This document shows positions 1-64,000 of a stretch of DNA of 64,000 bases, one piece after another. The DNA lies in assembly GCA_900143615.1 (NCBI GenBank), contig FREU01000002.1:848663-912662 (forward strand), read 5' to 3'. Numbering within the stretch: the first letter of the stretch is position 1; every line of letters begins with the position of its first letter. The notes beneath the pieces are model-generated. The model made no database searches, was not told the DNA's origin, and worked only from the letters and a program-made list of their open reading frames with translations. Source of the stretch: Rhodobacteraceae bacterium Alg231-30 (GTDB lineage Bacteria > Pseudomonadota > Alphaproteobacteria > Rhodobacterales > Rhodobacteraceae). Position numbers and translations under genes: made by a program.

Positions 1-2240
1 TAATGCGTGGCAAACAGTGCGCGCGATTTGTTTACATCATGCAGATGCTCCAAAGTCGCCCAAGCGATCGACAAACCATCATAGGTGGCGGTGCCTCGGC
101 CAATTTCATCCAGAATAACTAGCGCGCGGTCGTCAGCTTGGTTCAAAATAGCGGCTGTTTCCACCATCTCGACCATAAAGGTCGACCGACCCCGTGCCAG
201 ATCATCTGACGCCCCTACGCGGCTGAACAACTGGCTGACCAACCCGATCCGGGCCTTATCCGCAGGCACAAAGCTCCCCATCTGCGCCAATAGCGCGATA
301 AGAGCGTTTTGGCGCAGGAAAGTCGATTTACCCGCCATGTTCGGACCGGTCAGCAACCAGATATTGGCAACGTCCTGACCGGACAAGTCACAATCATTGG
401 CCACAAAGGGATCACCCGACTTTCGCAGCGCGGCTTCGACAACCGGATGCCGCCCGCCTTCAATGGCAAAATCTCGGCTTTCGTTGACCTCTGGACAGGT
501 CCAGTTTTCCGTGGACGCAAGCTCAGCCATCGCTGCCGCCAGATCAAATTCGGCTAATCCCTTTGAGGCGCCGGCGACCTGTGCTGATTTTTCCAAAATA
601 GCATCTTTTAGGCTGGAATAGAGCCGCTTTTCGATTTCCAGTGCCCGATTGCCGGCGTTCAGAATCTTGGTTTCAAGCTCGCTCAGTTCAACAGTGGTAA
701 ACCGGACTTGGTTGGCTGTGGTTTGGCGATGAATAAAGGTTTCATTCAACGGCGCAGACATCATGACGTCTGCATGTTTGGCAGTGGTGTCGATGAAATA
801 ACCCAGCACATTGTTGTGCTTGATTTTGAGCGAGGTAATTCCTGTTTGCTCCGCATATTGCGCCTGCATCGCGGCAATCACACTGCGCCCCTCGTCGCGT
901 AACTCGCGGCTTTCGTCGAGCTCTTGGTTATATCCCGGTGCGATGAATCCACCATCACGCGCCAACAGTGGTGGCTCTGCGATCAAGGCCTCATCAAGCA
1001 AGCTAAGAAGGTCTTCGTGCCCCTCAAGGTTTTTGCGTGCACTCTCCAAATCGGCGCTCAGCTCATCTGGATAGTCCCAGCCAGCGAGTTCTTCCGCCTG
1101 CGCCAACCCGTTGCGCACAGCGGCCAAATCACGTGGTCCACCCCGATCCAGAGCCAGACGAGACAGGGCGCGGTCCAGATCCGGCACTTTGCGCAAAGAC
1201 TCGCGCAATTGCTGGGCTAAATGACGTTGCGCGCACATGTAGGTGACTGACTGAAGCCTTTGTTGGATAACCTGCAGTCGCATCGATGGTGAGGACAGGC
1301 GTTGTTCCAGCAGACGCGCGCCGCTGGATGTGACTGTGCGATCAATTGTTGCCAACAGCGATCCGGCGCGCCCACCTGACAGGCTGGCGGTCAGCTCTAG
1401 ATTGCGACGGGTTGCAGCATCGATTTGCATCACACCTTGTGACGCTTCCCGCAACGGCGGTTGCAACAGCGGCAATTTCCCTTTCTGTGTGAGATCAAGG
1501 TAATCCACAATCGCGCCAAGCGCCCCAGCCTCAGCCCGCCCAAAGGTCCCAAAGGCTTCTAGCGATGCAGCCTTAAACAATCCCGAAACACGCTTTTCCG
1601 CCGAAACAGAGTCGAAACTGCCCCGTGAAACCGAGGTCAACGGTACACCCAGGTCTTCGCTGATGTTGACCAGCTCCAGCTCTTGGCCTTCTGCCACCAA
1701 CAACTCGCTGGGCGCCAGTCGGGCAAGTTCAGGCCCAAGACGCACGGGCGCAATCGCCATCACATGCAACGCACCGGTTGAAATATCAGCCCAAGCCAAA
1801 GCCGCTTCATCGCGCACAACTGCATAAGCTGCCAAAAAGTTGTGGCGTCGCGCATCCAACAGGCTGTCTTCGGTCAATGTGCCCGGCGTCACCAGCCGCA
1901 CAACATCGCGTTTTACAACGGCCTTGTAGCCGCGCTTTTTGGCTTCTGCGGGACTTTCCATCTGCTCACAGACCGCAACGCGAAAGCCTTTGCGGATCAA
2001 GGTCAGAAAATAACCCTCGGCCGCATGATGGGGCACGCCGCACATCGGAATCTCTGATCCCTCGTGTTTGCCACGCTTAGTCAGCGCAATATCCAGCGCT
2101 TCGGCGGCCGCCACCGCGTCGTCAAAAAACATTTCATAGAAATCTCCCATCCGATAGAACAGCAAGGCGTCCGGATATTGTGCTTTGATTTCCAGATATT
2201 GCGCCATCATCGGCGTAACGGTCGGCTTTACCGCGTTCAC
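1..2240 (-). CDS. mutS: DNA mismatch repair protein MutS (C-terminus cut by window edge)
   Basis: MutS binds mismatches and small loops in newly replicated DNA and uses ATP to start MutL-dependent repair in the cytoplasm. About 746 codons are present. The N-terminal mismatch-binding part contains the segment FYRMGDFYEMFFDDA, which carries the Phe-x-Glu wedge type of motif. The ATPase has Walker A GPNMAGKST and Walker B VILDEIGRGTATYDG. The frame runs off the window just after LFATH, so roughly the last 120-130 residues of a usual ~870-aa MutS are missing because of the window edge. I chose GTG at 2240: a purine-rich GGGGGTAG lies just upstream, and it keeps the TVTPMMAQYLEIK segment usual at the MutS N-terminus. 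ATG at 2210 is the alternative. It is divergent from the kinase gene at 2389. Confidence 0.96.
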   Translation of the reverse strand, partial: MNAVKPTVTPMMAQYLEIKAQYPDALLFYRMGDFYEMFFDDAVAAAEALDIALTKRGKHEGSEIPMCGVPHHAAEGYFLTLIRKGFRVAVCEQMESPAEAKKRGYKAVVKRDVVRLVTPGTLTEDSLLDARRHNFLAAYAVVRDEAALAWADISTGALHVMAIAPVRLGPELARLAPSELLVAEGQELELVNISEDLGVPLTSVSRGSFDSVSAEKRVSGLFKAASLEAFGTFGRAEAGALGAIVDYLDLTQKGKLPLLQPPLREASQGVMQIDAATRRNLELTASLSGGRAGSLLATIDRTVTSSGARLLEQRLSSPSMRLQVIQQRLQSVTYMCAQRHLAQQLRESLRKVPDLDRALSRLALDRGGPRDLAAVRNGLAQAEELAGWDYPDELSADLESARKNLEGHEDLLSLLDEALIAEPPLLARDGGFIAPGYNQELDESRELRDEGRSVIAAMQAQYAEQTGITSLKIKHNNVLGYFIDTTAKHADVMMSAPLNETFIHRQTTANQVRFTTVELSELETKILNAGNRALEIEKRLYSSLKDAILEKSAQVAGASKGLAEFDLAAAMAELASTENWTCPEVNESRDFAIEGGRHPVVEAALRKSGDPFVANDCDLSGQDVANIWLLTGPNMAGKSTFLRQNALIALLAQMGSFVPADKARIGLVSQLFSRVGASDDLARGRSTFMVEMVETAAILNQADDRALVILDEIGRGTATYDGLSIAWATLEHLHDVNKSRALFATH

Positions 2241-2388
2241 TTGTTCTACCCCCAAGGTGACTGGCCTCCACAGATAGCAAACACGCACGGCCTTCGGAAA
2301 GCCGAAAACATCCCCATGTGGCGCTTTCCTGCATGGACAAGCTTGTGTTGTTTTGTTCGACTGCGCCTAAGTTAACCAGAGGCCCCCA

Positions 2389-3258
2389 ATGGCGATTTAC
2401 AACCTTGGCTCAATCAACGCCGATAACTTCTATCGGGTCCCGCACTTGCCGGGTCCGGGTGAAACCCTGGCTGCGCGTGAACTGACACGTGGATTGGGTG
2501 GCAAAGGTGCCAATATGTCGGTGGCCGCTGCCCGTGCCGCTGCCCGTACGGTACACATTGGAGCTGTGGGTCACGACGGCCTTTGGGCGCGCGATCGGCT
2601 GACCGAATTTGGCGTGGACACCCGTCACATTGCGGTGCTGCGCGACACCCCCACGGGCCACGCCATTATCAATGTCGATAATGCTGGTGAGAACGCAATT
2701 GTTCTGTTTCCTGGGGCCAATCATGAAATCCCTGCCAACACGCTTGGCGCCGCTTTGTCCGAAGCGTCTCCAGGCGATACATTGCTCTTTCAAAACGAGA
2801 CCACCCAACAGATCGAAGCCGCCCAAATGGCGCGCAGTCTCGGCTTAACCATCGCCTATGCGGCCGCCCCGTTTAGCGCCGCGGCCACGGCTGCGGTTCT
2901 CCCATTGTTGGATTTTCTAATTCTGAATGCAGTAGAGGCGGATCAATTGACTGCCGCGACAGGCATTGCGCCCGAAACTCTGGGCGTCACAGATATCATT
3001 ATCACACTGGGCGCGGATGGCGCGCGCTGGTTACACAAAGGTGTGGCGCGTGACTTCCCCGCCATGCCAGTCACCCCCGTGGATACCACAGGTGCTGGGG
3101 ATACGTTTACCGGATATGTTTTGGCGGCACGTGATCGGGGACTCCCCATGGAACAGTCGATCATGCTCGCCACCCGCGCAGCCGCCTTGATGGTGACGCG
3201 CGCAGGCACAGCCGATGTCATTCCCGATCTTAAAGAGGTTTCAGACGTCCATTTCTAA
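2389..3258 (+). CDS. PfkB-family sugar kinase, ribokinase-like
   Basis: Predicted cytoplasmic ATP-dependent kinase of the PfkB/ribokinase family, which phosphorylates a small sugar or nucleoside. At 289 aa it has the usual family length. The substrate-side glycine motif GGKGAN lies at residues 37-42. The anion-hole and catalytic-base motif DTTGAGDTF lies near residues 232-240, with the Asp of GAGD as base. An AGAGG ribosome-binding site precedes the ATG by about 7 bases. It stands alone, divergent from mutS and convergent with msrA; no sugar transporter or isomerase is adjacent, so the true substrate cannot be told. Ribokinase is the best guess from the N-terminal half. Confidence 0.85.
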   Translation: MAIYNLGSINADNFYRVPHLPGPGETLAARELTRGLGGKGANMSVAAARAAARTVHIGAVGHDGLWARDRLTEFGVDTRHIAVLRDTPTGHAIINVDNAGENAIVLFPGANHEIPANTLGAALSEASPGDTLLFQNETTQQIEAAQMARSLGLTIAYAAAPFSAAATAAVLPLLDFLILNAVEADQLTAATGIAPETLGVTDIIITLGADGARWLHKGVARDFPAMPVTPVDTTGAGDTFTGYVLAARDRGLPMEQSIMLATRAAALMVTRAGTADVIPDLKEVSDVHF

Positions 3259-3303
3259 GTGTGCAAAGATGCTTTTTGGTGCTGAAAACACCTTGGGGGA
3301 GTT

Positions 3304-3335
3304 CCAAGTTTGCTTGGGACGGGGGCAAAGCCCCC
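3304..3335. other. Two small hairpins between convergent genes
   Basis: CCAAG-TTTG-CTTGG (3304-3317) is followed by GGGGGC-AAA-GCCCCC (3321-3335) in the gap between the kinase and msrA. There is no T-run on either strand, so these are not standard intrinsic terminators. They may still mark the transcript ends of the two converging genes. Confidence 0.35.
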
Positions 3336-3354
3336 CCTGCTCAATGACTTTCAC

Positions 3355-4017
3355 TTAATGGCTTACAAAAGGCGCTTCGTCGCCCCAAAGGGCTTCCACT
3401 GTGCGATCACGCCCGCAAGCTTGGCGATAGCGCTTGTAGGCTTCGCTTTGCTTTTTCGGACCAAAGCGCGTCAGAACAACCTTTTTACCTTTGTAGTAAT
3501 CCTGGTGATAATCCTCGGCCTCATAAAACGGGCCAGCTTGCAAAATCGGCGTCACAATGGTTTTGCCCAATGCTGCCTGCGCCTCGGCCTTGGTGGCTTC
3601 GGCAAGCTGTTTTTCGGCTGAATTAGAGACGAAAATTGCTGTTCTGTAGCTTTCGCCACGATCACAAAACTGTCCGCCGGCATCCGTGGGATCAACTGAG
3701 CGGAAAAACATGTGCAACAGCGCCTCGCGGCTCACACGCGACGGGTTAAACCGAATTTCGACCGCCTCGTAATGACCGGTGCCGCCCTTGGTAACCTGTT
3801 TATAGGTGGGCCCCTCGGTGTTGCCGCCGGTATACCCCGACACAACTTCGCGCACACCAGGCACGCTTTCAAAATCGCTTTCGACACACCAAAAACAGCC
3901 ACCCGCGACGGTCAGGACCTCTGTACCGGCAGCATGTAGCTTTTGACCCTGAATAGCGCCCCCTAACAGGATCAGCACAAACAGCGCCACGGATTTCAAA
4001 TTGTTCAGTGTCGACAT
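3355..4017 (-). CDS. msrA: Peptide-methionine (S)-S-oxide reductase MsrA, exported form
   Basis: MsrA reduces the S epimer of methionine sulfoxide in proteins. The catalytic motif GGCFWC is present near residues 39-44, and the rest matches the family (GTGHYEAVEIRFNP, and the YHQDYY segment). I start it at ATG 4017, preceded by GAGGAG seven bases upstream, giving 220 aa. The open frame extends 21 codons further, but without a comparable ribosome-binding site. The first ~30 residues are a hydrophobic signal peptide (KSVALFVLILLGG), so this MsrA probably acts in the periplasm, unlike the usual cytosolic enzyme. It sits alone between convergent and divergent neighbours. Confidence 0.93.
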   Translation of the reverse strand: MSTLNNLKSVALFVLILLGGAIQGQKLHAAGTEVLTVAGGCFWCVESDFESVPGVREVVSGYTGGNTEGPTYKQVTKGGTGHYEAVEIRFNPSRVSREALLHMFFRSVDPTDAGGQFCDRGESYRTAIFVSNSAEKQLAEATKAEAQAALGKTIVTPILQAGPFYEAEDYHQDYYKGKKVVLTRFGPKKQSEAYKRYRQACGRDRTVEALWGDEAPFVSH

Positions 4018-4166
4018 GGTGTAACTCCTCTGGCGCCACGCTGCGGGTATTTCGTAGGCCACACAACCATGTGTCATCAAATGTCACGCCTTGGTGAGTT
4101 GAATTTACCGCTTGGCGAGGTGGCGCTCCGGTTCTAGCGTCTCAGCCAACAGGCGCAGGAGAAATT

Positions 4167-5078
4167 ATGACCGACCACGTGACCACCCATCAGGCGCAAG
4201 AAGACGCGCGCAACGACAACATACTGATTTGGCTGAACGGCCGGATTGTCCCCAAGGCCGAGGCCGTGGTGAGCGTGTATGACAGCGGATTTATGTTAGG
4301 TGATGGCGTCTGGGAAGGGTTGCGCCTCTATGACGGGCACTGGGCCTTTCTGAGCGAACATATGGACCGTCTGTTTGAGGCTGCCAAGGCGATCGATCTG
4401 GACATTGAAATGAATAAGTCTGCGATGATTGCCGCGCTTGAAGACACACGTACGGCCAATGGTATGACCACCGACGCCCATGCGCGTTTGATGGTCACCC
4501 GCGGCGTAAAAACCCGTCCGTTCCAACACCCGGGTCTGTCACAACAAGGGCCAACCGTGACGATAATCATGGAGCATTCGCGCCCGTCCTTGCCGCGTCC
4601 GATCCGGCTGGCCACTGTGCCACATATCCGTGGTCTGCCGATGACGCAGGACCCCAAGCTCAATTCTCATTCTAAACTGAACTGTATCCTTGCGTGCATT
4701 GCGGCTGAAAAGGCCGGCGCGGATGAGGCGTTGATGCTGGACGTGCATGGGTTTGTGAACACCACCAATGCCTGTAACTTTTTCATTGTGCGCAAAGGTG
4801 AAGTTTGGACCAGCACCGGCGACTACTGCATGAACGGTATCACCCGCCAAAAGGTGATCGATGTGTGCCGTGCTGACGGTATTGAAGTGTATGAACGCAA
4901 CTATTCTCTGGTGGATGCCTACGGCGCGGATGAGGCGTTTTTGACCGGCACCTTTGGAGCCCAAACTCCTGTAAGCGAGATTGATGGGCGCACGATTGGC
5001 GCTGGCGACATGGGACCCGTAACCCAACATATTCGCGCGCTTTACAAGAATTTGGTCGCCAAGGACGCCGCCAAATGA
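4167..5078 (+). CDS. PLP-dependent class IV aminotransferase (BCAT / D-amino-acid aminotransferase-like)
   Basis: A 303-aa fold-type IV PLP enzyme. Family marks are the N-terminal SVYDSGFMLGDGVWEGLR, a central Lys in DPKLNSHSKLN (the PLP Schiff-base lysine lies here), and the cofactor-binding FVNTTNACNFF and FLTGTFGAQ segments. Members are branched-chain or D-amino-acid aminotransferases or 4-amino-4-deoxychorismate lyases; the substrate here cannot be assigned. GGAGA lies 4 bases before the ATG. The next gene, 28 bases downstream on the same strand, is a sulfotransferase-like protein. I remember these two protein types joined in one polypeptide in plants (the Arabidopsis 'BCAT-like' proteins), which suggests a shared function for the pair. 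Confidence 0.88.
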   Translation: MTDHVTTHQAQEDARNDNILIWLNGRIVPKAEAVVSVYDSGFMLGDGVWEGLRLYDGHWAFLSEHMDRLFEAAKAIDLDIEMNKSAMIAALEDTRTANGMTTDAHARLMVTRGVKTRPFQHPGLSQQGPTVTIIMEHSRPSLPRPIRLATVPHIRGLPMTQDPKLNSHSKLNCILACIAAEKAGADEALMLDVHGFVNTTNACNFFIVRKGEVWTSTGDYCMNGITRQKVIDVCRADGIEVYERNYSLVDAYGADEAFLTGTFGAQTPVSEIDGRTIGAGDMGPVTQHIRALYKNLVAKDAAK

Positions 5079-5106
5079 CACCGAATTCTTTGGGGGATTT
5101 GAGCAC

Positions 5107-5829
5107 ATGAGAATCGCCATGTGGAGTGGGCCACGCAATCTTTCGACTGCGATGATGTACGCCTTTGGAAACCGCGCCGACTGCGCTGTGGTGGATGAGC
5201 CGTTCTATGCGGCTTACTTAAAAATGACAGGGTTAGAGCACCCGATGCGCACCGAAATTCTGCGGGATCAATCGCAAGATCCACAGCGGGTGGTTTCGCA
5301 AGTTTTAGAGACTATTCCAGCCCAAAACCCACATTATTACCAGAAACATATGACGCAACATATGATTGACGGTGTGCCGCGAGACTGGATGCGCGATGTG
5401 ACCAATGTCTTTCTGATCCGTCATCCCGCGCGGGTCATTGCTAGCTATGGTGCCAAACGTGAAAATCCGACGCTGGAAGATATCGGATTCCTCCAACAGG
5501 CAGAATTGTTTGAATTGGTCCAAACATGGGGGCAGACCCCAATTGTCATCGACAGTGATGACATCCGCCAAAACCCAGAAGTGATGCTTGGCAAACTGTG
5601 TGAGGCCATTGGTTTGGCCTTTGATCCTGCGATGCTCAGCTGGCCGCGCGGAGGGCATCCGGCAGATGGCATTTGGGCGGCGCATTGGTATGGGGCGGTG
5701 TGGAAGTCTACAGGGTTTGCTGGGCCCGAAGGACAATTACCAGACGTCTCACAGGCGCTGCAGCCCGTATTAGAGGACGCACTGAAGCCTTATCGAAAAC
5801 TGCACGCCCTACGTTTGCGTCCGGACTGA
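5107..5829 (+). CDS. Sulfotransferase-like P-loop protein, partner of the aminotransferase
   Basis: A 240-aa protein with a sulfotransferase-type P-loop fold. MWSGPRNLSTAMMYAF at residues 5-20 is the degenerate phosphate-binding loop (PRNLST replaces the classic PKSGTT). The DEPFYAAYLK segment and the FLIRHPARVIASY segment correspond to the 3'-phosphate-binding region of PAPS-dependent sulfotransferases. It lies 28 bases after the aminotransferase and is almost certainly cotranscribed with it. The family is usually annotated as a sulfotransferase family protein, but transfer of sulfate has not, to my knowledge, been shown for it. A GGGGGA ribosome-binding site precedes the ATG by about 10 bases. 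Confidence 0.8.
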   Translation: MRIAMWSGPRNLSTAMMYAFGNRADCAVVDEPFYAAYLKMTGLEHPMRTEILRDQSQDPQRVVSQVLETIPAQNPHYYQKHMTQHMIDGVPRDWMRDVTNVFLIRHPARVIASYGAKRENPTLEDIGFLQQAELFELVQTWGQTPIVIDSDDIRQNPEVMLGKLCEAIGLAFDPAMLSWPRGGHPADGIWAAHWYGAVWKSTGFAGPEGQLPDVSQALQPVLEDALKPYRKLHALRLRPD

Positions 5830-5856
5830 CTAGAACGATGCAGAGTAGCCAAAGGT

Positions 5857-5879
5857 CACCCCGTGAAACAGGGTGTTTT
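5857..5879 (+). terminator. Weak intrinsic terminator after the aminotransferase / sulfotransferase pair
   Basis: CACCC (5857-5861) and GGGTG (5871-5875) can form a 5-bp stem followed by TTTT. It lies 28 bases past the stop of the sulfotransferase-like gene. The stem is short, so efficiency is uncertain. Confidence 0.4.
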
Positions 5880-5893
5880 CATCGTGCAAATAT

Positions 5894-5928
5894 GTCTTTT
5901 GATCGCGGCATCTGTCGCATCAAAAGAC
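5894..5928. repeat. Perfect 10-bp inverted repeat between convergent genes
   Basis: GTCTTTTGAT at 5894-5903 is repeated inverted as ATCAAAAGAC at 5919-5928 around a 15-base spacer. It lies 21 bases beyond the stop of the SCP2 gene on the opposite strand. It could form a transcript-end hairpin for either gene, or be a protein-binding site; the low GC of the arms and missing T-run argue against a strong terminator. Confidence 0.5.
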
Positions 5929-5949
5929 TTCGCGCCTTGTTTACGGAAA

Positions 5950-6231
5950 TTATCCCAACAGCTTTCCCAATTTCATGGCCACAGACATGTCGCCGGACAC
6001 CTTTAATTTGCCCATCATCACGCCAGTCATCGGGTTGAGTTTTCCGGTGAGTAGCTTGACCAGATTATCCTGTGAAATCTTGATGGTGCAATCCGTGTCC
6101 TGATCGGCAGTGGTGGCCGTTCCGTCCGCCAAAACGATCACGCCATCGTCTCCGCAATCAAATTTCAATGATCCGTCAAACGCCTTGGAGGCTAGCGCGC
6201 TTTGCATGCGCTCTACGATCTGGTCCAACAT
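5950..6231 (-). CDS. SCP2 sterol-binding domain protein
   Basis: A 93-aa stand-alone SCP2 domain. Such domains form a hydrophobic tunnel that binds lipids or acyl chains; free-standing bacterial members have no settled role. The pattern FDGSLKFDCGDDGVIVLADG followed by DCTIKISQDNLVKLLTGKLNP...KLKVSGDM is the usual SCP2 signature. No signal peptide is present, so it should be cytosolic. AGGGAA lies about 6 bases before the ATG. It converges on the sulfotransferase-like gene, and its upstream neighbour on the same strand is the AsmA-like gene. Confidence 0.88.
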   Translation of the reverse strand: MLDQIVERMQSALASKAFDGSLKFDCGDDGVIVLADGTATTADQDTDCTIKISQDNLVKLLTGKLNPMTGVMMGKLKVSGDMSVAMKLGKLLG

Positions 6232-6326
6232 GTGTCATTCCCTGTGTCTGGCCGTCATTGGCCAGTTGTTGCCACAGACAGTAGCTCGCGCTCAACGGTG
6301 ACGTTTGGACACCTGACAAAGACAGT

Positions 6327-9008
6327 TCATTTTAGCTGATAGATATCGGGCACACAGGGCTTACGCTCGGTAGGCATTTGATCTGCGCCATCGGCTCTTT
6401 TGCTGCGCGATCCTCCGATATCCAGTTTGAATTTGGGCTCCGACAGTTTGCCAGTTACATCAAATGGCCAAGCACTGCGTGACAATGGTTTTCCAACCCG
6501 ACGCGGTTCGGCACGCACCGATATTGTGTCGCCAAGCAAGTCTACTTCACCTTTGGCCACCAGTTGTACCTTGTCCGTTTCTACCGTTATCGCATTGAAG
6601 GCGGCCTTGCCGTTGCCCAGCCTGACAGGCGCTCGCACACAGGTGACGTCGGCGCGTCCGTTTGCCAGTTCTTCAGATACCAACCAAGGGAATATGCCTA
6701 GCCCCGCCAGCTCGATCAGGCTGGTTCCGATATAACCTTGACCCATGCTCACGGTGACGTCGCCTGCCATACTGCGCATAATAGCCGACTTTGATGAGAT
6801 ATTAGCCGCCACATTGACCCACGCACCAAGTTGCCCGCGCGCATCGATTTTCACACCAACCGCATCTAAAATTTCGCCGAAGTCCCATCCCGTTGTCGAG
6901 CCTTCGACCTTAAGAGTGTCCGGCTCCTCAACGGCATCCATGGCAGCGGTGACATTGAAATGTCCGCCACCATAGTAAAGCTCAAGCGGACCGGCCTGAA
7001 GCTTGCCCTGATCGGCGACAAACAGGCTGGTCATTGCAGAGGTGCCCGATGGTCCGACAAATTCCAGAAGATCCAAAGTGATCTCAAGATCGGTCTGGGT
7101 CAAAATGCGGTTCAGGTTAAAAACACCGGGCTCTTTCTCTTCTTCGGGCTCAGCTTCGGCTTCGTCAGTATCTTGAGGTTTGTCGGCGCTGGTGGCTTTC
7201 TTGAGCTGCATCAGGGCCTTGACCCCGTCGCGTAGGTCTTCAAGTTGAATACGCTGGCTGACGATCGAGCCGCGAATGACGTTGACCTCGGTGCTCAGGT
7301 CCGCAGACATTGTGGTTGCGACATCGCTTTGCCCTGCTTGAAATAACAGATCCAGATTGACAAGATCGGGCAAAGTGTCCGCGCTCATCGAAAAATCAAG
7401 CGCACCGACGTCCACCTCTTCGACACCCAGTTTGCTCAGAAAATCTGCCGAATCCGCGATCCCAAGCGCAAGATCCGCATCCAAGCCGGTTAACTTGGTG
7501 ACGTCTTCCACCGACAGGTTCGCGTCCAGCGCCCACAGTTCGGTGTCGAGCGCTTGAGCTGATAGTTGGGTCAATGCCAGATGGCCCGGTGCGTCCGAAA
7601 CTTCAAATGTGGCTGTGACACGGCCAAACTCTTCTGCCGTCTCCAGAGACTTTAAAAGCAGCGCCATCGACCCATTCAGCTGACCTTTAAATGCCACCTC
7701 TTTAAACGTGAAAAGGTCGCCTACGTCTCCGGCCGCGATCAGATACGGTTCACCAACAGGTCCTACTTGAACATCTATGTTCTCAAGTCCCAAGGTTGCG
7801 TTTTCGGTTTTGTAAATCCGCCCGATCGAGATTGGGCCGACTTTATCCAACCCTTGTTCAAAGGCGTTTGTCCCAATCTCCAGCTTCTCAAACTCCAGAT
7901 CCTGATTTTGGCTGACAATATGGGCTTCGATGTCGGTTAGCTTAAGCTCCTTCAAGGAACTTGCAGGTGCTGGCGGTTCTCCCTCGGGATACAGGCGGGC
8001 CATAGCGGTTATGTCGAGGCCTGTGCGCTCGCGGATGTCTTCAATCCCACCGGTGACAGTGATTTCACGGCCGTCTTTGAGCTGAAAACGCGTATCAAGG
8101 TCGGCGATGCCAAAAGCCTCGGGAAAGTTGTTGATCTGGGCGGTGATTTCTCCGCTGCCTTCCAGGCTGCGTTTTAAACCAAGCACATCAAACAACTCGC
8201 CAATTTCGCCCGTGCTTAAGGCCAGTTTGGCTGTGTGCCCACCTCCCTCACTTAGCGGGGTTGCGGTGCCGTCATACGACAGGGACATGTCGCCGAATGT
8301 CACCAGATTGGTGAACGGCTGGCCCTTGGGATAAATGCCTTCCAACTCAAACGCAGTCCCATTCACTGACCCCTGTCCGGTGACGCTGACAGATTTCTCT
8401 TCCTTAAGTTGTTGCAGCTTGGTGTCCTGAATTGCGAAATCAAAAACAAACCCGTTTTGGTCGTTTTTTAACAGCAATCCAATGTCGGTGAACGTGACGG
8501 TCTTGTCGCTGATAAAAGCCCGAATAGAGCGCCCCTCGCCCTCTGGATTGCTTGCCGGTGTTACCTCTTCTGCGGTTTCACCTTCCTCTTTCGGTTCAGC
8601 CTTGGCACGGTTTACTTTTTTCCAGCTTGTCGTGCCATCCTGCAAAGTCACCAAATTGGCCTGCAGCCCGTCGATCACCAGATTATCAAGGTTTATGCGT
8701 CCGGCGAGTAACGCCTTTATGTCGATTTCCAACTCCAACAAGTTCAGTTCGGCCAATGCCATATCGTCGATTTGATTGCTGGGAATATGAGCGCCGCTGA
8801 TATGAACCTGGGTGGTTAGCCCTGGTGACACCCAGACGTCGCCATCAACAACAAAGGGTTGGCCGATCTGTTCTGATAGAACACGTTCCACCAATTGCGT
8901 GCGCATCCCGTTAAAGGGCGCCGTCGCCAATACTGCCCACGCCAAACCCACAACGATGATACACAGTAAGGCGATCAGTTTTAGGGTGGTGAAAATCCAT
9001 TTTGGCAT
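6327..9008 (-). CDS. AsmA family protein (inner-membrane-anchored, periplasmic)
   Basis: An 893-aa protein with one N-terminal membrane anchor (about residues 7-28, LKLIALLCIIVVGLAWAVL) and a long periplasmic beta-rich body. The N-terminal AsmA domain shows the typical layered pattern (NLLELEIDIKALLAGRINLDNLVIDG), and the C-terminal AsmA domain includes RAEPRRVGKPLSRSAWPFDVTG. Low-complexity acidic linkers occur around residues 135-155 and 600-625. The AsmA superfamily (TamB, YhdP and others) bridges the two membranes and helps phospholipid movement or outer-membrane homeostasis. This member's precise role is unknown. AAGGAGG stands 6 bases before the ATG, a strong ribosome-binding site. Confidence 0.87.
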   Translation of the reverse strand: MPKWIFTTLKLIALLCIIVVGLAWAVLATAPFNGMRTQLVERVLSEQIGQPFVVDGDVWVSPGLTTQVHISGAHIPSNQIDDMALAELNLLELEIDIKALLAGRINLDNLVIDGLQANLVTLQDGTTSWKKVNRAKAEPKEEGETAEEVTPASNPEGEGRSIRAFISDKTVTFTDIGLLLKNDQNGFVFDFAIQDTKLQQLKEEKSVSVTGQGSVNGTAFELEGIYPKGQPFTNLVTFGDMSLSYDGTATPLSEGGGHTAKLALSTGEIGELFDVLGLKRSLEGSGEITAQINNFPEAFGIADLDTRFQLKDGREITVTGGIEDIRERTGLDITAMARLYPEGEPPAPASSLKELKLTDIEAHIVSQNQDLEFEKLEIGTNAFEQGLDKVGPISIGRIYKTENATLGLENIDVQVGPVGEPYLIAAGDVGDLFTFKEVAFKGQLNGSMALLLKSLETAEEFGRVTATFEVSDAPGHLALTQLSAQALDTELWALDANLSVEDVTKLTGLDADLALGIADSADFLSKLGVEEVDVGALDFSMSADTLPDLVNLDLLFQAGQSDVATTMSADLSTEVNVIRGSIVSQRIQLEDLRDGVKALMQLKKATSADKPQDTDEAEAEPEEEKEPGVFNLNRILTQTDLEITLDLLEFVGPSGTSAMTSLFVADQGKLQAGPLELYYGGGHFNVTAAMDAVEEPDTLKVEGSTTGWDFGEILDAVGVKIDARGQLGAWVNVAANISSKSAIMRSMAGDVTVSMGQGYIGTSLIELAGLGIFPWLVSEELANGRADVTCVRAPVRLGNGKAAFNAITVETDKVQLVAKGEVDLLGDTISVRAEPRRVGKPLSRSAWPFDVTGKLSEPKFKLDIGGSRSKRADGADQMPTERKPCVPDIYQLK

Positions 9009-9056
9009 TGCGGCCTCCTTGGCAGATACTTTTCAACATACAGGCCTAACACATCC

Positions 9057-10721
9057 CTATGCGTCAGGTTTGGCTTTCGGGGTCTCTTCGTCTTGTTTGG
9101 TCTCATGGGCCAAAGGTTCGTCCCACTCGGTCTCGGATATCTTCAGGTCAGGTGTGTCTGCTTCATAAGAAGGTGTCATGATCTGCACCCCGTTTTCATT
9201 AAAAACATCCGAGATGTTCTTGTGCAGTTCTGACAACAACAGCGGCAAATACGATCCGCGTGTGGTGAAAGCGTTGATTTGATAATTCATGGCATAATCG
9301 GCCAGTGCGGTCACTAGAACAAACGGCGCTGGCGACTTTTTCAACCCGCTGGTGCGATGCGCGGCTTCCACCAGCATCGCCTCCACTTTGTTGCGCGGTT
9401 CTTCATATCCAATGCCAACGGTGGTGTGCAGCAACAGACCTTTGCCATCAATTTTGCTGCTGTAATTGATCACTTCGGTGGATAACAGGGTGGCGTTGGG
9501 GATGCTGATCAACTCGTTTTTGACGGATTTCAGATAGGTTTCCATCAGCCGGATTTGCATCACATCGCCGTAAAAATCACCCACACGAATACGGTCGCCG
9601 ACGTTCATGCTGCGTTTATAGAGAACAAACAAACCCGCCAGCACGTTTGAGATCACAGAGTTTGATCCCAAAGACACCATCACACCTACAAGGATCGTAA
9701 GTCCCTGAAAAGCCGCGGAATCCGAACCTGGAATATAGGGAAAACAAATCACTGCGGCGATCAGGATCAATCCGCCTCGGATCAAGTTATAGGTTGGCCA
9801 AACCCAATGTGGTTCAAATGAACGTAGCTCGATCACACCCTGATCGACACTTTCGAAGAACAGGCGGATACCTTTGATCATCCAAGCGGTGATGGCCACG
9901 ATGATCGCGATGGTGATCATATTGGGCACAAAGGACAAAAAGCCCTGCATTAATCCAATGATCGGATCGGTCACATAGCGGATCAATAGCTCTGCGACCG
10001 GGCGTGTGTTGGGAAACGACAGTAATACAAACGACAGATAGTAATAAAAGCCGGTAAATAGTGTGAGATCCACCAGCAATCGGATCAGGAATTTGGCGAT
10101 GTTGGACACTGCGCTACTTTGCACAATGTCCTTGGTCGCGGCTTGAATGGCGCGTGTGCGTCGCTCAACAATGCGCGCAACCAAATGAGGTGCGCGTTTG
10201 CGTATCCACAAAAGCAACGCGCAATAAAGCGCAAAAACTCCGGACCAGACTAGTGCCGTGATGGTGCTTTGAGAAAACGCCTCATCCGTCCGATTTGCGC
10301 GATACTCTAAAATTGCGCGCTCGATTGCCTCGGATTGCAGGCTGGCCAGAACCACCATGTCCATTTGCTCATAGTCAGCATCCGCGCGCGTGGTGACTGT
10401 GATCATCACGCCATCGGCAAATATGGTCTGCCCTAATTCGCCCTTCTCACTCCGGATGGCGATGCTGGTGGCTTCACTGGATTCCGCGACTTGAATGATA
10501 CGCTGAGCCACCAATTCGGCCCGTTCTTCGGCAGGGAGAGCGGTGGAGCCCCGTACCACAAAGATCTCTTCGCCATCTACGATGACAGGTTGGGAGTATA
10601 CTTCTTCGTCCAATTCGCCAACTTTGGCGACTTCGTCTTCCACATCTTGAGCGAATCCGACAGAGCCGAGCATTAAACACAGACAGACCGTCCACGCGAC
10701 AAAACGCGAGAAATTCCCCAT
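9057..10721 (-). CDS. Mechanosensitive ion channel protein, MscS family
   Basis: A 554-aa MscS-type channel that releases solutes when membrane tension rises. It has a cleavable signal peptide (about residues 1-25, ending VGFAQ), a periplasmic domain, several transmembrane helices, and the MscS core. The pore helix region (ILVGVMVSLGSNSVISNVLAG) and the following beta domain (MNVGDRIRVGDFYGDVMQI, ISIPNATLLSTEVINYS) are near residues 345-430. A charged tail follows. I start it at ATG 10721, which has GGGAGG about 9 bases upstream and begins the signal peptide; the frame is open for 13 more codons. The gene lies 48 bases upstream of the AsmA-like gene on the same strand. Confidence 0.92.
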   Translation of the reverse strand: MGNFSRFVAWTVCLCLMLGSVGFAQDVEDEVAKVGELDEEVYSQPVIVDGEEIFVVRGSTALPAEERAELVAQRIIQVAESSEATSIAIRSEKGELGQTIFADGVMITVTTRADADYEQMDMVVLASLQSEAIERAILEYRANRTDEAFSQSTITALVWSGVFALYCALLLWIRKRAPHLVARIVERRTRAIQAATKDIVQSSAVSNIAKFLIRLLVDLTLFTGFYYYLSFVLLSFPNTRPVAELLIRYVTDPIIGLMQGFLSFVPNMITIAIIVAITAWMIKGIRLFFESVDQGVIELRSFEPHWVWPTYNLIRGGLILIAAVICFPYIPGSDSAAFQGLTILVGVMVSLGSNSVISNVLAGLFVLYKRSMNVGDRIRVGDFYGDVMQIRLMETYLKSVKNELISIPNATLLSTEVINYSSKIDGKGLLLHTTVGIGYEEPRNKVEAMLVEAAHRTSGLKKSPAPFVLVTALADYAMNYQINAFTTRGSYLPLLLSELHKNISDVFNENGVQIMTPSYEADTPDLKISETEWDEPLAHETKQDEETPKAKPDA

Positions 10722-10829
10722 GAACGCAGCCCTCCCCGGCGCATAACCAACTAAAAGCACTTCAAATACTCTTTTCAGAGGATGCTATAGGCGCATCCCC
10801 TGATCTCAAAGCGATAGTTTTGTAAGGAC

Positions 10830-12458
10830 TTAGCGGTTTAGAGCCTCAAGCAAATCGGCATCCCGTTCATAGATGTCTTCACGGAAATGCACGGCTCCGT
10901 CTTCAACCCATGCCGTCCAATACAACAGCAACACGGGCACAGGAGTTGGCAGATCAATGCGTGTTGTGCGTTCGCTCGCCAAAATATCGTCCAGACGGGC
11001 CGTGTTCCATTGCGCATCGCCTTCCATTAGAAAACTGGCAAATTCAAAAGGATATTCGATCCTAACACAGCCGGAACTAAGGTTTCTCTCGTTGCGATCA
11101 AACAGTCCACGCGCATTGGTATCGTGCAAATAAACAGCGTGCTCGTTGGGGAACATGAATTTGACCATCCCCAGCGCGTTGTGTGATCCCGGTAGCTGCA
11201 TCAACGTGACGGGTGGGTTTTTATTGGCCCAATCTACAGAAAACGGGTCAATGATGTCGCCGTCTCTATTTTTCACAACGAAATGGTTGTTGCTAAGATA
11301 GGTGATGTCGGCGCGGATTTTGGGCAACTGGTCTTTGATGAAAATCGAGTGTGGCACGGTCCACGTTGGGTTGATTTCCATATAGCGAATTGCGTCACGA
11401 AACACGGGTGTCTGGCGGTACTCTGATCCTGTGACCGAACGCGTGCTCCATACGTCCGCCCCATTGACATAATAGGTGCGCCCACCGGCAATATTGACCA
11501 AGACAAAGCGGCTTTCGAGACCGTGCATCACCCAACGGGCCCGTTCCAGACTGAGCCGAATTTGATCCATGCGCTCGGCGGTTGTGCGGTTGAGCGCAAC
11601 AAACGTGTTACGGCCAATGATGCCATCCGCCTCAAGCCCGTGGCGGCTTTGAAAAGCCCTAACGTCTTGTGCCAGCCCTTCGTCATAAACCCAACTCGCA
11701 TCTTCACCGGTTTCCGGCGCGGGCGGCAGGATTTGACCGGCGTTCAACGCATGCTCTGCGGCCAGCCGATAGCGCACGTCACGAACAGCTTCGTCAATCA
11801 TACCCGGACGCAGGGTTTGATCATCTGCTACGTTCGGCCAGCCCCCTTTTGCGTCAAGCTCTCGGTATTTAGCCAAAGCGCGTATGAGATTTCTGTATTG
11901 CTCATCTTGCAAAACAATCTGATCCATCAGCGCGGCAAAGCCAGAGCTGTTAAGCCATGCATTGACGACAGCGGGCGGGTTTTGTTCCAGAACTGGTGGG
12001 TCAAAGTTCCAATTTGGGTCCTGCTTGGCAGCATCGACTTTGCCATAGATAGAATATCGCATCAGCTGCGCGGCGGTGGCACTGGCTGTGACGTCAAACA
12101 TGGCAATATCGCGGGCGCTTTCTGTGTTTTGCGCGGTCAAATATAGTTGCGCCAGTTTTGAAAGCTCAAAGTCTTGTGCGTGAAACCCCTGTGCGACGCC
12201 TTGGTTAAGTGCATCAAACAGGTCTTGCGCTGCTGGCGTGCCATACCAAGCGGGTGCAAAATTGCGTAGTTTGTAAAATTGAGGAACAAAGACGCTGGCA
12301 TCGGTTTGCGGGCTTCTCGCGGCCGCCTGTTGCGGGTCATATGTGGCGATCAAACTCTGAATTTGGCTCTCGACCGCGCCGGCATTCACGGCGCCAGCAC
12401 CCAACCCGAGCATGATCGCAACGGCGCGAAGACTTGCGCGAAATCCAACCTGTATCAC
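10830..12458 (-). CDS. Murein L,D-transpeptidase, YcbB (LdtD)-like
   Basis: A 542-aa periplasmic enzyme expected to make meso-DAP to meso-DAP (3-3) peptidoglycan cross-links. It has a signal peptide (ends near GAVNAGA), an alpha-helical scaffold domain, a peptidoglycan-binding domain around residues 265-295 (FQSRHGLEADGIIGRNTFVA), and a YkuD catalytic domain. The domain's active site is HDTNARGLFDR followed by LSSGCVRIEYP, carrying the His, the Ser-x-Gly-Cys nucleophile and the Arg. This full S-x-G-C-V-R motif and length match YcbB-type enzymes. The start is GTG with AAGGTG six bases upstream. It is the largest of three L,D-transpeptidase genes in the window. Confidence 0.92.
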   Translation of the reverse strand: MIQVGFRASLRAVAIMLGLGAGAVNAGAVESQIQSLIATYDPQQAAARSPQTDASVFVPQFYKLRNFAPAWYGTPAAQDLFDALNQGVAQGFHAQDFELSKLAQLYLTAQNTESARDIAMFDVTASATAAQLMRYSIYGKVDAAKQDPNWNFDPPVLEQNPPAVVNAWLNSSGFAALMDQIVLQDEQYRNLIRALAKYRELDAKGGWPNVADDQTLRPGMIDEAVRDVRYRLAAEHALNAGQILPPAPETGEDASWVYDEGLAQDVRAFQSRHGLEADGIIGRNTFVALNRTTAERMDQIRLSLERARWVMHGLESRFVLVNIAGGRTYYVNGADVWSTRSVTGSEYRQTPVFRDAIRYMEINPTWTVPHSIFIKDQLPKIRADITYLSNNHFVVKNRDGDIIDPFSVDWANKNPPVTLMQLPGSHNALGMVKFMFPNEHAVYLHDTNARGLFDRNERNLSSGCVRIEYPFEFASFLMEGDAQWNTARLDDILASERTTRIDLPTPVPVLLLYWTAWVEDGAVHFREDIYERDADLLEALNR

Positions 12459-12546
12459 GACGTCACCTTAAAAATTAACATTGAGGTCTGCGCCTCATCC
12501 GTCGCTCACTCTGGCCCTTTGTTAATACATCGTCAACGAAGAGCAG

Positions 12547-12580
12547 CAAAAAGCCCCGCCGGAGGTCCAGCGGGGCTTTG
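12547..12580 (-). terminator. Intrinsic terminator of argG
   Basis: On the minus strand AAAGCCCCGC (12579-12570) pairs with GCGGGGCTTT (12559-12550) around a 10-base loop, followed by further T residues. It lies about 20 bases beyond the argG stop codon. Confidence 0.9.
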
Positions 12581-12601
12581 AATCTTTAGGTGTTCATAGG
12601 G

Positions 12602-13828
12602 TTATAGGCCCAGACGTTTGTCCCGCATCGCGAGCAGGCGCAGACGCAGCGCGTTCAGCTTGATAAAGCCTGCCGCGTCTTTCTGATCATAGGCACCAGC
12701 ATCATCTTCAAAGGTCACATGCTCTTCGGAATAGAGCGAATGATCAGACCAGCGACCAACGGTCGTGGCCAACCCTTTATAGAGCTTCACGCGGACCGTG
12801 CCGGTCACATGCCGTTGGCTGTGATCAATCGCAGCCTGCAACATTTCACGCTCGGGGCTGTACCAGAAGCCGTTATAGATCAGCTCGGCATAGCGTGGCA
12901 TCAGCTCATCCTTTAGATGGGCTTCGCCGCGATCCAGTGTGATCTGCTCGATACCGCGATGGGCTTCAAGCAACACGGTGCCACCAGGGGTTTCGTAGAT
13001 GCCCCGTGACTTCATGCCAACAAAGCGACCTTCTACCAGATCCAGTCGGCCAATCCCGTGTTTGCCACCCAGCTCGTTGAGCTTGGTCAGGATGGTGGCT
13101 GGGCTCAACGCCTCGCCATTGATGCTGACTGCGTCGCCTTTTTCGAACCCGATTTCGATGAATTCGGGCGTGTTTGGCGCATCTTCTGGGTTCACGGTTC
13201 TCTGATAGACATAATCGGGCGCTTCTGCGGCCGGATCTTCGAGAACTTTCCCCTCAGATGAGGTGTGCAACAGGTTGGCATCCACCGAAAACGGCGCTTC
13301 GCCTTTGTTGTCCTTGGCGATCGGAATTTGATGGGCTTCAGCAAATTCCAACAGCTTGGTCCGGCTGCTCAGATCCCACTCGCGCCATGGCGCAATCACC
13401 TGAATGTCAGGGTTGAGCGCATATGCTGCGAGTTCAAAGCGCACCTGATCGTTCCCTTTGCCAGTGGCACCATGCGAAACCGCATCAGCACCTGTAGCTT
13501 CGGCAATCTCGATCAAACGTTTCGAGATCAAAGGACGCGCAATGGATGTGCCAAGAAGGTACTGACCTTCATAAACCGCGTTTGCCCGGAACATCGGGAA
13601 AACAAAGTCACGCACAAATTCTTCCCGCACGTCTTCGATGTAGATGTTCTTTGGATCGATGCCCAGCAGTTCCGCTTTTCGTCGTGCAGGCTCGAGCTCC
13701 TCACCCTGACCTAGGTCGGCGGTAAAGGTTACCACCTCGCAGCCGTATTCGGTCTGCAACCATTTCAGGATAATCGAGGTATCGAGGCCTCCGGAGTAGG
13801 CCAGCACAACTTTTTTTGGTGCGGACAT
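12602..13828 (-). CDS. argG: Argininosuccinate synthase
   Basis: ArgG joins citrulline and aspartate with ATP to give argininosuccinate, the penultimate step of arginine synthesis. At 408 aa it matches the family. The N-terminal ATP-binding P-loop AYSGGLDTS sits at residues 10-18, and other conserved stretches are [15 protein letters not shown] and [19 protein letters not shown] lies about 9 bases before ATG 13828. It stands as a single gene with its own terminator (12547-12580). Another arginine gene, argJ, is about 26 kb away, so the pathway is dispersed. Confidence 0.98.
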
Positions 13829-13967
13829 GACATGATCCTTATTTTGTCAACGCTGGCGCACTAGCGGGTTTTAGCTGGCAGGGCAAGGCGCTCAGAGAAA
13901 TCCCTTGAAATTAGTCTCTATTATACAGTCATGTGTCTCATATGCACTTTTTGAGAGGGACTATTTG

Positions 13968-14732
13968 ATGCTGGGTTGGAAAATTTTTGAGCATTCTGTG
14001 ATGCTTGTGCTGCGAAACTGGCGCGAAGCCTTGCGGATTTTCCTCGTCCCCGCTTTGGTCGCCGTTGCCGTCATCGCAGGTGTCGGTGCGTCAATTGGGC
14101 TCTCATTCGCGACCCTGTCCGACCCTGAACAAATGTCCGGGGTTGTCGCGGAAGGTGGGTTTTTTCTGGCCCTTGCGATAATGTGGATCACGCTTCCAAC
14201 CTGTGCGTTGTGGGCGACGGTGTCGTGGCATCGTTTTGTGTTGCTTGAGCAATATCCTCAAGGCTGGGTCCCGCCATTCGAGCTAAATCGCATTCTTGCG
14301 TATTTCGGACGCGGTCTATTGCTGCTGGGAGTTATGTTTGCCTGCATGCTGCCGGTCGTGCTGATCCTCGCAACGGCAGGGCAAGCGGCGGGTGCGCTGT
14401 TTTTTGTGGTTGGGGTACCATTGATGTTTGCGCTGATCGTTTTGGTCTATCGCTTGTCACTGATCCTTCCGGCGGCGGCCATTGGGCGGAGCCTGAGCCT
14501 TAAGGAATCTTTGGACGCAACCAAAGGTGCATGGGGGGCGATCATTGTTCTGCTGGTCGTATCGGGGTTGGTGCAGGTTGGTTTGCAAGCAATCATTACG
14601 GTGATGGCGGCGTTGAGCCCCGTGTTGGCCGAATTGTTTGCCCTATTTATTGGGGTCACGATGGCTGTTGCCAACATCAGCATTTTGACGACGTTTTACG
14701 GCCTTTACGTTGAGGGGCGTGAACTGGGGTAA
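13968..14732 (+). CDS. Multi-pass membrane protein of unknown function
   Basis: A 254-aa integral membrane protein. I count about six hydrophobic segments: near residues 24-45 (FLVPALVAVAVIAGVGASIG), 66-90, 118-142, 147-172, 188-212 and 215-240. The beginning MLGWKIFEHSVMLVLRNWREALR is amphipathic. The general pattern resembles glycerophosphoryl-diester-phosphodiesterase-type or YciC-like membrane proteins often seen in roseobacters, but no catalytic motif is visible and I do not assign a function. The open frame begins earlier (13905), but ATG 13968 has GAGAGGGA about 8 bases upstream and is preferred. It is divergent from argG. Confidence 0.75.
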   Translation: MLGWKIFEHSVMLVLRNWREALRIFLVPALVAVAVIAGVGASIGLSFATLSDPEQMSGVVAEGGFFLALAIMWITLPTCALWATVSWHRFVLLEQYPQGWVPPFELNRILAYFGRGLLLLGVMFACMLPVVLILATAGQAAGALFFVVGVPLMFALIVLVYRLSLILPAAAIGRSLSLKESLDATKGAWGAIIVLLVVSGLVQVGLQAIITVMAALSPVLAELFALFIGVTMAVANISILTTFYGLYVEGRELG

Positions 14733-14814
14733 TGCGAATAGTGGCGCGGGGACGTCTGTCGCCGCGCCGTCTTTTGGCGCGAATCGATTGAGAAGACTGT
14801 ATCGGGGTGCGGTT

Positions 14815-15138
14815 TTAGGCAGCTGCCAGTTTGTTCTCAAATTCCATTTTACTGTCTTCAAAACTCTGCAGAATTTCGGAAAGATTAACCTCTTCTGGTT
14901 TGCCGTTCCCAGAAAGGTTTTCGCCAGCTTGACATAGTGTCGAAAAGTTCTGGAAGCCCAAGTTCAAAGCACTGCCTTTGAGGAAGTGTAAGTCGGCGCC
15001 CAGCTGTGCCATGTCAGGCGCAGTGCGCAGTCGACCAATCACTTCCTGGACTTCGTCCAGAAACATCTCGACCACTTCACCAAAGTCTTCTGGTCCGATT
15101 TCATCGCGAAGTTCCTCAACGCGCTCCCAGTCGATCAT
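14815..15138 (-). CDS. Hpt (histidine phosphotransfer) domain protein
   Basis: A 107-aa stand-alone Hpt module. The phosphorylatable histidine lies in LHFLKGSALNLGF near residues 50-62, the standard H-x-L-K-G-S-[AS] site. Such proteins relay phosphate between hybrid kinases and response regulators. It is divergent from a response regulator with a PP2C phosphatase domain (start about 170 bases away), which makes that protein a likely partner. ATG 15138 (beginning MIDWERVEEL) with GAGGG about 7 bases upstream is preferred to the longer frame from 15171. Confidence 0.9.
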   Translation of the reverse strand: MIDWERVEELRDEIGPEDFGEVVEMFLDEVQEVIGRLRTAPDMAQLGADLHFLKGSALNLGFQNFSTLCQAGENLSGNGKPEEVNLSEILQSFEDSKMEFENKLAAA

Positions 15139-15307
15139 CAAGACACCCTCTTTTTTTTCAGCTAAACGCAAAATTGTTAATATATTCTGGTGCCGAAAAG
15201 GGGAATATTCGCATTTTTAAAATTGACCCGATGTTAAGTTGCAGACTTTAAACAGAGTGAGGAATTGGCGGAAATTCTATCGCCTAGGGGATGACAGTTT
15301 GCAAATT

Positions 15308-16564
15308 ATGGCAAAACCTGAACTAGAGAAACCGATTGTCACCGGCGCGATTAGGCGTGTGCTGCTTGTGGATGACAGCCGTGTTCAGCGGCGCATCCTA
15401 AGTGTGTCACTCAAACGCGACGGCTATGAGGTATTTGAGGCCGCGTCGGGCCAAGAAGCACTTGAAATCTGCAAACAAATCCCCCCTGATCTTGTGCTAT
15501 CCGACTGGGTTATGCCAGGGATGTCAGGATTGGAATTCTGCCGCGAATTTCGCGCTCTGACTGGGGATGACTACGGCTACTTTATTCTGCTGACTTCTAA
15601 GAGCGAAAAGGCGGAAGTGGCCCAAGGTTTTGACGCGGGCGCAGATGATTTCCTGACAAAGCCAGTGAACGGCTACGAGTTGCGTGCGCGGATTAGCGCA
15701 GGCGAGCGTATCTTGCGTATGCAGCGCGAACTAACCGACAAGAATCGTATGATTTCTGAAACGTTGGATGAACTTCAACGGGTATATGACTCGCTTGATT
15801 CCGATTTGCTGGCCGCGAAGAAGCTTCAACAGTCTCTAGTACCTGAACGATTCCACGATTTTGGCACTGCAGCTGTGTCGTTGTTATTGCAATCTTCGGG
15901 GCATGTTGGCGGGGATCTGGTTGGTTATTATCCAATTAGCGACACACGTATCGGCCTCTACAGCATTGATGTCTCGGGCCACGGCATCAGTTCCGCCCTG
16001 ATCACAGCACGTTTGGCGGGGTATCTGTCGAGTTCTTCGCCGCAAATTCACGTCGGCATGCAGGTATTACCCGATGGCTCTCATGTGCATTTGGAACCGA
16101 GTGCGATTGTGGCTCGCCTCAATGAAATCATGCTCGATGAGATGGAGACTGAGCATTATTTCACGATGCTTTTGGCGGATGTTGATCTGGAAACCGGTCT
16201 TGTTGTCATGGCGCAGGCAGGCCACCCTCACCCGATCATTCAACGGGCAGATGGCACCATCATCCAAGATGGTCCGGGTGGGTTGCCCGTGGGGCTCATT
16301 CCAGATGCAGAATTTACGCAGTTCGAATTGAAGCTGCATAAAGGAGATCGTCTGTATTTATTGTCAGACGGGGTTGTGGAATGTCCGGATCAAGGCGGCA
16401 CGATGTTGGGCGAAGAAGGCTTAGAAGACATCATCGCCGAGCTGCGGGATCAAACCCTTGAAAATGCGCTTCAAGCCATTGTGACCAAACTGGAAAAAAT
16501 GACAGGCGGGGCCGGTTTCCCCGATGACATTTCTGGGATTCTGTTTGAATGCAGGGGCTGTTAA
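15308..16564 (+). CDS. Response regulator with C-terminal PP2C (SpoIIE/RsbU-type) phosphatase
   Basis: A two-domain signalling protein of about 418 aa. Residues 15-130 are a receiver domain with VLLVDDSRVQRR and phospho-acceptor Asp in DLVLSDWVMPGMSG, and Lys in FLTKPVN. A coiled-coil linker follows (about 140-185). The rest is a PP2C-type Ser/Thr phosphatase with metal-binding motifs GGDLVGYY, DVSGHGISSALIT, YLLSDGVVE and FPDDISGI. RsbU-like enzymes usually dephosphorylate an anti-sigma-factor antagonist in a partner-switching pathway; no antagonist or anti-sigma gene is adjacent. The start is uncertain: ATG 15308 has only a weak ribosome-binding site, and a TTG at 15239 would add 23 residues. 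The stop overlaps the convergent Nudix gene by 4 bases. Confidence 0.88.
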   Translation: MAKPELEKPIVTGAIRRVLLVDDSRVQRRILSVSLKRDGYEVFEAASGQEALEICKQIPPDLVLSDWVMPGMSGLEFCREFRALTGDDYGYFILLTSKSEKAEVAQGFDAGADDFLTKPVNGYELRARISAGERILRMQRELTDKNRMISETLDELQRVYDSLDSDLLAAKKLQQSLVPERFHDFGTAAVSLLLQSSGHVGGDLVGYYPISDTRIGLYSIDVSGHGISSALITARLAGYLSSSSPQIHVGMQVLPDGSHVHLEPSAIVARLNEIMLDEMETEHYFTMLLADVDLETGLVVMAQAGHPHPIIQRADGTIIQDGPGGLPVGLIPDAEFTQFELKLHKGDRLYLLSDGVVECPDQGGTMLGEEGLEDIIAELRDQTLENALQAIVTKLEKMTGGAGFPDDISGILFECRGC

Positions 16565-16998
16565 CCGCAGTATTTTTCTACAAAATAGCGATCGCCAGAG
16601 TTACCTAGCAACGGCGCGGCGTCTTTTGCAGATACCCAATGGGCTGTATGGCCGGCCTCGGTTGGGGGTCCCAATCGGCGACAGGGTTGAGCCAGATAGA
16701 TTGTACACAGCTTTTCGGCCCACATGTCGTATTCCGGCATAAAAACAAACCTCCTAAACGCACCCAATCGTTTGGGGTTTGATATGGTCCAGCCGGTTTC
16801 TTCCCAAACTTCGCGATGCAGCGCCACAGTGGGGGATTCCCCCGGATCGATCCCGCCTCCAGGCAGTTGGAATTCATCATCGGGCGCAGCCTGATAGGTG
16901 ATCAGCATCTCGGATCCGCGCAGCAAAATCGCATAGGCTCCGGGGCGCAATTTGTAGTTTACATCTGCTCGTGGAGCGGGTCCGAAACGCGGTATCAT
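16561..16998 (-). CDS. Nudix hydrolase
   Basis: A 145-aa Nudix protein. The Nudix box is complete: GGGIDPGES, then REVWEETGW, giving the Gx5Ex7REUxEExGU pattern with all metal-binding glutamates. Family members hydrolyse nucleoside diphosphates linked to another group; the substrate here is unknown. GAGG lies 8 bases before ATG 16998. Its stop overlaps the end of the response regulator gene on the opposite strand by 4 bases, and it is divergent from hslO. Confidence 0.9.
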   Translation of the reverse strand: MIPRFGPAPRADVNYKLRPGAYAILLRGSEMLITYQAAPDDEFQLPGGGIDPGESPTVALHREVWEETGWTISNPKRLGAFRRFVFMPEYDMWAEKLCTIYLAQPCRRLGPPTEAGHTAHWVSAKDAAPLLGNSGDRYFVEKYCG

Positions 16999-17076
16999 TG
17001 GTGAAACCTCTTTTTGTATGGCTTGTCGCCCTTATATAGTCGCGTTATGGCAAGGAAAGGCCGATAGGAAAACCCA

Positions 17077-18081
17077 ATGACACTTGGTGATAAAATCGCT
17101 TGGGACGACACAGTATTGCCGTTCCAACTGGACAAATCTGATATTCGCGGGCGCGTAGCCCGTCTTGATGGCGTGCTTTCGGGTGTGCTCAACCAACATG
17201 CCTACCCTCCGCAGGTCGAAGCGCTGGTGGCAGAGATGGCTTTGTTGACCGCTTTGATTGGGCAAACCGTCAAACTGCGCTGGAAACTTTCCCTTCAGGT
17301 GCAGTCCAACGGTCCTGTGCGCATGATTGCAACCGACTATTATGGTCCCACCAACGAAGGTGATCCCGCGCGCATCCGCGCCTATGCCACTTATGATGCG
17401 GACCGTTTGACCGACAGCACCCCGTTTGAGCAACTCGGCAAAGGCTATTTCGCGATCCTGATTGACCAAGGCCAAGGCATGAAGCCGTACCAAGGCATCA
17501 CCGGTCTCACCGGTGGGTCGCTGCAAGCCTGCGCCGAAGCCTATTTCGCCCAGTCCGAACAGCTGGCGACACGGTTTTCGCTGAAGTTTGGTAAATCCAT
17601 TGAACCCGGCGTGCCCGAGCATTGGCGCGCTGGCGGCGTGATGTTGCAGCATATGCCCAAAGCCAGCCCCGAAGTTTCAGGCGAAGGTGGATCAGGCGAA
17701 GAAGGCTTGCTGACAGCAATGGACGTGCTGGATGAGGATGACGGCGAAAACTGGAACCGCGTCAACATCCTGCTCGACACCGTGGAGGATCTGGAAATGA
17801 TCGGCCCCTCGGTGCCCCCTACTGACCTTTTGGTGCGTCTGTTTCATGAGGAACAGCCACGGGTGTTTGACGCTCAATCGGTTAAATTCGGATGCACCTG
17901 TTCTGAAGACCGCGTACGTCAGTCGCTTTCGATTTACTCGGTTAAAGACATCGAGACGATGACCACCGACGAAGGCACCGTGACTGCGGATTGTCAGTTC
18001 TGTGGCAAACACTATGTGCTTGATCCCGCCACGGTTGGCAAAGATGCCAAACCAATGGATGGGGACGCTGCGGGTGCCTGA
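17077..18081 (+). CDS. hslO: Hsp33 redox-regulated chaperone
   Basis: Hsp33 is a cytosolic holdase switched on when oxidants strip zinc from its four cysteines. Here the C-terminal zinc site is FGCTCSEDR followed 30-odd residues later by CQFCGKHY, giving the CxC...CxxC pattern. At 334 aa it is longer than the ~290-aa E. coli form; part of the extra length is an acidic, Gly/Glu-rich insert around residues 202-226 (SGEGGSGEEGLL). AGGA lies about 7 bases before the ATG. The stop overlaps the start of the next Nudix gene, and a CCA-adding enzyme follows, so the three likely form one operon. Confidence 0.95.
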   Translation: MTLGDKIAWDDTVLPFQLDKSDIRGRVARLDGVLSGVLNQHAYPPQVEALVAEMALLTALIGQTVKLRWKLSLQVQSNGPVRMIATDYYGPTNEGDPARIRAYATYDADRLTDSTPFEQLGKGYFAILIDQGQGMKPYQGITGLTGGSLQACAEAYFAQSEQLATRFSLKFGKSIEPGVPEHWRAGGVMLQHMPKASPEVSGEGGSGEEGLLTAMDVLDEDDGENWNRVNILLDTVEDLEMIGPSVPPTDLLVRLFHEEQPRVFDAQSVKFGCTCSEDRVRQSLSIYSVKDIETMTTDEGTVTADCQFCGKHYVLDPATVGKDAKPMDGDAAGA

Positions 18082-18673
18082 TCCGCTGGCATCAGTTCTG
18101 GCCGCGCTGTCACGAGACAGCGTGGCCTCTTCTGATTTTGATTTGAACCCGGATGTGGTTCTCCCCAAAGGGCGCAAACTCCGCCCTGCCGGAGTTTTGA
18201 TCCCGATCCAGATGCGCGGAGACATACCGCATATTCTACTGACCAAACGGGCCAGCCATCTCAAACACCACCCCGGCCAGATCGCCTTTCCTGGTGGTAA
18301 GCAAGATGAGGGAGACGCGGATGTCATCGCGGCCGCGTTGCGTGAAGCGGATGAAGAGATCGGCCTGCCTGTCCAAAACGTCGAAGTTCTGGGCACACTG
18401 CCGACCCATGAAACCGTCACAAGTTTCTCCATGACACCCGTTTTGGGCCGTATTAGAGCCGATTTTGATATCAAACCCGAACCTGGCGAAGTGGATGAAG
18501 TTTTCTCGGTGCCATTGGCGCACGTCACAGACCCTGCACGGTTTTCGGTCCAGTCGCGTCGCTGGCAAGGTCAGCGCCGTCATTTCTTCACCGTACCCTA
18601 CGGCCCCTACTACATCTGGGGCGCGACCGCGCGTATACTGCGCGGGCTTGCGGATAGAATGACCGCGCCATGA
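18059..18673 (+). CDS. Nudix hydrolase, CoA-pyrophosphatase type
   Basis: About 204 aa. It carries a Nudix box (GGKQDEGDADVIAAALREADEEIGL) preceded by HHPGQIAFPGGK. The longer LTKRASHLKHHPGQIAFPGG context is the UPF0035 / CoA-diphosphatase signature (E. coli NudL, yeast Pcd1 group). These enzymes cleave CoA or oxidised CoA to 4'-phosphopantetheine and 3',5'-ADP. The start is uncertain because it is embedded in the end of hslO: ATG 18059, ATG 18044 and ATG 18002 are all in frame, none with a strong ribosome-binding site. Translational coupling to hslO is likely. The stop overlaps the ATG of the next gene (ATGA). Confidence 0.88.
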   Translation: MGTLRVPDPLASVLAALSRDSVASSDFDLNPDVVLPKGRKLRPAGVLIPIQMRGDIPHILLTKRASHLKHHPGQIAFPGGKQDEGDADVIAAALREADEEIGLPVQNVEVLGTLPTHETVTSFSMTPVLGRIRADFDIKPEPGEVDEVFSVPLAHVTDPARFSVQSRRWQGQRRHFFTVPYGPYYIWGATARILRGLADRMTAP

Positions 18674-19827
18674 AGGTGTCGGGCGACTGGCTGACTGCCC
18701 CGGCCACCCAAGCGGTCTGTGCAATGCTGACCAATGCGGGGTATCAGGCCTTGTTTGTCGGCGGCTGTGTGCGCAATGCGTTACTGAATGCACCAGTCAA
18801 TGACATCGACATCTCGACCGATGCGCGCCCACAGCAGGTGATCGATCTTGCGCGTGCTGCAGGCCTGAATGCGGTGCCGACCGGAATTGATCACGGTACC
18901 ATCACTGTGATCTCTGATCATATTGCACATGAAATCACCACCTTTCGCAAAGACGTTGAGACAGACGGCCGCCGCGCCGTTGTCGCGTTCTCCGACCACG
19001 TGGAAGATGACGCCAAGCGGCGCGATTTCACGATGAATGCTCTATACGCGCGGCCTGATGGAACGGTTGTTGATCCATTGGGGGGCATGGATGATCTACG
19101 CGCTCGGCGGGTGCGATTTATCGACGACGCCACCCAGCGCATTCGCGAAGACTATCTGCGCATCCTGCGCTATTTCCGCTTTCATGCTTGGTATGGCGAT
19201 GCAGATGCGGGCATGGACCCAGATGCGCTTTCCGCGATTGCGCAAAACATAGATGGCCTCGATCAATTGTCTCGCGAACGCGTTGGCACCGAGATGCTAA
19301 AACTGTTGGCTGCAACCAACCCCGCCCCTGCCGTTGCGGCGATGCGCAGCTGTGGCGGGCTGGGCGCAGTGATCACTGGTGCGGACGACAAAGCCCTCGC
19401 CCCCCTTGTGCATCTGCAAGAGATTTATAGCGCTGCGCCCGATACGATTTGTCGTTTGGCGGCTCTGGGAGGCCAAGACGTGCCGCGAGCGTTGCGACTG
19501 TCCAAGAAAAATGCGCGCCAGCATGCTCTTTTGCGCGAACAGGTTGAGGCCATGACGCCGACACATGCGCTGGGCTATTGCTTCGGCGATGATATGGCGC
19601 GTGCGGTGGTGCTGTTGCGCGCCGCGCTGATCGACTCACCGGTGCCTTTGGATTTTGAGAAGGAAATCATGCTTGGTAGTAAAGCGGTTTTTCCAATCAA
19701 ACCCCAAGACCTGATGCCTGCCCTCTCCGGCCCTGATTTGGGTGCCGCGCTTAAATTGCTTGAGCAGCGTTGGCTCGACAGCCGATTTAGCCTGCAAGCG
19801 GCGGAATTGATCGCGTCTTTGCCCTGA
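18670..19827 (+). CDS. CCA tRNA nucleotidyltransferase / poly(A) polymerase family
   Basis: A 385-aa class II nucleotidyltransferase expected to build or repair the 3' CCA end of tRNAs. The palm has the metal-binding DIDISTDARP motif and the GGCVRNALL segment, with RRDFTMNALYA and the RRVRFIDDATQRIREDYLRILRYFRFH region downstream (nucleotide-selecting and neck domains). The helical C-terminal half is more variable. ATG overlaps the stop of the Nudix gene by four bases, so translation is coupled. Poly(A) polymerase I belongs to the same superfamily; the alphaproteobacterial context and length favour the CCA enzyme. Confidence 0.93.
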   Translation: MKVSGDWLTAPATQAVCAMLTNAGYQALFVGGCVRNALLNAPVNDIDISTDARPQQVIDLARAAGLNAVPTGIDHGTITVISDHIAHEITTFRKDVETDGRRAVVAFSDHVEDDAKRRDFTMNALYARPDGTVVDPLGGMDDLRARRVRFIDDATQRIREDYLRILRYFRFHAWYGDADAGMDPDALSAIAQNIDGLDQLSRERVGTEMLKLLAATNPAPAVAAMRSCGGLGAVITGADDKALAPLVHLQEIYSAAPDTICRLAALGGQDVPRALRLSKKNARQHALLREQVEAMTPTHALGYCFGDDMARAVVLLRAALIDSPVPLDFEKEIMLGSKAVFPIKPQDLMPALSGPDLGAALKLLEQRWLDSRFSLQAAELIASLP

Positions 19828-19840
19828 AAACCGATGAAAA

Positions 19841-19884
19841 TGGCACCGTCGTAATACCGTCGCGATACCGACGTAATACAGACA
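19841..19884 (+). repeat. Four phased 11-bp direct repeats (copy A) upstream of the ABC exporter
   Basis: Four consecutive 11-base units: TGGCACCGTCG, TAATACCGTCG, CGATACCGACG, TAATACAGACA. The repeat length is close to one helical turn, so the sites would line up on one face of DNA. Units 2-3 also contain CGTCG-N6-CGACG as an inverted pair. The same four-unit structure, with the same final ACAGACAG, recurs inverted at 47776-47819 upstream of radC. It lies 183 bases before the exporter start and just past the CCA gene. Protein binding is an inference; I know of no named site that matches. Confidence 0.7.
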
Positions 19885-19999
19885 GCGTTTTTGGGACGTT
19901 TCGACAGACAATTGACAGACGATCCAAGTTCGGCCAGCATGCCCCTGCACAGAACATGGAGGGTGCAAAATGTATCGTGGGATCTGGTTCGGTTAACGA

Positions 20000-20027
20000 C
20001 CATACGACCGCAGTGGCGGCCGTATGG
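20000..20027. promoter_or_regulatory. 28-bp palindrome in the ABC exporter leader
   Basis: CCATACGACCGC (20000-20011) pairs with GCGGCCGTATGG (20016-20027) around a 4-base centre, with one mismatch. It ends 40 bases before the ABC exporter ATG. No T-run follows closely, so it is more likely an operator or an mRNA leader hairpin than a terminator. Confidence 0.55.
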
Positions 20028-20067
20028 CACGTCATGACATTTTGCATTCTATTTTCAGGCTTTTTCC

Positions 20068-21909
20068 ATGTTCAAGTTTTTCGAAACTCTCGTTGATCCC
20101 TATTGCGACCACCTCGATGAGGATGTGCCGCCCACCAAACTTTGGCCGTTTATGGCGCGCTATATGCGTCCGTTTCGAAGCGTATTCGTTGCTGCGACAC
20201 TCATGTCGATTGTCGTTGCTGCGGTCGAAATTGGTCTCATCGCCTATATGGGGCGCATTGTTGATTTGCTGGCCAAGGAGCCCACGCAGGTTTGGGCTGA
20301 CCATGGTTCAGAACTAATCATTGTAGCACTTGTTGTGTTGTTTATCAGGCCTTTGCTTCAGGCTGTCGATGTCTTGATTCTCAACAACACGGTTTTACCT
20401 AACCTTGGAACTTTGATCCGCTGGCGGGCGCACAAACATGTTTTGCGTCAATCGGTCGGCTGGTTTGAAAACGACTTTGCTGGACGGATTGCCAACCGAA
20501 TCATGCAAACCCCGCCTGCCGCAGGAGAAGCGGTGTTTCAGGTGTTTGACGCGATAACCTTTTCGCTGGCCTACCTGATTGGAGCGGCGATTTTGTTGAT
20601 GGATGCGGACCCGCGATTGTTGCTGCCGATGCTTGCTTGGATCGTGCTCTATGGCTGTCTGGTGAAATGGACTGTGAAGCGCGTCGGCCCCGCCTCCAAA
20701 GCGGCCTCTGATGCACGATCCAAGGTGACCGGTCGCGTGGTGGATGCCTATACAAATATCCATTCCGTCAAACTTTTTGCACATAATAACAGAGAGTTAG
20801 AATACGCAAAAGAATCCATAGAAGAGTCGCGTCAAACCTTTCAAGTTGAGATGCGAATCTTTACTTTGATGGATTTCATGCTGGTCGTGTTGAATGGCTT
20901 GCTGATTGTCGCAGTGGTCGGATGGGCGATTTGGTTGTGGATGCAGGGCAGCGCCAGTGTTGGCGTTGTTGCCGCCGCGACCGCCCTCACTTTGCGTCTG
21001 AACGCGATGACCGGCTGGATCATGTGGGCTCTGACCTCGTTCTTTCGCCAACTCGGCGTCGTGGCAGAAGGTATGGAGACAATTGCACAGCCGATTGATC
21101 TTGTGGATTCGCCTGCCGCGAAATCTTTGCAAATGTCTGATGGTAAACTGGAAATTCAAAATCTTTCGCATCACTACGGACGTGGGTCAGGCGGATTGGA
21201 TCAGATTTCACTGACAATCAATCCCGGTGAAAAGATTGGCCTGATCGGTCGGTCAGGTGCTGGGAAATCCACGCTAGTAAAGCTGCTTTTGCGGTTTTAC
21301 GACGTTGAAAGCGGTCGCATTTTGATCGATGGCCAGGACATTTCGCAAGTTCGTCAGGATAGCTTGCGTGATGTTATCGGTATGGTGCAGCAGGATAGCT
21401 CGCTTTTGCATCGCTCTGTGCGAGACAATATCCTCTATGGACGTCCTGATGCCAGCGAAGACGACATGATCGCCGCTGCGAAGAAGGCGGAAGCTCATGA
21501 GTTTATTGGAGATTTGCAGGACCCCGAAGGGCGCCAAGGGTATGAGGCTCACGTTGGTGAGCGTGGTGTGAAGCTCTCTGGAGGACAACGGCAACGGATT
21601 ACTCTTGCGCGCGTCATTTTGAAGGACGCGCCGATCTTGCTGTTGGATGAAGCCACCAGCGCCTTGGACAGCGAAGTCGAAGCTGCCATTCAGGAAACGC
21701 TTTATGGCATGATGCAGGGCAAGACCGTGATCGCGATTGCGCACCGTCTGTCGACGATTGCGCAAATGGATCGGATTTTGGTTCTGGATCAGGGACATAT
21801 CGTTGAACAGGGTACACATTCGGAGTTGCTTGGCTTGGGCGGCGTTTACGCTGGCTTTTGGCAACGCCAGTCAGGTGGATTCCTAAATGCCGACGAAGCA
21901 GCCGAGTAG
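20068..21909 (+). CDS. ABC exporter, fused permease and ATPase
   Basis: A 613-aa half-transporter: an ABC_membrane domain of six helices in residues 30-335, then a nucleotide-binding domain. The ATPase shows Walker A GLIGRSGAGKSTLVKLLL, signature KLSGGQRQR, Walker B ILLLDEATSALDSE and the switch His in AIAHRLST. Half-transporters of this type form homodimers or heterodimers that export lipids, peptides or drugs; the substrate cannot be read from sequence. It resembles the MsbA/Atm1-like broad group. It is preceded by a 240-base gap containing an 11-bp repeat array and a palindrome, more regulation than its neighbours show. An m5U methyltransferase follows 39 bases later. Confidence 0.92.
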   Translation: MFKFFETLVDPYCDHLDEDVPPTKLWPFMARYMRPFRSVFVAATLMSIVVAAVEIGLIAYMGRIVDLLAKEPTQVWADHGSELIIVALVVLFIRPLLQAVDVLILNNTVLPNLGTLIRWRAHKHVLRQSVGWFENDFAGRIANRIMQTPPAAGEAVFQVFDAITFSLAYLIGAAILLMDADPRLLLPMLAWIVLYGCLVKWTVKRVGPASKAASDARSKVTGRVVDAYTNIHSVKLFAHNNRELEYAKESIEESRQTFQVEMRIFTLMDFMLVVLNGLLIVAVVGWAIWLWMQGSASVGVVAAATALTLRLNAMTGWIMWALTSFFRQLGVVAEGMETIAQPIDLVDSPAAKSLQMSDGKLEIQNLSHHYGRGSGGLDQISLTINPGEKIGLIGRSGAGKSTLVKLLLRFYDVESGRILIDGQDISQVRQDSLRDVIGMVQQDSSLLHRSVRDNILYGRPDASEDDMIAAAKKAEAHEFIGDLQDPEGRQGYEAHVGERGVKLSGGQRQRITLARVILKDAPILLLDEATSALDSEVEAAIQETLYGMMQGKTVIAIAHRLSTIAQMDRILVLDQGHIVEQGTHSELLGLGGVYAGFWQRQSGGFLNADEAAE

Positions 21910-21948
21910 GGTTTGACCACGGGGCACTTCACAGGATAGGTGCGGCGC

Positions 21949-23163
21949 ATGACAGAGATCGACATAAAACGGCTGGGCCTGCACGGCGATGGCATCGCGG
22001 ATGGGCCAGTGTTTGTCCCGCTCACCTTGCCGGGCGAGCGCGTGAGTGGTGAAATTGACGGTAACCGCTTGAAAGATATGCGGATCATTGAACCGTCCGG
22101 AGATCGGGTGAAACCACTATGCCGCCATTTTAAAGCCTGTGGCGGCTGCCAGCTTCAGCACGCATCAGACGCGCTTGTGGCGACATGGAAGGCGGACGTT
22201 GTGCGCCAAGCTCTGACTGCGCAGGGCTTGGAAGCGGATATGCGTCCGATTGTGACATCGCCGCCGCGGTCGAGACGCCGCGCCGTTCTTTCGGCGCGCC
22301 GCACCAAAAAAGGCGCATTGGTTGGTTTTCATGGGCGCGCGTCTGATGTGATTTCCGAGATTCCGGACTGTCAGTTGCTGGATCCCGCGATGATGCCCGC
22401 GATGAATATCGTGGGAGAGCTGGCGCGTGTCGGGAGTTCTCGTAAGGGTGAAATCAGCGCCACGGTGACACTTTCGTCTGCTGGTCTGGATATCTCGGTT
22501 CAGGGCGGCAAACCGTTGGATGGTCCGTTTCTATCCATCTTGGCGCAAGAAACCGAACGTCATAGAATCGCGCGACTGACGTGGGATGGTGAAGTTGTGG
22601 CCACGCGGGTTCCTCCGTTGCAATCTTTTGGGAACGCACAAGTTTTGCCTCCTCCAGGCGCGTTTTTGCAAGCTACGCCTCATGGTGAAGCCGCTCTTCT
22701 GGCAGCTGTCCAAGAGGCGATTACGTCTGGTGACAAGGGCGTCGATCTGTTTGCAGGTTGTGGCACGTTTACACTGCCGTTGGCAGAACGTGCTCAGATG
22801 CATGGCGTCGAAAGTGAGCGGGACATGCTACAGGCGCTGGATGCTGGGTGGCGTATGGCACAGGGCCTCAAGCAAGTCACAACAGAGGCACGTGATTTGT
22901 TCAGAAACCCATTTATGGCCGAGGATCTGACGTATGATTTTGCGGTAATTGATCCACCCCGTGCGGGTGCGGAAGCGCAGGTTGCCGAATTGGCGAAATC
23001 CGACATCCCCGAAGTTGCATTTGTATCCTGTAATCCGGTCACTTTCGCGCGTGATGCTAAGACTTTGATTGCAGGTGGTTACAGGCTGAACTGGGTGCAG
23101 GTTGTCGATCAATTCCGCTGGTCGTCTCACATCGAGTTGGCGGCGCGTTTCATCCGCGAATAA
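21949..23163 (+). CDS. Class I SAM-dependent RNA methyltransferase, RumA/TrmA (m5U) family
   Basis: A 404-aa enzyme expected to methylate C5 of uridine in rRNA or tRNA. It has an N-terminal TRAM-like region (about residues 1-50) and a [4Fe-4S] site from Cys58, Cys64, Cys67 (CRHFKACGGC) and a Cys near 142 (IPDCQLL). The SAM-binding motif VDLFAGCGTFTLPLAE is near residue 266, the DPPRAG motif near 340, and the catalytic-Cys loop SCNPVTFARD near 362. This is the RumA-type layout. I start it at ATG 21949 with AGGTG about 8 bases upstream; a GTG at 21940 is also in frame. Whether the target is 23S rRNA or tRNA is not clear from sequence. Confidence 0.9.
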   Translation: MTEIDIKRLGLHGDGIADGPVFVPLTLPGERVSGEIDGNRLKDMRIIEPSGDRVKPLCRHFKACGGCQLQHASDALVATWKADVVRQALTAQGLEADMRPIVTSPPRSRRRAVLSARRTKKGALVGFHGRASDVISEIPDCQLLDPAMMPAMNIVGELARVGSSRKGEISATVTLSSAGLDISVQGGKPLDGPFLSILAQETERHRIARLTWDGEVVATRVPPLQSFGNAQVLPPPGAFLQATPHGEAALLAAVQEAITSGDKGVDLFAGCGTFTLPLAERAQMHGVESERDMLQALDAGWRMAQGLKQVTTEARDLFRNPFMAEDLTYDFAVIDPPRAGAEAQVAELAKSDIPEVAFVSCNPVTFARDAKTLIAGGYRLNWVQVVDQFRWSSHIELAARFIRE

Positions 23164-23253
23164 TTGCCTCACACAGGCGTGAAAGGCCATCTTGCTCTGG
23201 TTCTGCTATAAGCGCGCAGATAAGAGGCAGTGAGGCAGATAAGGAAAACATTG

Positions 23254-23748
23254 ATGCGCTGGATTTCGGCCATTCTGATCGCTGTTGTGGCGTTCGCTGT
23301 CGCAGGGTGTGACAACAAATTCAAAACCTACAACGGGCCCGAAGTGACCCGAATCGCGGTCTTTAAAGAGAAGCGCAAAATGTATCTATTGCATCATGAT
23401 AAGGTGTTGAAATCGTATGATATTGGGCTTGGGTTTGCACCGGAGCAGCATAAGCAAATAGAAGGCGACGGGCGGACCCCCGAAGGGGACTATTTCATAG
23501 ACCGGAAAAATCCCAACAGTCAGTTCTATTTGTCGATTGGGATGAATTACCCAAATGCCGCTGACCGAGCGTACGCACGATCAATCGGTAAATCTCCGGG
23601 AGGCGACATTTTTATTCATGGCCGTCCTTCGATATATCAGAACGGCCTGGATGATTGGACGGCGGGTTGCATCGCGGTTACCAACAAAGAGATGCGCGAT
23701 ATCTATGCGATGGTGAACGTAGGTACCGTTATTTCGGTATATCCGTAA
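23254..23748 (+). CDS. L,D-transpeptidase (YkuD) family lipoprotein
   Basis: A 164-aa lipoprotein with lipobox FAVAGC (Cys19) at the end of the signal peptide, so it is anchored in a membrane on the periplasmic side. The YkuD domain has IFIHGRPS and the nucleophile motif WTAGCIAVTN. The usual Ser-His-Gly-Cys-Ile-Arg is replaced by Thr-Ala-Gly-Cys-Ile-Ala: Cys is kept but the Arg is lost, as in the YafK-type branch. It may act in peptidoglycan remodelling or in removing lipoproteins from murein rather than cross-linking. ATG 23254 has AAGG about 9 bases upstream; GTG 23230 would add eight residues. It converges on a CAP-domain gene, with 3 bases between the stops. Confidence 0.85.
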   Translation: MRWISAILIAVVAFAVAGCDNKFKTYNGPEVTRIAVFKEKRKMYLLHHDKVLKSYDIGLGFAPEQHKQIEGDGRTPEGDYFIDRKNPNSQFYLSIGMNYPNAADRAYARSIGKSPGGDIFIHGRPSIYQNGLDDWTAGCIAVTNKEMRDIYAMVNVGTVISVYP

Positions 23749-23751
23749 GTA

Positions 23752-24273
23752 TCACTCAGACAATGACGCAAGCGTATATCCCGTGCGCTTGCCCATCACC
23801 ATTGTCCACCAGATCTTGCCGTTGCTTTCTTGGAACCACGCAATGCCGAGGTCCTGTGCCTCAGGATCCATAATAACTGCACGCGTGTCATCTTGCTCAA
23901 GCCATGCAGCCAGCGTTTCCATCTCTGTTTCATAAGTCTCTGAGATGGTTTCACCTGTCAGCTCACCTGGATATCCAACGCGAGCGACCCGATCGAGTGG
24001 AGAAGATCCGTCAGAGCCAAAGTGCCAAGGGCGGTTTTGCAAAGACATGTCACGCGCATGTGTGGCCGCAGCAGCATTGAGTTCACCGTTTAGCTCCAAC
24101 GCGCTGGCGCCGGATGCTTGGCGTAGGGCATTCACAGAATCCAATACGCGATATTGGATTTTCGAAGTGCTGCTCGACGAAATGCGGTATTGTTTCGTAC
24201 CGGAATACCCACCAGAGGGACCGCAGGCCGCGAGGCCAAGGGCGGCGATCAAAAGAATTGCAATCGAGCGCAT
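23752..24273 (-). CDS. CAP-domain (SCP/PR-1) lipoprotein
   Basis: A 173-aa lipoprotein: signal peptide with lipobox GLAAC (Cys17), then a CAP domain. Typical elements are LDSVNALRQASG, the LNAAAATHARDMS helix with its His, HFGSDGSSPLDRVARVGYPG, and GETISETYE. Bacterial CAP proteins are secreted or periplasmic; most have no known activity. It sits tail to tail with an L,D-transpeptidase lipoprotein and head to head with a second L,D-transpeptidase. Its location points to the cell wall, but that is inference. Confidence 0.88.
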   Translation of the reverse strand: MRSIAILLIAALGLAACGPSGGYSGTKQYRISSSSTSKIQYRVLDSVNALRQASGASALELNGELNAAAATHARDMSLQNRPWHFGSDGSSPLDRVARVGYPGELTGETISETYETEMETLAAWLEQDDTRAVIMDPEAQDLGIAWFQESNGKIWWTMVMGKRTGYTLASLSE

Positions 24274-24377
24274 ACTAGTTCCTGTTCCTTGATTTGGCGT
24301 AACCTCTGGTCTACCTCGGTCACGAAGACTTGAAAACCCACATCAGCGTGACAATGCTGGTCTGACGATTGATTGAT

Positions 24378-24406
24378 TTGAGACTGGCGCATTCTGGCAA
24401 TAATAT
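24378..24406 (+). promoter_or_regulatory. Sigma-70-type promoter of the TAT L,D-transpeptidase gene
   Basis: TTGAGA (24378-24383), a 17-base spacer, then TAATAT (24401-24406). The expected transcript start near 24413 leaves a leader of about 30 bases before ATG 24443. Confidence 0.65.
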
Positions 24407-24442
24407 TGCACAATTGAATTATTGAAGCTCTTGGAGAAAAAC

Positions 24443-25039
24443 ATGACAGATAGGCGTTTTCCCAAAATCGACCGCCGAGCGTTTCTGGCGACGGGGGCTG
24501 CATTTATGGGAACCCCCGCTCTGGCGCAGTCAACGCCAGACACCACCGAGGTTGAACGGGATCTCAGTGAACAAGTTGTACGTAATATTTCGAGCTTTCG
24601 ATCTTTGGATTGGCAGCCCTATTTTTCCAACCTGAATAATGGTGCGGTGCTTGTCGATGTAACGTCGCGCGCCTTACATTATTGGTCGGAAGACCAATCG
24701 GTCTACAAATTGTATCCAACATCGGTTCCTTTGACCGAAGACCTTACGCGCCGTGGACGTACAAAAGTTGTTCAAATGGTCGATGGCCCTAGCTGGCGTC
24801 CGACGCCTTCAATGAAAAAACGAAATCCCGAATGGCCTGACTATGTGGAGCCGGGTCCAGACAATCCACTTGGCACGCATGCTCTCTATCTGAGCTGGAC
24901 TTATTATCGGATCCACGGGACGCATGACACGCGTAAAATTGGCCGAAGATCGTCCAATGGGTGTATTGGGCTGTACAATGAACACATTGCCGAGCTGTTT
25001 TCATTGACCAAGGTTGGCACCCAAGTGTTGCTTATTTGA
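24443..25039 (+). CDS. L,D-transpeptidase (YkuD) with twin-arginine signal
   Basis: A 198-aa exported YkuD protein. The N-terminus DRRAFLATGAAFMGTPALAQS is a TAT-type signal ending at ALAQ. The catalytic domain shows IHGTHDTRKIGRRSSNGCIGLYN: His, then Ser-Asn-Gly-Cys-Ile-Gly with the nucleophile Cys but no following Arg. It should act on peptidoglycan in the periplasm. ATG 24443 with TTGGAGA close upstream is chosen over a TTG at 24422. A good promoter sits at 24378-24406. This is the third YkuD gene in the window and the second within 2 kb. Confidence 0.88.
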   Translation: MTDRRFPKIDRRAFLATGAAFMGTPALAQSTPDTTEVERDLSEQVVRNISSFRSLDWQPYFSNLNNGAVLVDVTSRALHYWSEDQSVYKLYPTSVPLTEDLTRRGRTKVVQMVDGPSWRPTPSMKKRNPEWPDYVEPGPDNPLGTHALYLSWTYYRIHGTHDTRKIGRRSSNGCIGLYNEHIAELFSLTKVGTQVLLI

Positions 25040-25134
25040 CGACATTTTGACTTCTCGGCCCTGTCGAAGGCAATCTTGGGTTTGCAAAAAACCACTTTTG
25101 TTGTTTAGACAATAGTACGAGGTAAGTCTTGGGT

Positions 25135-25160
25135 GCTTGGCACGTTTTGTTGTGCCGAGC
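25135..25160 (+). promoter_or_regulatory. Leader hairpin of the 59-aa exported peptide gene
   Basis: GCTTGGCAC (25135-25143) pairs with GTGCCGAGC (25152-25160) around an 8-base loop; the single non-Watson-Crick pair is G-U. It ends 17 bases before the start codon, just ahead of the ribosome-binding site, so it may stabilise the mRNA or tune translation. Confidence 0.55.
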
Positions 25161-25177
25161 GAATTCTGGAGGATATT

Positions 25178-25357
25178 ATGAAGAAACTCGTTCTCGCTGC
25201 TGCTCTGACTGCTGCTGCTTCGACCGCGTTTGCAGGTTCCATGGCCGATCCGGTTGTTGAGCCAGTTGTAATCGAAGAAGAAGCTGGTAGCTCGTCTGCT
25301 GGCATTTGGGTTCCACTGCTTCTGCTGGCCGTTGTTGCCGGCGCCGCAGCTAGCTAA
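25178..25357 (+). CDS. Small exported protein, 59 aa, unknown function
   Basis: ATG 25178 follows GGAGG by 5 bases, a strong start. The product is MKKLVLAAALTAAASTAFA (signal peptide), then a short acidic and valine-rich stretch (VVEPVVIEEEAG) and a hydrophobic tail (IWVPLLLLAVVAGAAAS) that should span the membrane. After cleavage only about 40 residues remain. The strong ribosome-binding site, leader hairpin and strong terminator suggest high expression. I do not know a function; a similar peptide is, from memory, common in roseobacter genomes. Confidence 0.8.
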   Translation: MKKLVLAAALTAAASTAFAGSMADPVVEPVVIEEEAGSSSAGIWVPLLLLAVVAGAAAS

Positions 25358-25383
25358 TCCGCGTTACTTAACGCTGAAAACTA

Positions 25384-25413
25384 AAAAGGCGGAGCTTTTG
25401 CTCCGCCTTTTTT
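25384..25413. terminator. Bidirectional intrinsic terminator
   Basis: AAAAGGCGGAGC (25384-25395) and GCTCCGCCTTTT (25400-25411) form a 12-bp stem with a TTTT loop, followed by further T residues. Its A/T arms let it end both the small exported protein gene (plus) and hemH (minus). Confidence 0.9.
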
Positions 25414-25433
25414 ATTGTCCGTCACATGAAGAA

Positions 25434-26486
25434 TCAGTCGACCCAACCACCAAGGTTTTCGTCGATGATGTTGCTGAGTGCATGGATATGGGCGTCTTCT
25501 GCATTTAGGCAGGGAATGTAGAGGAACTTTTCGCCACCGGCCTCTTCGAAGCTTTCAAAAATCTCTTCGTTGATTTCTTCAAGTGTTTCGATGCAATCGG
25601 AGGAGAAGGCAGGCGCGATAACAGCAATATTCTTTTTGCCATCTTCTTTAGCCAAACGGGCCACTTCCTCAACAGTATAGGGCCGCAACCAATCCTCAGG
25701 TCCGAATTGGGATTGGAATGTGGTGGTGATTCGAGTCTTTTCCCATCCTAGTTTTTCCTGCAAAAGCCGCGTCGTTTTCTGACACTGGCAATGATACGGG
25801 TCACCTTCCATGAGATAACGTTTCGGCATGCCGTGATAGGAGACTACCAGCAACTCGGGCTTTTCATCTTGTGCGGCATAAGCCTTTTCCACAGAGGCCG
25901 CCAAGGCGTCGATGTAAGAAGGGTGATTGAAATAAGCAGGCACTGTACGTGAAGCCGGTTGCCATTTTTCGTCCATCAAGGCGCGGAAGAATTGATCATT
26001 CGCTGTGGCAGTCGTTGCACCTGCATATTGCGGGTAAAGCGGAAAGAACAAAATACGCTCACATCCGGCGGCCACCATCTCGCGGACTTTGGATTTGGTT
26101 GAGGGATTTCCGTAGCGCATGCAGAAATCCACCATGACCTGTTCGCCGTGACGTTCTGTAAGCGTTTCGGATAATTTTTCCGTCTGATCACGAGTAATGG
26201 TCATTAGAGGGCTTTCGCCGCGCTCCTTGTCCCAAATCGATTCGTAGGCCTTGCCGCTGGAAAAGGGACGTTTGGTCAAAATGATCAATTGCAAGATTGG
26301 TTGCCATTTCCACCAAGGATAGTCGATGACGCGTTGGTCAGACAGAAACTCGTTCAGATATCGGCGCATTGGCCAATATGTGTAATCATCGGGTGTGCCG
26401 AGATTGGCAACTAGGATACCGGTCTTGCCGCTTTTGATCTTTGGGTGATCAGCAGGCGCATGCTGTGGGCGGGTTTCGTGGCTCAT
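25434..26486 (-). CDS. hemH: Ferrochelatase
   Basis: HemH inserts Fe2+ into protoporphyrin IX, the last step of heme synthesis. At 350 aa it matches the family. Conserved features include VANLGTPD near the N-terminus, FCMRYGNPS, PLYPQYAGATTATAND, the metal-binding His in SYHGMP, and the acidic FSSDCIETLEEINEE region. I start it at ATG 26486; the frame is open to 26564, but that would overlap the upstream methyltransferase gene. The extra residues before GKTGILVANLG are a short polar leader. It shares a bidirectional terminator with the convergent small-protein gene. Confidence 0.96.
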   Translation of the reverse strand: MSHETRPQHAPADHPKIKSGKTGILVANLGTPDDYTYWPMRRYLNEFLSDQRVIDYPWWKWQPILQLIILTKRPFSSGKAYESIWDKERGESPLMTITRDQTEKLSETLTERHGEQVMVDFCMRYGNPSTKSKVREMVAAGCERILFFPLYPQYAGATTATANDQFFRALMDEKWQPASRTVPAYFNHPSYIDALAASVEKAYAAQDEKPELLVVSYHGMPKRYLMEGDPYHCQCQKTTRLLQEKLGWEKTRITTTFQSQFGPEDWLRPYTVEEVARLAKEDGKKNIAVIAPAFSSDCIETLEEINEEIFESFEEAGGEKFLYIPCLNAEDAHIHALSNIIDENLGGWVD

Positions 26487-26520
26487 CGTTTGGTGTTTTC
26501 CATCTAGGCTGCTAGGCGAT

Positions 26521-27339
26521 CTAGTCAGGCAGTTTAATTTCGGGGCTTCCAAGAGCATCGGCAAGTCGGGTTGATGCAGACCCTGGGCGCAGGGGTTTCG
26601 GTTGGCTTTCGTCCGGCGCCCAGCCTGTCAGAAAGATCATTTCAAAGGTGGCCGGAATACGACCGTCTTCCATGAAGTGCTTTACGTATAGTTCGGCCGC
26701 TCGGACCAATACCGAACGACGTGTGAGATGACGCAAACGGTTCTGAAGCGCATTGCTCTCGCCCATCGCTCTGAGATCTTTCATGAGTGACCACGGTGTT
26801 TCATAAGTCACCTTGAGCGGTATCGAATCCGTTACCGGAAGGGCAAGACCCGCGCGTTGTAAAAGCCCGCCTAGGTCTCGTAACTCTGCCATTGGCGCGA
26901 TTCTAGGCGAAAGTCCGCCTGAAATCTCGACTTCGGCCTGTCCTAAAACAGCGCGCAGTTGAGACAGGGTTTGCCCGCCAAATGTTGCGCCCAAAAAGCA
27001 GCCGTCATTGCGCAAAGCGCGTCGGCACTGGATAACCTGCCCTACCGGATCGTCGGCCCAATGCAAGCCAAGCGCATGTATGACCAGATCATGTGTGCCC
27101 TCTTTAAGATCAAGCAGATCAGTATCAGGAACAATTGTCGCGTTCGGGAATGAATCGCTCCAAAGATCGGGGAAACCAGTAACAATGGCTGGTCGTGTAA
27201 ATGTTCTGTTAACCAAGCTTAGTCGATCTTTGACTTCTTCCACCGCCACGTCGTGCAGAAATCGACCGGCGGTTCGGTCAGCACGCCTGCGATAGCTTTC
27301 TAAAGCTTGGCGATCAGTGAGTTTGGTTACGGTCTGCAT
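26521..27339 (-). CDS. SAM-dependent methyltransferase-fold protein, NDUFAF5-like
   Basis: A 272-aa class I methyltransferase-fold protein. Its conserved blocks LGLHWADDPVGQVIQCRRALRNDG, FLGATFGGQTLSQLR, GGLSPRIAPMAELRDLGGLLQRAG and the late MGESNAL segment match, from memory, the mitochondrial complex I assembly factor NDUFAF5. The human protein is reported to hydroxylate an arginine of the NDUFS7 subunit. The bacterial homologue's function is not established; BioC-type malonyl-ACP methyltransferase is an alternative label often given. The start is ATG 27339 (MQTVTKLTD). It lies 34 bases upstream of hemH and is divergent from comF. Confidence 0.8.
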   Translation of the reverse strand: MQTVTKLTDRQALESYRRRADRTAGRFLHDVAVEEVKDRLSLVNRTFTRPAIVTGFPDLWSDSFPNATIVPDTDLLDLKEGTHDLVIHALGLHWADDPVGQVIQCRRALRNDGCFLGATFGGQTLSQLRAVLGQAEVEISGGLSPRIAPMAELRDLGGLLQRAGLALPVTDSIPLKVTYETPWSLMKDLRAMGESNALQNRLRHLTRRSVLVRAAELYVKHFMEDGRIPATFEMIFLTGWAPDESQPKPLRPGSASTRLADALGSPEIKLPD

Positions 27340-27351
27340 GTAGCGGACAAT

Positions 27352-28086
27352 ATGGTGATGATGTCCAATATTCAAACAGCCTTGCGATTTGTTTTTCCAC
27401 CGCGCTGTGTCGGCTGTGGTGGGGTCGTGGAAAGCGATTTTGGACTATGTGGGAAGTGCTGGTCGGAAACATCGTTTATCGGTGAAGTGGTCTGTGATGC
27501 GTGTGGAAGGCAACTTCTTGGTGAAGCAGATGACCAGCGTACTCTTTGTGATGCGTGTCAAAGTGTTACACGTCCGTGGCAACAGGGGCGCAGCGTTTTA
27601 ATATATGAAGGGCTTGGTCGAAAACTTGTCCTTGGTTTGAAATATGGGGATCGACAGGACGTCGCATTAGCGGCGGCAAAATGGATGGCGCGTGTTGCAC
27701 GGCGCTTGGACAGACCGGAAACAATTGTGGTGCCAGTTCCGATACACCGTTGGCGACTGATGAAACGTCGATATAACCAAGCGGGATTACTGGGTCAGGC
27801 ATTGGCAAAAGAATTGGGCCGCCCTTTTTGCCCAGATTTGATCGTTAGAACCAAAGAAATGCGAACAACAAAGGGGTTAAGCGCCAGGCAAAGGGATGAG
27901 TTGCTCTCGGGCGCTTTTGAGCCACATCCCAAAAGACTTCATCTGGCGAAGGGAAAATCTGCCTTGCTTGTCGATGATGTTTTCACCACTGGCGCAACTT
28001 TGTCTGCAGTGACCCATGCCGCGTACCGTGCAGGATTTGAACACGTTGACGTTATTGCATTGGCGCGGGCCTCAAAGGAGGATTAA
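27352..28086 (+). CDS. ComF-family phosphoribosyltransferase
   Basis: About 244 aa. The N-terminus has cysteine pairs typical of ComF proteins (CVGCGG, CGKCW, CDACGRQ, CDACQ), likely a zinc site. The C-terminal part has a phosphoribosyltransferase fold with PVPIHRWRLMKRRYNQA and the PRPP-binding loop LLVDDVFTTGATL. In naturally competent bacteria ComF helps DNA uptake; elsewhere the role is unclear. The start is uncertain: ATG 27352, 27358 and 27361 are in frame, with GCGGA before the first. It leads a run with grxC, a nitrilase and a MarR regulator on the same strand. Confidence 0.9.
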   Translation: MVMMSNIQTALRFVFPPRCVGCGGVVESDFGLCGKCWSETSFIGEVVCDACGRQLLGEADDQRTLCDACQSVTRPWQQGRSVLIYEGLGRKLVLGLKYGDRQDVALAAAKWMARVARRLDRPETIVVPVPIHRWRLMKRRYNQAGLLGQALAKELGRPFCPDLIVRTKEMRTTKGLSARQRDELLSGAFEPHPKRLHLAKGKSALLVDDVFTTGATLSAVTHAAYRAGFEHVDVIALARASKED

Positions 28087-28116
28087 ATCAGGCTGACGAC
28101 GAACAAGGAATTTTCT

Positions 28117-28374
28117 ATGCAAAATGTTGAAGTCTACTCGAGCCCAATTTGCGGGTTTTGTCATGCGGCGAAAAGATTGCTCAAATCCAAAGGCGTTTCT
28201 TTTGAGGAATATGATGTCCTCAGAAACCCCGAGCTTAAGCCAAAAATGATTGATCGCGCCTCGGGTCGGGTCACGGTTCCACAGATTTTTATCGGGGATA
28301 CGCATGTCGGCGGGTGCGATGAACTGTACGAGCTTGAGCGCGCAGGCAAGTTGGATGCTCTTTTGGCGGGGTGA
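28117..28374 (+). CDS. grxC: Glutaredoxin 3
   Basis: An 85-aa thioredoxin-fold protein that reduces disulfides with glutathione. The active site is CGFC (residues 11-14) instead of the usual CPYC; a Gly-Phe centre may alter redox potential. The GSH-binding TVPQIFIG and GGCDELYELE motifs are intact. AAGGA lies about 8 bases before the ATG. Its stop codon overlaps the possible GTG start of the nitrilase gene, so the two are coupled. Confidence 0.93.
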   Translation: MQNVEVYSSPICGFCHAAKRLLKSKGVSFEEYDVLRNPELKPKMIDRASGRVTVPQIFIGDTHVGGCDELYELERAGKLDALLAG

Positions 28375-28379
28375 AGACT

Positions 28380-29210
28380 ATGCGTGTTGCGTTGCTTCAA
28401 ATCACTTCGTCTGACCAGCCCGCCGAAAATATCAGTATGCTTTCGGCCATGGTGCGAGAGGCTGCCGCCAACGGCGCGGATCTTATCTTGACACCGGAAG
28501 TCAGCAATTGTGTTTCCGTCAGCCGCAAACATCAATTGGGAGTTCTACAGACCCAAGATGTCGATCCAATGCTTGCGTCGATGGAAAAACTGGCGCGGGA
28601 GTTGGACGTATGGATTCTGTTGGGAAGTCTGGCTCTTAAGACTGATGATCCCGACGGGCGATTTGCCAACCGGTCGTTTCTATTGAATTCGCGAGGGCAG
28701 GTCGCCGGTCAGTACGACAAGATCCATATGTTTGACGTATCGGTCACGCCTGAAGAGACTTATCGCGAATCAGATGGCTATCGACCGGGGCAGAGCGCGG
28801 TTTTGGCGCGAACACCCTTCTGCGATATAGGCATGAGTGTTTGTTATGACGTGCGATTTCCGCATTTGTATCGGGCATTGGCACAGGTTGGCGCGAAGGT
28901 ATTGACTGTGCCAGCGGCCTTTTCGCCGATCACCGGCGCTGCGCATTGGGAAGTTTTGCTGCGGGCGCGGGCAATTGAAACCGGATGTTATGTATTGGCC
29001 CCTGCTCAAACTGGTTTGCACCCCTCTACGGGAAGCAAGCAGCGCCGAACTTATGGGCATTCATTAGTTGTTTCGCCTTGGGGAGAGGTTCTTGCCGATG
29101 CGGGAGCTGACGTGGGAATAACTTATGTTGATCTCGATCTCACGATGGTGGACAAAGCGCGACGACAAGTTCCGGCATTATCCCATGACCGAACTTTTGG
29201 TGGGCCCTGA
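28380..29210 (+). CDS. Carbon-nitrogen hydrolase (nitrilase superfamily)
   Basis: A 276-aa nitrilase-fold amidase. The Glu-Lys-Cys triad is visible as TPEVSN, QYDKIHMFDV and SVCYDVRFPHLYR. This YDKIHMFD / CYDLRFP form belongs to the Nit/omega-amidase group, including enzymes that repair deaminated glutathione (Nit1-type). A link with the preceding glutaredoxin gene through glutathione metabolism is plausible but inferred. ATG 28380 is preferred; GTG 28371, overlapping the grxC stop, is the alternative. The MarR gene begins directly after the stop. Confidence 0.9.
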   Translation: MRVALLQITSSDQPAENISMLSAMVREAAANGADLILTPEVSNCVSVSRKHQLGVLQTQDVDPMLASMEKLARELDVWILLGSLALKTDDPDGRFANRSFLLNSRGQVAGQYDKIHMFDVSVTPEETYRESDGYRPGQSAVLARTPFCDIGMSVCYDVRFPHLYRALAQVGAKVLTVPAAFSPITGAAHWEVLLRARAIETGCYVLAPAQTGLHPSTGSKQRRTYGHSLVVSPWGEVLADAGADVGITYVDLDLTMVDKARRQVPALSHDRTFGGP

Positions 29211-29651
29211 ATGAACGACAAGAACGGATTGGCAATTACGCTCTTCGGCGAGATCCTGATGGTGGATCAACTGGCCCGTTCCCGTTTGTCCAAAGCGCTT
29301 CCTAAGGGTATGGAATTATCGCATTTTTCGGTTCTGAACCATCTGGATCGGGCACAGGATGAGCGCAGTCCAGCACAGTTGGCGCACACGTTTCATTTGA
29401 CCCGTGGGGCAATGACCAACACGCTGCATAAACTGGAAATGGCGGGATATGTGCACATTCGCCCCGATTGGGATGATGCGCGGCGCAAAATGGTGGCAAT
29501 TAGCCCAGCCGGACGTCAGGCACGCGATGCCGCGCTTGCGGGGATGGCGCCTATCATTACGGAAATTGTGGCGCGCCTGGGAGAGGCGCGCGTTAGGTCA
29601 GTATTACCAATCCTGCGCGAGTTACGTCTCAAACTTGATGAAGAAATCTAA
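29211..29651 (+). CDS. MarR-family transcriptional regulator
   Basis: A 146-aa winged-helix regulator. The recognition region SPAQLAHTFHLTRGAMTNTLHKLEMAGYV and the wing IRPDWDDARRKMVAISPAGRQ are typical of MarR. These proteins act as dimers, usually repressing nearby genes until a small ligand binds. Its ATG follows the nitrilase stop directly (TGAATG), so it is the last gene of the comF-grxC-nitrilase run. No palindromic operator could be firmly assigned near the run. Confidence 0.9.
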   Translation: MNDKNGLAITLFGEILMVDQLARSRLSKALPKGMELSHFSVLNHLDRAQDERSPAQLAHTFHLTRGAMTNTLHKLEMAGYVHIRPDWDDARRKMVAISPAGRQARDAALAGMAPIITEIVARLGEARVRSVLPILRELRLKLDEEI

Positions 29652-29655
29652 AAAG

Positions 29656-30399
29656 TTATTTCTTTATGCTGGCTGTGACATAGTTCACGCTGAGATCTCT
29701 GCTAGAAAGCGACCAAGTCCAAGCAATTGGATTGAACACAAATCCAGTGCGGTCGACTGGCGTTAGCCCAGCTTTTTGAATTAAATCGCAAAGCTCATCC
29801 GGAGTGATGAACTTGTTCCATTCATGTGTTCCCACTGGCAGCCAACGCATCACAAACTCGGCTCCGACAATCGCCATGGCAAAGCTTTTGGGATTGCGGT
29901 TAATAGTTGAACACAGATGCAGCCCGTTTGGCTTCAAAAGCTGTTGGCAGGCTGTCAGATAGGATAGTGGGTCGGCAACGTGCTCGACCACTTCCATGTT
30001 CAAAACAACATCGAATTGCTCGCCTGCGGCGGCCATAGCTTCAGCGGTGGTATGTCGATAGTCGATATCGAGACCAGATTGTTCGGCGTGTAACCGTGCC
30101 ACAGGAAGATTACGTTCTGCGGCGTCTGCGCCAGTAACTTCAGCCCCTAAACGTGCCATTGGTTCCGACAAGAGCCCTCCACCACAGCCGATATCCAGAA
30201 TGCGTAGCCCGCTAAAAGGCGCAGTTTCATTCAAATCTCGATTGAACTCTGCGGCAATCTGGGACGTAATATAATCAAGTCGACATGGATTTAGCATGTG
30301 GAGAGGTTTAAATTTACCTTTCGGGTCCCACCACTCGGCAGCCATAGCTTCAAACTTGGCTATTTCGGCGGGATCTACGGTCGTTTGAGAGGCTTGCAT
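29656..30399 (-). CDS. ubiG: Ubiquinone biosynthesis O-methyltransferase UbiG
   Basis: UbiG performs both O-methylations in ubiquinone synthesis. At 247 aa it has the SAM-binding motif [21 protein letters not shown], the post-motif TGADAAERN and the [16 protein letters not shown] segment. [21 protein letters not shown] near the N-terminus is characteristic of UbiG. I use ATG 30399, which has GGAGAG six bases upstream; the open frame continues to 30450. The gene ends 4 bases from the MarR stop on the opposite strand. Confidence 0.95.
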
Positions 30400-30449
30400 T
30401 CCGTTCTCTCCGTGTTCATGTGGGTTTTCTGAACCAATATAGGTTGGCA

Positions 30450-31424
30450 ATGGACAAAAACTCGGGCCAAAAGCGCGCAGTGCACTATCTCTATCCTCCG
30501 GTCGAGCCCTTCGATCAGAGACTGATATCCGTTGGCGATGGTCATAGGATTTACGTTGAGCAATCCGGAAACGCCAGAGGAATTCCGGTGATTGTTGTTC
30601 ACGGGGGGCCGGGCGGCGGAAGTAGTCCGGCGATGCGGCGGTATTTTGATCCTAGTGTCTATCGTATCATCCTTTTTGATCAGCGCGGTTGTGGCCGCAG
30701 CCAGCCGCACGCCTCGGTTGACGCCAATACCACTTGGCATCTTGTCGAGGACATGGAACTTATCCGAATTACGCTGCAAATTGACCAATGGATTGTTTTT
30801 GGAGGCAGTTGGGGGGCGACACTGTCGCTGATTTATGCGCAGGAGCACGCCGAGCGGGTTGCCTGTCTGGTTCTGCGTGGCGTGTTTTTGATGATGCAGT
30901 CAGAGCTTGACTGGTTCTATGGCGGTGGCGCAGGTCATTTCTGGCCTGAGCCTTGGGCGCGACTCACGGATCTTGTCCCGGAGGAAGAGCGCGGCGATTT
31001 GATTGAGGCCTATTACCACCGACTGTTTTGCGGAGATCGCGCAACCGAGGTCAAATATGCCCGCGCTTGGGCAAGTTGGGAAAACGCTTTGGCGTCTGTG
31101 TATTCAAACGGCGTTGGCGGCGAGGCTCCGGCAGAATATGCTCGTGCCTTTTCTCGGCTGGAAAACCACTACTTTAGACACAAGGGTTTTCTGGAGGCTG
31201 ATGGTCAGATTCTGGCGCAGATGGATCGAATCAAGCATATTCCCGGATATATCGTGCAGGGGCGATATGACATGATTTGCCCGCCTCGTGCGGCCTATCA
31301 ACTTGCTCAAAGCTGGGGGGAAGCCGCAGATTTACGGATCATCCGTAACGCAGGTCATGCGCTGTCTGAGCCGGGAATCAGTGCTGAATTGGTCCAGATC
31401 ATGGATCAATTGGCGAATCTTTAG
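30450..31424 (+). CDS. pip: Prolyl iminopeptidase
   Basis: A 324-aa alpha/beta hydrolase that removes N-terminal proline from peptides. The oxyanion region is [10 protein letters not shown], the nucleophile elbow GGSWGATLS with catalytic Ser, and the acid/base pair is in RYDMICPP and [29 protein letters not shown] is the usual Pip N-terminus. ATG 30450 is preferred over 30420 because it follows AGG and starts the conserved N-terminus. It is divergent from ubiG. Confidence 0.93.
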
Positions 31425-31490
31425 CAAATCGGCTGGACATCCCTGCCGCTAAGTTGCTCAATTGGTCGACTACGAAATTGGAGTTACGCC

Positions 31491-33005
31491 ATGTCGAGGA
31501 TCAGTCGACGCAGTCTTTTGACCAGCGGTGCCGCGGCAGGTGTTCTTGCCGCATCGGGCATGGCGTTGGCGGCGACTCCCCGCAGCGGGGGGGTGCTGCG
31601 CGCGGGGCTTGCAGGCGGTTCCATAAACGACAACTGGGACAGCCGCACGTTTGACGGGTTCTTTATGGTGGCGGCAGGCCATGGGGTCGTTTTTGATTGT
31701 CTCACTGAAATTGGGGCGGACGGGGCACTGCGCGGAGAGCTTGCCGAAAGCTGGGAAGCCAGTTCTGACGCATGCAAATGGACGGTAAATCTGCGGCGCG
31801 GTGTTCAGTTTCATAATGGCAAGAGTTTCGTTGCCGAAGATGTGCTTGAGTCTTTTTCCCTCCATCAAGGAAATGCGCGTTCACCCGCTGCGCCTTTGTT
31901 GGCCGCAGTCACCGAGATCAGGGCCCTGACACCGCATCAAATACAGTTTCAATTGAATGCGCCAAATGCCGATTTTCCCTATCTTTTGGCTGATTATCAT
32001 CTGGTGATTTACCCTGCCGGTTTGGTCGAATTGGCGATGGTGCAAGGGGTCGGTACCGGTCTTTATAAGCTCGAGAGCTTTGAGCCTGGCGATCGGCTGC
32101 GCGCAAACCGCGTAGGCAGCCATTATAAAGATGGTGTGTCGGGACATTTTGATGAGATCGAACTCGTCGTGCAAAACGACGATGGGTTACGCTTGTCAGC
32201 TCTTGAGATGGGGCAGATCGATGTTGCGAGCCATGTGTCCGGCCATGCCGCAAGGGCCTTTTCGGACAATAGGAAGGTGACGCTTCAATCGGTTGCCGGT
32301 AACCAGCACGTCAGTTTTGCACTGGATCGTCGCGTCTCCCCCTATGATCGTGCTGACTTGCGCTCGGCATTGAAATTTGGCGTGGATCGCAACTTGGTTG
32401 TCAAAGATGTTTTGGGAGGGTTTGGACGCGTTGGCAATGACTCACCAATAGGGCCTTCAAATCAATATTATTCGGCGAATTTAGCTTCGACGCCTTACGA
32501 CCCTGATCGCGCGGCCTATCATTTGCGAAAGGCGGGCGTGCAGAATGTGGCTTTGTCGGTCGGCTCTGCAGAACAAGCGCAAACCAAAGCGGTCACACAG
32601 CATTTTCAAAAGCAGATGCGTGATATCGGACTACACGTCCAGTTGCAGGGGCATGAAAACTCGCAGCCGTCTGCATTTAGCGCGCAAGCAAGTGCGGGGC
32701 GTGCAACAGAAGACTGGATGCTTTCGACTTATTATGCGTCAAATGCGCTCTGGGCGAACTCTGATCTGGGAGCCTCTGGCGTTGACAAAATGTTGTTGGC
32801 AGCGCGCTCGGAGTTGGACAGCACACGTCGACAAGCGCTTTATGAGGACATTCAAATCGTTCTGCGCGACAGTGGCGCTGTGATCATCCCCGCGTTTTCA
32901 GATCATCTTCAGGCGGTCAGCAAAGCCGTAGGAACTCCATCGACGATAGGCAAACATTGGGCGATGGATAACGCGCGTTTCGCAGAGCGTTGGTGGCGGG
33001 CCTGA
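31491..33005 (+). CDS. ABC transporter substrate-binding protein, peptide/nickel family 5, TAT-exported
   Basis: A 504-aa family 5 solute-binding protein (DppA/OppA type) for peptides or similar solutes. The N-terminus RISRRSLLTSGAAAGVLAASG is a twin-arginine signal. Family marks are LAESWEASSDACKWTVNLRRGVQFHNG and the VGTGLYKLESFEPGD region. No permease or ATPase gene lies next to it, so it is an orphan here and must use a transporter encoded elsewhere or have a separate sensing role. It lies upstream of the rimP promoter on the same strand. Confidence 0.88.
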   Translation: MSRISRRSLLTSGAAAGVLAASGMALAATPRSGGVLRAGLAGGSINDNWDSRTFDGFFMVAAGHGVVFDCLTEIGADGALRGELAESWEASSDACKWTVNLRRGVQFHNGKSFVAEDVLESFSLHQGNARSPAAPLLAAVTEIRALTPHQIQFQLNAPNADFPYLLADYHLVIYPAGLVELAMVQGVGTGLYKLESFEPGDRLRANRVGSHYKDGVSGHFDEIELVVQNDDGLRLSALEMGQIDVASHVSGHAARAFSDNRKVTLQSVAGNQHVSFALDRRVSPYDRADLRSALKFGVDRNLVVKDVLGGFGRVGNDSPIGPSNQYYSANLASTPYDPDRAAYHLRKAGVQNVALSVGSAEQAQTKAVTQHFQKQMRDIGLHVQLQGHENSQPSAFSAQASAGRATEDWMLSTYYASNALWANSDLGASGVDKMLLAARSELDSTRRQALYEDIQIVLRDSGAVIIPAFSDHLQAVSKAVGTPSTIGKHWAMDNARFAERWWRA

Positions 33006-33023
33006 CGGTATCACGATTGGTAC

Positions 33024-33052
33024 TTGCAGACTCAGGCTAAGCGACGTATATC
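33024..33052 (+). promoter_or_regulatory. Sigma-70-type promoter of the rimP-nusA-infB operon
   Basis: TTGCAG (33024-33029), a 17-base spacer, then TATATC (33047-33052). It begins 19 bases after the upstream stop. The expected start near 33059 puts a leader of roughly 88 bases, including a terminator hairpin, ahead of rimP. Confidence 0.65.
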
Positions 33053-33106
33053 CCCCTCAACAGCGGCGCCGCTAGGGAGACCTAAACGCACCACCGAGAA
33101 AGATCG

Positions 33107-33129
33107 ACGGGCCGCGCGCCCGTTTTTTT
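33107..33129 (+). terminator. Intrinsic terminator inside the rimP leader
   Basis: ACGGGC (33107-33112) and GCCCGT (33118-33123) form a stem with a 5-base loop, followed by seven T residues. It lies between the predicted promoter and the rimP ATG (33147). It could stop readthrough from upstream or act as an attenuator for the operon. A second hairpin, AGCGGCGCCGCT, lies just 5' of it at 33062-33073. Confidence 0.75.
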
Positions 33130-33146
33130 GTGTTTGGAAAACGCCA

Positions 33147-33728
33147 ATGAGTGACTTGATTGCCAAAGCTGCGATAGACCGCAAGCTGGCCGACATCATT
33201 ACCCCTGTCATCGAGGACATGGGGTTTGAATTGGTGCGCCTGCGTCTGCAAGGCGGCAACACCCACACGCTACAAGTGATGGCCGAACGTCCCGATGGTG
33301 GGATCGAAGTGGACGAATGTGCTGCGATTTCAAATGCTATCAGTGCGGTTTTGGATGTAGAAGATCCTCTGTCTGATACATATGTATTGGAAGTGGGCAG
33401 CCCCGGTATCGATCGCCCTCTGACGCGGCTCAAAGATTTTGAAAAGTATGAGGGCTATGACGCGAAAGTAGAGACGTCAGAGCTGATCGACGGGCGCAAG
33501 CGCTTTAAGGGTGTTCTGGCGGGTGTTGAAGGCGAAGAAGTTCTGATCAACATCGTCGATCAGGGTGAGCCGGTCACCGTTGGATTGCAGTTTGACTGGC
33601 TGGCAGATGCCAAGCTGGTGATGACGGACGAACTGATCAAAGAAATGCTGCGCGCGCGCAAAGCTGCGGGTGCGCTGAACGAAAAAGAATTTGATGAAAT
33701 CGTGACCGAAGAGTCCGAGGAGGAATAA
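33147..33728 (+). CDS. rimP: Ribosome maturation factor RimP
   Basis: RimP assists 30S subunit maturation. At 193 aa it has the expected two domains: the N-terminal alpha/beta part with [14 protein letters not shown] and [16 protein letters not shown], and [19 protein letters not shown], then an Sm-like C-terminal domain. The frame is open back to 33024, but ATG 33147 ([10 protein letters not shown]) is the proper start because the earlier codons lie within the promoter and leader. Its stop is two bases from nusA, and the operon continues to infB. Confidence 0.95.
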
Positions 33729-33730
33729 CC

Positions 33731-35356
33731 ATGGCTATCACCTCAGCAAACCAACTTGAGCTGCTGCAGACGGCCGAGGCTGTTGCGCGCGAAAAGATGA
33801 TCGACCCCGGTCTGGTTGTCGAAGCGATGGAAGAGTCTTTGGCGCGTGCCGCCAAAAGCCGCTATGGCGCCGAAATGGATATCCGGGTCGCGATTGACCG
33901 CAAAACCGGTAAAGCCACGTTCACCCGTGTGCGCACAGTGGTTGAAGAAGAAGAGCTTGAAAACTATCAGGCAGAGTTCACCGTTGAGCAGGCCCGCCAG
34001 TACATGGAAGCGCCCGCTGTTGGCGACACATTTGTTGAAGAAATCCCGCCAGTTGAAATGGGTCGTATTGCGGCTCAGTCAGCTAAGCAGGTGATTTTGC
34101 AGAAAGTGCGCGAAGCTGAGCGGGATCGTCAGTTCGAAGAATTCAAAGATCGCGCGGGCACTATTATCAATGGCGTTGTAAAGCGCGAAGAATATGGCAA
34201 CGTGATTGTTGATGTCGGTCGCGGTGAAGCCATCTTGCGTCGTAACGAAAAAATCGGTCGCGAGAGCTATCGCCCGAATGATCGTGTGCGGTGTTTCATC
34301 AAAGATGTGCGTCGCGAAACGCGTGGTCCGCAAATCTTCCTGTCGCGCACGGCGCCTGAGTTCATGGCCGAGCTTTTCAAAATGGAAGTGCCGGAAATCT
34401 ATGACGGCATTATCGAGATCAAGGCGGTTGCCCGTGATCCCGGTTCACGTGCTAAGATCGCAGTCATTTCTCACGACGGGTCGATTGATCCGGTGGGTGC
34501 CTGTGTTGGTATGCGCGGTAGCCGTGTTCAGGCAGTGGTTAATGAGCTGCAAGGCGAAAAGATTGACATCATTCCTTGGAATGAGGATCAGCCGACCTTC
34601 TTGGTGAATGCGCTGCAGCCTGCTGAAGTGTCCAAGGTTGTTCTGGATGAAGAAGCTGGCAAAATCGAAGTTGTTGTACCTGATGAGCAGTTGTCTTTGG
34701 CAATTGGCCGTCGTGGTCAGAACGTGCGTCTTGCGTCTCAGCTGACTGCTTTGGACATCGACATCATGACCGAGGCAGAAGAGTCTGAGCGCCGTCAAAA
34801 GGAATTCGAAATCCGTACCAAGTTGTTTATGGAAACCTTGGATCTGGACGAATTCTTCGCGCAGCTTTTGGTCTCCGAAGGTTTTGGCAACCTGGAAGAG
34901 GTCGCCTATGTTGAGCTGGACGAATTGCTGGTGATCGATGGTGTTGATGAGGGCACAGCACAAGAGCTGCAAGCTCGTGCACGCGACTACATTGAAGCTA
35001 AGAATAAAGCAGCGCTGGAAGCGGCACGCGAATTGGGTGCCGAAAACAGCTTGATCGAGTTTGAGGGCCTTACATCTCAAATGATCGAAGCTTTGGCCAA
35101 AGACGGTGTTCTGACGCTTGAAGACTTCGCGACCTGCGCCGACTGGGAGCTGGCTGGTGGCTGGACTACGGTCGAAGGTGAACGGGTCAAAGATGACGGC
35201 ATCCTAGAGCCCTTTGAAATGACTCTGGAAACTGCACAGGACTTGGTCATGACGGCGCGCATTATGCTGGGTTGGGTTGATCCGGCTGAACTGGAGACCG
35301 AAGAAGAAGAGACTGAAGAAGCTGAAGGCGACGAAACAACGGAGGTCGGAGCCTAA
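33731..35356 (+). CDS. nusA: Transcription termination/antitermination factor NusA
   Basis: NusA binds RNA polymerase and modulates pausing, termination and antitermination. The 541-aa protein has the N-terminal polymerase-binding domain, an S1 domain around residues 135-200 (GVVKREEYGNVIVDVGRGE), two KH domains (DPVGACVGMRGSRVQAVVNEL and LAIGRRGQNVRLASQL), and C-terminal acidic repeats typical of alphaproteobacteria, ending in a highly acidic tail. It lies 2 bases after rimP. In several bacteria NusA feeds back on its own operon, which fits with the leader terminator seen here. Confidence 0.97.
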   Translation: MAITSANQLELLQTAEAVAREKMIDPGLVVEAMEESLARAAKSRYGAEMDIRVAIDRKTGKATFTRVRTVVEEEELENYQAEFTVEQARQYMEAPAVGDTFVEEIPPVEMGRIAAQSAKQVILQKVREAERDRQFEEFKDRAGTIINGVVKREEYGNVIVDVGRGEAILRRNEKIGRESYRPNDRVRCFIKDVRRETRGPQIFLSRTAPEFMAELFKMEVPEIYDGIIEIKAVARDPGSRAKIAVISHDGSIDPVGACVGMRGSRVQAVVNELQGEKIDIIPWNEDQPTFLVNALQPAEVSKVVLDEEAGKIEVVVPDEQLSLAIGRRGQNVRLASQLTALDIDIMTEAEESERRQKEFEIRTKLFMETLDLDEFFAQLLVSEGFGNLEEVAYVELDELLVIDGVDEGTAQELQARARDYIEAKNKAALEAARELGAENSLIEFEGLTSQMIEALAKDGVLTLEDFATCADWELAGGWTTVEGERVKDDGILEPFEMTLETAQDLVMTARIMLGWVDPAELETEEEETEEAEGDETTEVGA

Positions 35357-35378
35357 CGCGGGCTCCGAAGACTGACTG

Positions 35379-36011
35379 ATGAGTCGCGGTGGTCAACCTA
35401 AAGACAATGCACTTGGGCCTGAGCGCAAGTGCATTGCCACCAACGAGTCCAAACCTTGTGAAGGTATGGTCAGATTTGTGGTGGGGCCCGAAGGGCAAAT
35501 TGTTCCTGATGTGCTTGGCAAACTGCCGGGTCGCGGGATTTGGGTAACGGCTGAACGTGATGCCTTGGAGAAAGCCACAAAAAAGGGGCTGTTTTCCAGA
35601 GCTGCAAAGCAAGCCGTAAATGTACCGGAAAATCTACCGGACGAGGTAGAGCGGCAGCTTTGTCATCGCGTGGTTGAGCTGATCAGTTTATCTCGGCGCG
35701 GCGGACGTGCCGTTGCTGGATTTGAAAAGGTTAAGGACTGGCTCACAAAAGAAACCGCACAGGTTTTACTTCAAGCTTGTGACGGGTCAGTTCGAGGAAA
35801 GACGAAATTGCGGCCACCGGATGATGGTGACCACATCGATTGGCTCACTGCTAACGAATTGGGTTTGGCATTTGGGCGACAAACTGTGATACATGGTGCG
35901 CTTGCGTCTGGTGGACTCGTCAAACGTGTTGTAGAGGAAGCCCTAAGATTAAAAGGCGTACGCGTAGTTACGGTGGCAGGGGCCACCGGGAAGGACAAGA
36001 CAGCTAGATGA
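35379..36011 (+). CDS. YlxR-type RNA-binding protein with L7Ae-like C-terminal half
   Basis: A 210-aa protein in the usual slot between nusA and infB. The first ~90 residues are a YlxR (DUF448) domain: the conserved [20 protein letters not shown] stretch and [15 protein letters not shown]. The second half ([14 protein letters not shown]-like region around residues 105-190) resembles the L7Ae/L30e RNA-binding fold, as in other alphaproteobacterial fusions. It probably binds RNA during transcription or translation. The stop overlaps the infB ATG by four bases (ATGA), giving coupled translation. Confidence 0.88.
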
Positions 36012-38506
36012 GCGATAACGACGGTAAAAAAACTTTGGGTCTGCGCGGTGGAAGCCGCCCCGGTAACGTGAAGCAGAGCTTCAGTCACGGGCGGACCAAA
36101 AACGTCGTGGTGGAGACCAAGCGTAAACGCGTTGTGGTGCCCAAACCTGGAGCAACCAAGCCTGGTGCTGGTGGTGCAAAGGTTGCAGGCGATCCGGCAC
36201 GTCGTCCAGCTGGGATTTCCGACGCGGAAATGGAACGCCGCCTGAAGGCTTTGCAAGCTGCTAAGGCGCGCGAAGCTGAAGAAGCGGCCAAGCGTGAAGC
36301 TGAGGAAAAGGAACGCGCAGCAGCGCGTGAACGTCGTCGGCTTGAGGCTGAGACAAAAGAACGCGAGCAGCGCGAAGCTGAAGAGCGTGCGCGTCAAAAA
36401 GCGGAAGAAGAAGAGCGTAAGCGCAAGGAAGCTGAAGAGGCTAAAAAACAGGCCGCCGCAGCGGCTTCGGCCCCTGCCCCAGCACCGTCTTCACCTCCGC
36501 AAGGTCGTGGCGCCCCGACAAACAAACCAGCACCAGCTGCAACACCTCGCAAAACAGACCGCGAGCGTGATCAGCGCAATACGCGTGGTAAAGGTCGTGA
36601 TGACGGACGTCGCTCCGGTAAACTGACACTTGGTCAGGCGACTGGTGGCGAAGGCAACCGTCATCGCTCCATGGCTGCGATGAAGCGTAAGCAAGAGCGT
36701 GCGCGTCAGAAGGCAATGGGTGGTACAGTTGAGCGCGAAAAGGTTGTGCGTGACGTACAATTGCCGGAAGCTATTGTTGTTTCCGAGCTTGCAAACCGTA
36801 TGGCCGAGCGTGTTGGTGAAGTTGTCAAAGCGCTTATGAACATGGGCATGATGGTGACACAAAACCAAACCATTGATGCTGACACGGCTGAGTTGATCAT
36901 CGAAGAATTTGGCCACAAAGTTGTTCGGGTTTCTGATTCTGACGTGGAAGATGTTATCAACGAGGTCACCGACAAAGACGAAGATCTGCAGTCGCGACCT
37001 CCGGTCATCACAATCATGGGCCACGTTGACCACGGTAAGACGTCTTTGCTTGACGCTATTCGTGATGCACGCGTTGTTGCAGGCGAAGCTGGCGGGATTA
37101 CGCAGCACATTGGTGCGTACCAGGTAAGAACTGCTGGCGGTACGATGCTATCGTTCCTCGATACTCCGGGCCACGCGGCGTTTACATCGATGCGCTCACG
37201 CGGCGCTCAGGTAACCGACATCGTGGTGCTTGTTGTTGCGGCCGATGATTCGGTTATGCCTCAGACTGTTGAGGCGATTAACCACGCCAAAGCGGCTGGT
37301 GTTCCAATGATTGTGGCGATCAACAAGATCGACCGTCCCGGTGCTGATCCTAACAAGGTTCGCGCCGAGTTGTTGCAACACGAAGTGATCGTGGAAGCGA
37401 TGTCGGGTGAAGTTCAGGACGTTGAAGTGTCCGCAATTACTGGCCAAGGTCTGGATGAATTGCTGGAAGCCATCGCGCTTCAGGCAGAAATTCTTGAACT
37501 GAAAGCAAACCCAGATCGGGCGGCTCAAGGCGCTGTAATTGAAGCACAACTTGACGTTGGCCGTGGACCGGTTGCGACTGTTCTGGTTCAGACAGGTACT
37601 TTGCGCGCGGGTGACATCTTTGTTGTCGGTGAGCAGTACGGTAAAGTGCGCGCACTGATCAACGACAAAGGCGATCGCGTCAAAGAAGCTGGCCCGTCGG
37701 TCCCTGTTGAGGTGCTTGGACTGAATGGCACGCCGGAAGCTGGTGACGTTCTCAACGTTGTTGATACCGACGCTCAGGCACGTGAGATCGCAGAGTATCG
37801 TGAGAAGGCAGCCAAGGACAAACGAGCTGCTGCTGGCGCTGCAACGTCTCTTGAGCAACTGATGGCGAAAGCCAAAGAAGATGAGAATGTTTCAGAACTT
37901 CCCATCCTTCTGAAAGCTGATGTTCAAGGGTCTGCTGAAGCGATTGTTCAGGCGATGGAGAAAATCGGCAACGATGAGGTTCGCGTTCGCGTGCTGCATT
38001 CTGGTGTTGGTGCGATTACAGAAACCGACGTCGGTCTGGCTGAAGCTAGTGGCGCGCCAATCATGGGCTTTAATGTTCGTGCCAATGCGTCTGCCCGGAA
38101 CACAGCCAACCAAAAGGGCGTCGAGGTTCGCTACTATTCAGTCATCTACGATCTTGTAGACGACGTTAAGAGCGCGGCTTCGGGTCTGCTGTCGGCTGAA
38201 ATTCGTGAGAAATTCATCGGCTACGCTGAAATTCGCGATGTGTTCAAAGTGACTGGTGTTGGTCGCGTTGCTGGTTGTCTTGTGACCGAGGGTGTTGCCC
38301 GTCGTTCGGCAGGCGTGCGTCTGCTGCGTGACAACGTTGTGATCCATGAGGGCACACTTAAGACGCTCAAGCGCTTCAAAGATGAAGTTGCGGAGGTCCA
38401 GTCAGGTCAGGAATGCGGGATGGCATTTGAGAACTACGACGACATTCGCGCTGGTGATGTGATTGAGATCTTCGAACGCGAAGAAGTCACTCGCACATTG
38501 GACTAA
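36008..38506 (+). CDS. infB: Translation initiation factor IF-2
   Basis: IF-2 is the GTPase that places initiator tRNA on the ribosome. The 832-aa protein has a long charged N-terminal region rich in Lys, Glu and Ala (about residues 60-190), then the GTPase core with G1 [10 protein letters not shown]3 DTPGHAAF and G4 NKID, and domains II-IV. The low-complexity N-terminus ([19 protein letters not shown] type) is normal for alphaproteobacterial IF-2. It ends the rimP-nusA-ylxR-infB operon, with a terminator directly after. Confidence 0.98.
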
Positions 38507-38508
38507 CA

Positions 38509-38540
38509 ACAAAGGGGCCGTCATCGACGGCCCCTTTTGT
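38509..38540 (+). terminator. Intrinsic terminator of the infB operon
   Basis: ACAAAGGGGCCGTC and GACGGCCCCTTTTGT form a long stem with a 3-base loop (38509-38540), with four T residues in the 3' arm. It begins 3 bases after the infB stop. Confidence 0.92.
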
Positions 38541-38561
38541 ACGTGAAGTAAGGGATTGGAG

Positions 38562-38699
38562 TTAGTTGATTTGAGTTTGAATCGGTTTGCCCGAAAAAAC
38601 CTGATCGCCTACTCGAACTGAAATTCGGCCATCTGGAAGTTTTTCGACGATTGTCCCCTGAATGGAGACGTATTTTCCAACTGTAATAGTTCTGAGCAT
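38562..38699 (-). CDS. Small protein (45 aa), unknown function, converging on infB
   Basis: The frame from ATG 38699 encodes MLRTITVGKYVSIQGTIVEK, then a beta-rich tail (GRISVRVGDQVFSGKP). The alternating hydrophobic pattern suggests a small beta-barrel (OB- or SH3-like). A longer start at 38771 would add 24 residues with a basic stretch (SNRRRV). The ribosome-binding site is weak for both. The frame is too short to be sure by itself, but the regular pattern, position after the infB terminator and AT-rich upstream region support a real gene. No function is assigned. Confidence 0.5.
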   Translation of the reverse strand: MLRTITVGKYVSIQGTIVEKLPDGRISVRVGDQVFSGKPIQTQIN

Positions 38700-38874
38700 A
38701 TTTCTAAATCCCGACACTTGAACTCTGCGGCGGTTGGAAAGGGCTAAAGAACCTTTTCGGCAGAGCATCATTTTCTCAAAACAATATTAGTTCAAATATA
38801 TATTTTTTAAAGTGCATGGATTTTTAAAATGCGCAAGATATAGCCTATCAACTCAAAATGTAGGCGGAAATCCG

Positions 38875-39273
38875 TCAAACCCATTGTCTGATCATGGGGA
38901 TTAGGGGGATATCTGCTGGTGGCATCTTGTAATCGCGTAGGTTATCTGACCGAACCCAGCGAAGCGATTGCCCTTCTCGCGATTGCGGCGTGCCCTTCCA
39001 TTTTCTGCATGCGAAAAGTGGCATGAGTAGGTGGAAATCTTCATATTGATGAGACGCAAAGGTCAGCGGAGCTAAACAGCTCGCCCAAGTGTCGATGCCT
39101 AGTTCTTCCTGAAGTTCTCGAATCAAAGCCTGTTCTGGAGACTCTCCCGGTTCGATCTTCCCTCCCGGGAATTCCCAAAGACCAGCCATGGATTTTCCTT
39201 CTGGGCGTTGAGCCAACAGAATTCGTCCATCCACGTCGATCAAAACGACAGCTGCTACCAGGACAACCTTCAT
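38875..39273 (-). CDS. mutT: 8-oxo-dGTP diphosphatase MutT-type Nudix hydrolase
   Basis: A 132-aa Nudix protein expected to clear oxidised dGTP from the nucleotide pool. The Nudix box is [18 protein letters not shown] plus QEELGI, and WEFPGGKIE is the MutT form. The start ATG 39273 overlaps the argJ stop by four bases, so the two are translationally coupled; the longer open frame to 39327 would lie inside argJ. The argJ-mutT order is common in Rhodobacterales. Confidence 0.92.
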
Positions 39274-40496
39274 GACCGATAATCCGCATTTATGGTGATA
39301 TAGCCATGCGTCAAGTCGCAGGTCCAAACCGTAGCGGTTTCTCCACCCAACCCGAGATCTACGGAAATACTCAAACTATCTTGCTTCATGTAGGTTGCGC
39401 CAGCTTGTTCCCTATAGTCCGGCGAGACCCAGCCGTCTTCGGCGACAAGAATATCACCAAACCGAATGGCCAATTTATCGCGATCAGCTGCAGCGCCTGA
39501 TTTTCCAATGGCCATAACCACACGTCCCCAATTTGGGTCTTCTCCGGCAAGGGCCGTTTTGACCAAGGGTGAGTTCGCAATTGCCATCGCATGGGTCCGT
39601 GCGTCGGTCATACTTAGCGCGCCGGTTACGTTCACTTCTACAAACTTAGTCGCGCCTTCGCCGTCGCGTACCACTTGATGGGCTAGATCAAGCATGACTG
39701 CATGAAGCGCATCCTTGAATGCTTCGAGGTGGGTGACGTCAACTTCGGACGTTCCTGTCGCTGCCAACAAGAGAGTGTCGGACGTTGAGGTGTCGCTATC
39801 AACGGTAATGCAATTGAAAGTTTGGGTATTAAGGTCCGAGAGCATGTTTTGAAGCTCTGCGCGTTCAATTGACGCGTCCGTGAAGATATAGACCAACATG
39901 GTAGCCATATCGGGCGCGATCATGCCTGATCCTTTGGCGATACCTGCGATATTGACTGGCTTGCCGCCGATCAAAAGGGTACGTCCTGACCCTTTCGCGA
40001 ACGTGTCAGTTGTCCGAATGGCCTCAGCAGCGTTGCTAAGGTTTGACCCAGAAAGGGACGACTTCAGTTCCGCAAGCTTTGCCGTAATTTTTTCATGTGG
40101 AAGCGGTTCACCGATGACGCCGGTCGATGATGAAAAAACCCGTTCTTCAGGAATTTCCAAGGATGCAGCAACCGCCGAGGTCACCGAAAAAGTAGCCTCT
40201 GCGCCGTTTTTGCCGGTAAAAGCATTGGCATTTCCAGCATTAACGATGATGGCGGCGCCCTGATCGCTGTCCAAATTTATTTTGGCCTGGCAATCTAGAA
40301 CCGCCGCCGATCGTGTCGCGGATTTAGTGAACACACCTGCCACTGCCGACCCTGGAGCAAGTTGCGCCAGCATGACGTCTTTTCTTCCAGAATATTTGAC
40401 CCCCGCTTCAGCGGTGGCGAAAGTTACCCCCCCGATTTCGGGGAGGTCCGGAAAGGCGTTTGGAGCCAGTGGCGAGACGTGTTCAATTGTTGCCAT
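39270..40496 (-). CDS. argJ: Bifunctional glutamate N-acetyltransferase / amino-acid acetyltransferase ArgJ
   Basis: ArgJ moves the acetyl group from N-acetylornithine to glutamate in the cyclic arginine pathway. The 408-aa precursor has the self-cleavage motif [20 protein letters not shown], where the Thr of MATM becomes the nucleophile of the beta chain. EDPNWGRV and the C-terminal [14 protein letters not shown] are also typical. ATG 40496 is two bases from the stop of the upstream parvulin gene and overlaps mutT downstream, so PPIase-argJ-mutT appear to be one operon. Confidence 0.97.
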
Positions 40497-40498
40497 GA

Positions 40499-41365
40499 TT
40501 AGTCCTGGATTTCGGTTGTTTCCAACAAGTCGGTGCGTTCCAACAATGCAGGATCAATACCTTCAATTCCAGTCTGATCAATGTCTGCGGCCGCCGTTAG
40601 TTCCATAACATAGGAATCAATCTTTTGGCGCTGTGTTTCGACCTCCAACTGGGCACGCATTTCTTCAAACGATGGTGCTTCGGATGCGCGCATGTCGTTC
40701 AGTTGGATAACGTGCCACCCAAATTGAGTCTCAACGGGTGCGGAAATCTCGTTTTTGGTCATGCCGATAACGGCGTCTTCAAAAGGTTTAACCATTTGGC
40801 CAAGACCAAACCAGCCGAGTTCTCCGCCGGACGGACCGGATGGGCCTGTTGATTTGGTTTGGGCGAGCATCGCGAAGTTGCCCCCCGTTTCGAGTTCTTC
40901 GATAATCGCCTCAGCTTCTTCTTCGGTCTCAACGAGGATGTGGCTGGCATTGTATTCTTGCGTGCCTTCAAAGGCTGCAAACTGTTCGTTGTAAGCCGCC
41001 TGTAGCTCTTCCTCTGAAATGCCATCGCCAAGTACAGCCTCGATCGCTTCGCTGGCCAACAGAGCACGCTTTTCGTTTTTAAGTGCGATGGCCGCACGCG
41101 GAGGGACAATGCCATTCAAAGACTGAGCCAAGGCGGTTTGCTGTACCAGCTGTTGCAGAATGCTATTGAACAACAGTTCTGATGGTACGTCTGCATACTG
41201 GGCCGGCAACGTCGCACGAACTGCGATCAATTCGGCCAAAGTGATTTGTTCACCGTTGACCGTCGCTAGGACGGTGCTTCCGTTTGGTTCGTCTGCTGCC
41301 ATTGCTGGAGTCGCAAATAGGACGGCTACAGCCGCGGCGCGCAAAAAGTTGGTGTGTTTTGACAT
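40499..41365 (-). CDS. Exported parvulin-type peptidyl-prolyl cis-trans isomerase
   Basis: A 288-aa periplasmic folding helper. A signal peptide (MSKHTNFLRAAAVAVLFA, ending PAMAA) is followed by an N-terminal chaperone-like helical region, then a parvulin domain around residues 130-235 (YNASHILVETEEEAEAII, GGELGWFGLGQMVKPFEDA, TQFGWHVIQL). It is of the PrsA/SurA kind. ATG 41365 is chosen because it begins the signal peptide; the frame is open to 41410. It is divergent from secA, which fits a role in handling exported proteins. Confidence 0.92.
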   Translation of the reverse strand: MSKHTNFLRAAAVAVLFATPAMAADEPNGSTVLATVNGEQITLAELIAVRATLPAQYADVPSELLFNSILQQLVQQTALAQSLNGIVPPRAAIALKNEKRALLASEAIEAVLGDGISEEELQAAYNEQFAAFEGTQEYNASHILVETEEEAEAIIEELETGGNFAMLAQTKSTGPSGPSGGELGWFGLGQMVKPFEDAVIGMTKNEISAPVETQFGWHVIQLNDMRASEAPSFEEMRAQLEVETQRQKIDSYVMELTAAADIDQTGIEGIDPALLERTDLLETTEIQD

Positions 41366-41403
41366 AGAATGGTCCTTGCATGGTGCCGCGTGGGTTCGCA
41401 GCG

Positions 41404-41432
41404 TTGACACTGTTCATGACGCCCCTTACATC
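41404..41432 (+). promoter_or_regulatory. Candidate secA promoter
   Basis: TTGACA (41404-41409), a 17-base spacer, then TACATC (41427-41432). The -35 is perfect; the -10 is a weak match. It lies about 105 bases before secA. Confidence 0.45.
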
Positions 41433-41536
41433 GCTTTGAGGCTGGGGCAAACCGCGTGTTACCGCTATGTATGCGTGGCGCGTCAGGACGGCAAGAAATT
41501 GCCTCGCACGAATACGTCAACGAAGGACACAAACAA

Positions 41537-44242
41537 ATGCTCGGAATGGGAAAAATTGCCAGGAAGCTGTTTGGCACGCCCAACGATCGTAAGATCAAGG
41601 CGACACGTTCGCTCGTGGACAAGATAAACGCGCTGGAACCGGATTTCGAGAAACTCTCGGATGAAGAGATTATCGCCAAGACCGCTGAATATTCGGAGCG
41701 CGCCAAGGGCGGTGAATCTCTGGATGACCTTTTGCCAGAGGCGTTTGCGAACTGTCGCGAAGCGGCGCGACGCTCATTAGGATTGCGCGCATTCGACGTC
41801 CAGTTGCTTGGCGGCATATTCTTGCATCAAGGCAATATTTCCGAAATGAAGACCGGTGAAGGCAAGACACTGGTGGCGACTTTTGCGGCCTATCTTAACG
41901 CTCTGACTGGGAAGGGCGTGCACGTTGTGACCGTGAACGACTATCTGGCGCGGCGTGATGCCGAATGGATGGCCAACGTCTTTACAGCGCTTGGCATGAC
42001 CACCGGCGTCGTTGTGCCGCAGCAACCGGAAGACGAAAAACGCGCGGCTTACGCGTGCGACATTACCTACGCGACCAACAATGAGCTTGGATTTGACTAT
42101 CTTCGTGACAACATGAAGAGCGAGCTGGCCGAGATGTCCCAGCGTGGCCACAATTTTGCGATTGTGGACGAAGTCGATAGTATTCTGGTGGATGAAGCCC
42201 GTACGCCATTGATCATTTCTGGTCCTGCACAAGATCGCACCGAGATGTATGTCTCCATCGACAAGTTGATCCCTGAGCTGCTCGACGAGCATTATACTCT
42301 GGATGAAAAAACTCGAAATGTGACGTTTACTGACGACGGCAACGATTTTCTCGAAGAACTGCTTTTGGCGCATGATGTATTGCCGGAAGGTCAAAGCCTC
42401 TATGACCCGGAGAGTACAACGATTGTGCACCACGTGAATCAAGGTCTGCGGGCGTACAAGCTGTTCACCAAAGACAAAGATTATATCGTGCGCGACAATC
42501 AGGTTGTTCTGATTGATGAATTTACAGGCCGTATGATGGCAGGTCGCCGTCTTTCCGAAGGTCTGCACCAAGCCATTGAGGCAAAGGAACGCTGCCCAAT
42601 TCAGCCTGAAAACGTCACTCTGGCGCAAGTCACCTTCCAAAACTATTTCCGCCTGTACAACAAGCTGGGTGGTATGACCGGAACGGCTGCCACAGAAGCA
42701 GACGAATTCGCAGAAATCTACAGCCTGGGTGTGGTTGAAGTTCCAACCAACCGTCCCATTGCACGCGTGGATGAAGATGATGCGGTTTATCGCACAGCCC
42801 GTGAAAAGTTCGAGGCAATTGCGAAAACAATCCAAGAATCCAATGAAAAGGGTCAGCCGATCCTTGTGGGGACAACTTCGATTGAAAAGTCAGAGTTCTT
42901 GTCCAACATGCTGACCGAGGCTGGCGTTAAACATAACGTGCTGAATGCGCGCCAGCACGAGCAGGAAGCTCAGATTGTGGCTGATGCTGGCAAACTGGGT
43001 GCGGTGACAATTGCGACCAACATGGCCGGACGTGGGACCGATATTAAACTGGGCGGTAACGTCGAGTTTAAGATCCTTGAAGCTATCGCAGCAGAGCCTG
43101 AGGGTGATCACGAAGCGATCCGCGAGCGGATCGAAGAGGGTCATGCGGCTGACGAAGAAGCAGTGAAAAAAGCCGGTGGCCTGTTTGTTCTGGCGACAGA
43201 GCGACACGAAAGCCGCCGTATTGATAACCAGCTGCGAGGTCGTTCAGGGCGTCAAGGTGACCCTGGCCGGTCTGCGTTCTTCTTGAGCCTCGAAGATGAT
43301 CTCATGCGTATCTTTGGCTCTGAGCGTCTCGAAAAGGTTCTCTCGACGTTGGGTATGGAAGAAGGCGAAGCCATTGTTCATCCATGGGTGAACAAATCGC
43401 TTGAGCGTGCCCAAGCCAAAGTCGAAGGCCGCAACTTTGACATTCGTAAGCAGCTTTTGAAATTTGATGATGTGATGAATGATCAGCGTAAAGTGATCTT
43501 TGGTCAGCGTCTTGAGATTATGGAAGCAGAAGACTTGTCTGACATCGCGCAAGACATGCGCCACGACGTCATTGATGAGCTGGTTGAGACCTTTATCCCA
43601 CCCAAATCGTATGCCGATCAATGGGACGGCGAAGGCCTCTATGCCGCGGCAATCGAGAAGCTGGGCATTGATGTCCCTGTCATCGAATGGGTCGACGAAG
43701 AAGGTGTTGATGAGGCCGATATTCGCGAGCGCCTAGAGAAGGCCGCTGACGAAATGATGGCCAAAAAGGCAGTCAACTTTGGCCCCGAAGCCATGCGTAT
43801 GATTGAGAAGCAGATTTTGCTGCAAACAATCGACGCAAAATGGCGTGAGCACCTGCTGACGCTAGAGCATTTGCGCTCGGTTGTTGGTTTCCGTGGGTAT
43901 GCGCAGCGCGATCCGTTGAACGAATACAAAAATGAGTCGTTCCAGTTGTTCGAAGGTATGCTGGATGGGTTGCGTGAAGAAGTGACCGCGACGTTGTCAC
44001 GTGTGCGCCCGATCAGCGAAGAAGAACAAAAGCAAATGGCACTTGAGATGGCGCAACGCCAACAAGCCATGGCGGCTGCGGCGGCTGGCGCATTTGGGGA
44101 TGCTGCGGCACCCGTTGCTGGTGAAGCCCGCGATGGGTTTGACGAAAACGACCAGTCGACTTGGGGAAATCCGGGCCGGAATGAACTGTGCCCCTGTGGG
44201 TCCGGCAAGAAGTTTAAACACTGTCATGGTCGCCTCGCCTAA
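41537..44242 (+). CDS. secA: Preprotein translocase ATPase SecA
   Basis: SecA drives unfolded preproteins through SecYEG. The 901-aa protein has the usual parts: Walker [12 protein letters not shown], the [12 protein letters not shown] box, [27 protein letters not shown]-like DEAD motor blocks, [16 protein letters not shown] and [18 protein letters not shown] in the second motor domain. The C-terminal zinc site [14 protein letters not shown], which binds SecB, is complete. ATG 41537 ([13 protein letters not shown]) has GAAGGA upstream and fits other SecAs; the frame is open to 41456. A terminator follows at 44265. Confidence 0.98.
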
Positions 44243-44264
44243 CCACGTCAGACAGAGAATGAGC

Positions 44265-44292
44265 AAAAGGGTGCCTTATCGGCGCCCTTTTT
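44265..44292 (+). terminator. Intrinsic terminator of secA
   Basis: AAAAGGGTGCC and GGCGCCCTTTTT pair around the loop TTATC (44265-44292), with a run of T at the 3' end. It starts 23 bases after the secA stop. Confidence 0.88.
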
Positions 44293-44340
44293 CGTTGCGA
44301 AAACCTTTTCTCGGGGCCGAGCAGGAAAAGGGAGTAGACA

Positions 44341-45354
44341 ATGTCGTCAAAGACAAATGCCTATCGCAGGTATGCCCTCGCCGGGGCGACTTTTTCAGTC
44401 GCCGTGTCGATTGGGTTTCTTATGCAATCCAGCGAGGCCAGTACCGCACTGGTGGCTACCAACGTTGCGCGTGCGCCTGACAATATGGCACCTGTACAGG
44501 TACGGGTGACCCCGCAAGGAAAACCCCACACTGTCGAGGCGTCTACGGGTCTTCCGCTACTGCCCCAAGATCATGCTGCGGAAACCGAGCTTCCAGTGCG
44601 AACTGTGATGGTAGCAACGACTCGCGACGTCCCTGTTGGCCAATTGCCATTTGAAGAACAGGCTCCGGCACTTGGGTGTGACATAGAGTTCACGGCCGAA
44701 GCTGTTGCCGGCGCGATGGTGGATTTGGTGTTCCGATCTCCCTGTCATGCCGGAGAACGCGTGACGTTTTCGCATGAAACATTGAGTTTTAGTTACGTCA
44801 CAGGCGTCGATGGCAGCCTCGAAGTCACTGTTCCTGCGATGTCTTCAAATGCGTTGTTTGTCGCAAATTTCACAAATGGGAATGGCGCGGTGACAACAGT
44901 CAGTGTTGATTCTTTGGATTTTTATGATCGTGTTGCACTGCAATTGACCGGATCATCGGGACTGGAGCTTCATGCCCGTGAATTTGGGGCGGAGTATGGC
45001 GCTGAGGGTCACGTTTGGCATGGTGCTCCGCGTGAGTTGAGCGCAATGATTGGTGGTGCAGGCGGGTTCCTATCGACGTTGGGTGATCCGTCGCTCCCAG
45101 AAGCGCAACTGGCGGAGGTTTATACCTTTCCAACGGGAATTGCCCATCAGGTTGGACAGGTCGAAATGAGTATCGAAACCGAAGTCACAAGTGAAAACTG
45201 TGGGCGTCAAGTTTCCATGCATTCGATCCAAGTGGTAGGTGGAAAACCCCTATCCTCTCACAAAATGAACCTTGAGGTTCCCGATTGTGACGCAGTTGGT
45301 GAATTTCTAGTGTTGAAAAACATTCTGGATACCTTGAAAATCGCCCAAAATTAA
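44341..45354 (+). CDS. Exported protein of unknown function, downstream of secA
   Basis: A 337-aa protein with an N-terminal hydrophobic signal or anchor (about residues 12-32, LAGATFSVAVSIGFLMQSS). The rest is a polar, beta-rich body with three clear cysteines in the pairs CDIEF / SPCHAGE and CGRQ / PDCDA, likely disulfides. No catalytic motif is visible. Proteins in this position are, from memory, sometimes named 'translocase' in roseobacters, but only for being next to secA. GGGAG lies 7 bases before the ATG. It is 21 bases upstream of the PstS/OmpA gene, so both likely share a transcript. Confidence 0.75.
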   Translation: MSSKTNAYRRYALAGATFSVAVSIGFLMQSSEASTALVATNVARAPDNMAPVQVRVTPQGKPHTVEASTGLPLLPQDHAAETELPVRTVMVATTRDVPVGQLPFEEQAPALGCDIEFTAEAVAGAMVDLVFRSPCHAGERVTFSHETLSFSYVTGVDGSLEVTVPAMSSNALFVANFTNGNGAVTTVSVDSLDFYDRVALQLTGSSGLELHAREFGAEYGAEGHVWHGAPRELSAMIGGAGGFLSTLGDPSLPEAQLAEVYTFPTGIAHQVGQVEMSIETEVTSENCGRQVSMHSIQVVGGKPLSSHKMNLEVPDCDAVGEFLVLKNILDTLKIAQN

Positions 45355-45375
45355 ATCGGCGATCAGGACCAGAAC

Positions 45376-46935
45376 ATGTTCCACTTTCGTGCGGCGATTA
45401 AAGCCGCACTTTTCTTTTTGTTTTCAGGTATTTATGCATTTGCGCAGGATGTGACTTTGACCTCGCACGATGGCAGAGTCGAAATTCTGGGGACTTTGCT
45501 GGGATATGACGGCGAATTTTACAGGGTAGACACTGAATACGGTGAGCTGACTGTGGATGGATCAGGCGTGCTGTGCGAGGGACCCGGCTGTCCGAACCTG
45601 ATTAACTATGTGGCCGAAATTTCAATTTCTGGCGCTGCGACGATGGCAGAGGTTCTTATGCCTGCGTTGATTGAGGCGTTTGCGATTCGAAACGGCTATG
45701 ATGTTGAACGCAAAAACGACTCTCTTGAGCGGTTTGAGTACCATCTTCGTGACGGATTGAGCGGTCAAAGTCTTGCACGGTTTCAGTTTCACGCCAACAG
45801 CTCTGACGAAGGGTTTGCCGATCTGCTCGCTGATGAGGCAGATATTGCCATGTCGCTGAGGGAAATTCGACCTCAGGAGGCAGAGCTCGGCTATGAGGCA
45901 GGGCTTGGCGATATGAGTGACGTGAATCGCAGTCGGGTTCTTGCTTTGGACGGGATGGTTCCGATTGTGTCGCGCGCCAATCCGGTGCGTTCCATTTCGT
46001 TGCAGCAGTTGGCTGAGGTCTACGCAGGCAACATTGTGAATTGGTCGGAGCTGGGAGGCCCGGATGCGCCGGTCGATTTGTACCTCATGGCACCGACGTC
46101 TGGTTTTACGCAGGCCATTGAAGATCAACTGATGCGTCGTGCAAAACGTGAGTTTTCAAGTGAAATCAAGTATTTTGACCGTAACAGCAGCTTGGTTTCC
46201 GCAGTTGAACTAGATCCTTTTGCAATTGGTATCGCCAGTTTCTCCGAAACCGGATCAGCACGTCAGATGACATTTAGCGGAAGTTGCGGATTTTCTCTAA
46301 CCGCTGGGCGGCGCGCGATTAAAACTGAGGACTATCCCCTTAACGCGCCGATGTTCCTGTATTTTCCGGCAAGGCGGTTGCCAAAAGTCGCGCGAGAATT
46401 CTTGGCCTATACTCGTAACCCAACGGCGCAGGTGGTTATTCGGCGTGCGGGTTTTGTAGATCAAGCGCCCGAGCAGATCCCGGTTAACCTCCAAGGGGAT
46501 CGTTTTGCAAATGCGATCTCTGTGGCGGGGCCTGAGATCGATCTGGAGGCCCTTCAGGAGATGGTCGCCGCACTAACCCCCATGGATCGCCTGACAACGT
46601 CTTTCCGCTTTCAGACGGGCTCAACGCGGCTGGATGCGCAATCTCGCTCAAACGTCCAGCTCTTGGCCTTGGCGCTCGAGAATGGGGACTATGATGGCAA
46701 GCGATTGGTGTTTGTAGGATTCTCCGACGGTGTTGGGTCGGCCGACATTAACCAGCAAATCGCGATGAAGCGGGCGGAGGCTGTGCGGGATGCGGTGTTA
46801 GAGGTGGCCGAGACTGTAAATCCGGACCTTTTGAACATAGACGTCATGGCGTTTGGGGAAGCAATGCCAATGGCTTGTGACGATACGGATTGGGGACGTC
46901 AGGTGAACAGGCGGGTTGAGATTTGGGTTCAGTAG
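45376..46935 (+). CDS. PstS-like phosphate-binding domain fused to OmpA C-terminal domain
   Basis: A 519-aa exported protein. A signal peptide (ends YAFAQ) and a short N-terminal beta region (about 25-70) are followed by a PBP-like domain of the PstS type (AATMAEVLMPALIEAF, VPIVSRANPVRSISLQQLAEVYAGNIVNW, PFAIGIASF) over residues 75-350. The OmpA C-terminal peptidoglycan-binding domain comes last (FRFQTGSTRLDAQSRSNVQLLA, FVGFSDGVGSADINQQIAMKRAEAVRDAV, NRRVEIWVQ). Phosphate binding by a cell-wall-bound form is an inference; the substrate could be another anion. AGGA precedes the ATG. Confidence 0.87.
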   Translation: MFHFRAAIKAALFFLFSGIYAFAQDVTLTSHDGRVEILGTLLGYDGEFYRVDTEYGELTVDGSGVLCEGPGCPNLINYVAEISISGAATMAEVLMPALIEAFAIRNGYDVERKNDSLERFEYHLRDGLSGQSLARFQFHANSSDEGFADLLADEADIAMSLREIRPQEAELGYEAGLGDMSDVNRSRVLALDGMVPIVSRANPVRSISLQQLAEVYAGNIVNWSELGGPDAPVDLYLMAPTSGFTQAIEDQLMRRAKREFSSEIKYFDRNSSLVSAVELDPFAIGIASFSETGSARQMTFSGSCGFSLTAGRRAIKTEDYPLNAPMFLYFPARRLPKVAREFLAYTRNPTAQVVIRRAGFVDQAPEQIPVNLQGDRFANAISVAGPEIDLEALQEMVAALTPMDRLTTSFRFQTGSTRLDAQSRSNVQLLALALENGDYDGKRLVFVGFSDGVGSADINQQIAMKRAEAVRDAVLEVAETVNPDLLNIDVMAFGEAMPMACDDTDWGRQVNRRVEIWVQ

Positions 46936-46936
46936 C

Positions 46937-47698
46937 TCAGAGATAGCCCTCTGCGCGAAAGCTCAATTCGCGCGACCGACCAATGATGAGATGATCATGC
47001 AATGTGATCCCGAGCGGGGTAACGGCGGCCTCGATTTGGGCGGTCATGGTGATGTCCGCCTGGGATGGGGTTGGATCACCGGATGGATGATTGTGCACTA
47101 ATATCAGAGCTGTAGCGTTATTCTCCAGAGCCCGTTTGGCGACTTCTCGGGGGTAGACGGGGACGTGGTTGACGGTGCCGCGGGCTTGCTCTTCGTCGGC
47201 GATGAGATTGTTTTTCACGTCCAGATACAGCACGCGAAATTGTTCGATCTCGCGATGTGCCATGGTGGTGTGGCAATAATCTATCAACGCGTCCCAACCC
47301 ACGAGCACAGGTCTTTCGATCACTCGTGCGCGCGCTAAGCGATGCGCGGCGGCTTCGATGATCTTAAGTTCGGTTAGAACGGCCGCGCCAACCCCTGAGA
47401 CTTCCAGAAGACGGGCCGCAGGGGCCGAAAGAACCGCATTAAAATCTCCGAATACTTCTAATAGGGTATGCGCAAGCGGTTTGACATCCTGACGCGGGAT
47501 CGCGCGAAATAGTACAAGTTCCATTAGCTCGTAATCAGGCATCGCCGTGGCGCCGCCTTCTAGAAATCTGGCGCGAAGCCGCTTGCGGTGGTCGGCAATG
47601 TAGGAGGGCAGCCGCCCCGGCCGTAGTGGCAGCGCCGGAGCCTCGTCAGCTTCAAAAAGCGGCAGTGTTGACTTGGAAAACTCGGTACTCTTTGACAT
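46937..47698 (-). CDS. radC: RadC-family protein (JAB/MPN metalloprotease-like)
   Basis: A 253-aa protein. An N-terminal UPF0758/HhH region (LPSYIADHRKRLRARF..., DYELMELVLFRAIPRQDVKPLA) is followed by a JAB1/MPN-like domain with HNHPSGDPTPSQAD, the metal-binding His-x-His...Asp motif. RadC was once thought to repair DNA, but that has not been confirmed for most members. Some are linked to competence or mobile elements. The stop lies 2 bases from that of the PstS/OmpA gene. Upstream is a 44-bp array of four 11-bp repeats shared with the ABC exporter locus. Confidence 0.9.
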   Translation of the reverse strand: MSKSTEFSKSTLPLFEADEAPALPLRPGRLPSYIADHRKRLRARFLEGGATAMPDYELMELVLFRAIPRQDVKPLAHTLLEVFGDFNAVLSAPAARLLEVSGVGAAVLTELKIIEAAAHRLARARVIERPVLVGWDALIDYCHTTMAHREIEQFRVLYLDVKNNLIADEEQARGTVNHVPVYPREVAKRALENNATALILVHNHPSGDPTPSQADITMTAQIEAAVTPLGITLHDHLIIGRSRELSFRAEGYL

Positions 47699-47775
47699 GC
47701 CCCAAGGCTGCGGGATGTTGGTAAATGAATGGTTAATTCAAAGGTTAATGGGAGAGAGGATTCAGCAAATTGAGC

Positions 47776-47819
47776 TGTCTGTAACGCGTCGGTATTACGT
47801 CGGTATTGCGACGGTGGTG
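47776..47819 (-). repeat. Four phased 11-bp direct repeats (copy B) upstream of radC
   Basis: Read on the minus strand: CACCACCGTCG, CAATACCGACG, TAATACCGACG, CGTTACAGACA. Each unit is 11 bases and aligns with the copy at 19841-19884; the last unit again ends ACAGACA. The array stands 77 bases upstream of radC and 171 bases upstream of the divergent binding-protein gene, so it could act on either. No known operator matches it in my memory. Confidence 0.7.
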
Positions 47820-47990
47820 AATCCGTTAACAAAATGACGCACAAAGAGCCAAGAAGGCGCCTTGCGAGTGGGCGGAGTTGGTGTGAAGGTGAGGCCATGT
47901 CTGGCCCTGTCGTTGATAGATACTGAGGGTCTGGACACATGCTTGCTAGCGTGGCTTAGGGCGACGCCAATTGATGGAAAGTCATATCTT

Positions 47991-48830
47991 ATGAAAAAGT
48001 TTTTAGTTCTCCTTGCGCTGACGGCGGGATTTTCCGTTCCAGCCAGTGCCCAGACGCTTGAGCGTATCCAGTCTACTCTTGAGTTGAAGTTGGGCTATCG
48101 AACGGATGCCGAACCGATGTCTTTTGCTGATGAAGACGGTGCGCCAGCCGGTTACACGCCTTTGATTTGTGTTCAGGTTGCGCAGGCTTTGGTGAACGCT
48201 TTGCAATTGTCAGAACTGGATGTGGAGTTTGTCGCGGTTGATACTGCCAACCGATTTGAAAAAGTTGCGTCGGGCGAGATCGACATTTTGTGTGGCGCGG
48301 CGTCGATCACTTTGGGACGGCGCGAGCTGGTTGATTTCTCAATTCCGGTGTTTGTGGATGGCACATCGCTATTGGTGCCGGCGAATTCGTCAGACAGCTT
48401 TGTAGACTTCGCGGGCAAAAAATTAGGCGTGCGTGGCGATACGACGACGGAGGCGAATTTGATGATCACACTAGAGGCCTCGGAAATGCAGGCCGAGGTG
48501 ATCCGTTTTGTAGATCATGCTGCCGCAATGGGTGCGTTAGAAAACGGGGAAATCAACGCGTATTTTGCGGATCAGTCCATTCTGACAACGTTGTGGCGTC
48601 AGAGCCCCAAGGCGGCAGATTTGAAGTTGTCCACCGACATTCTGACTTTGGAGAAACAGGGGTTGGCGATTGCGCGCGGGGACACCGAATTTCGCCTGTT
48701 GATTGATGAAATCCTGTCAGATTTTTATGGGCAGGGTTACATTCAGTCGCTGTTCCCGAACTTTTTGCCCGGGATTGAACCTGGGGATGCGATGAAGGCG
48801 ATGTATATGTTGGCCCCGACAATGCGGTAA
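47991..48830 (+). CDS. Amino-acid-type ABC transporter substrate-binding protein (family 3), orphan
   Basis: A 279-aa exported protein. The signal peptide MKKFLVLLALTAGFSVPASA is followed by a family 3 solute-binding fold: LKLGYRTDAEPMSF, YTPLICVQVAQAL, GEIDILCGAASITLGRRELVDFS and the LGVRGDTTTEANL region. Amino acids are the usual ligands, though some relatives bind other small acids. No permease or ATPase is adjacent. ATG 47991 with GGAAAG about 9 bases upstream is chosen; the open frame begins at 47862. A terminator follows the stop. Confidence 0.88.
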   Translation: MKKFLVLLALTAGFSVPASAQTLERIQSTLELKLGYRTDAEPMSFADEDGAPAGYTPLICVQVAQALVNALQLSELDVEFVAVDTANRFEKVASGEIDILCGAASITLGRRELVDFSIPVFVDGTSLLVPANSSDSFVDFAGKKLGVRGDTTTEANLMITLEASEMQAEVIRFVDHAAAMGALENGEINAYFADQSILTTLWRQSPKAADLKLSTDILTLEKQGLAIARGDTEFRLLIDEILSDFYGQGYIQSLFPNFLPGIEPGDAMKAMYMLAPTMR

Positions 48831-48852
48831 CAGCGTGTCTGATGAATTCTTG

Positions 48853-48884
48853 AAAAGGCGCGCCGGATGGTGCGCCTTTTTTTA
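48853..48884. terminator. Intrinsic terminator between the binding protein and msrQ
   Basis: AAAAGGCGC (48853-48861) pairs with GCGCCTTTT (48872-48880) around a 10-base loop, followed by TTT. Its A/T arms allow function on both strands, serving the two convergent genes. It is almost the same hairpin as the one at 49596-49626. Confidence 0.85.
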
Positions 48885-48888
48885 AACT

Positions 48889-49488
48889 CTATGCAGTGCG
48901 GGTGGGGCGTGGACGCAGATACCAATACCAGACTCGGTAGGCTTGTAGCGCGACTAGTGGGGTAAAGTGTACCAAGGCGGGGCCGAGACCTTTGAAATCA
49001 TTGCCCATGGCCCAATGCACCAGCGTTAGGGCCGCCGCCGCATAGACAAACCGTTGCACTGTTTTCCAGCGTGGCCCCATAGCTTTGATAGCGCCGTCAA
49101 AAGACGTTGCGGCGAGCGGCAGGAAAATCAAGAACGCGATCCAGCCTGTCCACATGTTCAACTGGGTCATTTCTTCAAAAACCTTGGACAGAGATGCGCG
49201 CTCTATTAGGTAAAAAGCCAGATGAAGCAGAGCATAGCCAAAAGCGGCAACTCCGAAGTAGCGGCGATGTTTTTTCAACCAACGCGGGCCGCGCCAGCCC
49301 CGCAACACCATTGCCAGCGGTGTCGCCAGCATGCTGATGATCATAAACCTAGCGGCGTATTCACCTGTAGGGTGGAGCAGTTTCTCGAGAATGTCGGGAT
49401 CGGGCGAGTTGGCCGCAAAGGAAGTTAGTCCAAAGGCGGGCAAAGCGAGCAGAATCCATAGCCAATAGGGGGAAAGGCGCGATAGCAT
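48889..49488 (-). CDS. msrQ: MsrQ, heme-binding membrane subunit of the methionine sulfoxide reductase system
   Basis: A 199-aa protein with about six transmembrane helices of the ferric-reductase-like family: GLTSFAANSPDPDI, then helices around SMLATPLAMVLRG, FGVAAFGYALLHLAFYL (His), WTGWIAFLIFLPLAATS, and FVYAAAALTLVHWAMG (His). MsrQ hands electrons from the quinone pool to MsrP, a molybdenum periplasmic reductase. No msrP lies beside it here, unlike the usual pair. ATG 49488 (MLSRLSPYW) is preferred to 49506. It lies downstream of dnaJ, which has its own terminator in the gap. Confidence 0.87.
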   Translation of the reverse strand: MLSRLSPYWLWILLALPAFGLTSFAANSPDPDILEKLLHPTGEYAARFMIISMLATPLAMVLRGWRGPRWLKKHRRYFGVAAFGYALLHLAFYLIERASLSKVFEEMTQLNMWTGWIAFLIFLPLAATSFDGAIKAMGPRWKTVQRFVYAAAALTLVHWAMGNDFKGLGPALVHFTPLVALQAYRVWYWYLRPRPTRTA

Positions 49489-49595
49489 TGTGAAGTCCTT
49501 GAGCAAGCATCTTGGGGTTTAAACGCGCCTGAATAGGATTTCCGTCGCGGGAAATTGAACGCCTTGCGGATGGCATCATTGTTGTCGGTAAAAAA

Positions 49596-49626
49596 CAAAA
49601 GGCGCACCGGATGGATGCGCCTTTTG
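49596..49626 (-). terminator. Intrinsic terminator of dnaJ
   Basis: CAAAAGGCGCA (49596-49606) pairs with TGCGCCTTTTG (49616-49626) around a 9-base loop. It lies 27 bases beyond the dnaJ stop on the minus strand. Sequence is nearly identical to the terminator at 48853-48884. Confidence 0.8.
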
Positions 49627-49652
49627 ATCTATTTGGGTCAGGTGATTGAGGC

Positions 49653-50798
49653 TTAGCCCTTCATCGAGTCCCAGAAGCTTTTGACCGAGCTGAAGAAGCT
49701 GCTGCTTTCGGGGTTGTTCTCTTCTGAGAGTTCTTCGAATTCGCGCAACAATTCTTTTTGGCGGCTGGTCAGGTTGACCGGTGTTTCCACCGCCAGTTCG
49801 ATCATCATGTCGCCGACACCACCGCCACGTAGTGCTGGCATACCTTTGGAGCGCAGACGCATCTGACGGCCGGATTGTGAACCTGCCGGGATTTTTACAC
49901 GCGAACGGCCACCATCGATCGTGGGCACCTCAATGTCGCCCCCCAGAGCCGCATTGGACATGCTGACCGGCACGCGGCAGAACAGGTTAGGACCTTCGCG
50001 CTCAAAAATCTGATGCGGTGCAACCTCGATAAAGATGTAGAGATCGCCGGAAGGACCGCCGCGCATCCCTGCTTCGCCTTCGCCAGCGAGGCGGATACGT
50101 GTGCCGGTTTCCACACCAGCAGGAATGTTCACTGACAGAGCACGGTCTTTTTCGACACGTCCCTGACCGCCACAGCCGCCACAGGGGTTTTTGATGATCT
50201 GACCGAGGCCCGAACAGGTCGGACAGGTGCGTTCAACCGTGAAGAACCCTTGTTGCGCGCGCACTTTACCCATGCCCGAACAGGTCGGACATGTTGTGGG
50301 TTCCGCGCCACCTTCAGCGCCTGAGCCTTCACATTTTTCACATTGTACCGAGGTGGGTACATTGATGGTTTTGTGCATGCCATTGAAGGCTTCTTCCAGC
50401 GTGACGCGCAGGTTGTAGCGCAGATCAGCCCCACGGGCTGCACGTTGACGGCCGCCGCCGCCGCCGCGTCCGCCCATAAAGTCGCCAAACAGGTCGTCAA
50501 ACACGTCAGAGAAGGCCGACGAGAAGTCGCCCTGACCGGGATGTCCGCCACGTGGGCCGCCGCCCATGCCGTTTTCAAACGCCTGATGACCATAGCGATC
50601 GTAAGCCGCTTTTTTGTCAGCGTCTTTAAGGACCTCATAGGCTTCGTTGGCCTCTTTGAACTGCGCTTCGGCCTGCGGATTGTCCGCATTGCGATCGGGA
50701 TGCAGCTCTTTGGCTTTCTTGCGATAGCCTTTTTTGATCTCGTCTGCAGACGCACCCTTGTTGACGCCAAGCACCTCGTAGAAATCACGTTTTGCCAT
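49653..50798 (-). CDS. dnaJ: Chaperone DnaJ
   Basis: DnaJ delivers unfolded proteins to DnaK and stimulates its ATPase. The 381-aa protein has the J domain with HPD (KELHPDRN), a Gly/Phe-rich region (about 75-110), four zinc-binding CxxCxGxG motifs ([32 protein letters not shown]) and the C-terminal substrate domain. It lies 80 bases downstream of dnaK, with a hairpin terminator in the gap, which should lower dnaJ expression relative to dnaK. Confidence 0.98.
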
Positions 50799-50822
50799 GG
50801 ATGTCTCCTTTGCCCTGAAACG

Positions 50823-50854
50823 AAAAGGGCCAGTCCGGCAAGCGGACCGGCCCC
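50823..50854 (-). terminator. Intercistronic terminator between dnaK and dnaJ
   Basis: On the minus strand GGGCCGGTCC pairs with GGACTGGCCC (one G-U) across a 7-base loop, followed by TTTT. It lies about 25 bases past the dnaK stop and just before the dnaJ ribosome-binding site, so it probably attenuates readthrough. Confidence 0.75.
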
Positions 50855-50878
50855 AATGTAAGTTTCAGTGGCGATGCA

Positions 50879-52792
50879 TCAGCGTTTGTCGCCGTCCAGA
50901 TCTTCGAAGTCAGCGTCGACGATATCGTCGTCAACCGGGCCAGCGTCAGCCGCTGTGGGCTCCTCGCCAGCTTCTTCCTGAGCCGCTTTGTAGATCGCTT
51001 CGCCCAGACGCATGGCCACTTCGGTCACGTTCTGGATACCTGCTTTGAGCTTCTCGGCGGTGGCATCTTCTTTCTCAAGATCGTCCTTGAGAGCAGCGAT
51101 GGCCAGCTCGATGGCTTCGACAGTGGAAGGATCAACCTTGTCAGCGTGTTCTTCCAGCGATTTCTCGGTCGAGTGGATCAGGCCCTCGGCTTGGTTGCGC
51201 GATTCGATCAGCTCGCGGCGATCTTTGTCCGCCTCGGCATTCTCTTCGGCGTCCTGCACCATTTTCTCGATATCTGCATCCGACAGACCACCGGAAGCTT
51301 GGATGGTGATCTTTTGCTCTTTGCCGGTGCCTTTGTCAGTTGCGCCCACAGACACGATGCCGTTGGCGTCGATGTCAAAGGTCACTTCGATTTGAGGCAT
51401 GCCGCGTGGGGCAGGCGGGATGTTTTCGAGGTTGAACTGACCCAGGATCTTGTTGTCAGCCGCCATTTCACGCTCACCTTGGAACACGCGGATGGTCACG
51501 GCGCTCTGGTGATCTTCGGCGGTCGAGAAGACCTGAGATTTCTTGGTTGGGATCGTTGTGTTGCGATCGATCAGGCGGGTGAACACGCCACCCAGAGTTT
51601 CGATGCCCAGCGACAGAGGTGTCACGTCCAGCAGAACCACGTCTTTGACGTCGCCCTGAAGAACACCCGCCTGAATGGCGGCGCCCATGGCAACAACTTC
51701 GTCAGGGTTCACACCTTTGTGGGGCTCTTTGCCGAAGAATTTGGTCACTTCTTCAACAACGCGCGGCATGCGGGTCATACCACCAACAAGAACAACTTCG
51801 TCGATCTCGTTTGCGGACATGCCAGCGTCTTTGAGCGCAGCCTGACAAGGTTTGATCGAGGCTTTGATCAGATCACCCACCAGCGATTCCAGCTTGGCGC
51901 GGGTCAGTTTCATGACCATGTGCAGCGGCGTGCCAGAGTTCGGGTCCATCGAGATGAACGGCTGGTTGATTTCTGTTTGTGAAGACGAAGACAGCTCGAT
52001 CTTGGCTTTTTCAGCAGCTTCTTTCAGACGCTGCAGTGCCATCTTGTCTTTGGTCAGATCAACGTTGTGCTCTTTTTTGAACTGCTCGGCGAGGTAGTTG
52101 ACGATGCGCATGTCAAAGTCTTCACCACCAAGGAAGGTGTCGCCGTTTGTCGACTTCACTTCGAACAGGCCATCGTCGATTTCGAGGATGGTCACATCGA
52201 ATGTGCCGCCACCAAGGTCATAAACCGCGATGGTGTGGGTTTCTTCTTTGTCCAAGCCATAGGCCAGCGCAGCGGCTGTTGGTTCGTTGATGATGCGCAG
52301 AACTTCGAGACCAGCGATTTTGCCGGCGTCTTTGGTGGCCTGACGCTGGGCGTCGTTGAAGTACGCAGGCACGGTGATCACCGCCTGTGTCACGTCTTCG
52401 CCGAGATAGCTTTCAGCTGTCTCTTTCATCTTGCCCAGAATAAAGGCCGAGATCTGGCTTGGGGAGTATTTCTCACCCTTGGCTTCAATCCAAGCATCGC
52501 CATTGCCGCCATTGATGACGTTGAACGGCATGTTCTTGAGGTCTTTTGCCAGGTTTGCGTCGTCAGCGCGACGGCCAACCAGACGTTTGACACCAAACAC
52601 GGTGTTTTCAGGGTTTGTGACGGCCTGACGTTTTGCCGGCTGGCCTACAAGGCGCTCGTCATCAGTGAAGGCAACGATGGACGGTGTGGTGCGTGCACCT
52701 TCCGCGTTTTCGATAACCTTGGGTTGCGAACCATCCATGATGGCGACGCAGGAGTTTGTCGTACCGAGGTCGATACCAATTACTTTGCTCAT
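50879..52792 (-). CDS. dnaK: Chaperone DnaK (Hsp70)
   Basis: DnaK is the ATP-driven Hsp70 chaperone. The 637-aa protein has the ATPase start [14 protein letters not shown], the phosphate loop [11 protein letters not shown], the VILVGG-type [11 protein letters not shown] segment and the substrate-binding domain, then a C-terminal lid and an acidic tail ([15 protein letters not shown]) resembling the usual EEVD-like alphaproteobacterial end. The 52898-52926 region upstream carries a heat-shock-type promoter. dnaJ follows. Confidence 0.98.
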
Positions 52793-52897
52793 TTTATATC
52801 CCTTCCACTTAAGGCGATTTTACAAGGCCGGACCCGTTAAGGCATCCGTGCTCTGATCCCGTTTGCGACACACTAGGTCTGCCGCGCTTCGAGAGGT

Positions 52898-52926
52898 ATA
52901 TAGGGATGTGAAAAAAAGCGTGCAAG
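52898..52926 (-). promoter_or_regulatory. RpoH-like heat-shock promoter of dnaK
   Basis: On the minus strand, CTTG (52926-52923) is followed after 18 bases by CCTATAT (52904-52898). This fits the alphaproteobacterial RpoH pattern (CTTG, then CYTATNT) as I remember it. It lies about 106 bases before the dnaK ATG. Confidence 0.65.
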
Positions 52927-52999
52927 CGTCTCTGTGGGTGAGAGGGTAATGAATCATGACATTTTGGCGGGGATTCCGAAAGAATCCGGAGGTTGAGTG

Positions 53000-53614
53000 A
53001 TGCAAGAGCTCACAATTCGGGGATTTCGGATCCTCAAGGGCTTTCTGGAGACCAGCGAGCAGGTCGATTTGGTGCGTGATTTGCGCAATGTAGCAAAGGC
53101 CGCACCGATGCGCGCACCCATCACGCGTTGGGGCAAACCGATGAGTGTCCGTATGACCAGCGCGGGGCGGGTAGGCTGGATTTCGGACCGCAAAGGATAC
53201 CGATACGAGGGTGAAAAACCGGACGGTGGAGCGTGGCCGAAAATACCGAAAAATATTCTTAACTTGTGGCGTAATGTGACGGAATTGGAGCGTGCGCCCG
53301 ATTGTTGTTTGATCAACTACTACGGTGAAGACGCGCGGATGGGGCTGCATCAGGATAAAGACGAAGGAGAGTTCCAGTGGCCGGTGGTGTCGGTGTCTCT
53401 GGGCGACGACGGCTTGTTTCGCATGGGCAACGTTGAAAAAGGCGGCAAGACGGAGTCGATCTGGCTCAATTCAGGGGATGTTGTGGTGATGGGGGGCGAT
53501 GCGCGACTGGCGTATCACGGGGTGGACCGGATCAGGTTTGGGTCCTCAAAGCTGTTGCCTGATAGCGGGCGGGTGAATCTGACCTTGCGTGTGGTGGCAG
53601 AAAGCGTCGCCTGA
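53000..53614 (+). CDS. alkB: AlkB-like 2-oxoglutarate/Fe(II)-dependent dioxygenase
   Basis: A 204-aa protein of the AlkB family, which removes alkyl lesions (1-methyladenine, 3-methylcytosine) from DNA or RNA by oxidation. The metal triad is visible: His-x-Asp in GLHQDKDE and the second His in AYHGVDR; the 2-oxoglutarate-binding Arg pair is in NLTLRVV. NYYGEDARMG is also typical. GGAGG precedes ATG 53000; the frame's GTG at 52997 is one codon earlier. It is divergent from dnaK. Confidence 0.92.
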   Translation: MQELTIRGFRILKGFLETSEQVDLVRDLRNVAKAAPMRAPITRWGKPMSVRMTSAGRVGWISDRKGYRYEGEKPDGGAWPKIPKNILNLWRNVTELERAPDCCLINYYGEDARMGLHQDKDEGEFQWPVVSVSLGDDGLFRMGNVEKGGKTESIWLNSGDVVVMGGDARLAYHGVDRIRFGSSKLLPDSGRVNLTLRVVAESVA

Positions 53615-53686
53615 GGCGCCGCTCGCTTCGCGGAAGGTATTTTTAGCACCAAAAAGGCAGGCGGATGTGGCGCTGCGCGCGTCTGC

Positions 53687-54286
53687 TTAGTGTTGTGTGA
53701 TAGAGCAGCAGCCTGTCAGCACGGATTGGATGCCGTCATGTTGTTTGAATAATGTGCCTGACAGTCCAAAGTGGCGGTCGGACATGCCGTCGGAGCAGGT
53801 TTCGCGCCTAAAAATAGCGGTGGAATCACCATATGCCATCCCCCAAACCCCAAACCTGCCAGACGCGGACACAATTAAGCCGGCGCCCGGCGTTTCGTAT
53901 TCTCCACTCATGGAGGAGAATTTGACAGCCATACCCTGTTGAAAAGTGGCCGACCAACCGGGTTCGGCGCCGTAACACACCAGAGTTTTGGCGAGTGCGT
54001 AATCTGGATTATCAGGGTGACGTTCGAGGTAGCGTAGCGACACCCAGCCGGATGTTTCGCCAAGATTGATTTGCCCCCATGTGTCGCTGTCGTTGCTGGC
54101 AACGACTTCGATGTTTTTGGCATCATAGGCCAATGTGCCAATAAGCGCTGCACTGGCATCAGGCTCAGCGCGCAGATTTAGGACATCGTCAGAGGCCACA
54201 TCCGTGACATCAAAGAGGGCTGGATAGTCAGATGCGGCTGCGAGCACGGGCATCAAGAAGCAAAGACAGGTCAGGAACCATTTCAT
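53687..54286 (-). CDS. Exported SH3-domain protein, unknown function
   Basis: A 199-aa exported protein. After the signal peptide (MKWFLTCLCFLMPVLAAAS) a bacterial SH3 domain spans about residues 25-90 (LNLRAEPDASAALIGTLAYD, VASNDSDTWGQINLGETSGWVSLRYL). The following half has no recognised motif but several cysteines, two of them adjacent (TGCCS). SH3b domains often bind cell-wall peptide. It overlaps the stop of the KpsM-like gene by four bases, so they are translationally coupled. Confidence 0.82.
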   Translation of the reverse strand: MKWFLTCLCFLMPVLAAASDYPALFDVTDVASDDVLNLRAEPDASAALIGTLAYDAKNIEVVASNDSDTWGQINLGETSGWVSLRYLERHPDNPDYALAKTLVCYGAEPGWSATFQQGMAVKFSSMSGEYETPGAGLIVSASGRFGVWGMAYGDSTAIFRRETCSDGMSDRHFGLSGTLFKQHDGIQSVLTGCCSITQH

Positions 54287-55104
54287 CGGCGGGCATTCCA
54301 AGAGGCAGAGGCATGTTTGCGTGTGTAGAACTCTCCCATGAGGCCAATCATCAGCAGAATCAAGGCAACTGTGATTGGATAGGTGAGAGAACTATTACGT
54401 GGAAAATAATTGATAAATGCAAATCCGCGTGCTTGATCGATGCAGTGAAACAGCGGGTTCCAGTCAAACATTGCGAGCATGAATGGCGGCAATGAGTTGG
54501 CCACAAACATTTTGCCAGACGCAATCATATTTGCGCGGGAATAGACGGTTGTCGCGATAGAGACAAATGTCGGAAACCAAGGCTTTAGTGCCAAAAGCAC
54601 CACGCCAATCGCAAGCCCGGCGAGCCAGGCGATCATCAACATCCCGAATGTCGCAATTGGTTGGTCGATTTCCAGTGGGACAAAGGCCACGTGATAAATG
54701 AACAGGATGGTGAACAGCGACATAACCTGAATATAGAGCGTGCCCAGGGCGGCGGCAGATATGGCGATGACCGTGTTCATCGGCGCGTGTTTCATCATCG
54801 CCGAGGCCGGACCTTCAGAAGACACCACAGCGGTCAGAGTTTTGGTATGAGTCAGAAAGAGAAACACTCCTGACATTATGTAGATCAGAAAGTCGCCACG
54901 CAGGGCTGCGCTGCGCAAACCCAGAACCGAAAACATAAGGTAGAAGGCCAGCACAAAAATGGCGGCTTGCAGCATGTTGATGAGAATGGACAAAACCGCA
55001 TTGCCGTGGGTTTTGCGCACAGTACGTACAATCGCATGATAGATCAGCTCAGCAAAGCTGAGGGCTGACGAAATGGTTGTTCTGGGAGCCGTCTGTTGAA
55101 ACAT
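54283..55104 (-). CDS. ABC-2-type permease, KpsM-like polysaccharide exporter component
   Basis: A 273-aa integral membrane protein with six predicted helices of the ABC-2 (KpsM/Wzm) type: LSILINMLQAAIFVLAFYLM, DFLIYIMSGVFLFL, the AALGTLYIQVMSLFTILFIYH region, FGMLMIAWLAGLAIGVVLLAL and the C-terminal YPITVALILLMIGLMG. KpsM with KpsT exports group 2 capsular polysaccharide or similar polymers. No KpsT ATPase lies next to it, which is unusual. It is divergent from cysQ and starts the sugar-polymer gene cluster. Confidence 0.83.
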   Translation of the reverse strand: MFQQTAPRTTISSALSFAELIYHAIVRTVRKTHGNAVLSILINMLQAAIFVLAFYLMFSVLGLRSAALRGDFLIYIMSGVFLFLTHTKTLTAVVSSEGPASAMMKHAPMNTVIAISAAALGTLYIQVMSLFTILFIYHVAFVPLEIDQPIATFGMLMIAWLAGLAIGVVLLALKPWFPTFVSIATTVYSRANMIASGKMFVANSLPPFMLAMFDWNPLFHCIDQARGFAFINYFPRNSSLTYPITVALILLMIGLMGEFYTRKHASASWNARR

Positions 55105-55223
55105 TGCCTCTTTCGTCCGCGTAAAGTCGCAGTTGTGTCAGGGAAATCTTGCTGTTCCCTTACCTCGGCATCATAAGAGGCATGGGCGCTCAATACAACA
55201 AATGCCCGCAAAGGAGTAAGATT

Positions 55224-56021
55224 TTGGATTACGATATTTTGATCCCGACTATCCGCAGCCTGGCAATTGAGGCTGGAGCCAAGATTATGGAGATCTACAA
55301 TGCGGATGATTTTGAGATAAAAACCAAGTCCGATGACAGCCCGGTTACGGCAGCGGACGAAGCAGCAGATGCGATTATTTCTGCTGGTCTGCGCGCGGCG
55401 TTTCCGGATGTGTTGTTGGTCACTGAGGAACAGTCGGAGAGCCATACCGTCAAAGGCGATACATTTTTGATCGTTGATCCGCTGGATGGCACCAAGGAAT
55501 TCATTCATCGCCGCGGCGATTTCACGGTGAACATTGCTTATGTCGAGAACGGCGTGCCGCAGCGTGGTGTGGTCTATGCGCCTGCGCGTGAGCGGATGTT
55601 CTTTACCCAAGCGGATGGTCAGGCTGTGGAAGAAGTTGGTGAATTCGATCCTGCGACTGTGGGCGAGACCAAGCCGATGAATGTGGCTGAGTCCGATAAT
55701 GCAGCTTTGTTGGTTGTGGCGTCAAAATCTCACCTGACCGACGAAACCAAAGACTATATCGCCAAATACGAGGTCGCCGACTTTAAGAGCGCGGGATCGT
55801 CTTTGAAGTTCTGTCTGGTGGCAACCGGTGAGGCGGATATCTATCCGCGCGTCGGGCGCACGATGGAATGGGACACGGCGGCAGGCCACGCGGTTCTGCT
55901 GGGCGCGGGTGGTCAGGTGGTGCGGTTTGATGATCACAGCCCGCTGGTCTATGGCAAAGAGGATTTCGCCAATCCTTACTTCATCGCATATGCTCCGGGT
56001 GTGGAGCTGAAAGAGGCTTAA
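55224..56021 (+). CDS. cysQ: 3'(2'),5'-bisphosphate nucleotidase CysQ
   Basis: CysQ removes the 3'-phosphate from PAP (the by-product of sulfate activation) with Mg2+. The lithium-sensitive inositol-phosphatase fold is clear: SPVTAADEAAD, VTEEQ and the metal motif DPLDGTKEFI, with WDTAAGHAVL downstream. I start it at TTG 55224 because AAGGAG lies directly 8 bases upstream and it gives a family-length 265-aa protein (MDYDILIPTIRSLAIEAG). ATG 55182 or 55149 would add 14 or 25 unlikely residues. It overlaps the kdsB ATG by one base (TAATG). Confidence 0.88.
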   Translation: MDYDILIPTIRSLAIEAGAKIMEIYNADDFEIKTKSDDSPVTAADEAADAIISAGLRAAFPDVLLVTEEQSESHTVKGDTFLIVDPLDGTKEFIHRRGDFTVNIAYVENGVPQRGVVYAPARERMFFTQADGQAVEEVGEFDPATVGETKPMNVAESDNAALLVVASKSHLTDETKDYIAKYEVADFKSAGSSLKFCLVATGEADIYPRVGRTMEWDTAAGHAVLLGAGGQVVRFDDHSPLVYGKEDFANPYFIAYAPGVELKEA

Positions 56022-56821
56022 TGTCCGTTCTTGTTGTCATTCCGGCGCGCTATGCGTCGACCCGCTATCCCGGCAAACCGCTGGCTACGTTGACAGGCGC
56101 GACAGGTGAGGCGCGTAGCCTGATCCATCGTTCTTGGTTGGCGGCCTGTGAGGTGCGTGGCGTGGATCGGGTTGTGGTGGCAACAGATGACGATCGCATT
56201 CGCGAAGCGTCAGAGGCGTTTGGGGCCGAGGTTGTGATGACTTCGGAAACTTGTGCCAATGGCACCGAACGTTGCGCGGAAGCTTATGATAATCTGGGGG
56301 GCGGGTACGACGTGGTTGTGAACCTGCAAGGTGATGCGCCCCTCACACCAGCGTGGTTTGTCGAAGATCTGGTGGCTGGCTTGGAAGGCGATCCAATGGC
56401 AGAGGTGGCGACACCTGTGTTGCGGTGTGACGGGCGGGCCTTGAACGGCTTTTTGGAAGACCGGCGCGCCGGACGGGTCGGGGGCACCACGGCGGTGTTC
56501 ACCAAAGACCGTCATGCGATGTATTTCTCAAAAGAAGTGGTGCCGTTCACCTCCGAAGTCTTTGGCGATGACGATGCCACGCCTGTGTTTCATCATGTTG
56601 GCGTCTATGCCTATCGTCCTTCGGCACTGGGCGCCTATCCGCGTTGGGATGCAGGGCCTTTGGAGCAGCTTGAGGGGCTGGAACAGTTGCGGTTCATGGA
56701 GCATGGGCGGCAGGTTCTCTGCGTCGAGGTTGAAGCGCGCGGGCGGCAGTTTTGGGAGTTGAACAACCCCGAAGATGTCCCGCGGATCGAGGCAATGATG
56801 GCGGAGATGGGCACGCCTTGA
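56021..56821 (+). CDS. kdsB: 3-deoxy-manno-octulosonate cytidylyltransferase (CMP-Kdo synthetase)
   Basis: KdsB activates Kdo as CMP-Kdo for lipopolysaccharide or capsule. The 266-aa protein shows VVIPARYASTRYPGKPL, VATDDDRIREASEAFGA, the CANGTERCAEA segment and NLQGDAPL, typical of the CMP-sugar synthetase fold. KdsB usually has 240-260 aa, so it is slightly long. NeuA-type CMP-sialate synthetase would be the alternative. It is coupled to cysQ upstream and to the glycosyltransferase downstream (TTGA overlap). Confidence 0.88.
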   Translation: MSVLVVIPARYASTRYPGKPLATLTGATGEARSLIHRSWLAACEVRGVDRVVVATDDDRIREASEAFGAEVVMTSETCANGTERCAEAYDNLGGGYDVVVNLQGDAPLTPAWFVEDLVAGLEGDPMAEVATPVLRCDGRALNGFLEDRRAGRVGGTTAVFTKDRHAMYFSKEVVPFTSEVFGDDDATPVFHHVGVYAYRPSALGAYPRWDAGPLEQLEGLEQLRFMEHGRQVLCVEVEARGRQFWELNNPEDVPRIEAMMAEMGTP

Positions 56822-58062
56822 GCGATCTTCCGGTCAGCGTGATTGTGGTCAGTCGGGGACGTCCGGAAGCCCTTAAACGCTGTTTGACTGGAATTTCACA
56901 GCTGCGTTTTCAGACCTTTGAAGTCATTGTGGTCGCGGATGAGGCAGGGCTGGATGCGGTGGCAGAGTTGCCGTTTGAGACCCGCATCAAAACTGTTTTT
57001 TATGATGAAGCAAATATTTCGCAGGCGCGCAATCTTGGGATTTCGCGCGCAGCGGGGGATGTTGTGGCATTTATTGATGATGATGCCGTGCCAGAGCCCA
57101 GCTGGCTGATGTATCTGGTGGCCCCGTTTGCGCAGGGCGAAGTAGCGGCTGCGGGCGGGTATGTGCGGGGGCGCAACGGGATTTCGTTTCAGTGGCGGGC
57201 GCAATCCGTGGATCAGACTGGCGAGAGCACTAGATTAGATGTTGCGGGCGTTCAGGCGGTTGTGTTGCACCCCCAAGCGGGTCGCGCGATTAGGACCGAA
57301 GGCACCAACATGGCGTTTCGGCGCGATGTTTTGGCTGAGCTTGGCGGGTTTGATCCGGCCTATCGCTATTATCTGGACGAAACAGATGTGAACCTGCGTT
57401 TGGCAGCGGCTGGTCATGCCACGGCGATTGCGCCCCGCGCCGAAGTACATCACGGGTTTTTGCAAAATGCTCAGCGGAGCGATGCGCGCGTGCCACGTGA
57501 TCTGACCGAAATTGGGGCGAGCAAGGCTGTGTTTCTGGCCAAACATTGTTCCGAGGCGAAGCGGGCGGAAGTTTGGACGATGTTTCGCCGCGGTCAGCGG
57601 GCGCGATTGCAGCGCCATATGGTGCGGGGCAATATGATGCCTGCAGATGTCCGTCGGCTGATGCGGGGTTTGGATCAGGGGTATCGTGACGGGCAGGCGC
57701 GCGAATTTGGCGGGATGGCTCCGATTGCTCGAGCATCGGAAGGATTGCGTGAATTTGAGCCGCATTTTGGCAAGTCAGTGGTTGTCAGCGGGCGGTCTTG
57801 GCAGGCTCGTAAAACCCATGCCCGCGCCAGAAAGCTTGTGGCGCAAGGACAAGTGCCATCGGTTTTTTTATTCTCGCCGTCCAGTTTGTATCACCAGCTG
57901 CGCTATCACCCAGATGGGTATTGGGTGCAGACCGGCGGGTTGTTTGGGCGCTCGGAGCGCAAACAGCCGCTGTTTCGTCTGACAAGTTTCAAAAAACGAT
58001 TGAAGCACGAGATCCAAAGGGTTGCGGTGGTGCGCCTTCTGGACGATGAAACGGTTGAGTAA
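56818..58062 (+). CDS. Glycosyltransferase family 2
   Basis: A 414-aa GT-A-type glycosyltransferase expected to add a sugar to a cell-surface polymer. It starts with LPVSVIVVSRGRPEALKRCL, has the DXD-like AFIDDDAVPEPSW near residues 78-90, and the catalytic-base region DPAYRYYLDETDVNLRLAAAG. The start is TTG at 56818, which overlaps the kdsB stop (TTGA); the earlier ATG at 56752 lies within kdsB and out of frame with it. An unusual C-terminal 150 residues are basic and of unknown function. The UDP-sugar epimerase follows 19 bases later. Confidence 0.85.
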   Translation: MSDLPVSVIVVSRGRPEALKRCLTGISQLRFQTFEVIVVADEAGLDAVAELPFETRIKTVFYDEANISQARNLGISRAAGDVVAFIDDDAVPEPSWLMYLVAPFAQGEVAAAGGYVRGRNGISFQWRAQSVDQTGESTRLDVAGVQAVVLHPQAGRAIRTEGTNMAFRRDVLAELGGFDPAYRYYLDETDVNLRLAAAGHATAIAPRAEVHHGFLQNAQRSDARVPRDLTEIGASKAVFLAKHCSEAKRAEVWTMFRRGQRARLQRHMVRGNMMPADVRRLMRGLDQGYRDGQAREFGGMAPIARASEGLREFEPHFGKSVVVSGRSWQARKTHARARKLVAQGQVPSVFLFSPSSLYHQLRYHPDGYWVQTGGLFGRSERKQPLFRLTSFKKRLKHEIQRVAVVRLLDDETVE

Positions 58063-58081
58063 GCGAGTTTGAGGGAAGAGC

Positions 58082-59110
58082 ATGACGCAGCAAAAACGCA
58101 CAGCATTTGTCACAGGCACAGCAGGGTTTATTGGCTATCACACCGCCAAGCGGCTGCTGGCAGAGGGCTGGCGGGTGATCGGGCTGGATGCGCTGGATGA
58201 TTATTATGATGTGACGCTGAAAGAGCGTCGGCAGAATATGTTGCTACAGTCTCCTCACTTTCAAACCACAGTGGGGCGGCTGGAAACGCCTGGATTGCTG
58301 AATGATCTGTTTGAAAAACATCGCCCTGATGTTGTGATCCACCTCGCGGCACAAGCAGGTGTGCGCTATTCGATTGATGAGCCGCGCGCCTATGTGCAGT
58401 CCAACCTTGTTGGCACGTTGGAATTGCTTGAGGCGGCGCGAGCCTATCCGCCGCAGCATATGCTGCTGGCTTCGACCAGTTCGATCTATGGGGCCAATAC
58501 CGAGATGCCTTATGCCGAGACCCATAAGGTCGACACGCAGATGTCGTTTTATGCGGCCACCAAGAAGGCCAATGAAGCGATGGCGCATTCCTATGCGCAT
58601 TTGTACAGTTTACCGACCACGATGTTTCGATTTTTCACCGTCTACGGCCCATGGGGTCGGCCCGATATGGCATTGTTCAAATTCACCAAAGCAATCTTGG
58701 AAGGCCAACCCATCGACATTTACAATCATGGCGATATGAGCCGCGATTTCACCTATATCGACGATCTGGTGACCGGCATTGTCAATTTGGTGGATGCGCC
58801 GCCAAGCTTGGTTGCGGCGCGTGCTGAGGATGAGATTGAAGGTGACAGCCTAAGCGCGGTTGCGCCGTGGCGTGCAGTGAATATAGGCAATGGGCAGCCT
58901 GTGCAGTTGATGGCATTTGTCGAAGCGATCGAGGCGGCAATTGGTCAAGTGGCAGAGAAGAACTTTATGCCAATGCAGCCGGGCGATGTGCCTGCAACTT
59001 GGGCCTCGGCCTCGCTTCTTGAAGGCCTGACAGGTGAGATTCCGAAAACACCTGTCAGTGAGGGTGTGGCGCGCTTTGTGGAATGGTATCGCGACTACTA
59101 TCAGGTCTGA
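58082..59110 (+). CDS. NAD-dependent UDP-sugar epimerase (UDP-glucuronate 4-epimerase-like)
   Basis: A 342-aa short-chain dehydrogenase-type epimerase. The NAD-binding motif is TGTAGFIGYHTAKRLL and the catalytic Tyr-x-x-x-Lys is SFYAATKKANEAM. The MTVYGPWGRPDMA-like stretch (FFTVYGPWGRPDMALFKFT) fits UDP-glucuronate 4-epimerase (CapI/WcaG group), which makes UDP-galacturonate for polysaccharide. GAGGGAAGAGC lies before the ATG. It ends 20 bases from the convergent capD-like gene. Confidence 0.9.
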   Translation: MTQQKRTAFVTGTAGFIGYHTAKRLLAEGWRVIGLDALDDYYDVTLKERRQNMLLQSPHFQTTVGRLETPGLLNDLFEKHRPDVVIHLAAQAGVRYSIDEPRAYVQSNLVGTLELLEAARAYPPQHMLLASTSSIYGANTEMPYAETHKVDTQMSFYAATKKANEAMAHSYAHLYSLPTTMFRFFTVYGPWGRPDMALFKFTKAILEGQPIDIYNHGDMSRDFTYIDDLVTGIVNLVDAPPSLVAARAEDEIEGDSLSAVAPWRAVNIGNGQPVQLMAFVEAIEAAIGQVAEKNFMPMQPGDVPATWASASLLEGLTGEIPKTPVSEGVARFVEWYRDYYQV

Positions 59111-59130
59111 GAGGGCCTTTGGGCTGCGCC

Positions 59131-61017
59131 CTAGATCTCTCCAACGACAGTCAATGCATCGGCGTTTGGTGGATCAGATTCGACCCATCTGGTGAGCGTG
59201 GTCACCAGTAAATCCATATCACGGGTTTCGATGGCACGACGTAGATCATTCAGTGCATTGGCGATTTCTAGTTCTGACAGAAGGTTCTCTTGTGCCCGCA
59301 AAATCTTTGGATGCGGTGTCGTCAGCATATCGCTTCCGATGAGAAGCTCTTCATGCATTTTTTCACCCGGTTTGAGGCCGGTAAATGCGATCTGAATATC
59401 GCCGTTAGGATTGGCACGATTGCGCACTGTCAAACCGGCCGCATGGATCATTTTCTCAGCCATAGACGCGATCGATACAGGTTTCCCCATGTCCAATACA
59501 AAGACATCGCCCCCGCGAGAAAATCCACTTGCCAAGAGGACAAGGCGGACCGCTTCGGAAACAGTCATAAAGAAACGGGTGACTTCAGGGTCTGTTACAG
59601 TCACTGGTCCGCCGGCGCGGATCTGTTCGTTAAACAGCGGAATCACCGAGCCGGAAGAGCCTAACACATTGCCAAAGCGGACCATTGAAAACTTGGTTCT
59701 TGTGCTGCGTGTCGCCAAGTCTTGAACCACAAGTTCTGCCATGCGCTTGGAACAGCCCATAATCGAGGTAGGCCGAACAGCCTTATCCGAGGACACGAGG
59801 ACGAATTGCGCGACTTCGGCGCGCATTGCCTCTTCGGCCACAATTCTTGTGCCCAAAACATTATTTCTCACGCCCTCAAAACCATTGGTTTGAACAATGT
59901 TGACGTGTTTGTAAGCCGCCGCATGAAAAACCACATCGATTTCGTGGTCTCTCAGAATCTCGCGCACGAGCTCTGGTCGCGCGACCGAGCCCAAGACCGG
60001 GGTGATTTTGACGTTAGCCTCTGCTTTTTGGAGTTCGCGTTGCACTGAGTAAAGCGCGATCTCGCTGTGGTCGGCCAGTACAAGCTCAGCCGGTCTGCAT
60101 AAAATCAATTGCCGGCAGAGTTCAGAACCGATCGACCCACCCGCGCCGGTCACCAAGATTCTTTGGTCCCGATACGTCTTTTCCGCAGTCGGAAGGTCGC
60201 TCTCGATTGCGTCGCGTCCAAGGAGGCTTGTCAGCTCAATTGGCGTGTTTGAGGTGTCCTCTCCTTTGAGGACGATGTCGGCAAAAGAAGGGAGGGCCAT
60301 GACCTCTGCGCCTAAGCCGGAAAATTTTCTGGCAAGCTGCAAGCGCACGCTTTGATCTACCGACGGCATGGCCAGAACAATGCGGTCGATGCCTATCCGT
60401 TCAACGAGCATTGGAATGCTCTTGGACGCGTGGACGCGCAAGCCAGCAATGTTCAGCCTTAGAAGGTTAGGGTTGTCATCAACAAAGCAAGCCGCCTCGA
60501 ACTCGTTGTCGGTTTGAAGTGCTGCGGCCAGTTGTTGGCCTGTTTGACCCGCCCCGTAAATCAACACTTTTTTGCGTTGTTTACCGGCGTTGGCGTAAAC
60601 TCGGCTGACCAGCCGGAACAAAGCGATGCGCCCACCGATCGACAAGGCCGCAAAAATAAATCCAAAATTTAGAAGCGCTGGGATCGGAAGTGGTTGGTCA
60701 AAGACTTGGGATAACGTTGCGAGCGCACCAGTGGCGACCAACAACAGAGCAAGCGCAAAGGTATGCGCAATATCGGTCGACCCGTAAGAGTTTAATTTGA
60801 TTCGATGTGACCCAATCTGATAGATCACAGTGCCGGCGACAGGCAAAAATAGAAGAAGGTAGACCAAGCTCATGCCGAGCGAAATCGGTTGTGCCTGTCC
60901 CGTGTTGTACAAAATGCTGGCAAAGAAGAAGGCTAGTGTGACCCAAAACAAGTCCAATGCCATCATAATTAGCCCCTTTTGGGAGCGGCTAAGCACGGTT
61001 AGTAATCGATAAAACAT
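59131..61017 (-). CDS. Polysaccharide biosynthesis nucleoside-diphosphate sugar epimerase/dehydratase, CapD/FlaA1-like
   Basis: A 628-aa membrane-bound NDP-sugar enzyme. Four N-terminal helices (about residues 15-125) anchor it, then a Rossmann-like region with LIYGAGQTGQQLAAAL (about 150) and the catalytic SDR domain: ILVTGAGGSIGSELCRQL (about 288-305), DVVFHAAAYKHVNIV, and the altered SSDKAVRPTSIMGCSKRMAE site, where the usual Tyr is replaced in the WbpM/CapD manner. Members convert UDP-GlcNAc to amino-sugar intermediates for capsule or O antigen. It converges on the epimerase gene. Confidence 0.92.
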   Translation of the reverse strand: MFYRLLTVLSRSQKGLIMMALDLFWVTLAFFFASILYNTGQAQPISLGMSLVYLLLFLPVAGTVIYQIGSHRIKLNSYGSTDIAHTFALALLLVATGALATLSQVFDQPLPIPALLNFGFIFAALSIGGRIALFRLVSRVYANAGKQRKKVLIYGAGQTGQQLAAALQTDNEFEAACFVDDNPNLLRLNIAGLRVHASKSIPMLVERIGIDRIVLAMPSVDQSVRLQLARKFSGLGAEVMALPSFADIVLKGEDTSNTPIELTSLLGRDAIESDLPTAEKTYRDQRILVTGAGGSIGSELCRQLILCRPAELVLADHSEIALYSVQRELQKAEANVKITPVLGSVARPELVREILRDHEIDVVFHAAAYKHVNIVQTNGFEGVRNNVLGTRIVAEEAMRAEVAQFVLVSSDKAVRPTSIMGCSKRMAELVVQDLATRSTRTKFSMVRFGNVLGSSGSVIPLFNEQIRAGGPVTVTDPEVTRFFMTVSEAVRLVLLASGFSRGGDVFVLDMGKPVSIASMAEKMIHAAGLTVRNRANPNGDIQIAFTGLKPGEKMHEELLIGSDMLTTPHPKILRAQENLLSELEIANALNDLRRAIETRDMDLLVTTLTRWVESDPPNADALTVVGEI

Positions 61018-61363
61018 TAGTCGGTCTTTCCGGCTAAAATTTGCCAGGGTTAATGGTACTAAGTGTGGTCACGCCTTTCGAAATCACACCGGCTGGGTCG
61101 GCCTCCAAAACATTAATTTTTCATATATCAATGAGTTAAAAATCACCAAAATAACTTTTTGAGTCAAGGAATCTTTCGCTGTTAGGGGCTTGAGTTGCCC
61201 GCCAGATTGCCGATTTTGTCATGCTGTGCTGCTTGAGCAGGCATCGCAACAACTTTGGATTTCGACATATTAGTGACAGCCAAACTTGCTAAATTAACGG
61301 CGTGGTTGCTAACTCGGGTAAAACACCTCTAGAACAATTAAGAGGATAGACGGGGCAGAAATA
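61018..61363. other. AT-rich divergent intergenic region
   Basis: 346 bases between the capD-like and wza-like genes, both transcribed away from it. The stretch is clearly AT-richer than its neighbours (61100-61170 and 61290-61350). I see no convincing coding frame, tRNA or strong hairpin; it presumably holds the two divergent promoters. Confidence 0.55.
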
Positions 61364-62473
61364 ATGCAGGCTAAGGTACCTTTCGCATTGGCGATGGCGA
61401 CAATGCTCGCACTCGCGCTTACGGGGTGTGCGCTGCCGCGTGGTGGCCCAACGGGCGCCGAAATTTCTGCTGAAAGCTCTATTCCTGAAGGTGTTGCAGT
61501 CGAAATAGTGACACGCGCCTCTGCGAAAGAAATCAGCGCATGGCCAAAAGTTGCACAGTATGTTCGCTACCGCTGGCCTGCGCGCGAGGCAGGACCCATG
61601 TCGCGCACTATTCAGGTTGGGGACGAAATCGAGTTGATGATCTGGGACAATCAAGAGAATTCGCTCTTGTTGTCAACGGATCAACGCAGCGTGCCCCTAC
61701 AGCCAGTGAGCGTTGCTTCCGATGGAACCATTTTTGTTCCTTATGTCGATAGTATCGAAGTTCGCGGTCTCTCATCCAGTCAAGCACGTGAGCTAATCCA
61801 AGCCAAGCTAAGTACGATTGCGCCTTCGGCACAGGTGCAGATCAGCGTCACGGGCGGGGTTCGCAATTCTGTGGATCTTGTTTCTGGAGTGGAATCACCT
61901 CAGACTTATGAGCTGCCGGATCGAAACACCTCGATTTTGTCCGCGATCGCAAATGGCGGCGGGTTTAGTGAAACGCTTGTAAATCCGGTTGTTCGATTGA
62001 GTCGGGGATCGCAAATCTATTCGATTCCCGCCAAGGCGCTGACAAAAGACCCGAACAAGAACGTGATTCTGCGCGGTGGTGATCAAATTATAGTCGAAGA
62101 GGACGAGCGGTTTTTTGTCGCAATGGGTGCGACAAACTCCAAAACGCAAATTTTCTTCCATCAGGAAAAAATTACGGCGCTTGAAGCTGTGTCGCTCGCA
62201 GGTGGCGTAGATGCCGGGAGGGCGAATCCGGAAGCTTTGGTGCTGTTGCGTGAATATCCTTTAGATGCGCTTCGGCCTGACAGGACTGGGCCTTCTGAGC
62301 AGTATGTCATGTTTATTTTCGACCTAACGCATTCAGACAGCCTATTTGGAGCGCAAAATTTTGAAATGCAGCCGGGCGATGTTGTGATTGCTTCAGAGTC
62401 CGCGATCAAGCCTGCTCAGGCCGTTATCGCACTGCTAGGATCTGCGTTTGCCATAACTAATGTGTTTGAATGA
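61364..62473 (+). CDS. Polysaccharide biosynthesis/export lipoprotein, Wza-like
   Basis: A 369-aa outer-membrane lipoprotein of the Wza family, the channel for exporting surface polysaccharide. The lipobox is ALTGC (Cys22). A Poly_export domain follows (SRTIQVGDEIELMIWDNQENSL, IFVPYVDSIEVRGLSSSQARELIQAKL), then SLBB-type beta-grasp repeats (NGGGFSETLVNPVVRLSRGSQ and AVSLAGGVDAGRANPEALVLLR). No Wzc or Wzx gene lies beside it. It shares an AT-rich divergent promoter region with the capD-like gene. Confidence 0.9.
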   Translation: MQAKVPFALAMATMLALALTGCALPRGGPTGAEISAESSIPEGVAVEIVTRASAKEISAWPKVAQYVRYRWPAREAGPMSRTIQVGDEIELMIWDNQENSLLLSTDQRSVPLQPVSVASDGTIFVPYVDSIEVRGLSSSQARELIQAKLSTIAPSAQVQISVTGGVRNSVDLVSGVESPQTYELPDRNTSILSAIANGGGFSETLVNPVVRLSRGSQIYSIPAKALTKDPNKNVILRGGDQIIVEEDERFFVAMGATNSKTQIFFHQEKITALEAVSLAGGVDAGRANPEALVLLREYPLDALRPDRTGPSEQYVMFIFDLTHSDSLFGAQNFEMQPGDVVIASESAIKPAQAVIALLGSAFAITNVFE

Positions 62474-62643
62474 TCAACATAAGATTGAATTAATTCTAGT
62501 AGGATAGTATGCATTTTACGATTACTGGCTAAATGCTATTTTGACTAAAAGTCGATTTTAATAACACACCGTTCTGTGATGATGCCGTCATGGACTTTGC
62601 TTAGCGCACTGTGAAATATGTGAGTAACTACGAGGGTTTGTTG

Positions 62644-63537
62644 ATGCAAAAGAAGATTACTAAGGCCATTTTCCCTGTGGCCGGAATGGGAACGCGGTTT
62701 CTGCCAGCAACCAAGTCAGTTCCAAAAGAAATCATGACCTTGGTCGACAGACCACTCATTCAATATGCAATTGACGAAGCGCGTGAAGCTGGAATCAAAG
62801 AGTTTATCTTTGTGACCTCCAGAGGCAAAAGCGCCCTTGAAGACTATTTTGATCATGCGCCTCAGCTTGAGCGAGAGCTCAGAAAAAAAGGCAAAACCGA
62901 GCTACTAGAAACCCTTGCGGCGACCAATATGGAGAGCGGTGCGATCGCTTATATTCGCCAGCACCACGCGCTGGGGCTTGGCCATGCTGTGCGCTGTGCG
63001 CGTCGCCTTATTGCGAACGAACCTTTTGCGGTGATTCTGCCGGATGATGTCATCGCGGGTGAGAAGCCTTGTTTGAAGCAGATGATCGACGCCTATGAAG
63101 AAACCGGTGGATCGATGGTCGCAGCCATGGAAGTTCCGATGGCGCAGGCGTCCTCTTATGGGGTTCTTGACGTCAAAGAAGACATGGGGTCGATCGTTTC
63201 TGTCAAAGGCATGGTCGAAAAGCCCAAAGAAGGTCAGGCTCCTTCCAATCTTGCTGTCATTGGGCGGTATATCCTCACGCCGAGTGTTTTGCGCAACCTT
63301 CGCAATCAAGATTCCGGTGCCGGCGGGGAAATTCAATTGACGGACGCCATTGCCAGCGAAATTGAGCAAGGCAGAAATGTCTATGGATTCCGCTTTAAGG
63401 GACAGCGCTATGATTGCGGGTCCAAAGCTGGATTCTTGCAAGCGACGGTCGCCTTTGGCCTTGCGCGGGATGACTTGCGTGACGAGTTGGCTGAGTATCT
63501 TGATGAGTTGCAGGCCTCTCGCAGGGCAGCTGAATAA
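62644..63537 (+). CDS. galU: UTP-glucose-1-phosphate uridylyltransferase
   Basis: GalU makes UDP-glucose, the precursor for surface polysaccharides. The 297-aa protein has the pyrophosphorylase loop FPVAGMGTRFLPATKSVPKE (residues 9-28) and VEKPKEGQAPS, with GEIQLTDAI near the C-terminus. ATG 62644 has GAGGG about 8 bases upstream; GTG 62611 is also in frame. The stop is 17 bases before galE, so the two are likely cotranscribed. Confidence 0.96.
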   Translation: MQKKITKAIFPVAGMGTRFLPATKSVPKEIMTLVDRPLIQYAIDEAREAGIKEFIFVTSRGKSALEDYFDHAPQLERELRKKGKTELLETLAATNMESGAIAYIRQHHALGLGHAVRCARRLIANEPFAVILPDDVIAGEKPCLKQMIDAYEETGGSMVAAMEVPMAQASSYGVLDVKEDMGSIVSVKGMVEKPKEGQAPSNLAVIGRYILTPSVLRNLRNQDSGAGGEIQLTDAIASEIEQGRNVYGFRFKGQRYDCGSKAGFLQATVAFGLARDDLRDELAEYLDELQASRRAAE

Positions 63538-63554
63538 GGCGAAGGAAGACTTAA

Positions 63555-64000
63555 GTGGACAATGTACTTGTGACTGGCGGTGCCGGCTATATCGGCTCGC
63601 ACGCGTGTAAAGCTTTGCGCACAGCGGGCTTTCAACCAGTGACCTTCGACAATCTTTGCACCGGTTGGGAAGATGCGGTCAAATTTGGGCCATTTGAAAA
63701 AGGTGATTTGCTCAATCGCGAACGTTTGGACGAGGTGTTTGCCAAGTATGAACCCATTGCGGTGATGCATTTTGCGGCGTTGAGCCAAGTTGGCGAAAGC
63801 ATGCAAGAACCGGGTCGGTATTGGCTGAACAATGTTGGCGGTTCTTTGAACTTGATCGAAGCTTCGGTTGCCGCCGGGTGTAAAAACTTTGTGTTTTCAT
63901 CAACATGCGCCACATATGGCGAACACGACAATGTTCTTTTGGACGAGACAATCGAACAGCATCCGATCAATGCATACGGGTCATCCAAACGCGCAATCGA
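63555..64000 (+). CDS. galE: UDP-glucose 4-epimerase (C-terminus cut by window edge)
   Basis: The first ~148 residues of GalE, which interconverts UDP-glucose and UDP-galactose. The NAD motif is VLVTGGAGYIGSHACKAL, followed by FDNLCTGWEDAV, VMHFAALSQVGESM and FVFSSTCATYGE. The catalytic Tyr region (INAYGSSKRAI) is just reached as the window ends. The start is GTG 63555 (VDNVLVTGG), with GAAGGAAG upstream. The pair galU-galE supplies UDP-glucose and UDP-galactose to the polymer genes before them. Confidence 0.92.
   Translation, partial: MDNVLVTGGAGYIGSHACKALRTAGFQPVTFDNLCTGWEDAVKFGPFEKGDLLNRERLDEVFAKYEPIAVMHFAALSQVGESMQEPGRYWLNNVGGSLNLIEASVAAGCKNFVFSSTCATYGEHDNVLLDETIEQHPINAYGSSKRAI

Follow-up and report, generated by a model that had tools for sequence, protein, structure and literature searches.

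A fold-type-IV aminotransferase-like protein without the Schiff-base lysine is co-inherited with a predicted PAPS-type sulfotransferase in Rhodobacteraceae bacterium Alg231-30 and other Pseudomonadota

Organization of the two-gene locus

The window analyzed in this study is a stretch of 64,000 nucleotides from the genome of Rhodobacteraceae bacterium Alg231-30 (4.54 Mb; G000, contig C9). Two genes, referred to here as AT and ST, are located 28 bases apart on the same strand, as a sequence-only reading of this DNA had reported, and the PRNLST loop which that reading assigned to the second gene product is present within the motif GPRNLST (Table 1). The motifs VDEPFYAAYLK and GDGVWEGLR were also seen in the window. 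Since the two genes are flanked by genes of the opposite strand, they appear as an isolated two-gene unit.

The AT protein matches the Pfam family Aminotran_4 (PF01063; 138 bits, cut-off 28.5), and ST matches Sulfotransfer_5 (PF19798; 296 bits, cut-off 23.2). The genome from which the window originates contains a single ST match and three distant class IV paralogues of AT (28-31%).

Table 1. Features of the AT-ST locus (positions within the window) and loci of other replicons in which AT adjoins transporter genes.
Feature	Position or locus	Strand	Description
AT	4167-5078	+	303 aa, ATG; fold-type-IV aminotransferase-like, without PLP Schiff-base lysine
ST	5107-5829	+	240 aa, ATG; Sulfotransfer_5 sulfotransferase-fold protein
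AT/ST intergenic gap	5079-5106	+	28 bases
Asn166 codon (AAT), motif LNSHS	4662-4664	+	replaces the catalytic lysine
Lys115 codon, TRGVK loop	4509-4511	+	best-conserved lysine (136 K, 2 R of 138)
Thr199 codon	4761-4763	+	replaces the PLP N1-binding glutamate (T 122, S 16 of 138)
GPRNLST loop (ST residues 8-14)	5128-5148	+	
RHPARVIAS (ST residues 105-113)	5419-5445	+	includes R105 and S113
Divergent upstream neighbor	3355-4080	-	MsrA-like by eye; outside the pair
Convergent downstream neighbor	5950-6231	-	SCP2-like by eye; outside the pair
AT with polar amino-acid ABC transporter	L194, L197, L198, L207; plasmid L229-L233, L236, L237		

The ST protein

In an alignment of 120 distinct ST proteins, many of them closely related, residues P9, R10, S13, T14, R105 and S113 are kept in all 120. 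We take the GPRNLST loop to be the 5′-phosphosulfate-binding motif (5′-PSB), and RHPARVIAS, with R105 and S113, is presumably the 3′-phosphate-binding motif (3′-PB). A further set of conserved residues (N11, Y34, M82, H85, D187, W194 and Y195) is absent from a paralogue of 34% identity.

The structural model of ST (pLDDT 89) is most similar to the sulfotransferase domains of Ols (4gox; Z 14.4, rmsd 3.5, 210 aligned residues) and CurM (4gbm; Z 13.8, rmsd 3.6, 210 aligned) and to tyrosylprotein sulfotransferase 1 (TPST-1; Z 13.7, rmsd 4.5, 213 aligned), the three being tied as the nearest folds to the model. A profile search placed CurM first (9e-8) and Ols second (2e-7), and shikimate and adenylate kinases were found further down the Foldseek list. 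The Ols and CurM domains share with ST a fold of the PAPS type at an identity of only 14-15%, and they are parts of polyketide synthases, whereas ST is a free-standing protein. Both sulfate a hydroxyl group, thereby making it a leaving group. The conserved motifs and the modeled fold thus support the assignment of ST as a predicted PAPS-type sulfotransferase, in agreement with the sequence-only reading.

An APS kinase match is present in the window's genome and in 47 of the 48 genomes with ST, compared with 264 of the 348 genomes without it, a difference that kinship alone could produce. The exception, with no APS kinase match, is genome G032 (locus L029), in which the order of the two genes is reversed.

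The active site of AT

The sequence-only reading had described AT as a BCAT-like PLP enzyme, and this description was not supported by an alignment of 138 distinct AT proteins (tblastn E ≤ 1e-40; many closely related, and with a partial row among these and the 120 ST proteins). The column of the Schiff-base lysine contains asparagine in all 138 proteins, within a motif of the LN[ST]HS type (first letter L, F or Y), and the glutamate that binds N1 of PLP, which is present in 4/4 class IV controls, is replaced by threonine (122) or serine (16). The lysine column was anchored on L026, a class IV relative with lysine, and on the Variovorax paradoxus protein 7z79; L026 is the only control that aligns cleanly at this position, the three paralogues from the window's genome being gapped or shifted there.

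None of the lysines of AT is invariant among the 138 proteins. As candidates for a substitute Schiff base, K115 was rejected on account of its replacement by arginine in two proteins, and K164 and K170 on account of arginine in 16. The two proteins with Arg115 (L200 and L203) are the only ones of this kind, and ST is present on both loci.

The residues R68 (138/138), T226 (138/138) and T262 (137/138), which we assume to bind the PLP phosphate as in the class IV family, have been kept. A set of residues is characteristic of AT itself: W49, H105, Q120, D162, H168 and N201 are invariant in the 138 proteins, and K115 (136), Y220 (133) and C221 (134) are nearly so. At least seven invariant residues of AT are lacking in the class IV controls. 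Trp49, His105, Lys115, His168 and Asn201 differ from the four controls wherever these could be aligned; control L004 shows a histidine in the His168 column, but it is misaligned there. This new invariant set favors a working site over decay.

The structural model of AT, of moderate confidence (pLDDT 74), is nearest to 9j32 (Z 26.5, 261 aligned residues) and 7z79 (Z 26.4, 262 aligned), with an rmsd of 3.0. The latter is an aminotransferase-like protein of V. paradoxus that belongs to the same subfamily as AT (E 4e-84 over residues 6-298) and has the same fold and the same LNSHS motif, with asparagine in place of the Schiff-base lysine; 9j32 is its N174K mutant, and Asn166 of AT falls in the same column. 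The loss of the lysine is therefore not new in itself, as the wild-type 7z79 already has asparagine and 9j32 is titled N174K, and the depositors had thus noticed the replacement before. No publication on 7z79 or 9j32 was found among the matches listed in the literature searched.

In comparison with the fold-type-IV PLP transaminases PRK08320, IlvE and DAAT, AT retains the fold and the phosphate-cup residues, but its Schiff-base lysine and N1-binding glutamate have been replaced. It thus has the fold and the Pfam match of a class IV aminotransferase and lacks both of these catalytic residues, and its LN[ST]HS-type motif and full-length similarity place it in the lysine-less subfamily of 7z79.

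Co-occurrence of AT and ST

The presence of both genes (E ≤ 1e-50) was scored in 396 evenly drawn Pseudomonadota genomes that were at least 95% complete. AT and ST occur together in 48 genomes, ST alone in none, AT alone in five (G250, G228, G376, G211 and G303, i.e. 5/53 genomes with AT) and neither gene in 343; the pairing is far beyond chance (Fisher p 1.4e-56, with kinship ignored). Among the 48 genomes with ST, the order AT-ST was found in 33 and ST-AT in two (within 600 bases), which gives 35 adjacent pairs, and in the remaining 13 the genes lie apart. Within the window's own family a hand tally gave 32 genomes of 38 with both genes, six with neither and none with only one. An earlier sample of 150 genomes overlaps the sample of 396.

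A collection of named loci was made from the best 80 of 589 ST loci, which are close relatives and in which the same species may recur. They originate mostly from Rhodobacterales, and also from Alteromonas, an Alteromonadaceae MAG, Leucothrix and Robiginitomaculum. AT precedes ST on the same locus in 56 of these best 80, at a distance of up to 90 bases in 54 cases and of about 760-780 bases in two. In all 24 other genomes AT is present elsewhere, at E ≤ 4e-133 in 23 of them and as a distant match only (4e-80) in G160. The named loci and the genome samples share lineages and are not independent of each other.

The earlier proposal that adjacency reflects joint function is therefore well supported by the 48 of 48 ST genomes that carry AT, 35 of them in adjacent position, and by the 24 of 24 non-adjacent named cases. 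As for occurrence of one gene without the other, which that reading had named as evidence against itself, no ST was found without AT (0/48), while AT lacks ST in the five genomes listed above. Its idea of a two-component system holds with regard to joint function, but not with regard to AT being an ordinary transaminase.

Weaker ST matches (nine in eight genomes, E 4e-26 to 9e-15) were counted as paralogues. These distant Sulfotransfer_5 proteins, from L016 (G067), G373, G424, G288, G214, G406, G313 and G421, share 27-34% identity with ST; G313, G406 and G421 carry such a match alone, with no AT. The ST-like match of G144 (7.6e-8) and the AT-like match of G068 (7.5e-47, lysine present), both from the 150-genome sample, were likewise counted as paralogues. 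The ST of G402 and the AT of G282 and G390, each with one in-frame stop that reflects either a broken copy or a sequencing error, were scored as present.

No third gene was seen to accompany the linked pair beyond ordinary synteny, as judged with our own ORF caller, which overlooks or merges some genes. Fusion of AT and ST in one frame was found in 0/119 adjacent bacterial pairs; because several loci show the same pair, these do not represent 119 independent genomes. Two long frames, of G031 (656 aa) and G140 (548 aa), were rejected as fusions, since AT and ST do not share a frame there and run-through in G+C-rich DNA accounts for the length. Scans of viral contigs gave no relative of either gene, so a viral source was also rejected. 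The five ST matches on plasmids are all distant (25-31%).

In plants, both domains are reportedly joined in one chain in the ‘branched-chain aminotransferase-like’ proteins At3g05190 and At5g27410, whereas AT and ST of the window are separate genes. A literature search by these two gene identifiers returned no match.

Phylogeny and genomic context of AT

A tree was constructed by a quick method from 89 of 139 distinct AT rows (22 and 18 of which were drawn at random), with a single long-branched row as outgroup. Linkage to ST requires five changes on this tree, compared with 28.5 in shuffles. Of the two Rhodobacterales clades distinguished, A1 is composed exclusively of ST-linked rows (40/40), and A2 almost exclusively of unlinked ones (22/23); the exception, L149 (G308), has an AT that again adjoins ST, in reversed order. 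Two further unlinked rows (L139 and L140) branch outside both clades. This quick tree suggests that A1 and A2 are alternatives, one AT having been replaced by another with ST kept, and that re-linkage occurred once.

In clade B, AT is located beside polar amino-acid ABC-transporter genes in 11/11 rows (Table 1). The transporter comprises a solute-binding protein, two permeases and an ATPase, usually with a gene for a GntR regulator nearby, and the loci often also carry genes for a ClC channel, ProC or MmgE/PrpD. The clade includes genomes G228, G211, G303 and G160 (MmgE/PrpD recognized by eye in G211 and G303) and plasmids of Agrobacterium, Pseudomonas savastanoi, Paracoccus yeei and P. versutus, Pantoea, Palleronia and Thioclava; the transporter genes of P. 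yeei are located on the opposite strand. When these four genomes were examined, no ST match was found in G228, G211 or G303, and G160 carries ST (L080). The motif LRLNSHSRLN of the V. paradoxus protein, which is itself outside the tree, resembles that of clade B and sister rows.

The unlinked AT genes of Rhodobacterales have diverse neighbors: an ABC transporter and ProC are encoded near L212 and L214, and TRAP-transporter genes near the AT of D. shibae and P. seriniphilus. No directly adjacent transporter is present at the AT of R. pomeroyi and at several other unlinked loci.

Plasmid neighborhoods were examined for 12 of the 20 plasmid matches of AT. On plasmid pKUB257 of Mameliella alba (L234:1988-13839), an amino-acid ABC transporter and an unlinked AT are followed directly by a choline-sulfatase gene (NCBIfam 592 bits, cut-off 433) and then by genes for DapA-family, D-amino-acid-dehydrogenase-like, SDR and aldehyde dehydrogenase proteins, so that this locus may serve the catabolism of a sulfated amino compound. 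Sulfur-related genes (sulfatase, SfnB, TauE/SafE) were found near AT in three of the 12 plasmid loci, a number that may be due to chance.

Taken together, these contexts suggest an imported amino-acid-like compound. Given also the five AT genomes without ST, AT is not solely a partner of ST.

Possible functions of the pair

The most likely reading is that a PAPS sulfotransferase and a lysine-independent fold-type-IV protein handle the same amino-acid-like metabolite. We give about an even chance to the proposal that AT and ST form a two-protein metabolic unit, in which a PAPS-dependent ST and an AT with a rebuilt site act on one shared metabolite. ST would be a soluble sulfotransferase that uses PAPS, and AT a fold-type-IV protein in whose transaminase site Asn166 has taken the place of the Schiff-base lysine and Thr/Ser199 that of the N1 glutamate. 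The loss of these two residues, together with the kept phosphate cup and the new invariant residues, suggests that the ligand of AT is anionic and amino-acid-like and that AT handles it with no internal aldimine being formed. The former phosphate cup and the loop of K115 would hold a small molecule, with the new invariant residues probably placed in the pocket, and ST would act on this molecule either before AT or after it.

The likeliest single scheme is that a small amino-acid-like metabolite is sulfated by ST at a hydroxyl (or amine), after which AT performs or guides the next step, for instance a cyclisation or a reaction in which the sulfate is the leaving group. Departure of the sulfate under the guidance of AT is a guess, prompted by the likeness of ST to Ols and CurM. 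Co-inheritance, the rebuilt active site, the folds, the distribution of APS kinase and the choline-sulfatase of Mameliella count in favor of the metabolic unit, and the occurrence of AT without ST, the lack of a third gene, G032 with no APS kinase, the 0/119 fusions and the presence of sulfur-related genes near only three of the 12 plasmid ATs count against it.

The strongest rival, which we nevertheless regard as unlikely, is that AT is a pseudo-enzyme, i.e. a non-catalytic subunit or ligand sensor whose retained phosphate cup would hold the substrate, PMP or an adduct of PLP with an amino acid and which would assist ST or control it. Such a role would be consistent with the absence of the lysine as well as the N1 glutamate throughout the family and with the presence of AT in every ST genome examined, but the AT genomes without ST, the transporter-side ATs (often with ProC, ClC or MmgE/PrpD) and the at least seven invariant residues missing from class IV controls argue against it.

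Less likely still is that AT remains a PLP or PMP enzyme in which His168 or another residue has taken over the role of the lysine as base. A precedent for histidine in the lysine's position is found in ColD/E1-type sugar dehydratases, the phosphate cup has been kept, and the invariant His168 lies two residues from Asn166. Electron-sink chemistry is weakened, however, because the N1-binding glutamate is gone from all 138 proteins, and no lysine is invariant.

We consider it very improbable that the pair makes an aminosulfonate, examples of which would be cysteate, formed by C-sulfonation, and cysteinolic acid, which is the head group of SAL, a sulfur aminolipid of roseobacters. Both genes are frequent among the window's family and the named Rhodobacterales, and according to PMC8319176 and PMC11631085 it is not known how cysteinolic acid is made or how SAL synthesis begins. 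However, Alteromonadaceae (L082, L106) and other sampled families have the pair as well, whereas salA appears to be confined to roseobacters according to PMC11631085; and Dinoroseobacter shibae, which makes no SAL according to PMC8319176, has an AT gene on pDSHI05 (a comparison that concerns AT alone).

It is scarcely credible that AT simply transaminates branched-chain or D-amino acids and adjoins ST by accident, and this reading is already contradicted: the best NCBIfam match of AT is indeed a branched-chain aminotransferase subfamily, though at 233 bits, below the cut-off of 363, while the lysine is missing in 138/138 proteins and the two genes co-occur in 48/48 ST genomes and in 24/24 named cases where they are not adjacent.

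Implications

One structure of the AT subfamily is already known, and ST is represented by a Pfam family. Among the matches listed in the literature searched, none was seen to describe a lysine-less fold-type-IV protein strictly paired with a sulfotransferase. Considering this strict co-inheritance and the lysine-less AT, the pair may perform chemistry so far undescribed. In the plasmid records, 18 of the 20 AT matches are named as aminotransferases (‘aminotransferase class IV’, ‘D-amino acid aminotransferase’ etc.) and two are unnamed, and this naming is contradicted by the sequence.

The system offers a clean handle, with two genes, strict co-inheritance, tractable marine bacterial hosts and a solved relative. 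The plant fusions are the best lead: if they carry the same asparagine, the same knock-out logic would reach an uncharacterised plant protein family. As a tentative and rather doubtful possibility, AT and ST, together with these fusions if the asparagine is common to them, would constitute a new enzyme system, in which a lysine-stripped transaminase fold acts without a cofactor, or non-covalently, on a molecule sulfated by its partner, and thus a branch of sulfur and amino-acid metabolism that is widespread but has gone unrecognised, and that marine bacteria would share with each other and possibly with plants.
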